From assembly GCF_921293095.1 (NCBI RefSeq), contig NC_060251.1, positions 38,483,644 to 38,547,643 on the forward strand: a DNA stretch of 64,000 nt, read 5' to 3'. The position numbers and the translations under genes were made by a program. The notes under the pieces are model-generated. The model was not told where the DNA came from. It was given only the letters and a program-made list of their open reading frames with translations, and did no database searches. The stretch comes from Ischnura elegans (Eukaryota > Arthropoda > Insecta > Odonata > Coenagrionidae). Shown in pieces: positions 1 through 64,000 of the stretch (position 1 is the stretch's first letter; each line of letters starts with the position of its first letter).

Positions 1-292
1 CTGCCATCCATCAAAGAAACGAGGAATAAAATATCTGGAATATTAGGAACGTACAAGATAAAAACCTTATTTGACTCTTTGAGTGCCGGTCGCTACTTTA
101 AAAGCCCTAGTGAAAAATCAGGCCATTTTTACTAAATTCATACTTTTGTTAGGCATTAGCATCAAAATCATATTTATTGCGAAGACTGTTTCAATAAAAT
201 TTACATTGCTCTTATTATTGAACGGGTTGAATAAATTTTTGCTAACTTTTAACTTTCTCATGTAGGTATGAAAACCTACGGTTTTTTTAAAA
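1..292. other. AT-rich DNA, no gene seen
   Basis: No open frame here has recognisable protein similarity, and I see no repeat ends. It adjoins the 3' tail of the LINE that begins at 293. Confidence 0.5.
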
Positions 293-1970
293 ATTATTAT
301 TATTAAAGTATTCTACCGATTAAGGAAGGTTTCCATGGAGAACTTCAGAAGAATTCTAGGATCCTTCCTCCCCATCAACCACTTCCCTCTTCAGTTCACA
401 ATGAGGCCAACTCCCTTTAATTATATCTAAAAATTTCTATTCTTTTGCTTCTTCTCCCTCGTTTACCTAACATTCTACCCTCTAACCCTGTTTTCAACAT
501 CCCCTCCCCGCTAAGTATTCGTTCCATCCATACCCCCTGTCTCTTCCGTATCTCGTCTAAAAGTTGCCTCTCCTCACCCACCATGTCCAGCACTTCATCG
601 TTCCTCCTCCTCTCCGTCCATTTCACCTTTTCCATTCTTCGCCACACCCACATTTCGAATGCCTCCAGTCTTTTCTCGTTCTCCTTCGTAAGTGTCCACG
701 TTTCTGCACCGTAGAGAGCTACACTCCAGATCAAACTCTTCACTTACCTTTTCTTTAAACTCTTACATAACGATCCTCTCAGAAGCTCCTCCGTGTTCAT
801 GAACGCCTCCTTTGCTAATCCGATTCTCTTCCTGATGTCCTTACAACTATATCCGTTTTCCTCTCACGCACTGCCTAAATGGTTGAACTGCTCAACCTGC
901 TCAAGTTTTTCACCACTCACCTTCACCTTAAGTTTCTCATTCCTCGCTCGTGATGCTTTACAAAACCGCATTACCTTGCTCTTCTTGTGATTAATCCTCA
1001 TCCCATACTCCTCGCAACGCTCGTATAACGAATCCACTATAGCCTGAATCCCCCTCGCTGACCGGCGAATTAACACCTGATCATCCGCGAATCACACTGA
1101 GTTAAACATCATTCCTCCTACTTACTCCAGCTTCTAACTCATCCCACGCTTCCCTCACCATCTCCTCAGCGTACACGTTAAAGAGCGGCGGCGATAGACG
1201 ACAGGTAGCTTTGCTCACTACTCGGCCCATGCTTGCCCACCCAGATTCTCCGTCCGCTACCCTCACTTGCGCACTCTGGGTCATATACAGATTACGAATC
1301 CATCGCCTATCCCTCAAATCTACACCTATTCTCCTGATTATATCCATTAACTAAACCCAGTTCTCCCTATCAAATGCTTTTTCTAAATCCACGAAACTGG
1401 CATACATGTCTTGGTCATGTCCTAGGTTCCTCTCTACGAGGGACCTCATTATTGCTATTGCGTCAGGAGTTGACTTCCCTTTTCTAAAACCAAACTGATC
1501 TTCACCCAAATTCTCCTTAGCCCTCGCTCCCATTCGTCTGTTCAATATCCTCAGTACTACTTTCACCGCTTGCGATATTAGGCTTATAGTCCTATGATCT
1601 CCGCATTCAACAGCTTTCTTCTTTTTCGGTAGATCCGTCTTCACAAAATCCTCCGACAAACATCCCTCCTCATAGATCCTGCGTACTAGTTCGAAAAACC
1701 TTTTCTTACTATCCCTCTCTAGATTCTTCAGCTGCTCATATGGGATAATGTCCACGCCCTCTGCTTTCCTAGGCTTCATATCACGAAAGCCTCTCTTGAT
1801 TTCCACATCTAAGATCCCCGGCCCAAGATTATCCTCCTCCATTGCACTTCCCTCTTCTAGAGTCAATATTTCTGGTCTGTTCATTCCGTCATACAGTTCT
1901 TCCGCGTATTCCTTCCATCTACTCTGTACCTCTTCTCTCTCGGTTAGCATCCTTCCATCTTTAGCCTTAA
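293..1970 (-). pseudogene. Non-LTR retrotransposon (LINE) reverse transcriptase and 3' end, decayed
   Basis: This is the 3' part of a LINE read on the minus strand. The reverse-transcriptase domain can be followed from about 1970 (KAKDGR, then RWKEYAEELYDG) through EDQFGFRKGKSTPDA and SFVDLEKAFDREN near 1360-1560, LSPPLFNVYAEEM near 1180, and the catalytic FADDQ box near 1077-1091. It continues to the C-terminal ALYGAETWTLTKENEKRLEAF region at 620-743. The frame is broken into several pieces; a TGA lies just before the FADDQ box. The 3' end (plus 293-330) is a short TAA-repeat tail, and the same tail is shared by copies at 35607 and 52142. The clade is not assigned. The 5' part of the same copy lies at 5054-5830, beyond a TTAA-flanked insertion. 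Confidence 0.85.
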
Positions 1971-2124
1971 CCCTTTCATTGCGTAACATTTTCTCAGAGT
2001 TGTTTCACATTGGCGGAGAATTTTTTTTCATTGCATTCACTTTGTTTTTCGAAAATATGAAAACAATTTCAATAAAAAAGGGTTTTTTATATTAATCTGA
2101 CAATTTATTAAACAATTTGTTAAT

Positions 2125-2141
2125 GGCATCGCAGTGATGCC
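2125..2141. repeat. Left subterminal GGCATC…GATGCC hairpin of the TTAA element
   Basis: GGCATC, a 5-base loop and GATGCC, followed by ATCCGCAC. The same motif occurs near the right end at 4977-4993 and, imperfectly, at 5021-5037. Shared subterminal repeats support one element spanning 1971-5053. Confidence 0.6.
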
Positions 2142-2707
2142 ATCCGCACCCATGTGATAAATGCTCCGGATATTTATGCAACCCGTTACACAAACATTAG
2201 AAACGACTGACAACATATTTTTACATAGCAACTAAGAAGCTTGAAATAATTTCTGAAATGATGGCGGAATTGAATTATAAAATAAGATAAATAATTTTTC
2301 AGATGTCATCCACTATCCATGCATCAAATTGTGGGTAAATAAAAGTTTTCGAATTTTAATTTTCACATCTAAATTTTGAAATTTACTAGTAACTTAGATT
2401 TGGATGCAAACTAATGAAAGTTATTTTATCTTTTTGCCATTTTCTTTTGCGTTAATGCTGAAAATATTAACTAATAATTGAATTGTGAAATTCTTTGAAA
2501 AAAGGGTTCAAACACAGCCCTGGAACATCTGCACATCATACACCATCAGAGGTATACTGATTCGTTAGTCGTTCTAAGGATGTGAGGAGGATTATTTCTT
2601 CTGTTTGTCCTTAGAGTTTCAGTGGTGTGTCTTTTTGAGTAACTCAATAGATATTTGAACAGATTATTATAATTTTTATGATGATTATAATTTTCCATGT
2701 ATAAACT

Positions 2708-2853
2708 CAGTAGAGTAGCCACGGGAGGGGGGGTTATGGGTAACAACCCCCGTTGAGGTGCCAAAAACGGGTAAAATAGCCCCCGCACCCCCCAGAAGGG
2801 CCCTCAAACCTCCGGCAAAAACCCCCCATTTCAAAATCGTGGCTACGCGACTG
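2708..2853. mobile_element. hAT-like MITE (146 bp) nested in the TTAA element
   Basis: The terminal inverted repeat is CAGTAGAGTAGCCACG against CAGTCGCGTAGCCACG read from the other end. It is flanked by a perfect 8-bp duplication TATAAACT (2700-2707 and 2854-2861). An 8-bp duplication and CAG…CTG ends are hAT hallmarks. The interior is G/C homopolymer-rich with no coding capacity. Confidence 0.85.
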
Positions 2854-4976
2854 TATAAACTGTGCCCACTGAGGAGAAATCTATCGATTAATTTTCGCAC
2901 GACTTTGTTTGCATGTCCCCTGCCTCCAACATCAGGATCCTTCGCCCCAGTGCATCTTGCACGAGGCCATTAGGCTCAGAAAGCATATATAATGTTATGC
3001 CGCGTTTGTGACGCCAAAGCAACATGGACTAATGAAGCAGAGTTCTTTAAACGTGTAATTAATTTCTTTCATTCTTTGAGTGAATAATTTCAAAAGGGGT
3101 CGAATTTTATGCAAGGGGTCTCTTGGTATCGGATCATCTACTCCAGGGTTCCTGCCAAACTGCATGCAACGGAAAATTAGTTGAAATCGGTCTCGGGAAA
3201 AAGTGCTGTGAAGGAGGGAAAAATCGAAGATATTTTCCTACCTTTTCCAATAATATGGAATGGATGGCCATCTTACAATACTTCATACAATCATACATTA
3301 GGTATATCGGACCAAAAATGTCTCCCATACCCCACGAGTAAGATTCCTATGCTCGGTTATCCTTGAAGAACTGCATGTTGAAAGGCATTGGCAATATGGA
3401 CCAAAGCCTTTCAGACGACAATATTTCCTCCAGCTCCACATACTTGCATCCTCAACGTAAACCTCAGTTAACACCTATAAAATATGCTACAATAAAATAC
3501 ATTACACTTACAAAATGCACAAGACTAACGAGGTTGCTCTTTTGCAGTCAGAAAGAGATGTAAGCGTTAAAGTTTAGAACCGACGTACAAGGAATATCTA
3601 AACGTTAATGCTCCAGATAAAACGGCAACGTATAATAATCCAAAAATAATTGTTTCTTTGCGCATAGAAATTTTGCTGACTTTCTTTTCTGATTATAATA
3701 GCTGTATTTGGTCGAAGTAAAATATGTAAATGCTTCAAAGTTAAAAAAAACCATCGCGGAGAAGACCCAATGCAGTGTTCCGTGCATACACTTGAGTAAA
3801 TTGTGCCAGAGGTAGTTTTATTGCGAGGAGATATTCTAAGCCTAGTTGACCAAAGGCTGATACATAAACGGTCTTTGGGGTTTGAAAATAGGAATAAAGT
3901 TAAAAATGAAGATATCTCCCATATTCCACGTAAGTGGCTAAATATATGTAAAATACCAAAATGTCCAATGGAAAAAGGCCATACGGTAATATTAGAAAAA
4001 AATCTCTATAGAGGAGTGAAAATGCACGCAATCGAAAGATGTCCGAAGGAGAGACTGTACTAATAACGAGAGTCGCAAAAACTGAGAAGGAAGAGCTGAC
4101 CTTTTCTACGACATTCACACAACAGAATAGTTGCATGGATTTCTAATAAGAATGGCAAAAATACTTCTAAAAATAGAGATAACAGGCGTCACAGAGCGAC
4201 TTGTAGTCTATTCCGCGGTGACGGAAGGCGACTTTTTTATTTGAGCCCCGAAATTCGATCATTTTTCCCCAATTTCCCCAATTCTAATTTCTCCTTCAAA
4301 ATGGAAAAAATATAAAAGTTTCCCTAGAACCTTCATTATTTCCCGTGAATAACGAATTGGTGGTCGTAATTATTCCCACCTAGTAACTTTAACAAACTCA
4401 TACGAAATAAATGAGAAAAAGTCGAAAACTCTATTTCTTCTTCCGTAGCCAATATAATCAGACCCCTATTGAAAGGATCGTTCAGAAAATGAGTGGCAAA
4501 TATATTATGGAAGAATGTTAGGAGTTATAACGGCATTATGTAAATATTAAGTTTAAACATTAAAAAAAACAGCAACAGATTATTCAACTGTGTTTAGCGT
4601 GTGTAGGTATAGTGACCGTAATTTGAAATACGAAAATATTTTTTGTCAATGAGATGAAAGGAAATATTGTTTGAAAAATTTTAATAGGACTAAAACGAAA
4701 ATTATAACCTTCAAATGTGGCAACACTTAGTACAAATATTCAGAAAAGTAAAGAAAATATCACATTAAAATTTTTTTGTAATGGCGAAAAATCTTACAAA
4801 TAAAAAAGTACTCCATAAATGTAAAAAAAAATTTACTCAAAAAATATAAACTATTTTTCAAAAACGGAAGGCATATGTAGGTAGCCTAATCCATTTTGTG
4901 TGCGGGAAACCTTTTTGAGAGTAGATAGAACAGAGCGGAGGAGCGTAGGGAGCGATTGAAGGACATAGGCCGGCGT

Positions 4977-5037
4977 GGCATCAATGTGATGCCACCCGCC
5001 CGTTGGGAGGACCTACGCTGGGCATCAATGCTATGCC
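4977..5037. repeat. Right subterminal hairpins of the TTAA element
   Basis: A perfect GGCATC/GATGCC hairpin lies at 4977-4993 and a second, imperfect copy (GGCAT/ATGCC) at 5021-5037. Both are followed by a C-rich CCGC word, as at the left end near 2125. Confidence 0.55.
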
Positions 5038-5053
5038 ATCCGCACTCAAAGGG

Positions 5054-5830
5054 TTAATACTCGACGTGGTTTTCCCTCTTTTGCCACCTGAGAGCGACTT
5101 AACCTTGGCGTACAACCTCTCTTTCCTTCTGTAACTTTCCCATTTCCTCACACTGCCTTTTCCAACAAGCTTCCCTTGCTCTCTTAGTTTCACGCCGTAA
5201 TTTAATATTAATTTATCTATACATTACTTTGCCCTGTTCTGTGTCCACGCTCTTCCTCTTTATCCTCTCTGTCATTTCTCTTATCATGTTCTCCGTTATC
5301 CACGGCTTCTTTATCCTTCTACTGTCAACGTAACCGATTCTCTTCTCAGCCGCATTGGCTATTCCCGTTTTCATATCATCCCATCTTTCCTCAACAGTCT
5401 CTGTACTTTCAATCTCCCGTATACTAATGTCCACTAGTTCCTGATATTCTCTCCTCATACTCCCCTTCAGGGCTTCTGCGTTCCATTTCTTTGCCTTTCT
5501 AACTTTCACAAGCCTTTTGAATCTTAGATTGCATTTCATACGTACAAGGTTGTGGGCTGACTCCGCATCCGCTGCATGAAAACTACGCGAGTTTTTCACA
5601 CTAATCCTAAACCTCTGTCTTACCATGATGTGGTCTATCTGATATCTCCCAATATCCCCTGGAATTTTCCATGTGTACCTTCGCCCTTTGTGATGATTGA
5701 ACCAAGTGCTTGTAATGAATAACTTGTTTCTCCTGCAAAATTCTGGCGCTTTTTCACCCCTGTCGTACCGAATTCCTAATCAAAATTCTCCTACTTCGTT
5801 TCTATCCCTCATTTCCCCTAACACATGGAG
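5054..5830 (-). pseudogene. LINE endonuclease C-terminus and linker, 5'-truncated
   Basis: This is the 5' remnant of the same LINE copy as 293-1970. On the minus strand from about 5830 it reads as the C-terminal half of an apurinic-type endonuclease: EFCRRNKLFITSTWF, then RRYTWKIPGDIGRYQIDHIM at about 5620-5690. A linker follows with KPWITENMIREMTERIKRK near 5250. A TGA interrupts the endonuclease near 5790. The reading continues to the serine-rich SSI at 5058 and is cut there by the TTAA insertion. Upstream of 5830 the similarity stops, so the copy is 5'-truncated, as is typical of LINEs. Confidence 0.8.
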
Positions 5831-6353
5831 AAGAGTCTTCAAGAGTAAACCCGGAGAGACAGGACAGAGCAAGGAGGTGCGGACCAATGAGAAGCCACCC
5901 GTGCCTCCTAAACCATTCAATGATAAGACGCCGGCCTCCTAGGGGGTGAATAAGAGACGGGCGATACCACGGATCTCCAATTCATTGACCTGAAGAAGCC
6001 TGCTGCAATGCCGGCGAAACTGTAGTCTGTAGACATGAATCTAAGCGGTAGTAACCCCGAAAACCCCCCTCGCTGAATCCTCACCACATTGCGAAAGCCT
6101 ACTCAAGGATTATACTGCATAATATAGAAAAAAGTGGATAGCAATGCACTCATCACGGCGCCGTGAACATTTTTGAAAGCCGATTAAAATGAGACCGAAG
6201 TTGCAACAGCAATCAACCTTTCATGGGATGGAATTGAGCCTCCTCTTTGCAGTCTCCTTGGTTTCAATCTTCATAATGATCACCAGGATGTAATATTAAG
6301 TGTTACGCGCAATGTGTTGAGCCACGTACGCAAATAAGACATATCATCTAGAA

Positions 6354-6643
6354 CAGGGGTCTCCAATTTACTAGGCCACGAGGGCCACATTCCAAGTTCC
6401 GAATCACCCCGCGGGCCGGATAGCAAATTTGCCGATGACTGAAGTATTCGATTCCAACGTCTACTGAAGAATCCGGTGGCGTATTTCTTATTTACGAACA
6501 GTTGAAGGCGAATTCGACGTGCAGTAAGGCGCTGCAATGCTTCAAGTGGCGTCTCACAGAGTTAAACGAGCGAGAATCGCACGCTACTTGAAACGAGTGC
6601 GCGGGCCGGGTCCGGCCCGCGGGCCGTATTTTGGAGACCCCTG
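6354..6643. mobile_element. hAT-like MITE, 290 bp
   Basis: The terminal inverted repeat is CAGGGGTCTCCAA / TTGGAGACCCCTG. A perfect 8-bp target duplication ATCTAGAA lies at 6346-6353 and 6644-6651. The ends carry GGGCCGG-rich subterminal DNA (CGCGGGCCGGATAGC on the left, CCGGCCCGCGGGCC on the right). There is no transposase. Confidence 0.92.
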
Positions 6644-6651
6644 ATCTAGAA

Positions 6652-8252
6652 CATCTAAGGGAGAGAAAGATTGGAAACGGAGGGAGTATACCAATTGAAA
6701 TGCAGCACTTGCGACTAAGTCTATGTGGGTGGAGCTGGATGCAAAATAAGGATTAGTGTCAAGGAGAACAACGCGGCGATTTGACTGGGCCACGCTGATA
6801 AATCAGAGGTCGCCAAGTGCACAGCAGAAGGCCACACCGTCGCAAAAACAACCAGCAAATTCTCGCTCGGGGAAAAAATCTAGAAAAAAAACTAGAACCA
6901 TCTGGGAGGCATTCGGAAATAAAATGCACTGAAACAACTTCAGCATAGGCAACTAGCAGAAGATTAGCGGAATTTGTCTTGCGGTCATTTCTAGAAAGAA
7001 TGACGTGCAGAAAATTCTCTACCAACACTCAGCATCTACAAATTGATACTCAATAATGCGTTACCTACGATCATTTGTCCTGATGAGGTCTCGGGCATAT
7101 GAGAGGCAACGTCAGCCATATCGAATTTTTAACGCGGGTTTCATTTTCAGTTTTATTGATCAACCTATAATTTGCTTTATGTCTCTGATTTTAACAATCA
7201 TTTCCTTCAACTATTCTGATTATTAATTTAGACAAACTGCTACATAATTTTATAAGACCTTGGTATTATCTCTTTGTTCTTGTTAATGAAAGTTACCGGT
7301 TTTTGTCCTCATTAAATCGTTTGAGTCATTTATATTGTGTCTAGCGGGGATATGGCTATTTTCCAACATGCACCATGTGTGATTTATGGTCATTGAAAAT
7401 AAATCTATAGCTCGTGCAGGTGAATAAGTTCAATATCAGCTTTCAAGCATCTACCTCCCCTTTTAAATATAAGGACTTCATCATAAATATTCTTCTGTAG
7501 AAAGCTCAAACATAGAATGATAGTTATTAATATAAGTTGATCTATGCTGCGAAAGTATCAAGCAAAAGAAATACCGCAGATACACGAAGGAGAAACTAAT
7601 GAGATAAAAATATTAATGAACAGAAGGGAAAGAGAAAAAACATGCTTAAGTTTGACATGTACTCCCTTGAGAAAAAATTCATCATTAATTGTTTCTGGGA
7701 CATTATATCTCTCATTTCGATTCGTGTATATTTCACCGCCGTTCACGCGCCAGGCTTCGAAATGTTACACATGCTTAAAGTTGTTCTTGGGAGTGAAGAT
7801 GTTAATTGAATCAGTATTAACTATCAATTGAATATGTTGAGCGAATTGTGCAATTGGTAATAGCATTTATTTCCCAAGGAAGGACTGCGTTCTGAAAGGC
7901 CCTGGTTTTCCAATTTATTTCCTGCCTTCGTACCTTGATCTCTTTTACCATCGTCTGTCAATAAACGGCGTTAAGATATTTTTCACCTCATCTAAAAAAA
8001 GGTCTAATATTGTGGTGTAATGACATTCTGCAGTTGATTTTCTTAGTGTTCAGTTAAAGTTATTTTAATGAACTGAGTACTGCGGAAACTAAAAGATCGA
8101 GAGAGCACTCCGGGTTGCCTATCTTCGTCGCATGTAATTTGTTCTAGGAAAAATTTGTTACATAATGCATACAATTAATTGATTGCGAAAAAGAGCTCTG
8201 CGGCTTAGGCAGCGCGAAATGAAAACTGAGTTCCAGAAATTTGTTGTAATCC
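6652..8252. other. AT-rich DNA, no gene seen
   Basis: Short frames occur on both strands but none resembles a known protein. No splice-bounded exon or TE end is evident. Confidence 0.4.
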
Positions 8253-8425
8253 CAAGGGCGTACTCAGGATAAAAACTAAAGGGGGGCAAGTCTTGGTCGT
8301 TCAAATTGTGACACAGAAAAGGTTACGAAACCTAAATCTTAAGAGAATTATGACAGTACTTTATTGGTTTTTTAAAGAATTTGCTCGAAAAAAATATTAT
8401 CATAATTACATGTTTAATACTAATA
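8253..8425 (+). mobile_element. Truncated copy of the CAAGGGCGTAC MITE family
   Basis: It begins CAAGGGCGTACTCAGGAT and matches the start of the intact family member at 62398-62619, including GGGGGGCAAG and the GTCGTTCAAATTGT word. The right terminal repeat is missing. A further partial copy lies at 31341. Confidence 0.6.
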
Positions 8426-8553
8426 TTACTTGAGCCGTGCCTCACTCAACGCTATCGGTGGAGCAGCTTGGCGGGTGGTGAAATCCTCCGCCGAAGGAAA
8501 TGGCCTCCGGTCAGTAGGGGCCTAACATTGGTGGTGGCAAATGGGCCCAAACA

Positions 8554-8700
8554 TATATAAGGGAATGCTTGTCCGCGAGCGGTGTGCATTGTTTTGCTAA
8601 AGCTCTTGTGGAGTGTTTGGGCGTGAGAAGAGTTGAAGAGCCGTTTCCGGGAGGCGACCAAAGGCACCTTTTTCGACCACCGCTACCTCCTACAGCCAAG
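8554..8700 (+). promoter_or_regulatory. Possible RNA polymerase II promoter with short first exon
   Basis: A TATA box (TATATAAG) at 8554-8561 lies in a locally GC-rich stretch. A 5' splice-site-like AAG|GTAACA follows at 8700/8701. No protein is recognisable in the putative exon, and the stretch could instead belong to an old transposon. Confidence 0.2.
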
Positions 8701-9250
8701 GTAACAAACCTCAGACCCCTGTTTCCAACTTCGCCTTTTCTCCGAGGCTTTTCGTTGGTTTCCTCGCTACCACAGTTCAGAAAGGTGATTTTTTTGTTTG
8801 GTTAATCGACCGTTTCTTTTGTTATTAAATTTTTTGGTACTCGTGTTCAACCATGCCTTTTTATTTTTTTGTGCTTTACACTCCTCCGCACACCCCCGGG
8901 CCTAACAGTACGTTTCAAACTTTTTTAGGATTTCAAAAAAATTTGTTCAAAACTTTCGTTTTGAACTAAATTTACTATACCTTTTAGGGGGAGGGAGGAG
9001 CAGCTACTCTCTCCTTCTTACCGCTGGGTATGCCCAAGTCCAATCCAAAATAAGTAGAAAAAGGTATTACGGCAACTTTAACAGGGTATACTCTGAATTT
9101 TAATAAAAAATGTACGAAAAAGGAATAGGTACTTTTTAAAAGAGTGGCGTAATAATTAAGAGATGGTGCTTTCCCGCGACTTAATTCAGTAACGTACGAT
9201 GCGTGTCCATTGTCCAACGTTCTCGGCCATTCACGAGTACACTGTTATTG

Positions 9251-9644
9251 CATAAAGGGCATGGCCGGATAAAGAGGGTGAAAAGTCCCCCCACCGGAAT
9301 TTTCCCCGTACTTGGGGTATGCAATTTGGGATCAAATAGGACAAACCTCCCCACATTTCCAGCCCGATAGAGGCCCACCAGGGCCGGCTAGATCGAAAAT
9401 ACGATTTTCACTCTTTTTTTAATATCTCGGTCAAGAAGGCTAATTTTTTAATGCGGTTCGCGGCATTTGAAACCTTATTTAATGAAGCAGATTTAAAATT
9501 GTTTTCAAGAACTTTGAGAGGGACAAGAACATATGGCGTTAATTTGAAAATTGTCCTATTTGATTCCAAATTGCATACCCCAAGTACGGGAACAATCCCG
9601 TAGGGGGGACTTTTCACCCTCTTTATCCGGCTATGCCCTTTATG
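9251..9644. repeat. Inverted repeat with 92-bp arms
   Basis: The left arm 9251-9342 (CATAAAGGGCATGGCCGG…) is an imperfect reverse complement of the right arm 9553-9644 (…CCGGCTATGCCCTTTATG). The spacer is about 210 bp. It is probably a fold-back type non-autonomous element; I could not resolve target duplications. Confidence 0.7.
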
Positions 9645-9921
9645 GAAAAATGGCATGTCTTCACTTTAAATTCAAGATGCTCTTCCACTCCCCCTCATAT
9701 GACTCGGTTACCATTATTAATAAACAATTTGAATATCATCCCTTGAATTAAAAATTCAGGTAAAAACTCATTTAATATCTAATCAGATTCAATTCATTTA
9801 GTACGTGCCGTATAGCTACGGATGTTATGGATATAATTTGCTTACTCATAAAAAAACAAAATTTTGTGTAAGGGAAGTGAAGGAGTATAAATAATTTAGT
9901 AACCCATCCATTGGTGTACAC

Positions 9922-10106
9922 CAGCGGTTCCCAAACTTTTTCTTTCCGCGACCCATTTTAGCTCATTCTTTTTAGCTGCGACCCCCTAAAAATGGTCGTC
10001 CAAGTTAAAGTACGTTGTTCACCATATTATTATAGTATTTCGCGACCCCTTTCCGAACGGCCTACGACCCCCTTGGGAGTCGCGACCCCCACTTTGGGAA
10101 CCGCTG
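9922..10106. mobile_element. hAT-like MITE, 185 bp
   Basis: The terminal inverted repeat is CAGCGGTTCCCAAACT against its complement AGTGGGGG…TTTGGGAACCGCTG. A perfect 8-bp duplication GTGTACAC lies at 9914-9921 and 10107-10114. The interior contains CGACCC-rich words in both orientations. Confidence 0.93.
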
Positions 10107-10114
10107 GTGTACAC

Positions 10115-10824
10115 CATAGTGTACTGACTTGTATATATCCTTTACTGACTTTATGTACTTGACTATTACCTTTTATGTACTTGATCATTACTATTGACTT
10201 GCCTTGTAAAATTGAAGGTTAAAAAATTTATTATTATTATTATTATTGAAAAATGAGGAAATAAAAATGACATTAAGTTAAATATCTAACCCATCTATGC
10301 CGTGAAAAGTCGCAGTTAAAAAAAAACTAGGCACGCATACCATCCCGCCATTTTCAGTGGATCATTTCATTTCATGCCCATTCAAATTTTTTTCCTTTCT
10401 ATGCACGAAAATCCCTCCCTTTGCACTGGTATGGAGTCTGTGATTGTGAATAAATCGGAATCGAGAGTCGCTGTGACCTCCAAGACGTCTGCTATAGCCG
10501 CACCGAGTTAAAAGTATTCCATTCCCCGAGCTGCCCGCAATCGATTCACTTGACCATGTGTCACTTGCCCTGACGAGCTATATCCTTAAATGTCGGCTGA
10601 GGTATCACTTGGAAAGAGTTGAAAACGTTCTCCTGAAGCCAGAACTCTCTCACGCGACGGATTCCTTTGACGTATCGACTAAAGTGAAAAATATTTACCA
10701 TGTAGGATGATGAAAAACGCGGCGGTAAAGGTTGAGTAAATCATTATTAAGGTATTGAACCATTCAAGATAGGTTTGAATGGAGCATTTCGTTCATCAAC
10801 CCGGCCTGTTTCATCTCCTTACTC
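10115..10824. other. No gene seen; short TTA microsatellite
   Basis: A (TTA)n run lies at about 10228-10247. Otherwise I see no coding or element signature. Confidence 0.4.
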
Positions 10825-10827
10825 TTA

Positions 10828-11058
10828 AGGCCTGTTTTCACGATTCATTAACACGAACGAGTTAATGCGTGATTGCACGATCAGTTTTTGTTTACCGAAA
10901 CGGAACATGCATAAATGCAAGAATCAAATTAAGGTTCTATTCCCTATTCATGCATTTGCACAAGTTGGGTAGTTACATGGTGCATTTCGGAGTTCATTCT
11001 ATAGCTCATACATTTAGATATTAACTTGTACGTGCGAATTTGCCGTGTCAGCAGGCCT
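10828..11058 (-). mobile_element. Harbinger-like MITE (AGGCCTG family), copy 1
   Basis: The ends are AGGCCTG…CAGGCCT, with a 3-bp TTA duplication at 10825-10827 and 11059-11061. The interior matches the copy at 49044-49278 in reverse orientation; for example CACAAGTTGGGTAGTTACA here corresponds to TGTAACCACCCAACTTGTG there. A TWA 3-bp duplication is the PIF/Harbinger pattern. Confidence 0.8.
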
Positions 11059-11061
11059 TTA

Positions 11062-12353
11062 TCTCAGTCTTCAATCAAAATAGGGCCCTCTCCCTTTCAT
11101 GCCATACAAGAATCTTATTTCGTTCCTTCCCCTCCCTCGCTTTCCCAGCATTCTTCTCTGGAGCACTGTTTCCCACATCCACTCCACGCCCCATACACAA
11201 GGAAAAAAATATTTTCTTACGCACTCAACTTTTGAGTTCAATTACAATATATTAACAACTGCTAGATATTGCAATATAAAATAACTGATATTTTAACTGT
11301 GGCGTTCTTGATTTTCTACTTTTTTTTGGCTTTTCACTTCTCTCATTGAAATACTCGGGACAAATTTTTGGACTTAGTATTGTAAACTTAAGTATTGTAT
11401 TGTACTATTTTTGGACTAAGTTTGCCTCATCAATTTCACCGGATTTCAGTAAAATATGTCATGCATATTCTAAATTTTTATCACTTTCATTGTAGTGCTA
11501 ATAAGCATTACTCAACCATATTTTTATCAGGTTATGCTTTTTTTTCTTCACCAGGTTTACAATAACGACTTCTCTATCCTGTAAGATTGACTGGTAATTT
11601 TTAATGTATAAATTTAGGCCAGTTTCTGCCTTTATTAAAACCATCTTTTACCCGGTCATCGAAATGATGAGTTAATATGCATAAAAAATAACCGTATTAT
11701 GTATGCACCAAATATTTTTCAACTGCAAGTGTGTATCGAATATATGGGATAGATATTTATATTAATGTAATTTTGATTTCCTGTATATGCAATGCATGGA
11801 TTAATTCATTATACTCCCTTTGCAAAAAATGTCGACTATTAAGTAAAATAAATTGAATCATTAACACCCATGCAGTGACACGTAGGTAAATTTTTATAAA
11901 AATTATGGCATTAAAAATAGGGAAAATATACAAAAAGGTTCCCATTTGGTATTGTGCATACTATCTTAGTATGGAATTGACATGTTCGGGGGAATGTGCA
12001 CTAATTCCGTTTATCATAATACTTGCCCTGATAATGATTTTTACTTGGACCGAGATCATTGGCCGATATAAGAGATATTCAAGTAGTAATACATTTAAAA
12101 CTGCAAAGCAACCAAAAGAACAAGAGATGTATCATGTTTCCTTAAAGAAGATATACGTTAATTTTCTTGCGAAACCTTAATCTTCTTCTTTAATACAAAA
12201 CAGCCTTTAAATTTGTGTAAATAGCCTGGAATATCTTGAAAAATCAGGGAATTTCTGGCATCCGGGATGAACATGCTTTTCTGTAGCGAATACATTTCCC
12301 TCACTAATTGTCTTCCAAATGACTCAACTACAATGTGTGTATCCTATTAATGT
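11062..12353. other. AT-rich DNA, no gene seen
   Basis: A 91-codon frame at 11905-12180 encodes a hydrophobic stretch but resembles no family I know, and base composition does not change across it. I treat it as chance. Confidence 0.4.
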
Positions 12354-12556
12354 GTATGCAGCAGGGATGGCAATCGAAACTAAACGAAAATCAAAAACAG
12401 TAAAATTTCAATATTTCCGTTCCCGGGAGCGAAATGTAGAAACGAAACGGATTTAAACCCGGGGAGCTAAACTGAGGGTCGAAACAAAATCGGAGTCAAA
12501 ACTACTTCGGGTCGAAACTAAAGTAAAACTCTGGGTCGAAACGGAACGCAGACAAT

Positions 12557-12958
12557 GGGCCGTATTCTTAGTCGACGCTGTAGGGCCAACCGACCCTGGA
12601 TACGTCATCAGCCCCTACATAAACCGATATCGCCCTACATACGCCACATCAAGCCTTACATATGGCCGTTTTTGGAACTAAACAGGCCATACTTGATGTA
12701 GGGTAGCTAAACCAGTCCTACACCCTACAAAAACAATATGCTCGGTCATAAATTTTCGGTCGTCTTTTCTTAGTTTCATAGTTAGTTCCATTACACCACC
12801 AGAGTGTAAAATTAGCACTGCGCCATCATATACGTCATTTCAGAGAACTTGACGACGGGATTACCCCCCACCACTTATGTAGGGTCGACTGAGAAACGCA
12901 TGTAGGGGCCTTTTGTTATGTAGGGACGGATATGTAGGGTCCACTAAGAATACGGCCC
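12557..12958. mobile_element. Nested MITE with GGGCCGTATTCTTAG ends
   Basis: The terminal inverted repeat is GGGCCGTATTCTTAGTCGAC against GGGCCGTATTCTTAGTGGAC from the right, flanked by AAT on both sides. The interior repeats CCCTACA/TGTAGGG words. The superfamily is uncertain. Confidence 0.75.
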
Positions 12959-13063
12959 AATGTTTCGCATGGGAGGGACCACGTGCTTCACCTTCGAACA
13001 GTTTAGTTTCGACCGACACACCGAGGACGAAGTATGGTTGAATGAAGTAGAGGTTCGGCCTTA

Positions 13064-13361
13064 CAGTGGCGCAGCGAGGGGGGGTTTTGGGGGATAAATC
13101 CCCCCCTCCCAGAGCTCACAGAAATTTTTAAGTTAAATCTATTTTACTTAATTGGATTAATATTGCTTATAGAATAGGGTGAGGATTAAAAAATATCCCT
13201 CAGAAGACAGTAAAAATCACCATTTTGAACCATTTATCTTAATTTTTTAGGAAGGCCTCCGCACCTCCCGCTTACCCTGGCGGGTATGCAATACCCCCAA
13301 GCCTCACAGTATTAGTTGCGCCTGAAACCCTCCCTAGCCTTAATTCCTGGCTGCGCCCCTG
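13064..13361 (+). mobile_element. hAT-like MITE (CAGTGGCGCAGCG family), copy 1
   Basis: It starts CAGTGGCGCAGCGAGGGGGG and ends CTGGCTGCGCCCCTG. It belongs to the family of 30719, 57246 and 63047, sharing TTACTTAATTGGATTAA and CTCAGAAG internal words. The flanking 8-mers (CGGCCTTA and CGTCCTAC) match at 5 of 8 positions, a decayed duplication. Confidence 0.85.
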
Positions 13362-13920
13362 CGTCCTACCGCCATTAGATGCATGGGGCACTCATATTTT
13401 TACCATTAAGAGGAGAACGGTGAACGCAAACTGGCCATTCGATTTTTATGCTCGAAGTTTTAACCTCTCTACATTCTAACAAGAAATGGGTCGAAACTAT
13501 TCCCTCTTTTCCCCCTCCACTCAACTTCTGGGATCGAAACTTAACAATGAGTAGCGGAGTTTCGATTAATTTAGTTTCGTTCCCAGGAGTAAAGTTTCGT
13601 CCCGGGTCGAAACTAAACTCCTAGGTGATTTTAATTTCGTACAGGAACGAAACTAAACCTAGGCCTCGTATTTTCGTTTGCCTCCGGGTCGAAACGAATC
13701 ATTTTCGTTTCGTTTCCCTGGTATGCAGGGTCATGTCTCCGCCTCTCTGTCCACCATTCTAAGAAAACGACGAGAAAAGCCACGCGTGTCAAGGAAAGCA
13801 TTCTGCTCGTCTTGCGATCGAAGTTCGGAAATTTCTTCGAAATGATTATCTACCCCTCAGACACGCCACTGCCAGTTCTCCTGGCCTTGATCTTGGCTAT
13901 TTACCTCTTTCCCCGTGTTC

Positions 13921-13924
13921 ATAT
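13921..13924. repeat. Left target-site duplication (ATAT) of the provirus
   Basis: ATAT directly precedes the 5' LTR and is repeated at 25296-25299 after the 3' LTR. A 4-bp alternating pyrimidine/purine target is typical of Ty3/gypsy errantiviruses. Confidence 0.9.
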
Positions 13925-14205
13925 TGTTGTGTCCGTGGCCGCGTTCATGCAGGCTCGTGAGTGCAAACGCGAGTGCGGACGCACGTAGTGCGCCCGCACC
14001 TGCGAGTACAGTCGTACGATCAAGGGCACACGAGTTGGGGGACGAACACAAGGTCACCTCCAAGCGTCCTCTAAACACTTGGGCGGATGTTTCGCAACCG
14101 CACCTGCGTCTCGGGGCGGACGTGCGCTGACTACCGGAAACGCTGCGGTTGTCGGCGGACGTGATTGCGAGACATATGCTGGTGCAAAACAGGATGCGTT
14201 CCAAG

Positions 14206-14242
14206 TATAAAAGGGAGAGCCTCCGGCTCACAAGTTGTCAGT
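14206..14242 (+). promoter_or_regulatory. Provirus core promoter: TATA box and TCAGT initiator
   Basis: TATAAAAG at 14206-14213 is followed by the arthropod initiator TCAGT at 14238-14242, whose A (14240) is the likely transcription start and the U3/R border. The spacing is a few bases longer than the commonest TATA-initiator distance. Confidence 0.7.
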
Positions 14243-14289
14243 CTTTGGCCCAACGCTGGACGTACCCTGCGGAGCACTAGCCTCCCAGT

Positions 14290-14313
14290 GAGAGAGAGAG
14301 AAAGAGAGAGAGA
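14290..14313 (+). promoter_or_regulatory. GA-rich tract downstream of the start site
   Basis: Alternating GAGAG repeats lie about 50-75 bases downstream of the predicted start. GAGAG is the binding word of the insect GAGA factor, so this may be a downstream promoter or chromatin-opening element. That role is inferred. The copy in the 3' LTR is at 25132-25155. Confidence 0.4.
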
Positions 14314-14331
14314 CTTCTAACTGTGACGGAT

Positions 14332-14337
14332 AATAAA
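14332..14337 (+). terminator. Polyadenylation signal AATAAA in the LTR
   Basis: AATAAA lies inside R. The functional copy for viral RNA would be the one in the 3' LTR at 25174-25179. Confidence 0.6.
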
Positions 14338-14455
14338 CACCGTTATGAGTTTAAGAAAGTCTGGCTTCTGATTCTCCTCGAGCTTCCCCGGTTGTAACCC
14401 CGGACGGTCCCCGATCCCGCTTTAAGGGTCTTGGTCGCCACAGGGATGCGACATT

Positions 14456-14473
14456 TGGTGGAGGCGCCGGGTA
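14456..14473 (+). other. Primer-binding site (tRNA not assigned)
   Basis: TGGTGGAGGCGCCGGG starts two bases after the LTR end and has the TGG needed to pair with a tRNA CCA end. Starting at the second TGG (14459) the first 11 bases resemble the complement of a tRNA-Thr end with one mismatch. I cannot settle which tRNA is used. Confidence 0.6.
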
Positions 14474-14526
14474 TAGCCTAGAGGACCGACGGTGAGACCG
14501 GAGAACACGGACAGGATCAGAGCCAA

Positions 14527-14535
14527 AGGGTAAGT
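14527..14535 (+). promoter_or_regulatory. Leader 5' splice site
   Basis: AGG|GTAAGT with the GT at 14530-14531 is close to a perfect consensus. It lies in the leader between primer site and gag, where retroviruses place the donor for env mRNAs. It would pair with the acceptors before ORF3, env1 and env2. The leader exon contains two short upstream frames (14345-14371 and 14446-14481). Confidence 0.7.
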
Positions 14536-14634
14536 ACGCTGCCTCTTTCTAAAAAATGTCTTTTACTGTTCTATGAATGTTTGTTAGTTGTTTTTGAAGA
14601 CTCTATGATTTGACGAGTGCCTTGAGATGTTGTT

Positions 14635-15927
14635 ATGTCAGCAAACCCACGACGTAGCCGGCGGTTATTAGGTAGGGAGCCTATAATATTCGCAGCAGTC
14701 CGTCCACAATTAAGAGTACCCCGTATAGAAGAATTGAGAGAGGAAAGGATAGGATTGAGAGTACGCCCTATAGAAGAACTCTTAGAGCCAAGAGTAGAAT
14801 TTGAGCAGGACCCAGGATTAGAGGACTTAGTACAGGACGAAGATAGAGAAATGGCTTCCCCAGCTAGTGGACCGAGGTCGGAAACTCCGGCAAGTGCCGA
14901 CGGGGCGAGCAGGGAAGGCAGTGAGACCGTCACAACGTGTAGGCACGAAGACGTGCGAAACGTAAGAGGGACCCTATGCAATTTAACGCCGCCAAAATTC
15001 AAAGGCCTTGAGGGGGAAGATCCGTGCCATTATGTCAGTCATTTCAGCAAGATAGCAATAGCAAACGGCTGGGATGACAGCACAAAAGTTAAACTTTTTC
15101 CCTGTTTTTTAGAGGGAACCGCGGCACGATGGTTACAAGCGCTCGATGGGTACGATAGCGACACAGGCGTAGTCCACGGGGACTGGGAGGATCTGACAAG
15201 GGCTTTTAAGGCCGCTTTTAAAGGAACATTTTCGGACGAGCTGAAAGAGAAGAGATTACGAGAACGGAAGCAAGGGCCCTTTGAGTCAACAGAGGGATAC
15301 TTCTATGACACAAAAGCACTTTGTAAAGAAGTAGACCCACAGATGTCGGAAGCCGAGATGGTACGAAACATAATAAAAGGTCTAAGACCCCAATTATTAA
15401 TGAACATAGTACCGAGGGAACCACGCACCACCGGAGCTCTCTTGGGGTTCATCAGATTAGAAGAAGAGGCGGCTTGCCTAGCTGACGCGGTTAAGGAAAG
15501 ACGACCTCCGACAATGATCCTCAAGGAGACGGGGGGAACTTCCGACCGAAGGGTAGAGGAAGAATTGGAAAGACTACGGGCCGAAATCCGCCAACTGAAA
15601 TACAGGAACGAGCACCCCCCGAGGGAATCAGGGCAGCCTAGGAGAAGGCAAGGAGACTCGAGGCCGACGTACGGGGGACCCTCGCCGTTCTCCCAAGCAT
15701 CTAGAACCCGGGAAGGCAAGCCCATCTGCTACCAATGCAGAGAGACGGGTCATGTGGCTGCCGCGTGTCCAAAGAACAAGCCGCGATGCTACACTTGCCA
15801 GGGTTACGGGCACCGGGCTGCACAGTGCCCCTCACGAGCCCCGAGGGCGGACCAAGGAAGGTTCCAGACCCGGAACACCAACCAAAGGTGGGAGAGGCCA
15901 CCAAATGGCAGCCCGCGCGCGCAGTAG
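14635..15927 (+). CDS. gag: Gag polyprotein
   Basis: A 430-residue structural polyprotein. Residues about 1-110 are charged and probably matrix-like. Residues about 117-290 form a Ty3/gypsy capsid region (LTPPKFKGLEGEDP, then AARWLQALDG and LRERKQGPFEST). A charged coiled stretch lies at 305-325. Two CCHC zinc knuckles follow, CYQCRETGHVAAAC (365-378) and CYTCQGYGHRAAQC (385-398), which bind genomic RNA. The ATG is the first in this frame after a TGA at about 14623, but several out-of-frame ATGs lie between the leader splice site and it. The last 223 nt of the frame overlap pol. Gag alone is expected to be the major product of unspliced RNA. Confidence 0.95.
   Translation: MSANPRRSRRLLGREPIIFAAVRPQLRVPRIEELREERIGLRVRPIEELLEPRVEFEQDPGLEDLVQDEDREMASPASGPRSETPASADGASREGSETVTTCRHEDVRNVRGTLCNLTPPKFKGLEGEDPCHYVSHFSKIAIANGWDDSTKVKLFPCFLEGTAARWLQALDGYDSDTGVVHGDWEDLTRAFKAAFKGTFSDELKEKRLRERKQGPFESTEGYFYDTKALCKEVDPQMSEAEMVRNIIKGLRPQLLMNIVPREPRTTGALLGFIRLEEEAACLADAVKERRPPTMILKETGGTSDRRVEEELERLRAEIRQLKYRNEHPPRESGQPRRRQGDSRPTYGGPSPFSQASRTREGKPICYQCRETGHVAAACPKNKPRCYTCQGYGHRAAQCPSRAPRADQGRFQTRNTNQRWERPPNGSPRAQ
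15705..15927 (+). other. gag-pol overlap, -1 frameshift region
   Basis: The pol frame opens at 15705 (after a TAG at 15702-15704) and gag ends at 15927. Pol is in the -1 frame relative to gag, so Gag-Pol needs a -1 ribosomal shift within these 223 nt. Reading the gag codons through the overlap I find no canonical X XXY YYZ heptamer, so the slip site is unusual or the junction is made another way. Confidence 0.8.
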
Positions 15928-18900
15928 GAGGAACGTCCGCGGGCAGGACCATAGATGACGACCTCCTCCGTATAGCAGGGAAACTGAGTGGTAAGTACAC
16001 TCCCATAGTTCTAGATACCGGCTCATGTGTTAGCTTAATAAGCAGTGAATTGGTGGAAGGATCGAAAGTAGAGCCCGAAAAGCGTGTACTTAGGGCGGCT
16101 AACGGCCAGTGTTTGAGAAGCTCGGGTCGAATAAAATTAGAAATCGACTTAGGTGGAAAACAATTTGATGTAACATTCAGTGTTATTGAAGACTTTGCAT
16201 GGCCTGTGTTGTTGGGAACAGATTTCCTTGTTCACTACAAGGCTGTAATAGATTTTAATAGGATGTTTGCAAAGTTCGCGCACCCCGAGCAAGAGGTCGT
16301 CATTCCAATTGGTAAGGAAATGTCTGAAAATGTTAGAGCCCTCGTAGAATCCTTTATAGAAGACATGAATCCGGTGTTCGAGGACATAGTGCATAGATAT
16401 TTGGCAAATAGAGATGTGGATGAAGAAGAGGTCGATGGAGGATCTGAGAAAATGACGGCAGAAGAAGATGTCCGAATTCCGCCGAGATCCACAGTGAAAA
16501 TTCCGGTGAAGGGACCGCGCAATGGCGGCACAGATAAAGTAATAGTGGCAGAACGTTTGAATAAGCAAGGAGTGACTTTAGAGAAGGTGGAAGTAGTAGA
16601 GGATAAAATGATAGCTGCTCTACGTAACCACCGCTTCATACCGAAGGCAGTATTAAAAGATACAACCCTAGGTAGATGGGGTAATACTGAGAACATGGAG
16701 AGTGACTATACGGAAGAAATTCCTAAGAATTTCATAGATTTTAGAGAAACTGACCGCGCGAAACTAGAAATAAACCCTCAGCTGACGTGGGAACAGAGAC
16801 AGGAAATGAACGAGTTAATAAAGGAGTTTGACGATGTGTTTGCTTGGACGCCCGATAGACTGGGGAAAACGCACTTAGTGGAGCATACAATCCCCCTAGA
16901 AAATGAGACGCCTATTCACCAACCGCCGTACCGTGTTTCGCATAAAGAGAAAGAGATTATTAGAGAACAAGTGGACGAAATGTTAAAATTAGGTGTAATT
17001 AGACCATCAAATTCTCCATGGGCATCCCCCGTCGTTCTTGTGAAAAAGAAAGACGGCGGATGGCGTTTTTGTGTCGATTATCGTAAGCTGAATGCCGTCA
17101 CCAGAAAAGATAGTTACCCATTGCCAGTCATAGACGACATTTTGAGCTATCTGGGTGAAGCAAAATACTTTACCAGTCTGGACATGTTTAGTGGATATTG
17201 GCAAATAGCAATGAAAGAGGAAGACAAGCCAAAAACAGCTTTCATTACTCCAGATGGCCTTTATGAATTTAATGTACTAAGCTTTGGATTAACGTCGGCC
17301 CCTATGAGTTTTCAGTGGTTGGCAGACACCGTTCTGGCAGGTCTTAAATGGAATAAGGCGTTGGTATACTTAGATGATATTTTGGTATATGGGAAAACGT
17401 ATGGAGAATTATTAGAAAATACGCGTTTGGTTTTTCAGAGATTAAGGGAAGCGGGGCTCACCCTAAAACCTTCGAAATGCCATTTCGGAATGACCACAAC
17501 CAACATTTTGGGTCACACCGTCAGTGGGGAAGGGATAAAACCGGACGAAGGGAAAATAAAGGCGGTCCAAGAGTTTCCACAACCGAAAAAAGTGAAAGAT
17601 GTACAAAGCTTTTTAGGTCTTTGTAATTTTTACAGAAAATTTGTTAAAGATTTCTCTAGAATAGCTAGGCCCCTTCACCTACTCACGAGGAAGGATACAA
17701 CATTCAAGTGGTCCGAGAAAGAGGAAAAGGCTTTCCAGGAGTTAAAGACAGCCCTAACGACTGCGCCCGTTCTAAGGCATTACTCACCAAAGCTCCCCCT
17801 TGAACTACGCGTAGATGCCTCAGGCTTTGGCCTGGGTGCGATCCTATTGCAAGGAGAAGGGAAGGACATTCGCCCTGTGGCGTACGCTTCAAGAACTCTG
17901 TCTAAAGCTGAACAGAATTATCCCATAACGGAAAAGGAATGTTTGGCCGCCGTGTGGGCGCTAACTCATTTCCGACCGTACGTATGGGGACAGAAGATAA
18001 AGATAGTGACTGACCACCACGCCCTATGCTGGTTAAAATCCATAAAAGATCCCTCGGGCAGGTTGGCAAGATGGAGCTTACGCCTACAAGAAATAGATTA
18101 CGTAGTTCAATACAAGTCAGGACGGACGCATAACGATGCCGATTGCCTTTCCCGAAATCCAAATTCAAGCCCCGATGAAAAAGAATCAGAGGAGGCGGAC
18201 GAAATACCTATGCTGTCCCTGTTGGGGAAAAGAAACGAAGTAGGACCAAAAGAGATGGCTATACTTGCATTACTTGGCGAGGAAATAGGTAAAGCACAGA
18301 GAGAAGACGAGGAGTTAGCTCCTATGATTCAGGCCTTGGAAGAACCAGATAAGGTGGATGACATGATGTTAAAAAACGTCAGATTCTTCACCTTAAAAGA
18401 CGGTGTGCTGTTAAAGAGAAATGGAGGGACAAGAGGGAAAATGCGCTTGACAGTGATCCCGAAAAAGCTTCAACAGGAAGTAATGTACGCGAGTCATGAT
18501 GACCCACTGTCGGGCCACTTAGGTTTTTCCCGAACTTACGACAAATTAAGAATGCGTTATTATTGGAGAGGAATGAAAAATGACGCCTTAAGATACGTGA
18601 GAGGTTGCCCAGACTGTCAGGTGAGGAAAGGACCGCACGAGAAACCAGCGGGGTTTCTGCAGGCAATATCGCCAGGTCAGCCATTCGAGAAGATAGGCGT
18701 TGACTTGCTGGGTCCTTTCAGACGTAGCGGGAGAGGAAAGACGATGATAGTCGTTGCTACGGACTATGCGACGAGATGGGCCGAAACTAAGGCCTTGACA
18801 AACGGGACAGCCGAACAAGTCTCTAAATTTCTACTAGAGCAGATCATCTGCAGACATGGGGCACCAAAGACAATCCTCACAGATAGAGGAAAAGTGTTTC

Positions 18901-19505
18901 AGTCAGCATGTATTAAGTCTCTGCTGACGAGCATGGGAGTGGTACGGTCATTCACAACGGCCTACCATCCCCAGACAAATGGCCTTACAGAAAGGCTTAA
19001 TAAGACACTAGCAGAAATGTTAAGTGCGTTCACAGGAGAACAACAGAAGGACTGGGACGAGTTCTTACCCCAAGTCACGTTTGCCTACAATACGACACGG
19101 CAAGCGACGTATGGAGAGACTCCATATTTTCTAGTCCATGGTAGAGAAGCAGTGTTACCCCCTGAGGCAATGTTAGGGGATAGAGAAGATTCGGACTGGA
19201 CGAAAGACCGAGAAAGGTTAGAGGAAGCAAGAAATAGAGCTTTAGAAATGTTAGCCCAGAGACAGAAAAAAGAAGCAGTAAGATACAATGCACAGCGAAA
19301 AGAGAGAGAATTCGCCGTGGGAGATCTGATCAGATTATATACGCCGAACAGGAAGGTGGGGAAGAGTGAGAAACTTCTTCCACAATACCAAGGTCCATTC
19401 AAGGTACTTGAAAGGAAGGGACCAGTCAATTACGAGATAGAGAAGGCGAAAGGCAAAAAAGACGTAGTACACGTCTCACGGATGACTCCATACAACCTAA
19501 GGTAA
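15705..19505 (+). CDS. pol: Pol polyprotein: protease, reverse transcriptase, RNase H, integrase
   Basis: Numbering is from the in-frame ATG at 15735 (1,256 codons); the true N-terminus depends on the frameshift. The retropepsin has its catalytic D94-T95-G96 and the flap-side LLGTDFL at 159-165. The reverse transcriptase spans about 399-590, with CVDYRKLN, TSLDMFSGYWQI and the active site Y545-LDD. RNase H runs about 688-806 (VDAS D694, EKE near 735, TD760HH, DADCLSR). The integrase zinc module is H921, H928, C958, C961. The catalytic triad D990, D1050, E1086 has D,D-35-E spacing. The C-terminus ends VHVSRMTPYNLR, as in metazoan Ty3/gypsy elements, with no chromodomain. All catalytic residues are present and the frame has no stop. 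It ends in TAA, immediately followed in the same frame by the open stretch leading to ORF3. Confidence 0.96.
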   Translation, partial: NPGRQAHLLPMQRDGSCGCRVSKEQAAMLHLPGLRAPGCTVPLTSPEGGPRKVPDPEHQPKVGEATKWQPARAVGGTSAGRTIDDDLLRIAGKLSGKYTPIVLDTGSCVSLISSELVEGSKVEPEKRVLRAANGQCLRSSGRIKLEIDLGGKQFDVTFSVIEDFAWPVLLGTDFLVHYKAVIDFNRMFAKFAHPEQEVVIPIGKEMSENVRALVESFIEDMNPVFEDIVHRYLANRDVDEEEVDGGSEKMTAEEDVRIPPRSTVKIPVKGPRNGGTDKVIVAERLNKQGVTLEKVEVVEDKMIAALRNHRFIPKAVLKDTTLGRWGNTENMESDYTEEIPKNFIDFRETDRAKLEINPQLTWEQRQEMNELIKEFDDVFAWTPDRLGKTHLVEHTIPLENETPIHQPPYRVSHKEKEIIREQVDEMLKLGVIRPSNSPWASPVVLVKKKDGGWRFCVDYRKLNAVTRKDSYPLPVIDDILSYLGEAKYFTSLDMFSGYWQIAMKEEDKPKTAFITPDGLYEFNVLSFGLTSAPMSFQWLADTVLAGLKWNKALVYLDDILVYGKTYGELLENTRLVFQRLREAGLTLKPSKCHFGMTTTNILGHTVSGEGIKPDEGKIKAVQEFPQPKKVKDVQSFLGLCNFYRKFVKDFSRIARPLHLLTRKDTTFKWSEKEEKAFQELKTALTTAPVLRHYSPKLPLELRVDASGFGLGAILLQGEGKDIRPVAYASRTLSKAEQNYPITEKECLAAVWALTHFRPYVWGQKIKIVTDHHALCWLKSIKDPSGRLARWSLRLQEIDYVVQYKSGRTHNDADCLSRNPNSSPDEKESEEADEIPMLSLLGKRNEVGPKEMAILALLGEEIGKAQREDEELAPMIQALEEPDKVDDMMLKNVRFFTLKDGVLLKRNGGTRGKMRLTVIPKKLQQEVMYASHDDPLSGHLGFSRTYDKLRMRYYWRGMKNDALRYVRGCPDCQVRKGPHEKPAGFLQAISPGQPFEKIGVDLLGPFRRSGRGKTMIVVATDYATRWAETKALTNGTAEQVSKFLLEQIICRHGAPKTILTDRGKVFQSACIKSLLTSMGVVRSFTTAYHPQTNGLTERLNKTLAEMLSAFTGEQQKDWDEFLPQVTFAYNTTRQATYGETPYFLVHGREAVLPPEAMLGDREDSDWTKDRERLEEARNRALEMLAQRQKKEAVRYNAQRKEREFAVGDLIRLYTPNRKVGKSEKLLPQYQGPFKVLERKGPVNYEIEKAKGKKDVVHVSRMTPYNLR

Positions 19506-19528
19506 GTGGAAAATAGGAAATCAAGCAG

Positions 19529-19543
19529 TCTGATTCATTTCAG
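19529..19543 (+). promoter_or_regulatory. 3' splice site for ORF3 mRNA
   Basis: A CTGAT branch-like word and TTCATTTCAG end at 19543. The ORF3 ATG begins two bases into the downstream exon (19545). Joined to the leader donor at 14530, this would make ORF3 the first long frame of a subgenomic RNA. Confidence 0.5.
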
Positions 19544-19544
19544 A

Positions 19545-20120
19545 ATGGCGGATCTTGGAAGGTGTGGGATTTGCAAGGAAAAAGGGCACACCCCTGGAAA
19601 TTGCCCTGAATGGCCTACTGCAGAATGTTACCCCAGCCCACCGATCACCTTTCCCGACACGCTGACAGTGTCCGGGATGGTATGTGGGGTACTCAGTCAC
19701 CACATCAAGGTCCTTCCATGTAGTGAATATACATGGGTGGACCCAAGGATCCTCCCGGGGGATCGGAGGGGAAAGTCGATGGAGATAATTCCCTTAGAAC
19801 TGGGAAGCCAGAGGTTTAATCCATGGGGCCACATTGTGTGGAATCCAGGACTACCCCTGGAACTGGGTCTGGATTTTCTCCAGAGAGCGGGGGCAGTAAT
19901 TGACCTGAGGAGCTGCCAGTTAATATTTCCAGGAAACAACGCTCTCCCTCTCCATCGAGCAACACCCTTCGTGTGGGAATGTGAGGACCCCACCGGCCGG
20001 GAATTCGACGACATCCTGAGGATGGAATGCATTCCCGGATCAACGGTACTTAATTCCATTCTTCTCTTTTTTATAATAGATCCAAGACTACCAGGACGAC
20101 TGGAGAGAGACTTTGCTTGA
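19545..20120 (+). CDS. ORF3: zinc-knuckle protein with inactive retropepsin-like domain
   Basis: A 191-residue protein from the first ATG; the frame is open back to the pol stop. The N-terminus holds a complete CCHC knuckle, CGICKEKGHTPGNC, like those of Gag. The rest resembles a retropepsin: TLTVSGMVCGVL, a strand IKVLPCSEYTWVDPRIL where DTG would sit, and LELGLDFLQRAGAVIDL, which parallels LLGTDFLVHYKAVIDF of this element's own protease. The DTG triad is absent, so it should not cleave. It may bind RNA and pair with, or act as a decoy for, the protease, which works as a dimer; this is inference. Its last codons also encode the polypyrimidine tract of the env1 splice site. It does not match a standard errantivirus gene. 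Confidence 0.8.
   Translation: MADLGRCGICKEKGHTPGNCPEWPTAECYPSPPITFPDTLTVSGMVCGVLSHHIKVLPCSEYTWVDPRILPGDRRGKSMEIIPLELGSQRFNPWGHIVWNPGLPLELGLDFLQRAGAVIDLRSCQLIFPGNNALPLHRATPFVWECEDPTGREFDDILRMECIPGSTVLNSILLFFIIDPRLPGRLERDFA
20055..20079 (+). promoter_or_regulatory. 3' splice site for env1 mRNA
   Basis: A long pyrimidine tract (CCATTCTTCTCTTTTTTATA) precedes ATAG|A with AG at 20078-20079. The first ATG downstream is that of env1, 88 nt into the exon. The signal lies inside the 3' end of ORF3. Confidence 0.65.
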
Positions 20121-20167
20121 TTGGTTTACAACTGAAGGGACCAAACAGTGAGTAAAGGTAGCACACA

Positions 20168-21961
20168 ATGACCCTCTTAACGGCTTTAATTACGATGGGG
20201 GGCATAATTTGTTTTGGTATGGGAAGCGAAATACCTATGGTTAAGAAAATCAATGCAGGCACTTACTGGACACCATTGCCCGACGTAGTGGCATATGAGG
20301 CATCCTTGCCCAGATTGTATAAAGTTAAATGGGGACGTGAAATTACGAGATTTACACCAAAGGAACATGATTGTGAAAGTCGGGATGATATCTGCTCTGC
20401 CATACATACTTTGGATATTACGATGACCAAGCTACAAACTGTTTTAACAGACCTCAATTTAACACCGAAATATTTAAAGATTGGTAACAAGAGAGAGAAA
20501 AGAGGATTGGACTTTTTGGGTGCCGCGTTTAGATGGTGCTGTGGGGTTGCTACCGAAAAACAATTAAAATCAGTAGAACGAAATGTAGACACGTACCAGC
20601 AGAAATTATCAGAATTCGGGAATGCATTACAGAAAGAACATAACTATCTGTTAGACGCAACTCAGAATATACGAAATTATTCCAAAGAAATGGAAAAATC
20701 ATTTGATGAATTACAGAAACACGTCATACGAGTCGAGCAAGGGATGAACATGAGATTATTTGAGGGTGAGGCTAAGCACTTTCGTGACCTCATTAGAGTA
20801 GTTGGTACGAGTATGGGCACCCAGGCAACATTAATAAATACCATTAAAGAAAATGAAGCTCTCCACTATTGCCGAAACAATCTTTTTCCTATCTCTCTGG
20901 TAAAACTTTCAGACTTACAAGATGATTTAAATAACTTAAATAACAAATTAAACCCTTTAGGCTACGAATTAGCACAAAAAGAAGTTACCGAACTGATGAC
21001 AATGAAAATAGCCCAATGCACGTTACGAGAAGGCGAATTATTAATTAGATTTAACGTTCCTCTTATAAAGAAGGGAGCCCAGTGGAAATTATACGAAATA
21101 AGTGCCACACCTTTCGGTTGGAAAAACGAAACCTGTGTAATCTTGCACAACGTAGTCTATGCAGCAGTAGATGGGGGAAGGCTGCGGACACTTTCGGGAC
21201 CCGCGATGCATGACTGCCGTCCATTTGAAGATAAATTATGTTTTTTACCTAGATTCCATGGGGACACCTCACATGGTCCCCAATGCGCTCTGACGATGTT
21301 CAAGGGAGCAACAGCGAAACAATTAAACGAGGCGTGCACTCTCCGCTGTCATCCAGGTCAGAGTACCATTATTACTGAGGTTGCATTTGAGAAATACGTA
21401 ATCACCCATCCACCCCCCTCAATTAAAGTAAACTGTGGCCAGAGATCGCGGGAAATAAAGACCGCACTAGAAGGACCAGGAGCACTTGAACTAGTATTGC
21501 CATGTCAATGCCAGGCCAGAATATCAGGAGACTTATGGATACCGGCCGCATTTCCTTGTAACAAGGACGGAAATGTTCAAGTTCAAACGACTCATGTATT
21601 ACCGGCAATATGGTCCACACTGGACACCATCGTAGTAGACCCAAGGCGACCCGAAACTTTGCCAGAATTCGAAAACTTATCAGATTTCTTAAATGAGAAA
21701 TGGGTTATAAAGACCCCGCATTTAAATCTGTCACGTCCAGATTGGGAAATTGATACAAATGTCCCCATGTTGAGAACGGATTATGGAGAGGAAATTGGTA
21801 GTACTGGTCTTGTGTGGTGCCTCCTCATGTCTGTTTTGGTTGCCCTAATTACTTACCGTGTGTACAAACACGAACAATATATGCCTTACTTGGTGAAAAT
21901 GGAGGACGGAAGAGAATTATTTGTGGCCAAGAAGGCCCGAAATCAGGGAGAGGTAAGATAG
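20168..21961 (+). CDS. env: Env1: F-type fusion glycoprotein
   Basis: A 597-residue class I-like envelope protein of the errantivirus/baculovirus F family, acting at the virion or cell membrane. Residues 1-19 look like a signal peptide. A furin site R109-E-K-R112 is followed directly by a hydrophobic glycine-rich fusion peptide, GLDFLGAAFRWCCGVAT (113-129). A heptad-like helical region runs about 131-200. A C-terminal cysteine-rich ectodomain follows (C235 to C464), then a transmembrane segment at about 546-565 and a 32-residue tail. N-glycosylation sites occur at N97, N170, N320, N503 and N520. The frame is intact. A 5' splice-site-like GAG|GTAAGA overlaps the last codons (21953). Expression is probably from spliced RNA using the acceptor at 20079. 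Confidence 0.93.
   Translation: MTLLTALITMGGIICFGMGSEIPMVKKINAGTYWTPLPDVVAYEASLPRLYKVKWGREITRFTPKEHDCESRDDICSAIHTLDITMTKLQTVLTDLNLTPKYLKIGNKREKRGLDFLGAAFRWCCGVATEKQLKSVERNVDTYQQKLSEFGNALQKEHNYLLDATQNIRNYSKEMEKSFDELQKHVIRVEQGMNMRLFEGEAKHFRDLIRVVGTSMGTQATLINTIKENEALHYCRNNLFPISLVKLSDLQDDLNNLNNKLNPLGYELAQKEVTELMTMKIAQCTLREGELLIRFNVPLIKKGAQWKLYEISATPFGWKNETCVILHNVVYAAVDGGRLRTLSGPAMHDCRPFEDKLCFLPRFHGDTSHGPQCALTMFKGATAKQLNEACTLRCHPGQSTIITEVAFEKYVITHPPPSIKVNCGQRSREIKTALEGPGALELVLPCQCQARISGDLWIPAAFPCNKDGNVQVQTTHVLPAIWSTLDTIVVDPRRPETLPEFENLSDFLNEKWVIKTPHLNLSRPDWEIDTNVPMLRTDYGEEIGSTGLVWCLLMSVLVALITYRVYKHEQYMPYLVKMEDGRELFVAKKARNQGEVR
20492..20554 (+). other. Env1 furin site and fusion peptide
   Basis: This encodes the RxKR cleavage motif and the adjacent fusion peptide (residues 109-129). 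Processing here would separate an N-terminal subunit of about 112 residues from the membrane-anchored subunit, as in baculovirus F proteins. Confidence 0.85.
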
Positions 21962-22471
21962 GGTACGGAAACCCTTGCACAATGAGCAGCATCTAGATGC
22001 ATGGAATGGCATGATTGCATGAAATTTCAGAGATAAGGGAGACAAGCTTGAATAGAGAGAACTAACCAATACACTAGAGTGATGATGCATGTGAACTAAC
22101 TGGGCTAACATGACACTAAACCGCGGAACCCAACGAAGGGGTGAAAATGAAAACAGAGGGAAAGAAAAATGCAATGCGCTCTTGTCCGGCGACTCGCTCA
22201 CACCTAAAGAAGGAAGATGTTAGGAGCGTTGGACAAGACCGCCTTGTGAAGAGTCTCGAGACATCTCTCCAATTGAAAGAGAGAATGAAGTAATGGCCAA
22301 GTCGACAATCTAGATTAGTTGGAGATAATAGTAGTATCAATTTTGTAGTTTTAAGTGAATTTTTTTAGCATTAGTACAAGGTATCTAAGGAGTGGCCTGA
22401 TCAACCACTTTCTTTTTCCTTGAAGCTCTCTGAAGTGGAAGCCGCTGTCGCGCTCGCCGAGTGGAAAGAAA
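21962..22471 (+). other. Non-coding spacer between env1 and env2
   Basis: About 510 nt with no long sense frame. It ends in the env2 splice acceptor and a 46-nt leader. I see no internal LTR, so env2 does not look like the remnant of a second inserted provirus. Confidence 0.6.
22402..22425 (+). promoter_or_regulatory. 3' splice site for env2 mRNA
   Basis: A CCTGATC branch-like word lies just upstream. ACTTTCTTTTTCCTTGAAG then gives AG at 22424-22425. The first ATG downstream is the env2 start, 46 nt into the exon. Confidence 0.65.
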
Positions 22472-24280
22472 ATGCGACAAACGAAGATGAGGTTACATCT
22501 TTATAACTTGTTAATATTAGTCATTGGCAGAGTAATCTGGACGGAGGGCACCAAAGAAGTTCCAGTGGATATAACAGCTGGGGCATTGTTCCGGCAGTTG
22601 CCGAATGTCACGCTGTACGAAACAACCATCCCCCTGATATTTAAGATTCCTTACCAGCCCGGAAAAGATTTAAACCTGATGTACCGGTATCTGGAAGAAA
22701 CATGCAATGAGGCCTGTGGGGAGTCAAAGGAGATCCTGCGGAGGGCGGTATCTAATTGGAATTGGAACAACTGGGCGAACACCTTCGGTGAGTCGCATCT
22801 GTCCAAAGATGGTACGGCCTTCGCAACCTCCTTTGCTCTACCAGAGAGACGGCATACGGGACGGATGGTAATTACGGAGCAAGAGGCGGACAACATGGAG
22901 CAGGACCTGAGGGCGCTGGGGGGACAATGGGACATGGAGATGGCTCCCCTCACGGTCAGACCCTCTCAGCAGTGCAACGCAGAGAACGGGGATGTCAGAC
23001 TAAAACTTCTAGAAGTATTGACACTTATTCGGACACAGGCTGACATTCTCCGTTCCTGTCAACATCGGAGACTAGACCCTATGGTTATAGACGTAAATAA
23101 CTTAAGAGATAAATTAATTCTCATTAGTCGGAAAATACGGCATGATGGGTACGAATTGGCTTTAAAACACCTATCCAGATATTATATCCTTAGCATGATG
23201 GATTGTTTGCTGTCTCCAAGTCACCTCTACTTGATCCTTTTACTTCCGTTAAAAAGACAGCATTTTGTACCTGCATTACATACCTTTCTTCCAATACCTT
23301 TCGCCAGGGAGGGGCATACCTGCGGAATAAAGATGCAAGCAACGGACTTCGCAATTCTAGCGGAACCACGGCGGATACAGATGAAGGTACTGGACTGCAA
23401 TCCACACAAGGACGAACTGTGCCTACTGGGAGACCCTTTGGGGGAAACGCTGACTACAGTCCGCTGTGCAGAGACCATGGTGAAAGGGGGGTCGGCAGCC
23501 AAACTTACATCGGTCTGCCCAATTGAATGTGTACCATCTGGTGACATGGTCGTCACCAAGATAAGTACCACGACCTACGTCATTACCAACCCCCCTGCCA
23601 ACGCCACGGTTCAATGCGAGTGGGCGAGGAATCGCTCACATTGGGCTACAGAGAATGTGGGCGCCTTCAAAGTGGATCTCCCCTGTGACTGTGTGTTGCA
23701 GTTAGGTGACGCCGAGTTTCGACCCCAGTACCCGTGTCTGTCCGCATCCGAATCCGTAGTTGTCCGCAGGTTAATCCCTGCTCCCTGGGCTTCTATTCCC
23801 TCCCTTTCCTTACCCCCCTACGATTCCCTGAACTTTGCCACGTGTGAAGTACTGAAAGACTGTGTAAAAAGTTCTTGGAAACCCTTCAACCCAGTGACAA
23901 TAATTTACCCTACTCTAGCCATATGTAGTCTAGTCATCTCAATTGTGTCAGTATTAGGGACAATATACATAGCATACCGAGTGCTGGCACCTAGGGGTAA
24001 AATGGACCCTTTATTAACATCAATGCCAAGGGATAAAATGGACCCTTTATTAACATCAATGCCAAGGGATAAAATGGACCCTCTATTAACATCAACGCCA
24101 AGGGAAGTTAACGTGTGCACGTCGTTCAGACGACCCGTGTGTCCTAGAACAGTAGCTCCGAAACCACCGCCAATTGAGACAATACCCTCTAGAAGACCTC
24201 CCGCTGTGACTCCAAGACCTATTTACAGCGAGATAAAAGAACCCGATTACCTGCCAATGCGTGAATTTTTGAATAAATAA
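22472..24280 (+). CDS. Env2: second, fusion-less envelope glycoprotein paralogue
   Basis: A 602-residue membrane glycoprotein. Residues about 8-24 form a signal peptide. The N-terminus parallels Env1: ITAGALFRQLPNVTLYE against INAGTYWTPLPDVVAYE. The C-terminal ectodomain has cysteines C196, 245, 284, 309, 317, 332, 349, 353, 382, 405, 407, 422, spaced almost exactly as in Env1. The middle differs: there is no RxKR site and no fusion peptide, and C78/C82 to C196 is shortened. A transmembrane segment lies at 475-502. The 100-residue tail is far longer than in Env1 and carries three 12-residue repeats plus YSEI and YLPM tyrosine motifs of the YxxΦ sorting type. N-glycosylation sites are N45, N377 and N387. 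It probably derives from duplication of env1. Roles such as attachment, superinfection exclusion or partner to Env1 are inference. Confidence 0.88.
   Translation: MRQTKMRLHLYNLLILVIGRVIWTEGTKEVPVDITAGALFRQLPNVTLYETTIPLIFKIPYQPGKDLNLMYRYLEETCNEACGESKEILRRAVSNWNWNNWANTFGESHLSKDGTAFATSFALPERRHTGRMVITEQEADNMEQDLRALGGQWDMEMAPLTVRPSQQCNAENGDVRLKLLEVLTLIRTQADILRSCQHRRLDPMVIDVNNLRDKLILISRKIRHDGYELALKHLSRYYILSMMDCLLSPSHLYLILLLPLKRQHFVPALHTFLPIPFAREGHTCGIKMQATDFAILAEPRRIQMKVLDCNPHKDELCLLGDPLGETLTTVRCAETMVKGGSAAKLTSVCPIECVPSGDMVVTKISTTTYVITNPPANATVQCEWARNRSHWATENVGAFKVDLPCDCVLQLGDAEFRPQYPCLSASESVVVRRLIPAPWASIPSLSLPPYDSLNFATCEVLKDCVKSSWKPFNPVTIIYPTLAICSLVISIVSVLGTIYIAYRVLAPRGKMDPLLTSMPRDKMDPLLTSMPRDKMDPLLTSTPREVNVCTSFRRPVCPRTVAPKPPPIETIPSRRPPAVTPRPIYSEIKEPDYLPMREFLNK
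23999..24106 (+). repeat. Three tandem 36-bp repeats in the env2 cytoplasmic tail
   Basis: Units 23999-24034, 24035-24070 and 24071-24106 each encode KMDPLLTSMPRD or a near copy (the third has T and E changes). The first two units are identical, the third has three substitutions. Each unit offers an acidic-LL word. Confidence 0.95.
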
Positions 24281-24347
24281 TAATTGTGTTTAGGACTGGT
24301 ATCTACAGGATAAGTGTTTGTGTTCAGATTAGGTTCTAGTGAATTTA

Positions 24348-24446
24348 TATAATAATCAGCAATTTTTGAATCTGTGTTAATTGATAGGAATATAATAATC
24401 AGCAATTTTTGAATTAGTGTTAATTGATAGGAATATTATAATCAGC
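24348..24446 (+). repeat. Tandem 43-bp repeat in the provirus 3' untranslated region
   Basis: Two full units (24348-24390 and 24391-24433), starting TATAATAATCAGCAATTTTT and ending TTGATAGGAA, are followed by a partial third. The repeat lies between the env2 stop and the polypurine tract. Confidence 0.9.
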
Positions 24447-24753
24447 TCTTCAAGTCATTATGTTGAACTGGACTCTTTTTGTGTATCAGTTGAGTCTCTT
24501 ATGTGCTTTATTATGAACATGCAGGCTGGACTCTAGTACCACCCTGAGACCCTTTCAGTGTAGCTATGAATGAACTAGTCTTGTGAAATTGTGGTGGACT
24601 CCAGCAGCTATTTAAACAGCTATATAATCCGTCCTGATGTATAATTTCTTATGGACAAGCAGCTATGTAACCTTTTTCTGTTTTGTAATTTCTGTGTCTC
24701 TAGTCAACTCTCTCGGACTCTCTCTGGTCACTTCGCCCGGAGGTCGAAGCTTT

Positions 24754-24766
24754 AAGGAGGGGGTGA
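24754..24766 (+). other. Polypurine tract
   Basis: AAGGAGGGGG followed by TGA abuts the 3' LTR. It would be the RNase H-resistant primer for plus-strand synthesis. Confidence 0.85.
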
Positions 24767-25295
24767 TGTTGTGTCCGTGGCCGCGTTCATGCAGGCTCGT
24801 GAGTGCAAACGCGAGTGCGGACGCACGTAGTGCGCCCGCACCTGCGAGTACAGTCGTACGATCAAGGGCACACGAGTTGGGGGACGAACACAAGGTCACC
24901 TCCAAGCGTCCTCTAAACACTTGGGCGGATGTTTCGCAACCGCACCTGCGTCTCGGGGCGGACGTGCGCTGACTACCGGAAACGCTGCGGTTGTCGGCGG
25001 ACGTGATTGCGAGACATATGCTGGTGCAAAACAGGATGCGTTCCAAGTATAAAAGGGAGAGCCTCCGGCTCACAAGTTGTCAGTCTTTGGCCCAACGCTG
25101 GACGTACCCTGCGGAGCACTAGCCTCCCAGTGAGAGAGAGAGAAAGAGAGAGAGACTTCTAACTGTGACGGATAATAAACACCGTTATGAGTTTAAGAAA
25201 GTCTGGCTTCTGATTCTCCTCGAGCTTCCCCGGTTGTAACCCCGGACGGTCCCCGATCCCGCTTTAAGGGTCTTGGTCGCCACAGGGATGCGACA
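24767..25295 (+). repeat. 3' long terminal repeat (529 bp)
   Basis: It is a copy of 13925-14453 at a constant offset of 10,842 bp with no difference seen on reading. Its TATA box is at 25048-25055 and AATAAA at 25174-25179. It is followed by the second ATAT (25296-25299). Confidence 0.97.
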
Positions 25296-25299
25296 ATAT
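25296..25299. repeat. Right target-site duplication (ATAT) of the provirus
   Basis: It matches 13921-13924. The pre-insertion sequence would have read GTTCATATGTTTT. Confidence 0.9.
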
Positions 25300-25566
25300 G
25301 TTTTCTTAATGGACCACATTGCGTCATCAATTTACCAATGGTCAAAACGATTAACATCAGCGGTGGATTCTTACGTCAAGGACTTAAAAGAAATTTTCTT
25401 TGTGTATTAAGTGGTGTATTGGTAAGGAAAATGATTTTAACTTCACGAAAAGTAATAACGGCCAGAAAAAATATATAGTAAAAACTAAACGGGCCCTTAA
25501 ATTCGCGACGGAAAACGTAATTATCTTTATCATAATTTACATAAAAAGTAATTCTTTTTATATTTG

Positions 25567-25745
25567 CCTGCCTCGGTGGCGGCGGGGTAAAGTCCTCGCC
25601 TGCCTAGCCGAAGCTCGCGTGTTCGATTCCGCCTGTGTAAGTTATCCTTATCCAGGGAATTTCGTGTGTGAATGTCCTTCATTGTTAATTGTTAATTCCC
25701 CATTGTAAAGGCCGTAAATGGGATAATAGAAATTAATAAATATTA
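25567..25745 (+). mobile_element. tRNA-derived SINE
   Basis: A tRNA-like head (GCCTCGGTGGCGGCGGGGTA) with B box GTTCGATTCC at 25621-25630 is followed by an unrelated body and an AT-rich AATTAATAAATATTAAAA tail. It would be transcribed by RNA polymerase III and moved by a LINE. Confidence 0.75.
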
Positions 25746-25749
25746 AAAT

Positions 25750-27890
25750 ATGAAAAAAGCAATTAGTTAAATATGAAGTAATTCATGATTTAAGAATAAC
25801 TATTAGTAGTTGACGCCCACATCACCATTTTTTAATCGTTCTTTTAGCATGAGATATGTCTTAAGTTTTATTTCAAGTCGCTGCGATCGACATTGACTTT
25901 TAAGATCCATGAATCACTTCTTCTGTTCATAGGTATTTTAATTGAAGAAGTGATTTATTTGCCGCTCCTATTTTTTAAAAATAGTTTTGAAAAGAAACAT
26001 TTCCTTGGTTATTTTCCAAGAAATCGTTAGAAAAAACTGAATCAACTGTTAGCATATTTTATTTACGCCAAATTCCACGGATAGTTAATATCGGAGTTTA
26101 TGGTCATCTTATAGAGTTGAGCAAGTTGCCAGTAGATGTCTCGGGCGTCGTGGTTTCTCGTTGGTGATCAGACGTGGCTTTGAGCACTGAGGCCATCTAG
26201 GGGAAAAAGAAGCACTTCCAACAGGTTCTTGTCAATCATGAGAAACGGCGGATAGAACGAATATCTCTGCCTTGCTCCGTCACCTCTAGAAGGCTAATTT
26301 GTTTCCCTATCGATTCAGCCGCAGCCCACCACAACGTTTTCGGAAGAAATCTTCCAAAAAATAGAATTTATTTCTTGTTTCATCCTTTTCATAACGCCAT
26401 AATCAAACGTGACCTTTTATTTCGCGACCAAAGTGGAACCGGCTTCTTTCAGGTAATATTTTTCAACGATTCCGACCACCGAGTTTGGTATGCGAAAAAT
26501 GCTTTAACAATTGAAATTGATGACACCTTATTGTGCATTGAATGAAGAATCATGAAATATTATTGGTAGTAGGTTAGTCAAGCGTTAATTGTCGTATGGC
26601 ATTGAAATTTGTGTGGAAATGGGTTAGCATTTTTGAAATTCGACATGATATGTGCATTATTGAGCATTAAGTATTAACATTCTAATCCGATCCCAATTAC
26701 CCTGATGTACCTTAAGTAATCAATGCACGCACTTTACCTTGGAACTGTCTCTAAATAATTTTATTTTCTGAGTTGGTGTGTTTAAATCGCAACTTCATAA
26801 TAATAATAAGAACTTCATAATTTCGGCACAAGAAATTTTGCGTGTATATCCTATCAGCAATGGGGTTAGGAACCTAATTAATCATGCCATAAGTTTTTAC
26901 TTTTTCAATAACAAATTTTATTTCTTAGTATTTAATTTTATTTCTTCTTATCTTGACCTCGTTTAATTCATGGTAAAATAGTTCTCGGAGTATAGGTCAA
27001 TGTATGTGATGCAAAAAAGTTTAGCCAACGTTTCAGTTTATTTAAACTATCATCAGGGCTTAGCTTTGCACATATTTATTGATATTGAAAAAAAATAGTA
27101 TTAGTATTAGTAATTCTTAGTATTTAAAAAATCCTGTTTTTTTCATTTTTAAAACTTTAAGCAAGCCTTTTAGTCATTGCATATTTATATGAAGTGTGAT
27201 GAGAACGCGGTCAACGGTTAATCGATAGTCATCTTTTCTTTATTTTCAACGAGCATAGACATTCATCGATTATTATATTTCTACTTCTATTACATTAGCA
27301 ATGGAAACATTCCAAGTTGACGTATATCTATGCACTTTATTCTACTCAGGGGTGAAAATAAGGGAGGAGCACATGGGGCTTGACCAACCCCCCCCCCCCA
27401 CCCGAAATAGAAAAAATAATTAAAATGAATAAGCATGCATATAAAGCGCGTGAGGAAATAATGATACAAAGGTGATACCTTAAAACAATATTATTTTAAT
27501 AATGAACCTACCAATTATTTATTTTTATTTGCTTTATAAATTTGGCCACTAAAAACTAATGCAAAACCTTTATTGTGAATACTAATACATACTTTATTAT
27601 TATCATTTTTGCCCCCCTCAAAAATATTACCTTTATTCGCTAATGATTCTACTGATGTACGTACGGAATCGGTCATCGCGCAAGCTAATAGAGAACCTCT
27701 CATTGTTAGAACCCCGGGAAGCCTACGTTCATGCCATTAGCCGCGAAAGTGTTCATTCAAATGCAAACTCAGAGCTGGGAGGATTTTTAAGGGGGCCAAG
27801 AGAGCCAGGCTCCGAAATGAGGTAAATGAGGAAAAAACTTAAATACTGTCTTATTAAATACTAAATTAAATTATATTAAATACTAAAAGT
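25750..27890. other. AT-rich DNA, no gene seen
   Basis: No coding similarity is visible. A C homopolymer with flanking GGGGTGAAAATAAGGGAGG near 27350-27410 looks like part of an unresolved transposon. Confidence 0.4.
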
Positions 27891-27894
27891 TTAC

Positions 27895-28138
27895 GTTCAC
27901 AAGCTGTCCACCGCTCGGGGCATGTAATAGAATAATCTGACGTGTGTGCGAAGGCGCAGTTAAAATTGCGTCCTGTAAAGCGGTGAATTGCCTGAACGCA
28001 TGCGAGAACGCGTGGACGTGAGATGGCAAAATTGCCCCTGTTCTAATTTCGTCCGTGCATTCTCGCAATTGCGCACCATGATGAGAAATTAACACAGTTC
28101 TGACCTAATAAAAGTTCTGTCCGTGTAAAGCGGCCTTT
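27895..28138 (+). mobile_element. MITE of the GCCGTTTTACAC family, copy 1 (left end decayed)
   Basis: It shares AATTGCGTCC, GTAAAGCGGTGAATTGCC and CCCCTGTTCTAATTTC with the copy at 38419, and ends CCGTGTAAAGCGGCC. The left inverted repeat is degenerate. Confidence 0.7.
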
Positions 28139-28219
28139 AGAGATATCGCAGTACTTCCTAATCATATTCAAGGGCTAGCTATATATACTTCAATTTTTCA
28201 GCTTAACATTTATTTTAAA

Positions 28220-28363
28220 TTGGAAATAAAAGAAAAAATCATTGTAAGGTTCACTTGTGTATTTAAATAGTTACATCTACTTCAGGCCTACGTTACGAAA
28301 CCCGGGTCGTGCCTGTTTAAATACACAAGTGAACCTTAGAATGTTTTATTTTTTATTTCCAAT
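28220..28363. mobile_element. Short fold-back element
   Basis: The arms 28220-28270 (TTGGAAATAAAAG … AAGGTTCACTTGTGTATTTAAA) and 28313-28363 are imperfect reverse complements. The loop carries ACGAAACCCGGGTCGTGCC, a word shared with the large fold-back at 57667-58214, so the two are one family. Confidence 0.75.
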
Positions 28364-28365
28364 AT

Positions 28366-29725
28366 GGAGTGGTTTCATGTAGTCAAGCCTGAAGTTATCA
28401 GTTATATTTTATTTTAAATGTGAAACAGCATGTTGCGCCCTCATTAAGATAATTCTCAGCTTTCATTGAACTTGCCCCCTCATAATCAGTATCTATTCAA
28501 CACGAGCTGAGACAGCTCAGTTCCATGACCCTGGGTGGGTTGCTAAAATCTTTCCACCTCACTTATCCCGCCCCCGATTCAGTTATGACGGAAATGTTAA
28601 GCAGTGGATTCATTCTTGTCACCAGGAGAGACGACAGTAAGTAGTTGTATGGAAATTTATTTTTTGTTTCATATCCTACGGAACGGTGTTCCTGAAATGC
28701 AAAACGCTTTTGCTCATTTGCAATCATAGCTTGAAAAAAAACAGCGCTGAATTTTTAATAAGAGGTGGTGTGACTTTCGCGGAGTGATTGACGTCAATAA
28801 CACGTCAATAACGGGCGAAATGTGGTAAAGGGTCCAATGTTCTAAGACCCATCCATCGGACTGGGAAATTTGATTGCTCGTCTCCGATAGTGTTTCCTCG
28901 TTTATAATAATAATATAACTTTATTACACTGATAGAATTACAGCATACCCTCTACAAAAGCAGTGTGATATATAGGTACCCCATATAAACCTGTTTTGGA
29001 TTAAAGCCGAAGGTTCAAGCTTGCTGGAGTGGCATTTTTTCATATTTCAATAAATATTCACAATTTTCCAAGACTATAAAATGTATTACCATCTAAGTTT
29101 CAATTTTGCAACATCATCATTTTGTGGAAAATTGCAAGTATTTATTTCAAAACCTATATTGGGACTACAATCATATTTTGTTCAAAAAATATACAAATGT
29201 TCTTTAATTCGATACAGTGATTATTCATGTTTCCTTATTCTTCTGTGCTATCAGTTTTAAGAATCCATTTATTATACATGCATAGAAAACTAACACACAT
29301 GACAGCTAATTTGCTTTCAGTAATCCAGCAATTATTTACGCACAAGATATGTCAAATTAATAACATTTTATGTTACTTTTCTCAGCAAACAATCCACTTC
29401 CTCATAGAAAATAAGCAATTTTTTGTATCTTTGAAATATACTCGCACCTTTAATCCAATCATAATTATTAGAGAAGCTAATAGCTTAAAGTGTTACTTAG
29501 TTAAATTACTTCATGTATGCTGAAATGTAAAACTATTTAGATGTTCTAACTTTACTCGACCTGTATCGTTGCCAGGCGACATCATTTAGCGACGAAGCAT
29601 GCCGAGTACAACTGTACGTGTACATCTATGTGAAACGAGCAAAGTTTTTTTTTTTTCTTTTCGACGTCTGAGAATCGGGTTTACTAAGGATAATTCCTTC
29701 TCCAGTATCTACTGAGGCAACCCAT
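28366..29725. other. AT-rich DNA, no gene seen
   Basis: A 98-codon frame at 29227-29523 resembles nothing I recognise and has no codon bias. No repeat ends were resolved. Confidence 0.4.
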
Positions 29726-29733
29726 AATATGAT

Positions 29734-29874
29734 AAGTGGTGGATCTAGAGAGGGGTGCCCCCCCCCTTTGGGTGTCCAATTTATACTAGATATAATGGTA
29801 ATTGACCCCACTACTGCTGCCCCCAAGGCTCTCCCCACCTAGTCCCCCTTTTTCCTATCCTGGATCCGCTACTG
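29734..29874. mobile_element. hAT-like MITE, 141 bp
   Basis: The ends AAGTGGTGGATCTAG and CTGGATCCGCTACTG form a slightly decayed inverted repeat. The 8-bp flanks AATATGAT (29726-29733) and AATATGAC (29875-29882) match at 7 of 8. Confidence 0.75.
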
Positions 29875-30495
29875 AATATGACGCCACCCCATATTTAACA
29901 CCATTCACCACGATTAATTTCAAAAATTTTACTAAAAATATAACATTTAATGCAGAAATTATCAATATACAGGGTGCTTTCCATATCAGTTCCCGTTTAC
30001 GTCCATTCACCCCTTCTAACCCAGAGCTACTTCTGGGAGAAATCAAATTTCAACATTTTTCATTTTGAAAACTTGAAAATTTTGCACTCAATCATGAGTG
30101 TCGTGGCAGCTATATACTTCGTTATTACAATTTACACCACAAAATAACGAGTAGTCTAGATATATCCTGAAGAGAGCAGAATATTTATACATTTTTTTGA
30201 CGTTTCTTAGAAGCAATATTGGGTTATAATTGTTTACAAACATGGGTGAACTCTTCTGTGTATTTTGCTCATATAAGTTTTGTCCATGCGTCGCCTGGTT
30301 TCTTAATGGAATCAAAGCAGATAATCCATATCTTGGAAATTACGAGGTCATTAGCCGGGTGGTTTGAGGACCGTATCATTGCTAACCTCGTGCCTTTTGG
30401 TTCAGATACGCAGTTGACTCAAGATGGGAAGAGGAATGATAGTGAAAATGGCGTGTCTCCTCATTGATTAGGAAGTGCGTCGCCTAACGTCATTG

Positions 30496-30718
30496 AAGCC
30501 GTTTTACACGGCACACTGAATTGCACAAGCTAAAACTGCATTAATTTCTAAAATGTCGTGAAATTGCGCGATTGCATGAACGAAATTAGAAACAGCCACT
30601 TCAAGTCCAGGCATTTTCGCATCTGTTCTAGCAATTCACCGCTTTACACGACGCAATTTTGGCTGCGCCTTCGTACACATGTCCGATTGTGCAAGAAAGT
30701 GCCCCGTGTAAAACGGCC
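30496..30718 (-). mobile_element. MITE of the GCCGTTTTACAC family, copy 2
   Basis: The terminal inverted repeat is GCCGTTTTACACGGCAC against GTGCCCCGTGTAAAACGGC. The interior matches the copies at 27895 and 38419 in reverse orientation. Its right end directly abuts the hAT-like copy at 30719. Confidence 0.8.
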
Positions 30719-31006
30719 TTGGCGAATCGCAGCGTCTGTCGTGCCCTTAGAGCTCAGAGACATTTTTAAGTTTAACCCATTTTACTTAATTGGATTGAGA
30801 TTACTAATAGAATAGTGTAAGGATTAATAAAATATCCCTCAGAAATCCGTAAAACTCACCATTTCGAACCATTCATCTCAAAATTCCGCAATTTATTAAT
30901 CTCGCACCTACCACTTATCCTGATGGGTATTCCATACCCTCACACACACCGGTATTAGTTGCACATAACCCCCCCCCCCCAGCCGTAATTCCTAACTGCG
31001 CCCCTG
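30719..31006 (+). mobile_element. hAT-like MITE (CAGTGGCGCAGCG family), copy 2, left end decayed
   Basis: It shares TTTTACTTAATTGGATT, ATATCCCTCAGAA and the ending CTAACTGCGCCCCTG with the 13064, 57246 and 63047 copies. The left terminus is degenerate (GGCGAATCGCAGCG). Confidence 0.75.
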
Positions 31007-31340
31007 CTTTATACTGCCTATTTTATTATCTATATCCATCACATCCAAATATTAATCAAACAGCCGTATTTATTTACCGTACACTCCTATGGTGAAATAC
31101 TACTTCATTTTTAAAGAAAGGAATTCAGTGTTCCTACAGTCCCTTAAAGTTAAATTGAGGATTCCATGGGTAATAGTGTAAGATAGAAGATGACTAGAGA
31201 TGGCACAGACTTAAGGGATACAATGATCGTAGGTAATGTACTCGGTCGTTCTTGTGGTACCCCAAAAACGTGCTAAATGAAACTTTTCAATAGAAGGTAA
31301 AAACAAAACCTATTCACCTTCTGGTTTGATTGCCAGCACC

Positions 31341-31430
31341 ATGGGCGTATCCAGGATCAAAACTAGCGGGGGGCAGGCCGTGATCGTTCAAGTTGTAACA
31401 AAAAAAAGTTATCAAACTAATATTTCTGCA
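31341..31430 (+). mobile_element. Fragment of the CAAGGGCGTAC MITE family
   Basis: ATGGGCGTATCCAGGATCAA followed by GGGGGGCAGG and GTTCAAGTTGTAAC matches the left part of 62398-62619. The right end is absent. Confidence 0.6.
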
Positions 31431-31647
31431 ATCCGTGGACAAAGCCTTCGCGCAACTGAACAAGCTTCGAAAAAAAAAATAGGTTCCACTATCTTACTTC
31501 CGTTTTATTCCCAACCATTAGTAAAGTAACCTCCAACAATGTAAGTCAACAAACCCTTAACTAACATCGTGCATTGTAACTTTTTACGTTGATAAAAACC
31601 GGCATTGTCCGCTAAGATACGAAATTACATATTTCATAGAAATCTTA

Positions 31648-32095
31648 AGCCTGAATCACACGATCTTTTTTTTCGTCGCGAAAGTAATCACTATCGCGAT
31701 CACTTTTCCCGTCGCGAAATGCGATCGCTCTAGCGATCATTTTTCTGAATCACACGGTCACTCCCGCCGTAGCTTTGCCGATATCACAGCTCGTTGTCAT
31801 AGGACCCGCATAACGAATATATATAGCGTGTTTGTTTATCTATGTCGTTCCCACAATTGTCAAACGCTGCGCTGCAATCACACCATACGGTCATGCGTTC
31901 CGATTGGCTGATATGGGATTTTAGGGACGGTCTTAGCGACGGAAAAAGCGACCGGACTAGTGATGAAAAATGGCGATGGGAATCCTCATCGCGATCGCGA
32001 TCGCGAAAAACAATTGCCGGCGACGATCATTTTGCGCAGTGATCGCGATAGTGATCACTTTCGCGACGAAAAAAAATGATCGTGTGATTCAGGCT
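31648..32095. mobile_element. Harbinger-like MITE with long CGCGATCG-rich terminal repeats, 448 bp
   Basis: The ends AGCCTGAATCACACGATC and GATCGTGTGATTCAGGCT continue as a long inverted repeat of some 50 bp (…CGTCGCGAAAGT…ATCGCGATC). A TTA duplication lies at 31645-31647 and 32096-32098. The interior is full of CGCGATCG palindromes. No transposase. Confidence 0.88.
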
Positions 32096-32099
32096 TTAA

Positions 32100-33024
32100 C
32101 GGTTTAAACCCTAGGTTAAGTGTTCATATTCCTTCAAATTTTATATTGAGAAAATCTGCGTATTGCAGTTAATTTTATTGTATAAATACTTACGTAAATA
32201 TATTTTGGAGGAAAATTGGAGAGCAATGATTTTAGATTTACCCCTCGTGTTAGCGGCATGCGTAATCCATGATTGAAAAAGAATTTCCTTATCGATATTT
32301 TACTAATTTAGCTATTCTTTGTATCATTATATTCGTGAGAGATTTAGAGGAATCATGTAAAATAAGAATGTACGATTGATTGACCCGCAATATTTCAGAT
32401 GGTACCCTAGCTGCAGCTGCAGCCAGAGTTGATCCGGAAATGGGCTGTTTTATCTTCGGAGGCACTTGAGCGCTCTTAAGTGGAAGATGCGACTGTGAAA
32501 GAAATCTCCCACCTTTTTATTCGCAGTAGCGCTGGGAAAGTGTGGATGCCCATCTCTTTAAATGAAGTAGGTAGGAGAGGCAGAAAATATCTCCTCTCGT
32601 TCTGGTCACTTTTTACCTTTTCAATTCGTTATATTCGACAATGAAGATGTTCAAATATTTGTTTCATCACTTTGATTTTCTGGTTTGTAATATTCCACAT
32701 ATCCGTTGTTTTATCTACGACGGTCGAGTAGGTACACGATGATTTTTGATGCATTCATGAAAACGCGTCCTTTTTCTCAAAGAATTGACATTTCATGAAT
32801 GAAACATAACAAAAATAGCAAAAAATGCACTTTTAAATGACTAAAAGAAGGGTTTGCATAAAAAATTGGTTAGTTAATTTAACTTGCGAAGATTAAGTAA
32901 ACAGATGAAGAGGGTAAAGCGTTATTTTACGAACTGCTGGGATACGGACCGGACAATTTCGGGACCAAATCTGGTCGGGTCTCCTGAACAGGCAAATATT
33001 ACTTTAGTAGGGCATTGATCAGTC
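32100..33024. other. AT-rich DNA, no gene seen
   Basis: No frame or repeat boundary that I can support. Confidence 0.4.
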
Positions 33025-33144
33025 ACTACTCAGTAGAATACAGTTTCTTCTCCTGACCTTCCTTATTATTACAACAATGTAGTGTTTATGATCTTGGCCT
33101 ATCATGACCTATACTCCAAGATCATAAACACTACTACTCAGTAG
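33025..33144. repeat. 19-bp perfect stem-loop bounded by a 12-bp direct repeat
   Basis: The stem GTAGTGTTTATGATCTTGG (33079-33097) pairs perfectly with 33116-33134 across an 18-nt loop. The unit lies between direct repeats ACTACTCAGTAG at 33025-33036 and 33133-33144. It may be a tiny fold-back insertion or a hairpin RNA. Confidence 0.65.
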
Positions 33145-35606
33145 CCGAGGGGAAAGAACGGAACTCGTTGAACTCAGCGCGAGAATCACGTTCGCCATCT
33201 GTTTTTCAAAGACTAAGCTCTACATCCAGCCTAAGGACCAGCTTCCGCATTGAAATGCATTTTGAGTGAAGTATATCGGCTTCAGCCACTAAGTGAATTA
33301 AGAATTAAGAATCATTTTAGTGGGGATTGTGACCTGAGAAATAAATTGAATGTTTATCTTAGGGTAGATTATCATCATAAGTCAACAGTCATGAGATTTG
33401 TTTGACTCAGCTCTCCATTCCGCTCTCCTACCCGCTAGCCTTTTCATGGTGACGTATTCTCTTTCACATCCTTTATAACCTGTCCTATGTGACTCATTTG
33501 GGACCGTTTCTCACTCTTCTTTCCTTCCACCTGTCCTTCTCCGATTGCTTTTACCAGGCGATGGGAAATATTTTGTAAAATCCTGGGTTCGATCAATTTA
33601 TTATCACGGCGAATGTGTCGATGAAAAATCCAATTTTTTAATCATAAGAATATTTCCCTTTTCTTTTCTCTTCTTTGATTGGCCCTGTAATGTGTTATTA
33701 GGTTATTTGTCGTAAAATATTTACTGAGATCGTTTACAACAGCTTGAATTCCGCATTCAAATAGATCATATCATACTGACAACCTTTATCCTGCTGTTTC
33801 CTACCAAGTTGTGAAAGACGGCTGGCCCAGTATAGTCTGCTTACTTTGCATACTGCTTCAATTAGCACCTATGAAGTGAGGGTATATGTCACGCTAGGAT
33901 GGCTGGTGGTTTCAACTTTGTCACTCATATTTAATTCAATACGACGTAGACTGAGGCAACAATCCGATAATTTACATAGGAGGATTAGATAATGAACGTT
34001 TTTTTTTCGATTAGGACACGAAATTTGTCGCTTTCACTGCAAAAACAACTACTATGATGGCATCACTGGTAGGGTCACGATTTGTAGAAATTAATTCCAC
34101 CACAGTCCGCTCCATCATTAAATTTTCGCGAGCCTCTATCAACCTTAACTTTTTCTAATGAACAATTTTTTTTAAACTTATAGTACTTAATATTTCGTTT
34201 TGAGCAATTCTCTAGTTGGCGTTTTTGCAGTTTGTCGATTAGAAAAATTGGCTCATTTTAATGGCATCATATTTAAATAGAAATATGCCCAAGTGCCCTT
34301 AAAATATCGATTTCATAATTGAGGACGGACGTCTTCAGTTTATTAGGGTTAATACCATTTAGCGCCTCACTTAGTATGCATATACGACAGTCACTGTGAA
34401 ATAGTCCGTGTGAAGAATGTTTTGTTCAATGCTTCCCGCCTTGTGATGGAACCACCTATGGAAACATTTCATTGATTGTCGGATTCGGTTCTCACTGTGG
34501 CTCACTGCATTGTCAATCTGCATTATAGTTTTTTTACCATTGAATTGCTAGTGGTGATGCCTTTTCCCCATTATTTTTTAAAATTTCAACCGATATAATG
34601 TTAAAGATGTTTTGAAAACATTGGATGTCTATCTTCAAATATTCGATTTTCTACATTGTGGTGAAGTAGTATAATATGCAAGTAATAGTATACGTATAAC
34701 GGTGGTGAATATTTCTCAGATTTCACACCTGATGGGGTCCTCCATATCTTTTACCGACCGCAGTGGGTTAGATTCGAAAAAAGGTGGCCAAAAACTCAAA
34801 AACGATTTTTTGAACTGGGAAGTTGAAACTTCGCATACATATTCTCGAACAAATTGTATATAAATTGCCAAATTTATTTTTTCCCTGTGCCTTCACGTTA
34901 ACAATATATTTGAGATCAAAGATGAGCAAATTTAGCGAAAAAAGCTTTTTTCTAAAAATAGCCAACTTTATCCTGGGATTGACCCAACCTGGGATTTATA
35001 TCTCATTTTGATTTTTCATTGCTAGTGACCTAAACCCTCCCTCGCATAGCGAGTGTATTAGAAGATATGCAATAAAGTTAGGGATCTCTCTTGCAAACGG
35101 CATTAAAGGGTGAAAAGAAATAAGAAAGGATATGTAGGGTAACGAACTTATGTTCCACCACATGTCTGAGTCAATCTGAATGAGCAGTTAAGATAAATCC
35201 ATGGCATAAATACTGATAAACTATCGTAATTACCTTCCGTGGCCCCTGGAAAAGGATTTTAAACACATTTTTCGTCATAAAAACGCATTTATTATGCTGT
35301 CAATTCGACTGCAGCTATTCAAATTAACAACGGATTGTTTCAATCCCGATGGAATCGTATTTGGGTGACCTAGTCGGTAGAAACCCTGATAATGTTCTTC
35401 TCAGACTGATGTCTCGACGTTTCTATGCGCATGAGAAATTTATCCTATACTCCGAGCTCCAAAGATAATGGTAGACCTACTATCTGTCTTTCAGCCACGG
35501 TTACACAAATTAGTCGTGTATTTTATATTATTTTACGCATGTTTATGGTGTGGCCCTTCCATAAATTCACGTGGTAAAAAAACTTCCTCCCACCTTACAT
35601 CGTCCA
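33145..35606. other. AT-rich DNA, no gene seen
   Basis: No recognisable coding sequence or transposon ends. Confidence 0.4.
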
Positions 35607-36172
35607 TCATTATCATTATAGTATTCTACCGGTCAAGGCAGGTTTCCATGGAGTACTAAAGTCTGAGAGCCTTCCTTCCTTTCAAGCACTGCCCTCTTCA
35701 ACGCTGCAACGGGTTCTCCTTTTCATTCTATCTAAAAAAAATCCTATTCTCTTCCTTCCTCTCCGTCGTTTGCATAATATTTTACCCTCTAACACTGTTT
35801 TCAACACCCCCACCCCCTCCAACCATACCTTCTGTCTCCTCTTTATCTCATCTAAAAGCTGCCTCTCCTCACCTAGTGACCTCATCCAATGTCCAGCACT
35901 TCGTCGTTTCTCTCCCTCTCCGTCCACATCACCTTTTCCATTCTTCGCCATACCCACATCTCCAATGCGGAAACGTGGACTAGTCCACGTTTCCGCATTG
36001 TAAAGAGCTACACACCAGGTGAAACTACTCACTAACCTTTTCTTTAAACTCTTCCATAACGATCCTTTCAGAAGCTCCTTCCTTCATGAACACCTCCTTT
36101 CCTAGCGCGATTCTCTTCCAGATTTCCTTACTACTGTATCCGTTTTCCTGTAATGTGCTGCCTATATAGTTG
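35607..36172 (-). pseudogene. LINE 3'-end fragment, copy 2
   Basis: It is homologous to 302-886: both hold the minus-strand VALYxAETWT region and GEERQLLDEI, and the shared 3' end GGTAGAATACT. It is rearranged: a 38-bp perfect palindrome (35963-36000) replaces part of the coding sequence. Confidence 0.85.
35963..36000. repeat. 38-bp perfect palindrome inside LINE copy 2
   Basis: Each half is 19 bp (CAATGCGGAAACGTGGACT and its complement) with no spacer. Confidence 0.95.
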
Positions 36173-36319
36173 TCCATACTCGTTCATATCGTCCATAGTT
36201 CCTCTAATTTTTGTTCTAGACGTTCTATCTAATTCTAGAAAAAATCTTCAAGTTTGGTCCGTGCTCTTTTGTGCATGTCTAGCAGCGAGTACGAGAAAGC
36301 TTATCGTCTCTGCACCACA

Positions 36320-36540
36320 AAAGGAGGACATGGTAGATAAAAGGAAGGAGGCGCCGTGGCGCATCCTTCCTTTTTCCTACCCGCCGGCGCAATAGGAGCC
36401 CGACGACGCCTCCTGAGGAAGGATAGAGAAGGAAGGGCGGGACGGGAATACCATCGCCGCTATAGAAGCGACCAGGGCCCACTACCAGTGAAACCATAAT
36501 TTAATGTTTCTACGAAAAGGAAAGATGTTCCTATGGGGAA
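36320..36540 (+). repeat. Dispersed GC-rich repeat, copy 1
   Basis: GGAGGCGCCG…GAGCCCGACGACGCCTCC, then a GGAAGGAAGGG-type tract and a GAAACCA word, recurs at 53035-53245. Opposed GGAGGCGYCG/CGACGCCTCC words suggest a small inverted-repeat core. The superfamily is unknown. Confidence 0.65.
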
Positions 36541-38418
36541 GAAAAATCCTACGATTTTTCGTAGATTGCATGCCTAGCAATATTCCTCTCATATTTGGGT
36601 TTAATTTGTTTCTAGTTGTCATAAATTTGGCATCAAGGCTGACATAAAACACTTTGATATCTACCGCTGATATAGGTGAAATCTATAAAATTGTTACTCA
36701 TAGGTAAATTCAGGATTTCCAAAGACTCATGTGACGTTTCATAATTTACTTACCTTTTTTCTCAATGTTGCTGCCAAGTTAGGAGAAATCAAACCTTTAA
36801 TACTCTCAAAAGCGGCAGAAATATTGAAAAGCACTAATGGAAAAAATTGACCATTTTATCCTTAACAATCTATCTTTAACCTTCTTATCTAAGTTTGGGC
36901 CGAAATCATCCGAAAATTGATTTGCCCTAAGTTTGACTCATACATGCATAATGGTCATAGTTCCTGGGATTTTGTTGGATATAAGCATACGTCTGAAACC
37001 ATATCTGTTAACTTTGTTAATCCTCCAAATTCAGGTGAATGAATATTAATTTCACGCCATGAATCATTCCCATGGCTGGTTTCATATTCCAGCGTGGATT
37101 TATTCCGCTTCGTGCGTCTTTAAGAAAGAGCTGCGTTAAAATTTATCAAACAACCTGTCAATTACTTCGCATAATTTAGTTATTTAGTACATCTAACAAG
37201 CCTTGGATTTTTGTTTCAGATCACCTTGTTTTATGTAAATTTTAATTGGCCTATCACCTACCAGAGTAGTCTTGCTAGCTCCATCCCACGGTTTTTGTAA
37301 TCCCAGTCCACTTGCATGTAAATCCATGACTGGACATCCTCTTTAGCAGCTATTTAATTCCTGCTTGGTCATCTCTTGATATCCGATTGAGTAAGGCAAA
37401 CGAGTAATTACTTTCATTTTTATTTATTGCGTCTTCTCATTTAATATGATGTTTATGTTAATTATTTTTTTGTTATGCTTATATATGGTTGGATTCATAA
37501 TCATCTTCCTCGTTTTTTATCCTTTCCGAATACCAGCTCCCAGTACGTGTTTTATTTATTGTATGGATTCAACTGCTCGTAGGTAAAGTGAATCCTAATG
37601 GCCATGTTTGAAAATATTTAAAGTGTGAACCTGCTTTGTTTCAACCTGCCTTCCCATGTCTCAATCTTGACACGTTCGCCGCTTATAAGCCGTGACTTAG
37701 CTTTGTTGTGGTTGGATCTATGTCTACGTGTGTGGTAATTTTTGTCCGTGTTCGCTGTAATTAGGCATTTCTTCCTAGCTCTCATCATCTTCAAAGGTGA
37801 AGAGGACATTCAGAGGCCAGCACGACTTCAATTGTTCTTGGTTCTACGTTTTTTCTCTCATCTCATTTCTACCTCACTTCAGGAATCTAAGGTGGAAATA
37901 TCTGAATTTGGTGATTCTATCAAGAGTAGGTACAATGGAATAAAGGTCTATTGTAAATTCACGCGCCAGAGCATGAATATGTAGAAATTATATTATTACC
38001 AAAAAGTTATCCTGGAAAGAATGCTCTTTTCGTTTTAATAGACGTATAGGAACTTTTAAAGTGTTCTCGGCACCGTTTTAGTTTGTCTAGGAACGCTCTT
38101 AACCTATCAAAGAAATGGGATGGCATTGTTTTCGTTGAAATGCTTGAGCTCGCATCACTAAGCGTAGGTAAGCTTGACGAAAGAGGAGGAATGCGAAAAT
38201 ACGATCCAATAATCAAATTTTACTTTAGAATTTCGGCAGATAATCGCATTATGATGAAAACTTATTGTTTACCTTTGCATACCATATAATTTACTCATTT
38301 GAGAAGCGTGTGATCAACCTTAAGTACCTAGGAGAGTCATTCTTTAAAATGAAATATTGAATAAACGAGGAAAAAAAATAACTCTATAGCCATACCAATT
38401 ATAGGTCATAATAGGATA
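36541..38418. other. AT-rich DNA, no gene seen
   Basis: Several frames of 60-80 codons occur, none with recognisable similarity. Confidence 0.4.
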
Positions 38419-38653
38419 GGGCCGTTTTACATGGTACATGGAATTGCGCAATCTGACGTACATGCGAAGGTGCAATAAAAATTGCGTCCAGTAAAGCGGT
38501 GATTTGCTAGAACACATGCGAGAATGCGTGGATGCGAGACGGTAAAATAGCCCCTGTTCTAATTTCTTTCACGCATTCGCGTAATTCCACGCCATTTTAA
38601 AAATTAATGCAGCTCTAACCTGCGCAATTCCGTGCCCCGTGTAAAACGGCTTT
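38419..38653 (+). mobile_element. MITE of the GCCGTTTTACAC family, copy 3
   Basis: It starts GGGCCGTTTTACATGGTACA and ends CCGTGTAAAACGGC, with the same interior as 27895-28138. Confidence 0.8.
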
Positions 38654-39177
38654 TACTGATCCTAGAACTTGGTTTATTGTAATAAATTTCTGGGATTTAA
38701 AATAGTATTTTTTTATCATAAATGTCATTAGCTGCTATCTAGTGTAACTGGAGTCCGTTGGTATGTTTGAATCCCACCGTAAGTCAGCCTCAAACTTTGT
38801 TGAATGTGAAATAGAACCCATTGGCTTTGCTTCGTTTTTGACTCGTCAATATTGTCTCTCCGCTTCAAAATCAGCACCAAATAGAATGCAGTTCTTAGAC
38901 GATGATTCTTATTTCCTTCCTGCTTCTGTAATTGACTTTTTTTCATCATAATTTGTTTCGTGTGGTCGATGTTTGCCTGAAATTGTGAGGTCTTATTGTT
39001 AATAGAACTCCAAGTGTAGAGTTTTACGATCAAACTGGAATAATTATAGTTTCATTGGACAACCTGATATTTGTTTCAAAATGGTGCATTAATATTTAAT
39101 CAAACGTGGTGGTCGATTGAACAGCATTGCTCCAAAACCCTGTTAAGTTTGTGTGACGTCCTAAGGTTTTACGATAA

Positions 39178-39690
39178 GAGAGCTTTTCGTGCTCTGGAGA
39201 ATAGAGCTATGTTTTTGTCTGGAGTCAAAATTGTCTCTTTTTAGTCTAGAACCGTGATTTAACTGCTATGCTATATGTATATACGTTTATTGGGTTTATC
39301 TCTTTTAGTGTATATCGTACTTTTAGTATTTAAATCGTACTCTTGACAGAGTTGTTGCTCAGGTATGCTATTCATGGATGATACCCCTCGAGTAATTGCT
39401 TGGTGGTGATGGGATCGATGCAGTACCTGGTGTACGGGCTTCCTTTCTAGAGAGCTCGGGGTCGCATTCCAGCGAAGTTTTCATAGTAATTAAAATTGCA
39501 TAAAACTGGGATTTAAAAAAATGATCTCGTATTGTGATGTATTAAGGTCTGTATTTCGGAGAGCCTGAGGGCTAATAGCTTTACGAGCTCTGGAGAATAG
39601 AGCTATGCTTTTGTCTGGAGTCAACATTGTCTCTGGTTTTAGTCTAGGTCTGTGGTTTAACTGCCTTGCAATATGTATGTACTCTTATTC
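39178..39690 (+). repeat. Direct duplication of about 110 bp, 395 bp apart
   Basis: 39178-39290 and 39576-39690 share CTCTGGAGAATAGAGCTATG, then TTTTGTCTGGAGTCAA, TTAGTCTAG and GGTTTAACTGC-type words. Confidence 0.75.
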
Positions 39691-41514
39691 GTGGTGATAT
39701 TTTAGTGATTCAGTGAAAGCAGTTACCAGAGCGTATTACTTTTATTTTTTGCGGCTATATGGATAGTTAACAATAACTTGATGCTGTATTAGAGGCACTT
39801 TTAGTGGAGAAGTGCCATACTTTTTCCGTTTAATGAACTGTTGTCTTTTGGTTGCGGCGTTATACCTTGGTCTTCTTAGCCCCTTTTTTAGAGTAGGCAA
39901 ATATTTCAACGCCGGGTATTTCTTCTTCTAAACTTCCCCTCCTGAATGTCGTTGTGAAATACTTCACATATTTATACACCCTTGTCTACCCTTTGATCCG
40001 CAGGGTTTTGAGTGAATCTCATGTTGATCTACATTAACTTAGCAATTTTTATGACATACTTGTGACTTGCAGTGCTTTTGCTTCGATGATGTCTGAAAAG
40101 AGGCATTCTTCTCATCGTTTCAACCGCGAGTCTTATTCATTACTTTTGGAGGGTATCGGCATCAATTTTATCCGTGAAGGGGTAATTGATTTCGTAATTG
40201 ATTTTCGTCTTGCAGAACTGACGTCATTTGGAAACGACAACTTTCGAGTGATTTCAGCCAAGCGTAGAGCGAGTAAAAACTTCCTGCATTTGCATGCGTA
40301 CTCCTAAGATGCTATGTTTCTGGTGTTGCAACAGCCCGGCAGACCTTACGTCGGCGGCCGATGATAGTGCATATCTGATCAATTTAATACGCAGAAATCA
40401 CCGCTTGATATTTTCTTTCTCTGAATATTCCGGAGAAGAAGAATGAAGGTAAAAAAATTAAGTATGATATAAGTTAGGTTGTATGTCCTGGATCGCCATT
40501 TTTAAAGTAATTATTGTATTGCACAACCATCTTTCAATCTGTTATCTAGCGCAATCTGGCATTGAAGAGAGTTATCTCATTACAGTTTGGTTTTGATTCG
40601 CAGTATGTACATTTAAGAAGTATTATCGCAGCGAATACCTTCATATTTTGAAAAAAAGTTCGGTCTACTACATGTCATTCATTGTGCGTATTTTTCATTT
40701 CTTTTGATTCTATTTCCTTTTGAAAAGGGCGTGGAAAATGTTCGACTTGTATTACCTTCTTCTAAAAATCTTCCTGTGTGAATTTAGATATTTTTCTCGC
40801 ATTTTCGATACAATATGTCAATTATTCATATTTCATAGAAATTCCGCTCGTTTTACTAGTCCTATATTTGTATTGCCATGGTTGTTTAATACTCTAAAGG
40901 TGAAAAGTGGACTGTATAGGAATTTAGTGCCGCCAAATGGTACTTACAAGAATTCGGAGGCGTCAATGCCATGGCGAGCTGACGCGTGGTCTCTGAGGCA
41001 GGTTGTCCTGGATGTCCGAAACACACGCGTTCCTTTTTACTACTTGCCAACTACTGTCTCCTCGGCTCGAGGATAAAAAAAAGAGACCTCTTGCCCTCAT
41101 ACGGCGAACTCACACCAAAAAACCAAAGTAAAACAATATGCACCACTCGGCGGCAAATTCGAAAAAGAAGTTTACCGAACAATGGTTTTTTTAAACCTAT
41201 TCTGCTAAATATTCCTCCTTACGACCAGCAAGGATTCTCCGGGTTCACTGCTCCAAGGATCGTAGCCGATAGCTACTAACCCATCTGCGCTCATCGATGA
41301 TTTTGCCAAAAAATAATGCTTGAGATTAATTGTGCTTTCCTTCCGAGCAAGCTATAATGGCCAGCGAAATGCAAGACACGGTCTCTGGCGTTACTTTGTG
41401 GAACTGTTTTATGTTAAAATTAAAAATGATGATAGCATGATTTGCAGAAATCCGGGTCGTACCATTTCAAAATTAAGTGTGGAAAAGAACAAAGTATTTT
41501 TATTTTAACATAAC
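39691..41514. other. AT-rich DNA, no gene seen
   Basis: A 118-codon frame at 40720-41076 shows no family resemblance or codon bias. Confidence 0.4.
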
Positions 41515-42187
41515 TAGCGAAATGTAATGGGCTCTTAATCGCATTACATTTCGCTAGATACACAGACACCGATTTAAAACGTATCTTAATCTTAATAATC
41601 GCATATTTCTCCTTCTTTTCCAAACAATATGGTAAATAGAAATCCTTTTAATTACTATTGGTGTTAGGTAATTTCTCTCTTCTTCTTTCGCCCTTGCCTG
41701 TCAATACGCAACTTCGCATATAGTGGATAATTATTTGTGTTTTTCTTGGCATCACTAAAAGACGATTCGTAATAACTGACAGGGTAATTTGAATGATAGT
41801 TTATTCAATTATCTCTCGCTTCATCTATCCAAACGCATATCTGCGCTATTTTTTCTGCGGACGCCGATACGTAATGCGAGACAAACAGAGATATGATTCG
41901 ACGCCGCGTAATTTTTCCATATCAGTGCTCAATAATTATTATCTCAGTCTTCGAATATAAGGAATTTTCTAGTACTCTCAATGACCACGTTATGGTATTA
42001 ATTTGATAGAAAGTGCTATGTCATATTAGAAGCCAGTGCAACTATGAGGAAGTTGGTTCGACAGATTTTGATGATTCCCATTTAGTGGCTATTATCCAAT
42101 CAATATTTTCAGTTTAGCCACTTCCAAATGTTGTGAAATAATGATATCTGTAATCGGCATTACGTTTTAAATCGGTGTCTGTGTATC
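41515..42187. mobile_element. Fold-back-like element: 15-bp hairpin plus 27-bp inverted repeat
   Basis: A perfect 15-bp hairpin (41515-41529 with 41542-41556, TAGCGAAATGTAATG) is followed by a 27-bp arm (41557-41583). The exact reverse complement of that arm lies at 42161-42187, 577 bp away. The structure suggests a non-autonomous DNA element; target duplications were not resolved. Confidence 0.65.
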
Positions 42188-42189
42188 TT

Positions 42190-43565
42190 TACACTTATTT
42201 AGGTGTACTGCTCATAAAATGTTTTCAATATTGAACCATAGAAATGAATTTTTACTCTTTGAATTCATACTGTTTTCATAAATATTTGAATTAAAAATTT
42301 AATTGTTTCATTATAATTCTGAAAGCTGATTCTGGTGGAGATTTACTCAAATATGTTTTGTCAAAGATATTTTAATGCTATTACGTTTTAATGTTTGATT
42401 AACACTTTGAAGAATTATCCGTATTCCAATGCATGTATCTACCTGTGTAGCTATTCCTATGTAAAACTTCTATTCCTAAAAAATTCTACCCGAGAAACTC
42501 GTACGGACTTATCTTGAAGTTTTATGGATCCTTGCACGGCTGCATTGATCCATCTGATTTTTCGAGAGCCTTAGGATTTGTGACTGAAGCCTCTTTCCCA
42601 TTAAATAATCGGTAAGTTGGTTCTTACTTTAATGAAAATAATTGGCCTAGTGCTAACAATATTTTACAATGCTCATAGTTTTTTAAATTTCCCATATCCT
42701 AGGAATACTTTTTTATAAGGCTATTCCGTACTCTGTTTCTTAAGCAGATGCCTTCCGATTAAACATTATTTCTAGTTCATAGTCAGCGCAAAACGTTGCA
42801 CTTTCTTTGTTATAACTGTGGCGTTTAATGAAAGCATTATAATATTATGAGCACACCTTCAAAAAAATTTGGAACGTTTCTCAGTACATTGCTCATGTTC
42901 CATGGTCATTGAGATTTTTTGAACATCATTTTTCTCCAAAATATTGCATTCATATTGATAAATAGAAATGTCACCTTCATATATTTATTAATAGTATTGT
43001 AATTCAAAGTGTTTTATTGTTTATTTTTTAGTTTATTTCTCTAAAATAGAAAAAAGTCCTCAGAATTTACCATGCCGGAATAGGTTCTGTTCATTTTAGT
43101 TCAATTCACTCTCCCAAGGTAGCGCAGGTCACTGAAAAACGTGAGAACGTGGAGATGATACTGAATGGTGGAAAACAATTTTAATTCAAAGTGGTGTTAT
43201 CATTTCGAGATACACTTCTAAGATCATCAAGACATTACTTGCGAAGGAACTCTCCCAAAAGGACTCTGTTGTCCAGAAATGCGGTTTGGAAAACTTAATT
43301 GCGGTGATGATTTAGATGGGTTAGGGTTAATAATACTATTCCAAAATTTTGAGGAATGAGGAATATGATGTCCCTTCATGTTTCCGTCCCTTTGCGTCAG
43401 GCTAACTAGGATTTGAGAAATCTAAATTGGCTATTGTTAAGAAGTGTAACTCATTACACAATTGCACATGCTTGTGATACATTTCTGTGATTGATTTATG
43501 CATACCGAGACTAGCTACGGTGACGACTTTACGGATTCACCCGAAATGCACATATATTTCCACGG
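42190..43565. other. AT-rich DNA, no gene seen
   Basis: No supported coding sequence or element. Confidence 0.4.
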
Positions 43566-43566
43566 A

Positions 43567-43700
43567 GGGAACGTTTGGGTAGCTAAACTGGCTAAAGTAC
43601 TCCACGAGAAATCGAAGTATTCAGGTTCGAATCCCAGTGAAGGAGAAACATTTTTTCTTTCTGTGGAATATTTGCATAATTTCAGTGATTATTTCCCTTT
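43567..43700 (+). mobile_element. tRNA-derived SINE
   Basis: An A-box-like TAGCTAAACTGG (43580-43591) and a consensus B box GGTTCGAATCC (43624-43634) are spaced as in a tRNA. The cloverleaf ends are degenerate, so it is a SINE head and not a tRNA gene. Confidence 0.7.
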
Positions 43701-43926
43701 ATAATTATTGCTCTTGTAATTTTATCCTCCTCCAAAAGATGCGCCCTGGCTATAAAGTGATTTATTTCAATAAAATATCTTAAGAAATTTAATCTTAGTA
43801 ATTCCATTTTCGCAAATATGTGATAACAATTCGAAAATGAGGTGACAGTTGGGGTTTTGCCTTAGGAAGCCATTCACTTAATAAAGCCTACGGGCGATAG
43901 ATTAAATAAAATTCAATTCATTTAAT

Positions 43927-44270
43927 TAATAATTCCATTCCCTGGTATTGAATGGACAAACCTTGTTCGTATCTTTCAACCTTTTCCCAAATTTTTTCGA
44001 TTTCTAATCCTCATTCTTGGATAACGGTCTCCCTACATACCGTATGATTCATGTGCCACTCATGAAGAAAATATCTGAATGACTGAAACGTGTAATTTCT
44101 TTTGATCCTGACTGACACGGATAGCTTCATATCAGCCATTATGCTGCATCCTCGGAAATGATTACAGTCACGGAATTATGAGGACCATTTTTCGGTCTCG
44201 CACAAGATTTATATGCACAAGATTTCTTTTTTTCGTAATCCATTCTGGCATATAATCCATTTTTCGCCTT
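43927..44270 (+). repeat. Dispersed repeat, copy 1 (partner at 53978)
   Basis: Shared words in order include AATAATTCCATT, CATTCTTGG/CATTCATTG, CATCCTGACTGA, TATGCTGCATC/TTTGCTGCATC, ATGATTACAGT and GGACCATTTTTC. No terminal repeats were resolved. Confidence 0.65.
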
Positions 44271-46040
44271 GTTCTACACCAGAGAACGTTTAATGAAAGA
44301 AGCCAGAAAGAAGTTTTTTATGATTACATAATATTTCCACTCCCAATAAGAATCATCAAAACTGAAACTTTATGAAAACTTCTACCGTGCCTTACCATTA
44401 TTTTCTCCTTGGATTTAATTTTGATGCATTTAATTGTTTAGGCAAAAAGGTGGTTATTAGTTAATCGCTATAAGCACCGGAGAACAATGCGCTTTTATTT
44501 CAATGTTTCGACAACTTCATCGCCTTGAAACCGAAGCCAGATGACGGTTTATGGAATTGAATTGTCTTTAACTTAATCTCCCGAAAAATATATGAATTGA
44601 TATTTTCTCACCTGTGTTCTTTTTGATGACAGCATCAATTTACATGTGCACCTTCCTTATTTGTTCTGCCCTTAGCCTTTCAGGCCTGTTATTGAGTTAG
44701 AAGGGTCAAGGAACGTCAATTAGTTGTCAGAAGAAATATTTTTCTGTTAATAATATATGCATATTAATGGAATAGTAGAGGTGTATTCATTTATATAGCC
44801 TCAGAACTATTAGCGTCACTGTCTAAACTTAAAAAGAATGTGGCTTGAGCCCCATGCGAAATTCAGGAAATGAATCTCCGAGTCATCTCTTGACGATTAT
44901 TTACCTTAACTCTGAATACGTCAATGATCCTCTTTTTTTCTGTTTGGACATTTCCCAGAACTCAAGGCTGAATAAAGTGTGAATGGACGATCAATCATCG
45001 CCAGCACAAATATACGAGGTCATTAAGTCACACGAGGAATGTACGTCATTAGTTTCCTGAGCTATCCGGAAACGTAAAAGTAGCTTAAGTTGCTGCGTGA
45101 AAAAATTATCGCTTATATTGAAGCATGCCAAAAAATTCAGTTATATTTTATTAAATTATAATCTAAAATTATTACAAATTTGTGAGAAAAAATTTGCTAT
45201 ACGAGTGGGAGCTATCTTTGGATTTCCAATTCATTGCATTTCAATCTTGATTTACAACTTTGAATACTATTTCGGAATATTTTCTTTATGTTATCCAGGC
45301 TGCAAGTTTTAGTTCATTGTTTATTGATGTAAATTTATTGATTCAACACAATTTGAGAAAACCTTATTAATCTGACGTTCGTGTTAAATTATGTTCACTT
45401 CTGTAGGGAAATCACCAGGAAAACTAACTATTTAACATATCGTGTACCCTTATAGGGTTAACTATTGATAAATAGATTATTTTCCTTATTTATAAGTACC
45501 TAAGGCACTACTACTAGTACTTGAGGTTAGACTGAAGGAAAATATTTAAATTTATAAAAAGAGCCTGCTTCTTATTTAAAAAAATTATTTTTGTACAAAT
45601 TTACTACGGTCTCTAAAAATCCTGATAAATATTTTCTGCACCTGTCGTAGGAGTGGGTAAAAAATCCTACTCATCACATTTTTCATATTTTCTGGTTTCT
45701 AATGATATAACAGTAATTATTTGTGTCCAGAATAACTTATTTAATTCAATTATTTTTTGGAAGAATTAATCTCAATATTATGCAATTTCCTTCATCATAG
45801 TTCCTGCGGTAAACCTTAGCGTTGATGGTTTTCAGCTCGGCGAAAAAAGTAGGAAATTCATTAAGTACCTTTTTTTTTGGGTTATACGCATGAATTTCAC
45901 AACTTGGAGGAAGCAAAGAGGCTTTCATCAGGAAGAAAACAAAAAGTTTATTGAAAAAAAGCTTTATTGAAATATGAAATGAAATTATGAAAGAGGTGAT
46001 AATTATTTACATTATGATCATTTGTCATTTCTTTTGGCAG
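44271..46040. other. AT-rich DNA, no gene seen
   Basis: No supported feature. Confidence 0.4.
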
Positions 46041-46290
46041 TGCTTTAGTCGTATACGAATACGGAACATCGCTCGGGTGACTTCAGTGGACACGTGGCCG
46101 CCGCTGGTTGGTAACAGAGCAGCCGTATCCATTTTGGGCTTCTCGCGTTCTTGCAACCGTCAGTCTCGTGAAGAAGTTGACCGTACTCGCGTGAGAGCAA
46201 GAGCGGTGTGCCGGCAAAGGGGTCACCGCTGCCCGGGGTCATGCTTGCACAGCATCCGACGTGACCTGCGAAGCTGATTCCAAACAGCTC
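46041..46290. other. GC-rich island, possible exon
   Basis: A stretch much richer in GC than its flanks. On the plus strand it follows a good 3' splice-site-like tract (TTGTCATTTCTTTTGGCAG ending at 46040) and is open for about 78 codons to a TGA. On the minus strand it is also open for 82 codons. I recognise neither product, so strand and reality are unresolved. Confidence 0.25.
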
Positions 46291-46380
46291 CACTCTCGGC
46301 AGTCACGCGGGGTTTCGTGCTGAGGAGTCATGATGCGGGATGCGGCTGGCCCGAAAGTCTCCAACTGCGAATTAGATTGA

Positions 46381-49040
46381 AAGAGAAACGGAGGGTTTAG
46401 TCAATAAATCTAATAGGAAAATTGAGTAAATACCATATAATACCTAAATTCTGTGAAAATATTAAGTAAGAATTACGTCTCCACGTATATGTCTGACAAT
46501 GAGAATGAGATGCAAAATTGTTTGTCCACTTTTCGATATATTTAAGTGGGTGAGAAGGTAAGGGGTACAATTAATTTCTTTTTTCCACACAGAGTTTGGT
46601 ACAGAAATAAAGTATAGAAAACAAACGATATCAATTGTATACTTAGTAGTGCATTTGATTTTCCACTCGATGTCAGCACAGAACATAAACTCACTCGTAT
46701 CCCTTGGCAACCAAGTTTTTGCAAATTCATTCTAGCAATTAACTTTACCTAACTCTGTTGAGAAAAAAAATCACTTGTACCCCTTGGCTTCTCAACCCCT
46801 CAGTCCCTTCTTCAGGGCTATAATTTGTGCCTCGGTCCTCTTGGATCATTGATTAAATTTTCAGATATCGATTAAGATCATTAAAAATTGAGGTCAAGAA
46901 AAAGACATCGAAAATATTAATGTTTCTTTGAGAATGCTCCGGATTTTCTCAGAATTGGCTCCGTAAGAAAGTCACTATACCCCCGAGCAATAAATTTTGT
47001 GCATTTTCAAAATTCACTTACTCATTTTTAACTGCGTGGTACTCCATTTTCACATTTCTTGGATGTATAACTATTACTTATACCGATTACTTTTTAAATA
47101 AAGCGTCCCGGGTTACGGAGAATATTAATCATCGTCATCAGACTCAAATTAGTATGATATTATACAGATTATAATTTATTATTCATCGAATTTGGGGTCG
47201 CTTTCTAAATAAAAAGAAGAGGAACATGTCATATTTATCCATCTAGGCAATATTTATGCATACAGCTGCAGCGCAGCCTTTTATTAATGATATTTGTGCA
47301 CATAGGGAAAATCCTTTCCATAGCAATCATCTTCTGTATCTTACCTCATATCGCAAGGGATGGATCAGTTATTTTGATAGAAGCCCTTAACCCGTTTTGA
47401 CACCATATTTCAAATCTTATGTAGTATTATTTATTTTTAGCTGTATTTTTATGAAGTTATGCATATAGTTTCAGGTAGTATTTAATGTATTTTTTCCTCT
47501 TATTTTTTCTATAAAGAGGCTCACGGGTCATTTCATAAATCACAGAAATTAACGAAAATTAATTTTTAAATTATTTTTTGATTGCAGTTTAAATAATAAA
47601 GTGCAGTAATTAATATTTAAAAAAGGATGATCTAAAAATATTCTGGTTGATTCATTGGCCTCATAATTAAATGTGAAAGAATGATCTATCTGCTACGTTT
47701 GTGCTATGTATTCTGATTATATCCTACTGAGTCACGAGTTTTAAACGTAGGGGTCAGGGAGTTTAAATATAGCAATGGATCAAAATTTTGCAAGTGGGGA
47801 ATCAGTTCCATTCTTTTTGCTAACTCTGAGATATCTTTTGCTGGAGTTTTCCTCTAGGTCATAGAGCATATTCGGTCTTTTCACAGCCCTAAATATCGGA
47901 AATCTCGCTGATTCAGTTTCCTCTACCGCATATTTCACAGTTTGCGGCACAAAATTTCAACCCTTTTGCGGGTTGCATGTCATGTTAAATATTATTGGAA
48001 CTGGTACGACTGATTCCGAGTATAGTATCGGTGGTAATCAAAATGTACATCAATATCTGTAAGAAGCGTCGATAGTTTTGCAAATAGATAGTTTTTTTTA
48101 GCATTTTTCAGTTTTTTTTCGGAGTAATTTCCCGTTCCTAATTTCAACGATAGTGTTGAGACAAACGTATTTCTTACAAATTTCTTTAAAATTTTATTGA
48201 CTTTAGAGAATTTTCTTATTCGAAAAGTCTTTTTGAAATTATTTGGATTTGTATGTACTCTTCGTGGCTTCGGCTAGCTCCTTTTCGACCGAAATATGTC
48301 GAAAGTTGTCCGAAAATATATAATTCGTTCCATCTCAAGGTTTTTCCTTTGTTACGTTAACTTCCTAGTAAGCAACTGTTCTCGAAAGTTGGCCATGGAT
48401 TTTTTTACAGTGACGCAACTACTGTAAACGGGTTAATCGGTAACAAAACAGCAATCGTTGCATTATCCCAAGCCAAAAACGGCAGTATAGACGTCGCTTT
48501 TTTCGCTTTACCGGGCTTCATTTGTATTTTCCTTCAGACGATTACAAAAATAGGGAAGAATAAACATTACAGTTGGGCGCTGACCTTTTCGAAGGTCGAG
48601 ATATGATAACCAGTCAGACGGGGGCAGAGAAAGTGTCGAAGTGTTTGTGTTCTCTAATGTCAACTTGCTTGAAGGACTTCGAACCTTACTACATCGGGCA
48701 GTGAGCTATTTATGTATATGGGCAAGAGGGAATTGACTGGAATGAGCTCGCATCCGCGATGCCTTGGCTCTGCTTTTGACGGGGCCGTGTTTGCATGCTC
48801 CGATGTTTACACTCACCTCCAACTCTGCCGTGTAATCCCCCTTTTGATTGACTTCCCAACGGCGTGTCTCTTACTGTGAGAGTTACTTCGAGTGATCCAG
48901 GATCACGCATCTTCACTTATTTTTTTCCAAGCTCATTCGCCGACTGTTTAGAGAGGCTCAATCCCAACAGATGGATTCATGTTCACTATCGCCTTGCATT
49001 AGAGGGTTTTAGATTTATGCTAACTTGGCATCGCACAGTC
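46381..49040. other. Mostly AT-rich DNA, no gene supported
   Basis: A minus-strand frame at 48818-48916 ends at a consensus 5' splice site (GGAG|GTGAGT at about 48818) and could be an exon, but its product is unrecognised. Confidence 0.35.
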
Positions 49041-49043
49041 TAA

Positions 49044-49278
49044 AGGCCTGGTTATACGATACATTAACACGCACGGGTTAATGTTTAAATGTATGAACGC
49101 GAGAATGAACGCCAAAATGCACCGTGTAACCACCCAACTTGTGGGAATGCATGCACAGAAAATAGAACCTTTTCTAATTTGGTTCATGCGTCCGTACATG
49201 TTCCGTTCCCGACCACCAAAATCATTCACGCAAACGTACATTAACTTGTACGTGCTAATACACCGTGTAACCAGGCCT
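49044..49278 (+). mobile_element. Harbinger-like MITE (AGGCCTG family), copy 2
   Basis: The ends AGGCCTGGTTATACG and GTGTAACCAGGCCT are flanked by TAA at 49041-49043 and 49279-49281. It matches 10828-11058 in reverse orientation. Confidence 0.88.
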
Positions 49279-49574
49279 TAAGAAGTGATTAACGTCTTTG
49301 CTTACTTGGATGTAACCCGAGTTAAAAACCTCTTAATCCCTTGTAATTTCAGACGTTTATTTTGTTGCAAACCCTCCTTATTTCCTTTAAGATGCAGTTT
49401 CTTTTTCCCTCACTACTTCAAGGAACATTCCCTTTTTCCTCTCTCCTCAATCGATATCAATCGATTGATCGGTAATCGATTTATACTCCTGCCTACTGTA
49501 GTCTGTAATATTTCTATCTTATCGCGTGAACGGCGGTTAAATTTACACGATTTACAATGAGAAACAATTCCTCT

Positions 49575-49640
49575 GGATTGGGAATCGAACCCCGGAACTT
49601 TAACCTTCCGTTTCGCTGCGCAGATCTCTACGCTATATAG
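49575..49640 (-). mobile_element. tRNA-derived SINE head (minus strand)
   Basis: A consensus B box GGTTCGATTCC is read on the minus strand at 49581-49591, with a TAGCGTAGAGAT A-box-like word upstream near 49630. A second, poorer tRNA-like head faces the other way at about 49680-49730. Confidence 0.5.
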
Positions 49641-50422
49641 ATTTGCGTAATCAGGAATTTGGTTTGCGTAATCGTCTGCGCAGTGGCCCGGAAATCCTAG
49701 GGTCCGTTCTTCGATTCCCGCTCAATGGGATTTTTTTCTCATGGCAATTTATTTAAATGCCTTATGAAGTTATAGTAAAACATGAAATGATGAAACGCTT
49801 GACTCTTGCCGGTGATCACAAAGATACAATTTCGAATGTTAGGTACTATTGCATTTTTAACAGTTTAATACACATGAGATATTTCCATCAATTTACGTCG
49901 ATTTTTCATGAGAAGTGGAAATACGGGGTTATTATACAACCGTCCTTCCTTCACCCTACAAAGATCACGTATTACTTTACCAAGACCTAACCTTACGCTG
50001 TATAAACGTTGTTTCTTGTTTATAGGCCCAAAAGTGTATAATTTATTACCTGATTAATGTCTGAAAGCAAAAAATAATAACGCAATTATGAAAAATATAC
50101 AGTCTTGGTTGTTTAGAATGCAAATTATGGAGGATATTTTTCTATGATAAAATACCATGTAATACATGTACGTACTCTAATTAAAATGCTGTGCCTAAAA
50201 TGTTTATATGTTAGCATGGCCCTATGTAAATGATGGTAGCCATAAAACAGGTTGTCCTTAATGGCTACCTTATTATTATTTAAGTTTTTTTTATGTAAAC
50301 TCACCTCCGGCCTGGAATGTCCGTTTGCATCATTAATTGGCGCAGTTTTTTTGCGGGTCTTGGGCGGTCGCGCCTGGGTCTAATGGAGCAGGCGAACCGA
50401 CCGCCAGACTCGCGTCCCCGGT

Positions 50423-50661
50423 TCACTTCCCGGGCGAGATCTTCCTTCCACCTTTGGAGGAGCCCCTCACGGAACTCCAGCCGCCGCCGCCGACCGGCAG
50501 AGCCACGCCACCCAACCCGCCTTTCTTAGCGTTGCCGCGGGAGTCCGGGAACAGAATCCTGTCAATGACCTGCCTGATGGTCGAGTGCTTCCGGTCGAAG
50601 GGGTTGGGATACATCCTTGGGGTTTTCTGCTTCCTCTTGTATCTCCAAACAAGGTCGTCAG
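50423..50661 (-). CDS. Probable terminal coding exon of a host gene, product unknown
   Basis: On the minus strand a strong 3' splice site (CTAAAC branch-like word, then CGTTTCTTTTTCATCCGATC and CGCAG) ends at 50662. The exon then stays open for 78 codons to a TGA at 50423-50425, entering in phase with two bases of a split codon. It reads DDLVWRYKRKQKTPRMYPNP and later RQVIDRILFPDSRGNAKKGG, ending in a glycine/serine/lysine-rich tail. Third codon positions are mostly G or C in an AT-rich neighbourhood, which supports real coding. I do not recognise the family; a basic cytoplasmic C-terminal tail is plausible. A second 5' splice-like site (GAG|GTGAGT, near 50308) lies in the putative 3' untranslated region. 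The rest of the gene should lie at higher coordinates. Confidence 0.5.
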
Positions 50662-50699
50662 CTGCGGATCGGATGAAAAAGAAACGAATGGTTTAGAAA

Positions 50700-52140
50700 T
50701 ATGACAAATTCATCGTGAAATGCATGAAAAAAATACCTATGAATATCTGAACACTATCTTGAGTTGACAGGTGCTCCGTCATTGTGATTATGTTGTAAGG
50801 ATAGACATGCTTCCTCAATAGTTTTGAGAGTAGGAAATTTGATAGATTACGAATGATGACGCATAGTAGGCGAACCAGGAAGAGTTTGGTGTTCTTGAAC
50901 GGAGTGAAGGACAATCAGCGAATAGATTTTTTTATGCATCGATTTTGAAAAAGAAATATGAATCCTCCTAGCGGGAAAAGTGTTGGGGAGTCCTGGATGA
51001 AATAGCATACATCGTTATTGCCATTCTAAGATTGGGAAATTTATGCGGTCCAGTAGTTATTTTTTATCTTTCCTTGCGTCTTTATTATTTTCCGTGAAAA
51101 GAAATTTATCGTGTGAGTCACAAATGTTGCTCATTAACGCTGCTGTGGAAAAAAATATTTTTTTCCATTACATGTGATGTAAATATAGTTTTGTTATTTT
51201 TTATTTAATCGTGTTTTAAGTGGCTATGATTTTAGGTAAACTCGTGCAATTATCTAGTCTATAAAACGTGCGATAATAGATTGTCATAAAAAATCTCGTC
51301 CAAGGATCTGCAGCTTTCTGTGCAGCAAAGTTTTCTGGGTGAAATACCTACAAGGGTCACTGCTGTTTTAGCGAATCACTGACTTGAAATAAATTTGATG
51401 CAACAATCACAATTTATATGTGCTATCGCTTAACATAATTTATTGGTTCAAGAAAGATTTATAGCATAATGAGTTCCCAATTACTCAAAGCACTATGACC
51501 CAGCAGCCCGTGGATGCCCGTCGTTGATACCTTGGAAGGGAACACGCACAGAACTAGGGGAGAGGGAGAGAATTATTTGCACATTAAAAGGCATCGTGGG
51601 AATTTTTCTCTAATTGGGAAGCTTTACCTTTTCGTACGCTACTTCTCGCCGGAGCGGAAGAGTCATGAGAAAGGTTGATAGTTACAAAGAAGGGAGCGAG
51701 CAAGGGTGCCTACTGAGCGGAACCCGATGCATTCCTAGATAGGCGAACGAGTTTATCCCCGCTGTTGGCCTCTTGAGAAAAAATAGTCGTTCTAAAGGTG
51801 AGAGAATAGTGGAATGCTGGTTTGCATTGAATGCAAAGCTTATTTAAATCATTTGGAGAAAAGCAATTCCAACTGACCGGTAGGAAGGATTTGTAAATAA
51901 AAAAGGAGCTAGTTTTGTTATAGTTCCTATCGACCATGCCATGTTGTCTCCATTCCTTGACCGCAATCGCTCGATGAGTGCCTCGCAGTTCCTACTCTTA
52001 ATGGTCTCATTCCTTCGTTTATAGATTTTTATCCTAAACGCTATTTAGACTCTTATTCCACCTATATCAATTTAGAATTATTCCTATCAATGTATTTATT
52101 GCTCTATTGCGTGTTGGAATTATAGTTGAGTATAATATTT
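50700..52140. other. AT-rich DNA, no gene seen
   Basis: If 50423-50661 is a terminal exon, this would be intron of that gene. No further exon is recognisable. Confidence 0.35.
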
Positions 52141-52141
52141 G

Positions 52142-52336
52142 CAGGGTAAACGAGGGAGAAGAAGGAGGAGAATAGGATTTTTTCAGATAGAATGAAAGGG
52201 AGTAGGCCTTTTTGCGAATTAAAGAGGGAAGTACTAGAAGGAATGGAAGGCTGCCAGAGTGCTTCTTAAGTACTCCATGATAACCTACCGTTATCGGTGG
52301 AATACTTAAATAATAATAATAATTATTATTATTATG
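52142..52336 (+). pseudogene. LINE 3'-end fragment, copy 3
   Basis: It is colinear with the reverse complement of 293-480: GTAAACGAGGGAGAAGAAG, GAATAGGA, GAATGAAAGGGAGT, then TACTCCATGATAACC, GGTGGAATACTT and a (AAT)n tail. It confirms the TAA-repeat tail of this LINE family. Confidence 0.85.
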
Positions 52337-52904
52337 CTTTAAATGTAGTTTGTGTCGTTTGTAACGCGACAAAATATTTACTGAAACATCTTCCTACTAT
52401 CTTTACATGCACGATAATTTCATCATTCAGTTACTCACTCAGTAAATCAACCCGAAGGATATAATGGATATTTGAGGCTAGAGCTCACCCCGGACTAAGC
52501 CACAGTCTTGTGAATAACACATATTTAATGAAGGGAGTGACTTAACTTCCCTCCGCTAAAAATCAGTGATTAACTTGATGAACATCACTACTTCCTGGTG
52601 CCTCCATAAAAAGTTTTGCTTTGAGAAATATAAATAAGGTCAATGATTTTTTTAACGAATCACGGGCTTGAAATAAATTTGATTCTACGATCACAATTAA
52701 ACCTTCTATCTAGTAATATAACTCATTTGATTGAGGAAGAACATCTATAACAGCATGAGTGCCCAATTGCTCAAAAGTGGAAATCTGTATTTTTTTTTTG
52801 AGACTTTGGTACATTTTTAACATCACATATTTATTAGCAGTTCCTTTCCCTGGGCCACCTCGAACTTCAAGGATTTTAATAGTGGGTGTTTGAAGGTTTC
52901 ACAA

Positions 52905-52960
52905 AAGGATTTGAACCCGCGACCCTTCTCTCAGCAACACAGGCTGTGGGAACGAAACCC
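52905..52960 (-). mobile_element. tRNA-like SINE fragment
   Basis: A minus-strand B box GGTTCAAATCC (52907-52917) is preceded by GGGTCGCG. A clear A box was not found. Confidence 0.35.
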
Positions 52961-53034
52961 TTAGGATGGGCTCGCGGGATACACTCCTGGGGCAGGGACT
53001 ATAAGCGATCAGCTTTTTTCCTCTCCCACCAGAA

Positions 53035-53245
53035 GGGGAAGGACGGGAAGGAACAAGGAAAGGAGGCGCCGCCGCGATGAGAGCCCGACGACGCCTCCAG
53101 GGGAAGGACGGGGAAGGAAGGGAGGGGACGAGGAATCCTGCACCGTCACAAGGCGGGCAGGTCCTACCATCAGCGAAACCAAGCTTACGCAATTAATATG
53201 CTACCAATTTTAGTAGATTATCCTATGAGGAAGAAAAATCTATCG
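53035..53245 (+). repeat. Dispersed GC-rich repeat, copy 2
   Basis: It matches 36320-36540: GGAGGCGCCGCCGCG, GAGCCCGACGACGCCTCC, GGAAGGAAGGG and a shared GAGGAAGAAAAATCTA-type end. Confidence 0.65.
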
Positions 53246-53977
53246 ATCAAATCGGTAGAAAGCAACACAGGCTGTTCACTCACTAGGCTGCCAGATAATT
53301 GCGTCGGTAATGGAATATTATAGCGCCGTTTTTCAAACTTTATATTTTGAAAACATATGCCAAAAAATATTTCGTAGAGAAAAAGACGTTCACTTATTAG
53401 GTGTTTTCTGGTAAACGCTGAGCCATAGTTTTGATGTCGTCAGTCAATGACCGATCGGAAATTTTGAAAATGTAGGGAAAATAGCGCTATCCAGACGTTG
53501 AGCTCAGCTGCTTTTTACTTCTCCCGTATAGGCGGAATTATGTTGGGTGTGCAAACGGCAACCGATTATCGATCGCACTGTTTCAAAATATGATGCTTAT
53601 TGCGTGACTATATGTTGAGATCATCCGCTTATCGGATGTCAGCGACCGTGCACGCATTTTAATTGCATGATGCTCGCAGCGCTACGAAGACGTTGAGCTC
53701 AGCAAGTCACCAGCAGTCAACGACTGATCAGATATTTTAAAAATATGGTGTCATTAACGTTACTGAGATGTTAAACCCATGCGCTTATCGGCAGTCAACG
53801 ACCTATGAGATACTTCAAAATTATGTGTGCGATGTTTAGCTCAGCTGAGTTCCTCTTCCGCGGTGTTAGTAGGGTTTAATGAAGGTGTCAAAATTACTAA
53901 ATCTGATTTCTTCCATGATGCATTTTGTCTCACGTCCCCTGAATGTTATCGTTTAAGAAAATACCAGTATTTCATGC

Positions 53978-54320
53978 TAATAATTCCATTTCCTTGAATT
54001 CCATATTGAAAATGGCGCACTTTGTTCGTTTCTTTCAGCATTTTCCCGAAGTTTTTTGGATTTCCAACCCTCATTCATTGACAAAAGACTCCCTGCGTAC
54101 TGCACAATCATGCTTTACTCATAAAGCTAAGATTGCAATAGAAGCGTATTATTTCTTCGCATCCTGACTGAATTGCATGACTTCATGTCAGCCATTTTGC
54201 TGCATCTGCAGACAAGATTACAGTAATTGCATTTAAAGGACCATTTTTCAGTCCCATGTACATAAAATGTATTAGATTTCTTTGTCTCGTACTCCATTCT
54301 AGCGCATACCTAAGCATCCG
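53978..54320 (+). repeat. Dispersed repeat, copy 2 (partner at 43927)
   Basis: Same orientation and word order as 43927-44270, with moderate divergence. Confidence 0.65.
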
Positions 54321-55355
54321 TTCAAGCCCCGGCGACTCTATTTATATTTTCCATAATATTAGTAGAATCCGCTAATGATTCATCTATTACTTCCTATTGC
54401 TTGGTCGAAATAAAAACTTACGATCACAGCTTTCTCTCTATGAGTCCCTCGACCTTATCTCTCCCGCTGTCATTCTCAATCTTCAGGTTAGCCTTCGGGC
54501 CATGTACTAAGGTGGAACCCGTAGACCCTCTCTGTCGGAGACTACAAAGCGAATTGGGGTAATTTATTATTTCCGTTTATGAGGATGGACTGAGAGAGCT
54601 ACAGGAGGAAGTGCCTTGATTTCGCTCGAGGTATCTGCGAGGAAGAAACTAATGAACAAGACCGGGTTTTACCCACTCCGACCTCCGCCTGCGTCTCCCA
54701 AAATCGTGTGGGTTTATCTGCCAGCCCGAAGAGATGAGAATCGTTTTCTTTTTGGCATTGATATCTCTTCCGGAGTCTCGCTGACCCACATGTGTGGATC
54801 CAAGGGCGTCTCAAATGAACTCGGCGACGTAGTTCGCCCTGCCCACCCGCTCACTTAAAAAGACCTCTCTCTCTCCATTGGCTGAATCTACCGCCGCATG
54901 TGGCCTTTCGCAAGTACCCTGTCCCTACGTTATCTTGGATTAACTGAAGAAATCCAGGCAGCAGGGTCCTCGGATAGCTAGAGTATATTTCCTAAGAAAA
55001 ATATTTATCCGAAAGCCAATTAAAAGGGTAAAGAAAACCTCTGAAACTAATGTTTTGGCTGGGTTAGGAAGCCTTCTAGATGGAGAAGAATATAATGTCC
55101 ACAAGGATTACGAATAATTTAAAAGGGGAACAGTAATGGTTACAATGTAAGGCAAGACTATAGGATTACCTCAGGTTGCTTATCAATCGGTCGAATAGGA
55201 TCTGGGAACAATATTAATTCAGATGCGGCAGCTTTTTCGAGATCACTTTAATTTAGCATCTCCTCGACTCGATAATATTCGATCATTTCGAAATCTTGTT
55301 TGACAAATTTATTTACCTTTAACTACAGGATAAACGTGAACTTACAATGAACAGG

Positions 55356-55510
55356 ACAAATAAAAAAGATTTCATTCCGCGGACAGATCATCCTGAAATA
55401 TGCGTTTCTGAGGTACTGGTGCAGAACTTTGGTTTGACTAGTTGGATGTTCAATGGTACGAATAACAATATCGATGCGATGAAGCTCATATTCAAATCAA
55501 CGAACAATGC
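55356..55510 (+). repeat. Dispersed repeat pair, empty copy
   Basis: It shares TTTCATTCCG, AGATCATCCT/AGAACATCCT, TTTCTGAGG and CAAATCAACGAAC/CAAATCAATGAAT with 61296-61440 but lacks the hAT MITE inserted there. Confidence 0.65.
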
Positions 55511-55699
55511 ACGGATACCTTGGATTATATCTTGGATTCCTTTTATAAAGAACGTTTTGCAGCACTTCTTTCGTGTCATTTTCCATTGATTTTTTCGCGC
55601 ATAATTTCCAAGACGTGTACGTGACGAGAATGCTTGAGATAAATATTCATAGATGATGCTTGTTTTTCTAACATTCCTCACAGTGTTTAGAGCGGCTTT

Positions 55700-57237
55700 T
55701 CTTTTTTCTCTTCGGGTAACTTTCTCCCGTCTTTTGTATTTGTGGCCAGCCTACTTATTTTTATACTTCAGCTCTCTCTTATATGAGCAGTATAAATTTT
55801 AGTAAGTTAAAAAGTATACTTTTGGTATACTGGTTTAACTTTCATCTTTGTCCTTTTCGAGTACATGTTACCACACATATCCGCATGAATCCAGTTTCAC
55901 CCTGTCTTTTATTTATATGAAGTATAATATGTCTAGACCCAATTTCGTTATCCAAGTCTCAGTTCAGCAAATATTTAAAAAGTTGTTTTCATTGGTATGA
56001 GTATATAGAACTATGCTAATTCGTTTACGCAGTCTTGAGTTAACTTTTAGAAAAAGAGGATAGTTCCTCCAAGGTAAAACCTACGATTCAGCACGTTTGA
56101 TCTGTTAGTGGTGGACAACGTTATCTACTTCAGACGTATGAAGTGATGCTACCACACATTTTAAGCTCTGTAAAGCCAGGGAAAACGGTGCAGCGTAATC
56201 TGCTTAAAATATTATTTTTCCTAGTAATATTATGTAAAATATTCTCAGAACTGATACAATTATCCTAAAATGTCCACCTTTGACGAAGTATTCTTTTTTA
56301 GTTAGCTTGATTAGGTGAATTAGAATGTATAAGGTAAGGAATTGGATCCGATTAATCCCTCATCGAACTATCATTTTCCTTGTTCAAATTTAGGCAAGAA
56401 GCTCGTATATCGTTCGTCAAAATTGAGCCATATGGTATTACAATCTCTTTGCATGTCTCTTAAGTACTATATGGTTGTCGATACTACTAACATATCATTT
56501 CTTATGTTTGGATTCAAAACAGAATAATGATTTAAATCATCTTGGATTATATTTTTCTAAAGGGCAGGTACATTGTACAAGGAAGGTACATTGCTGATCC
56601 TGTTACGACAAAAGCGTGACTAGCATTTCTACATGAATTGGTGAACCCAATTCAGTACACGAGGTAAAATTTGATGGTAGGTATTTGGGTGGAGGGATAT
56701 CAGATGCAAATCATGCCTGTGAGAACAATTTAGGTTGACTTTAATCGATTCACCAAATACGAATTTCATGCGGCGTCTAGCTTTCCGGGAAATGAAACTT
56801 TCGGTAGGCGACGGCTGCCATTCCTTGCGTTCTATTTGTCCCTGACCCAGTCTTGGAGCTCGCTTACATTATCAATATAGTTTTCTACAGTGATTTCTGT
56901 TGTCAACTGTTTCAATTAACACCGTCCTCAAAAGGTCAAGACCCTCGGAAAAATGATAATTTTCAGTTTGTCCTACATGTCTACTCAAGAAGGACAAGGT
57001 TACTATCGGTATTTACTGCAGCTTATGAATGGACCACGTTTCTTGGGTGGTTGGTTGGGTTGTGTGGTTTCTTTCAATGGGTTCCCATGTTTTTTCGTGG
57101 ATCTTTCCCCACTTTTCCAGAATTCTTTCCTGGATTCCTCTTGATAAATACGTTCATTCTATATTTATTTCGTACAGCACTTTCTCATATAGCCTCGGTT
57201 ATTTTCCTAAACATGGCATACTATAAGATGAAAAGCA
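55700..57237. other. AT-rich DNA, no gene seen
   Basis: A 130-codon frame at 56853-57245 runs into a MITE and shows no family resemblance. Confidence 0.35.
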
Positions 57238-57245
57238 ATACTTGA

Positions 57246-57550
57246 CAGTAGCGCAGCGAGGGGGGATCTAATAGGGGGGGGTTAAACCCCCCAGATCTCT
57301 TAGAACTTTTCAAGTTTAATCCATTTCACTTAATTGGATAAACATTACTTACAGGATAGTGTAAGGATTAATGAAATATCTCTCAGAAGGCAGTAAAACT
57401 CACCTTTTCTAATCATTTATCATTAAAATTTTCAGGGCTCCCGCCCCCCGCATCTCCCACTTACCCTGGTGGGTATTCCATACCCCCCAGACACCCCAGT
57501 ACCAGTTGCGCCTAACCTCCCCCCAGCCATAAGTCCTAGCTGTGCCCCAG
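57246..57550 (+). mobile_element. hAT-like MITE (CAGTGGCGCAGCG family), copy 3
   Basis: The ends are CAGTAGCGCAGCGAGG and CTAGCTGTGCCCCAG. A perfect 8-bp duplication ATACTTGA lies at 57238-57245 and 57551-57558. Confidence 0.95.
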
Positions 57551-57666
57551 ATACTTGAAATATGAATTCAGTTACAGATTATGGGTTGAGATTGATCAGC
57601 ACAGACCTCCTTCTTTTATAACTAATAACTTCAGGCTTTACTTTGTGAAACCTTTCCATATTGGAA

Positions 57667-58214
57667 GTAAGGAAATAAAACTTTGTAAGGTTCACTGTTA
57701 TTTAATTATGGGCGCGACCCGGGTTTCGTAACTTGGTTACATCGTCAGGTGACTGATCTTCCATACATCATACATTTATACACAAAGTACACAAGTGACA
57801 GTGGGGACATCTATCGGAAAGGAAAAGGACTGGTTGAAAGGGCGGGGGTGAGGGTTAAACACGGAATGGAATAGTGAGAAAGGGGCAGCCTTGATTTGGG
57901 ACGAGGGTTTTTCCTGTGAGGATAGGTATCTGACCAGCCAGGGGAGGGCGGGGTTAAAGTGGGTGAGGAGACGAGAGCTAAAGAAGGTGGCGGTGTTGGT
58001 GTCTCACTATTCCATTCCGTGTTTAACCCTCACCCCCGCCCTTTCAACCAGTCCTTTTCCTTTCCGATAGATGTCCCCACTGCCACTTGTGTACTTTGTG
58101 TATAAATGTATGATGCATGCAAGATCAGTCACCTGACGATGTAACCAAGTTACGAAGCCCGGGTCGTGCCCATAATTAAATAACAGTGAACCTTACAAAG
58201 TTTTATATCCTTAC
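57667..58214. mobile_element. Long fold-back element with 212-bp arms
   Basis: The left arm 57667-57878 and right arm 58003-58214 are near-perfect reverse complements of equal length, separated by 124 bp. The arms contain GGTTCACTGTTATTTAATTA and the CGACCCGGGTTTCGTAAC word shared with 28220-28363. A transcript through it would fold into a hairpin of about 200 bp. Confidence 0.92.
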
Positions 58215-59661
58215 CTCCTTCTTTTATTTAATAAACGAATTCAGAGCCAAAAAAGGTGCCAAAATTTGTGGTCTTTACGTCAGAAAGAGTGCCAGCGCCT
58301 GTTGCTGTTGTCCACCAATCAGGATTTTTCTCTACAGTTAATCGCCATGGAATCTAACGCCTGCTTCATCTAACAACTGATATGTTTGAGTTACTAGACC
58401 TTAGTTTTTTTACAGAAAATATTGATTCTTACAGAGTGCAATCAACCAAAAAAATCGCTCTACAATTTCATTTGTGTTAAAAACGATTAAGTTCTCAAAT
58501 GCATGCTGTCCTCGCCATCTCACTTTCTTCTGCCTTTTTTCAGCATAAGTTGAACGAGTTCAACCCTCCCCCCCACCAGCCAATCCATTAAATCTATTCT
58601 CCTTCTTTCTAACCAGTATCTTCCTTTATCGACTAAAAATTCTCTTCCTTTTTGAATATATTCTTGGAAAGTGTTGCATAAAGTTTGTTAATTTAAAATA
58701 TTGATATTGGCACGAACAGAGAGATACAACTGTGCATGTGAAAATTTCTTGGCCTTTAAACATATTCTCTGCTGCGGAGAGGCCACCTGTAATAGGGAAT
58801 AAAATAGCGGGGTTCTATATATGCCAGCGTATAAATTATCACGTTACCTTATAGTCGGAAAAAAGCATTTCTTACGAATAGATTCTGTAGGATTTCCAAA
58901 AACAAATTGAACATTGCCGCATACAGAGTTCCAAATGAATTGAGAGAGGCAGAGATTTTAGATTTCATTGATAATGAAAGAAATAAGATAATAAAAATAC
59001 TGTGTATAAGCACTTTAAAGCGCACTTTTAGTACCTTATAATAAAAGATCCTCCGAGAATCCAATTTCATAAAATTGTCAATGCAATATTCAATAAAAAT
59101 ATTTTCGTGGAGTAATTGAAAGGATAGGATCGAAAATATTAATTCCATTTCTTTTGAATGACTTACGCTCTCATGGGCTGAGCCGAAAATGAATTTTGAA
59201 TCAGGAATGCGATGATTCCGAAAGAAAAAAATACTCAACAACCCCAGCAGGAAAATTGTTCGGAATGTGTTCTTTTTCTGGCGTTTGGCATTGTCTAGGA
59301 CTGGGATCATTGAGAAAGCATCACTGGCCGAGTGCAAGCAGTGAGGCTTTAAAAAATACGATCATATTCGGATTACTAGCGGGCATTCCTAGGATGAAGG
59401 CTGTCGACATTTTCCGCGTCGTTGCGCAAAGGCGAATTGCATTGTACCTACTCAGTTACTTGCTGTGTTCTCGTTGAAAGGACGCGTGTAATACAAGATG
59501 ATCCCCACACCTGAGCTTCAATGACCTGTTCTCAGACCCTCCATTCAGTCTTAGTAGTTGCATATAATTTAGAAAAATACAGAAAACAATATCTCTCATA
59601 ACCCACTCTTGAAACTTTTTGATACACATATTATTCTTACATAGCTCAATCTAAATGAGTA
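58215..59661. other. AT-rich DNA, no gene seen
   Basis: The longest frame (minus, 58849-59337, 162 codons) is phenylalanine/isoleucine/leucine-rich as expected of chance frames in AT-rich DNA. Confidence 0.4.
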
Positions 59662-59688
59662 ATATATATATATATATATATATATATA
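59662..59688. repeat. (TA)n microsatellite
   Basis: An uninterrupted TA run. A second run lies at 59864-59887; a minus-strand tRNA-like B box (GGTTCGAGTCC) sits directly beside the latter. Confidence 0.9.
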
Positions 59689-59863
59689 CTACTTCATTCA
59701 TTCACACGACGCCTTAAGCGCAAATATGCATATAAATTCACAGGTAAGGAAAGAAAGGGAAAGGAACATGGAATAGAAAAAGGACAAGGACAACGGTGCT
59801 GTGGTAGATGGAAAAAGCCAGAAATCAGAGGGTAAAAATGCGGCCTGACTGGGACTCGAACCC

Positions 59864-59887
59864 ATATATATATATATATATATATAT
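59864..59887. repeat. (TA)n microsatellite beside a SINE-like B box
   Basis: The TA run directly follows GACTGGGACTCGAACCC (59847-59863), whose minus strand is a consensus B box, so the run probably replaced the SINE head. Confidence 0.7.
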
Positions 59888-59949
59888 TAAAAAAACTGCA
59901 ATTTATTTCACAGAGTGGAGAGCTTTGGAGATGAAAATGCATTAACTTG

Positions 59950-61290
59950 GTAGTAATTAAGCGCTCACTTTTCCATAGGCTTTCCCTTTTAATAAATACT
60001 CTACCCGGTGATATTGATCCGTTTGGTCTGACACTTAAATATTTTACTCATCGGGCATTAACATATTTATCGCATAAATGACTAGATAGCCGGATAAATG
60101 TTTGTTTTTCTTTTTTATTCTATTTAAATTTGTAACAAATAATTATTCTTTAATTATTTAATATTTTTTGTTATAAGTGCACTTTATATTGGCAGTATTG
60201 CTGTATGTGTATCTCTTTATTAAAATAAATATAAATAAATTCCTGAGTGTGTACGAAGACCTTAAATATTTTTGTACCTAAGCTACTTATGAGTGAATCC
60301 GTGGATACTTCTTCGGCAATTATACTACACCTACCGGCATGAAAATTGAAGGTTAAAAGCCTAGGAAAAGCTTTAAACCCATGCAATGCTTGAAAGATCA
60401 TCTTATCTTTCACAACCTAATTAGATGTAGACCGAGCAATAGGAAAGAATTCGAAGCATTGATTACCTGAAAGTACATCTGTTTCTCTAAAATAACAATC
60501 CTAATTTCTATAGGCTTCAGTATTCCGTTTTGCCTGTTGATATCGTCAAAAAGTGAGAGACATTGAGGAGAAATGATATTTATTTTGGGAAAGCAGTAAA
60601 TTTATCACTTGGATATCTTGATTTCAATTGATGCGAGGGTTTTTGAAGCCGTGTCAAGGGTTTTAATGAGTATAGTATAGTGAAATCGTTACTCTTTTGG
60701 ACAATCTGAGCAGTCTTAACATGAAAACAGATATGTTGTTCCTCCTCGAGGTATTTTCTCAAAGACTACCTTCATTATCTAATGTAAATGAATGTATTTC
60801 GAGGAATATCACAATTAAATACATATAAGTTTGCCGATTATTGGATTGCATTCAGAAATTTTCCCGTTAAACCCATAGGGAAACTTCTTTGCCTTTACCT
60901 TTCTGGTTATTTTCATTGAACACACCGGTAGGAAGATGAGACATGTTTCTGAGTGGTATCGTTTTTCAAACATTTCTCTTGATAACAAAATTTTAGACAG
61001 TGGGAGATTAATTTGTAAATTCGATGTTCAAGCGCATCAGAGTGAATAAAAATAAACACCTACCAAGCGCAACATAAATCCTTCATATCTGAGATCCGGC
61101 GATTTCTGGAGCAAAGCGAAGTCAGCGTTGGATTCTTTTAGGACAGTTGCAAGATTCACCATCAAATTCACTAAATTTGTTAGCGATGGTCTCAACATTG
61201 CAATGGACGGTAATGAAACAGAAAAAAACTCGGAATCGCCAGCGGTAACGATATCATATTCACTAAATTTATTGGCGATGCAACCTAAAG
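59950..61290. other. AT-rich DNA, no gene seen
   Basis: No supported feature. Confidence 0.4.
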
Positions 61291-61295
61291 TTTAC

Positions 61296-61440
61296 AACAA
61301 AAAAGCTTTCATTCCGTGAGCAGAACATCCTACGATGAACATTTCTGAGGAATTGATGCACAGCTCCAGTTTTGCTGCACGACTGTTATGATATGAATAA
61401 TAACCTAGATGTAATGGCGCGCACATGCAAATCAATGAAT
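61296..61440 (+). repeat. Dispersed repeat pair, copy interrupted by a hAT MITE
   Basis: It is homologous to 55356-55510. The homology resumes after the MITE at about 61690 (ACTACCTTGGATAGTTTGG against ATACCTTGGATTATATCTTGG). Confidence 0.65.
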
Positions 61441-61444
61441 TATT

Positions 61445-61689
61445 ACAGTGGCGTAACCAGGGGGGTGCGGACCCCCTCTGATATATAAAAAAATATTGTC
61501 CTTCAAAAATGAAAATAAAATATCGAAAAATCATGAATTTACAAAATATTTCTTTAACAAATGAAGTTTTTTCGATTATGAAAAGTGTTAAAATTATTTT
61601 TAAACCCTCTACTTAGTACCCTGTTTTTAAACAAATTTCCACTCTGCTTTTGAACCCCCCCCCGAAAGAAATTCCTGGCTACGCCACTG
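61445..61689. mobile_element. hAT-like MITE, 245 bp
   Basis: The terminal inverted repeat is CAGTGGCGTAACCAGG / CCTGGCTACGCCACTG. The flanking 8-mers are similar but not identical. The empty homologous site at 55500 supports insertion. Confidence 0.88.
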
Positions 61690-61859
61690 AATTACTACCT
61701 TGGATAGTTTGGAAGTAAAAGGTAGCAGTACGGTCGAAGAAGGGATTGAAACTCACCTATTCGGCTCCAAGGTGAACTCGAAAGATTTGTTGCACGTTGT
61801 GTTTGTGTAGGTATTCCTCTTGAACGTGTGGAACTAGAAAAGCCTTCACTTTCTCCTAT

Positions 61860-62340
61860 TCACAGGTAACCGAACGTCCGCTTCCCTCAGAATGAGCCGG
61901 CGACACAAAAGCTGGAGATGCCGATAGCTACGAGAGCGTAAACACTGCAGTCACCACACGAGCTGGCAGAGAGAGACTGAGTAGGTAACAACCTCGCACG
62001 CTGGGAGCAACTCTCCGTATAACCTCCCGATGACAGGATCTCCGATGTATATAAGATCGTTGAATGTCGAAAAAAAAAGACAACAGCGCAGTCGAGTGCG
62101 TCAGTGGTGGGAGTGTGAGCTTGTGGTCGCGTGTGGTCTATCTCTCTCCCACACCAGGTTTGCTCTCTCACACTTCGCCGAGTTGACGGAAGCCTCCCAT
62201 TGGTGGCTTTGACCTTGCGCCGTTGAACGGGCGGGTAGAGGGGAAAGTTGGTTTGGCATCCGCGGCGGGAGAAGCATGCGGTGGAGAAATGGTGGGATGA
62301 GTGTGGGAAGAAGGGGTGAGATGTGTGATGCAGTGCTGTT
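61860..62340. promoter_or_regulatory. CpG-rich promoter-like island
   Basis: It is GC- and CpG-rich relative to the flanks. TATATAAG lies on the plus strand at 62048-62055, and TATATA also reads on the minus strand there. On the minus strand a consensus 5' splice site (ATAG|GTGAGT) lies near 61753, so a non-coding first exon of a leftward gene is possible, perhaps the gene ending at 50423. The linkage is inference. Confidence 0.3.
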
Positions 62341-62397
62341 AGCCGCTGGGAAGTCCGAAGGGTTATTCTATATTACGGAATGAAAAGTGACCACATC

Positions 62398-62619
62398 CAA
62401 GGGCGTACCCAGGATCAAAACTACGGGGGGTGGGGGAGCAAGCCATGGTTGTTCAAGTTATAGGTAAGATTTAAGCATGGAAAAAATCTATGAAACCAAC
62501 ATTTTAAGGAAACTGTAACAGCTCTTTATTAGTTTTTAAAATTATTTACTTGAAAAAATATTATTTTCCTCAAAGACATTTGCGATTGTTGCTCCTGCCC
62601 CTCGCTGGGTACGCCCATG
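62398..62619. mobile_element. hAT-like MITE (CAAGGGCGTAC family), 222 bp
   Basis: The ends CAAGGGCGTACCCAGG and CTGGGTACGCCCATG are flanked by ACCACATC (62390-62397) and ACCACATT (62620-62627), 7 of 8 matching. Partial copies lie at 8253 and 31341. Confidence 0.85.
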
Positions 62620-62649
62620 ACCACATTCATAGTTATGCTTGATCCAGGG

Positions 62650-62910
62650 CAGGGATGCCGACTTACAAAAAATATTGGGGGGGCCCAAACCGGGGATCTT
62701 GTTCCGGGAAATTTTATAGGTAGTGAGTTTTAAGTTTTTTAAGCATTTAAGAAGAGTCATATGATCAACATTAGAACCCTGATTACTCGAATCTCTATAT
62801 CTGGACACTCCGGGGAAAATCAACAAGCCTGACACATTTTTTCCTTACACCCATAACGAATTTTTGAGGGGGCTCGGGCCCCTTCAGGCCCCATGGAGTC
62901 GGCGCCTCTG
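62650..62910. mobile_element. hAT-like MITE, 261 bp
   Basis: The ends CAGGGATGCCGACTTAC and GGAGTCGGCGCCTCTG are flanked by a perfect 8-bp duplication ATCCAGGG at 62642-62649 and 62911-62918. The interior has G- and C-runs near both ends. Confidence 0.9.
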
Positions 62911-63046
62911 ATCCAGGGGCGGTCTGACCAGGTCGGCAATCGACAAGGGCCCCGAGCTTAGGAGGGCTACAACGCTCGCGTCTAACGTGAAGCGTGTGCG
63001 AAAGGTGTGATATTAAAGGCTCAGATTTCTTGTACGATGTGAGGCA

Positions 63047-63350
63047 CAGGGGCGCAGCTACGAATTAAGGCTAGGGGGGGCTTTAAGGCGCAAGTAATAC
63101 TTTGGGTTGTGGGGGTATTGCATACCCGCCATGATAATTAGGAGTTGCGGGGGCCCTCCTCCAGAAAAATTTTAAGATTAATGATTCAAAATGGCGAGTT
63201 ATACGGCTTTCTGAGGGATATTTGATTAATCCTAATACTATTCTATAAGTAATGCAAATCCATTTAGTAAAATGGATTAAATTTAAAAATTTGTCTGAGC
63301 TCTGGGAGGGGGGGGTCTATACCCACAAAACCCCCCTCGCTGCGCCACTG
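63047..63350 (-). mobile_element. hAT-like MITE (CAGTGGCGCAGCG family), copy 4
   Basis: In reverse orientation it begins CAGTGGCGCAGCGAGGGG and ends GTAGCTGCGCCCCTG. A perfect 8-bp duplication GTGAGGCA lies at 63039-63046 and 63351-63358. Confidence 0.95.
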
Positions 63351-63358
63351 GTGAGGCA

Positions 63359-64000
63359 CACTTGATAATGTTGTTTGTAACGACGAAACGCGTACCGTCA
63401 TAATAAAACTCAGTGGAAACATTACAATGTCTAATTTTACTAATAATAAGACATTATTTGAACCTAAGTTTTTTTTGCTATTTGAACTACCAAATGAAAC
63501 TGATCACATTTGTAGAACTGTTTGACCTTCAAAATTAATGAATGTACAAAACACAATTCACAAGTATCTATTCTTCCTCGTGAACAGGAAGAACATGATT
63601 AGTTCTGCAAATAATTCGTTTGATAAGTTTTAGACCCATGACAGTTCCATTCCACTACAGCTCGATGACAGTTTGATAAATACACTAATTTTCCCACGTC
63701 AATCATCTTTAAAATATTTCTTATCTTCCTCATCCTAGTCCGAAATTTGAAATCCTAGTCCGAAATTTGAAATCCTACTCCACTCTCCTCACTTCACACC
63801 AATTAGGCTCCAGGCAACGACAATGACACAAAGAAACTAACCGTTCTCGTGGAAATGAGCCGTTTCCATGGTTACTCGCGAGTCGAAGTCGGTCACGTAT
63901 TGAAATTCCCACTAATACCCATATTTGGCTAAACATGTGACATCAATCGATTTGACCTCAAGTTAAGATATAGAGAATAAGCCTAGTGGTACCGGCTCGT
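63359..64000. other. AT-rich DNA, no gene; short tandem repeat
   Basis: A 20-bp unit (ATCCTAGTCCGAAATTTGAA) is repeated twice at about 63732-63771. Nothing else is supported. Confidence 0.5.

What the first reader, a model, noticed from the sequence alone, without database searches (positions are those of the whole stretch)
20168..24280. A provirus with two tandem envelope genes
Errantiviruses normally carry a single env. Here two long intact frames (597 and 602 codons) follow pol, both with signal peptide, cysteine-rich ectodomain and transmembrane anchor. One is a canonical F-type fusion protein, the other lacks the fusion machinery. A paired fusion plus non-fusion glycoprotein resembles the division of labour in viruses with separate attachment and fusion proteins. 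It could also serve receptor masking or regulate Env1. The functional roles are inference; the two frames and their membrane features are seen directly.
Basis: partly seen in the sequence, partly recalled or inferred. Interest (0 to 1): 0.93.

Follow-up and report, generated by a model that had tools for sequence, protein, structure and literature searches.

The report
Damselfly retrovirus-like element with paired envelopes
A virus-like mobile element in a damselfly genome carries two neighbouring envelope genes that arose by an old duplication; one looks able to fuse membranes, the other has lost that machinery but is still kept intact by natural selection, which suggests it does a second, unknown job at the cell or particle surface.

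Summary
Window 13925-25295 is an LTR element (529-bp LTRs, identical; TSD ATAT) with gag, pol, ORF3, env1 (20168-21961, 597 aa) and env2 (22472-24280, 602 aa), almost certainly in Ischnura elegans. It has lost the furin site, fusion peptide and most of the helix behind it, and has a proline-rich tail ending in YxxI-x4-YLPM. The pair is no accident of one copy: 32 of 33 env1 places found in this genome have env2 downstream, in at least three element families; an env2-type protein also occurs in Hetaerina americana. Env2 forms one clade (100/100), and its within-family dN/dS is 0.07-0.22, so it is under purifying selection. Some copies keep env2 without env1. 72 other F-type env places had no detected env2 nearby (capped searches). 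Best reading: an old env duplication in which one copy became a non-fusogenic companion glycoprotein; its job (attachment, interference, tail sorting or signalling) is inference. My literature listings showed no such element, but the main catalogue (Chary and Hayashi 2025) was not readable.

The parts
13925..14453 (+). 5' LTR, 529 bp, identical to the 3' LTR; preceded by TSD ATAT (13921-13924)
   Evidence: repeat first seen
14530..14535 (+). splice-donor-like GTAAGT in the leader upstream of gag (predicted)
   Evidence: consensus match only
14635..15927 (+). gag, 430 aa: Retrotrans_gag and two CCHC zinc knuckles; overlaps pol, which lies in the frame one base back (-1)
   Evidence: frame relation by arithmetic on coordinates
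15735..19505 (+). pol, 1256 aa: aspartyl protease, reverse transcriptase, RNase H, integrase
19545..20120 (+). ORF3, 191 aa from the ATG that follows a CAG acceptor-like site (the listed 204-aa frame starts at GTG 19506): one CCHC knuckle plus a retropepsin-like segment without DTG/DSG; function unknown
   Evidence: (weak match to own pol protease, E 0.002)
20168..21961 (+). env1, 597 aa, F-type glycoprotein with cleavage site and fusion-peptide-like stretch
20489..20503 (+). env1 furin-type cleavage site KREKR (residues 108-112), followed by GLDFLGAAFRWCCG
22405..22441 (+). 3' splice-site-like region before env2 (pyrimidine run ...CTTGAAG and ...GGAAG|CCGCT); families B and C have CAG|GCCGCT at the same place before the env2 ATG (predicted). 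It did not pass my 0.8 pyrimidine cut.
22472..24280 (+). env2, 602 aa: paralogue of env1 without furin site, fusion peptide and most of the helix behind it; 14 shared cysteines; one TM (from residue 482)
23993..24105 (+). 3.1 copies of a 36-bp repeat in the env2 cytoplasmic tail (not in the B, C and Hetaerina proteins aligned; family A copy L012 has a 614-aa env2)
24224..24259 (+). env2 tail motif YSEI-KEPD-YLPM (residues 585-596), conserved as Y-x-x-I/V ... Y-L-x-M in the env2 of families A, B, C and Hetaerina
24754..24763 (+). polypurine tract AAGGAGGGGG before the 3' LTR
24767..25295 (+). 3' LTR, 529 bp; followed by TSD ATAT (25296-25299)

Best explanation
This is a young, intact-looking, envelope-bearing Ty3/gypsy (errantivirus-like) provirus whose env gene was duplicated long ago, before the env2 of families A, B, C and the Hetaerina protein diverged (supported by the tree, with its rooting caveat). 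Env1 kept the class-I fusion apparatus. Env2 kept the F-type head and membrane anchor but lost cleavage site, fusion peptide and most of the helix behind it (shown), so it should not fuse membranes by the usual route (inferred). It is probably translated from its own spliced mRNA (inferred from acceptor-like sites). It is maintained by purifying selection as a second surface glycoprotein (selection shown, location inferred). Most likely it works beside Env1 as a companion that binds a cell-surface or Env partner through its head, while its proline-rich tail with two tyrosine motifs (YxxI...YLPM) recruits host adaptors for sorting, uptake or signalling (inferred).
Confidence: 0.62

Rival explanations
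1. Env2 is an interference or masking protein: it pairs with Env1 or occupies its receptor inside the producing cell, limiting superinfection, cell-cell fusion or premature Env1 triggering.
For: It keeps the F head with the 14 shared cysteines but not the fusion parts, as expected of a dominant partner or decoy. Recalled precedents: Drosophila Iris, receptor interference by retroviral Env.
Against: No test of binding or mixed oligomers. Env1-less B2 copies keep env2 under equal constraint (0.07), although B1 and B2 env2 intermix in the tree, so selection may have acted in B1. The conserved tail motif is not needed for simple masking.
Confidence: 0.2
2. Env2 is mainly a signalling or sorting receptor: its head binds a ligand, and its tail (proline-rich, Y-E/S-x-I, YLPM) engages SH3/SH2 proteins or clathrin adaptors of the host cell.
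For: Motif YSEI/YEEI/YEVI/YENV then YLPM/YLAM in the four env2 types, after a proline-rich stretch; L and M kept at the second site are more than YxxPhi needs. Recalled: pYEEI is a Src-family SH2 ligand, YxxM a PI3K p85 ligand. JSRV Env has a tail YXXM whose tyrosine matters for transformation, though direct PI3K binding was not supported (passages of PMC3917443).
Against: Short motifs are common; tail dN/dS is not low in family B; spacing (4 residues between the two motifs) does not fit a canonical ITAM in A, B and C (recalled consensus). Plain endocytosis signals of the YxxPhi kind explain it too.
Confidence: 0.22
3. Env2 is a decaying leftover of an env duplication with no present function.
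For: Loss of the fusion parts; long branches.
Against: Open full-length frame in the window copy, in 4 further A copies and in 19 of 20 fetched B copies; dN/dS 0.07-0.22; retained in three families and another damselfly.
Confidence: 0.03
4. Env2 was once a host gene captured from an older env (an Iris-like gene) and taken up again by the element, rather than a duplication inside the element.
For: Env2 branches deeply, outside Env1 and the other single Envs at the midpoint root; the genomic setting of the Hetaerina protein is unknown.
Against: Position next to env1 in all three families with congruent splits favours duplication inside the element. No host locus was recognised, but none was looked for beyond.
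Confidence: 0.08
5. Env2 still fuses membranes by another route, for example the hydrophobic LYLILL-type stretch as an internal loop, or cleavage at the RRxSKR string of B and C.
For: Hydrophobic segment in the head and RRHSKR/RRLSKR in B and C.
Against: A and Hetaerina lack the dibasic end (RRHTGR, RRHAER); no hydrophobic N-terminus would be freed; the stretch is modelled as a beta strand of the head (251-262).
Confidence: 0.06

Closest known systems
Errantivirus-type env-bearing Ty3/gypsy elements (gypsy, ZAM, Idefix, TED; recalled) with baculovirus-F-like Env
   Same: LTR-gag-pol-env order and F-type Env1 with furin site; env1 has relatives in the firefly Aquatica leii (no Pfam listed) and in metagenomes, three of which carry Baculo_F
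   Different: Two env genes instead of one (single env recalled as the rule), an extra ORF3 between pol and env1; the genus itself was not tested by an RT tree
Group I baculovirus F-like protein (Ac23), kept beside GP64
   Same: An F homologue that lost its furin site and fusion function but stays associated with the budded-virus membrane; deletion leaves infectious virus but somewhat lengthens time to kill (passages of PMC4864199)
   Different: There the working fusogen is GP64, not an F paralogue; here both are F-type paralogues side by side in one retroelement
Drosophila Iris (host-domesticated errantivirus env; recalled, not looked up)
   Same: F-type env product without cleavage and fusion parts, retained by selection
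   Different: Single host gene; env2 is inside multi-copy mobile elements
Paramyxovirus attachment protein plus F (recalled)
   Same: Idea of a fusion and a non-fusion surface glycoprotein in one virus
   Different: There the two are unrelated folds; here they are paralogues, and no receptor binding is known
JSRV Env with a tail YXXM
   Same: Retroviral Env with a tyrosine motif in its tail linked to host signalling (passages of PMC3917443)
   Different: JSRV Env is also the fusogen; env2 tail function is untested

Membership tests
Env-bearing Ty3/gypsy LTR element (Metaviridae, errantivirus-like) | LTR pair with TSD, gag with CCHC, pol in order PR-RT-RNH-IN | tested here: met
Env-bearing Ty3/gypsy LTR element (Metaviridae, errantivirus-like) | F-type env downstream of pol | tested here: met
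   (PF12259 on relatives P0007, P0009, P0011)
Genus Errantivirus proper | Pol falls in the errantivirus clade of an RT/IN tree | not tested
   no annotated reference pol set was at hand
Genus Errantivirus proper | Single env gene (recalled as the rule) | tested here: not met
   two env frames; 32 of 33 env1 places paired
Class I F-type fusion protein (env1) | Furin-type site followed by fusion-peptide-like stretch, F fold, TM anchor | tested here: met
   middling model confidence
Class I F-type fusion protein (env2) | F-type head fold and conserved cysteines | tested here: met
   middling model confidence
Class I F-type fusion protein (env2) | Furin-type site and fusion peptide | tested here: not met
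   absent in A, B, C and Hetaerina env2; RRxSKR string in B and C noted
Two-protein attachment/fusion system | The non-fusion protein binds the receptor and triggers the fusogen | not testable with these tools
   needs binding and fusion assays
ITAM-bearing receptor tail | YxxL/I-x6-12-YxxL/I (recalled consensus) | tested here: not met
   A, B, C: x4 between motifs and M at the second; Hetaerina has x10 but V and M

The most novel reading that the evidence does not exclude
A retroelement lineage at least as old as the split of its families A-C has turned a duplicated class-I fusogen into a receptor-like protein with an SH3/SH2-type signalling tail. It uses it alongside, and in env1-less relatives without, its own Env1, so that two co-circulating element forms share a division of labour between fusion and host-cell manipulation.
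Probability: 0.2. Interest if true: 0.88.

Novelty: new variant of a known kind. Interest (0 to 1): 0.72.

Why it matters
Retrovirus-like elements are expected to do attachment and fusion with one Env. Here is a conserved, selected, multi-family case in which the env gene duplicated and one copy dropped the fusion parts. It offers a direct natural test of what an F-type glycoprotein is worth apart from fusion: attachment, interference, sorting or signalling. The host belongs to an early-branching order of winged insects (recalled), its genome holds many copies, and other F-type env families without a detected env2 sit in the same genome as a natural control.

Tried and rejected
Env2 as an unrelated gene, nested element or assembly chance: rejected (homology; other places). 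Env2 as pseudogene: rejected. On env2 the Pfam scan and the sequence search of solved structures found nothing; only pairwise comparison and folds did. Solved structures by sequence gave only chance hits for env1. The one viral-contig scan made, with env1, found no relative. A profile search with both env2 proteins found no third one (7999 best candidates scored). An ITAM reading was dropped on spacing. My first acceptor filter (0.8 pyrimidines) did not list the env2 site of any family; the sites were read by eye, and that of family A is weaker than those of B and C. Rows dropped: L027 (a TGA in env2) was left out of dN/dS; L035, a differently broken copy, was in B2 but left out of B2; L013 and the damaged pieces were not used for dN/dS; one of the 57 env2 clusters (C1:99211805) was not typed. 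Among fetched copies with both genes, damaged env1 with open env2 was seen in 7 (L009, L010, L011, L017, L018, L030, L034) and open env1 with an altered env2 start in 1 (L016), but the copies were chosen through env2 hits, so I do not lean on it. Literature: of ten searches eight bear on dual env (not 93 and 94); no dual-env errantivirus showed in their listings, which were capped (20 of 64; 10 of 301; 30 of 69). Chary and Hayashi 2025 (10.7554/eLife.108449), the likeliest place for one, was not held; I saw only mentions of it in other papers.
Full report
What is there. The window lies at G000:C6:38483644-38547643 of a 1.72-Gb genome in 110 contigs. Contig C1 is 170,575,982 bases, the same length as the contig that holds the Ischnura elegans protein LOC124167822, which is 94% identical to env1 over 66% of it. 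The host is therefore almost certainly this damselfly. Window 13925-25295 is an LTR element: LTRs of 529 bp identical at every base, ATAT on both flanks, a polypurine tract before the 3' LTR. Gag (430 aa) has Retrotrans_gag and CCHC knuckles; pol (1256 aa) has protease, RT, RNase H and integrase. Then follow ORF3, env1 and env2. Identical LTRs mean a recent insertion; other copies were not dated.

The pair is conserved. Searching the genome with env2 gave 83 matches (73 of 150 candidates scored), with env1 76 matches (73 of 133 scored). Clustered, these are 57 env2 places and 33 env1 places; 32 of the 33 env1 places have env2 downstream on the same strand within 10 kb, the exception being a short fragment on C4; 25 of the 57 env2 places have no env1 by that rule. 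They fall into at least three families: A (the window; env2 96-100% identical in five copies that cover most or all of it), B (23 env2 places at 36-38% over about 570 residues, 20 of them fetched; the other 3 are assigned by identity alone) and C (six places at 38-39%, five fetched). Env2 is open at full length in 19 of the 20 fetched B copies (L027 has a TGA). Env1 is open in 10 of those 20, broken in 2 and not found in the fetched stretch of 8. In A, of the five copies compared, env2 is open in 5 and env1 in 2; in C, of five fetched, env1 is open in 2, broken in 2 and not found in 1, and env2 is open at full length in 3 (L016 and L020 lack the usual start). All counts are lower bounds, and the fetched copies were chosen through env2.

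Outside this genome, a search of 5.8 billion proteins (the 7999 candidates sharing most words were scored) gave one env2-type relative, from Hetaerina americana: 596 aa, 40% identity over 97% of env2 (a profile search added none). Its surroundings could not be seen. Env1 has relatives in metagenomes and in the firefly Aquatica leii.

Tree. Env2 of A, B, C and Hetaerina is one side of a branch with 100/100 support; env1 and the other Envs are on the other; within each, B and C are sisters (100/100) and A lies outside them. That is what one old duplication followed by joint descent predicts. Caveats: midpoint root, long branches meeting, and the metagenome Env P0007 falls among the env1 types.

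Selection. Pairwise NG86 on open frames: env2 dN/dS A 0.22 (n=5), B1 0.09 (n=12), B2 0.07 (n=6), C 0.14 (n=3); env1 B1 0.15 (n=10); env1 C 0.22 (n=2) and env1 A 0 nonsynonymous to 9 synonymous differences (n=2). Variant-site counts (simple two-state codon columns; B2 there n=7 with L035) depart from neutral in every env2 set even with the neutral ratio lowered by 30% (p 1.5e-6 to 1.2e-19). Between B and C env2, dN/dS is about 0.08 with synonymous sites near saturation; for env1 the same pair was saturated and gave no value. By part, the env2 ectodomain is the constrained piece (0.06-0.17); the tail as a whole is not in B (0.47, 0.68), while A is 0.29 and C 0.16.

The tail. Env2 of A, B and C ends in a proline-rich stretch and then YSEI, YEEI or YEVI, four residues, YLPM; Hetaerina has YENV, ten residues, YLAM. 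The pattern Y-x-x-I/V, spacer, Y-L-x-M was found in 19 of 20 fetched B copies, 5 of 5 fetched C copies and 7 of 8 distinct A copies whose env2 end was fetched, one of them with YLQM. The two exceptions are damaged copies that depart by one residue (L027 YLPL, L013 YSEM). Codons differ at synonymous positions between families. That pYEEI suits Src-type SH2 domains and YxxM the PI3K adaptor is recalled, not computed; YxxPhi endocytosis signals fit as well. In JSRV a tail YXXM tyrosine matters for transformation but direct PI3K binding was not supported (passages of PMC3917443).

Expression signs. A GTAAGT donor-like site lies in the leader at 14530. Just before the env2 ATG, B has TTCTTAACAG|GCCGCT and C has ATCCTCACAG|GCCGCT; A has a pyrimidine run and GGAAG|CCGCT (read by eye; none passed my pyrimidine filter). 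These are consensus resemblances, not shown splicing.

Env1-less copies. Seven of the 20 fetched B copies share one junction at which the env1 stretch is missing: 104-108 bp upstream match the B1 copy L025 at only 84-89%, while about 3.7 kb downstream (env2 included) match at 97-98%. In a tree of env2 DNA the B2 copies (six of these seven, plus L035) are scattered among B1 (7 changes; shuffled labels average 5.9). So B1 and B2 seem to exchange their 3' halves, as elements packaged together would (inference). Env2 in B2 is as constrained as in B1, but because of that exchange the selection may have acted in B1.

Contrast in the same genome. PF12259 finds 72 places of other F-type env (72 of 227 candidates scored), in frames of about 668, 706 and other lengths. 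None lies within 12 kb of the 56 env2 places compared, and only one pair of these places lies within 12 kb of another, 8.9 kb apart. A second env too diverged for both searches, or beyond their caps, would be missed.

How it works. Shown: homology, loss of the fusion parts, retention of the head, purifying selection, pairing. Inferred: Env2 does not fuse by the usual route, is made from its own spliced RNA, sits on the cell or particle surface, and acts with Env1 through its head and with host adaptors through its tail. The nearest precedent for a fusion-dead F kept beside a working fusogen is the group I baculovirus F-like protein Ac23, which lacks the furin site, is associated with budded-virus membranes, and whose deletion somewhat lengthens time to kill (passages of PMC4864199). 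Here, unlike there, the working fusogen is its own paralogue.

Known or new. Eight literature searches that bear on the question showed no errantivirus with two env genes in their listings (three of them capped lists). In two papers on insect endogenous retroviruses a word search of the main text for 'two env' and related terms found nothing relevant (PMC12992720; PMC13172572), nor did passages of a Bombyx survey (PMC6085415). Chary and Hayashi 2025, which surveys such elements across animals, could not be read, so prior cataloguing cannot be excluded. I file it as a new variant of a known kind.

Noticed in passing
window 19545-20120; L016 about 1500-1900: ORF3 joins a CCHC knuckle to a retropepsin-like segment without the catalytic DTG; family C copy L016 has a like segment, compared by eye, between pol and env1. 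A possible conserved pseudo-protease accessory gene.
   Followed up: partly
L023, L026, L027, L028, L031, L037, L040: Env1-less B2 copies that keep an env2 shared with B1 at 97-98%, joined to a more diverged upstream part: apparently recombinant, co-circulating forms.
   Followed up: partly
L021-L040, env2 tail: In family B the env2 tail has much lower dS (0.014-0.022) than the ectodomain (0.064-0.067), as if it overlapped another functional element.
   Followed up: no
G000:C4:35082526-35111613: Four env2 places in a row 8.8-9.9 kb apart on one strand, without env1 found: perhaps a tandem array.
   Followed up: no
Ischnura elegans LOC124167822 (P0006): A public gene model on a contig of the length of C1 looks like an env1 of this element family, shortened to 380 aa and lacking an internal stretch.
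   Followed up: no
window 24347-24432: Two 43-bp direct repeats between env2 and the 3' LTR, 95% identical.
   Followed up: no
L025 3234-3369 and like places in other B copies: 69-bp tandem repeats in the 1.8-kb spacer between env1 and env2 of family B; the spacer is only 510 bp in the window.
   Followed up: no
P0011: A metagenome protein joins a retropepsin domain to the C-terminal half of an env1-type Env; internal deletion or gene-prediction effect not distinguished.
   Followed up: no
G000, 72 places: F-type env families with open frames of about 668 and 706 codons and no env2 detected nearby, seemingly single-env elements.
   Followed up: partly
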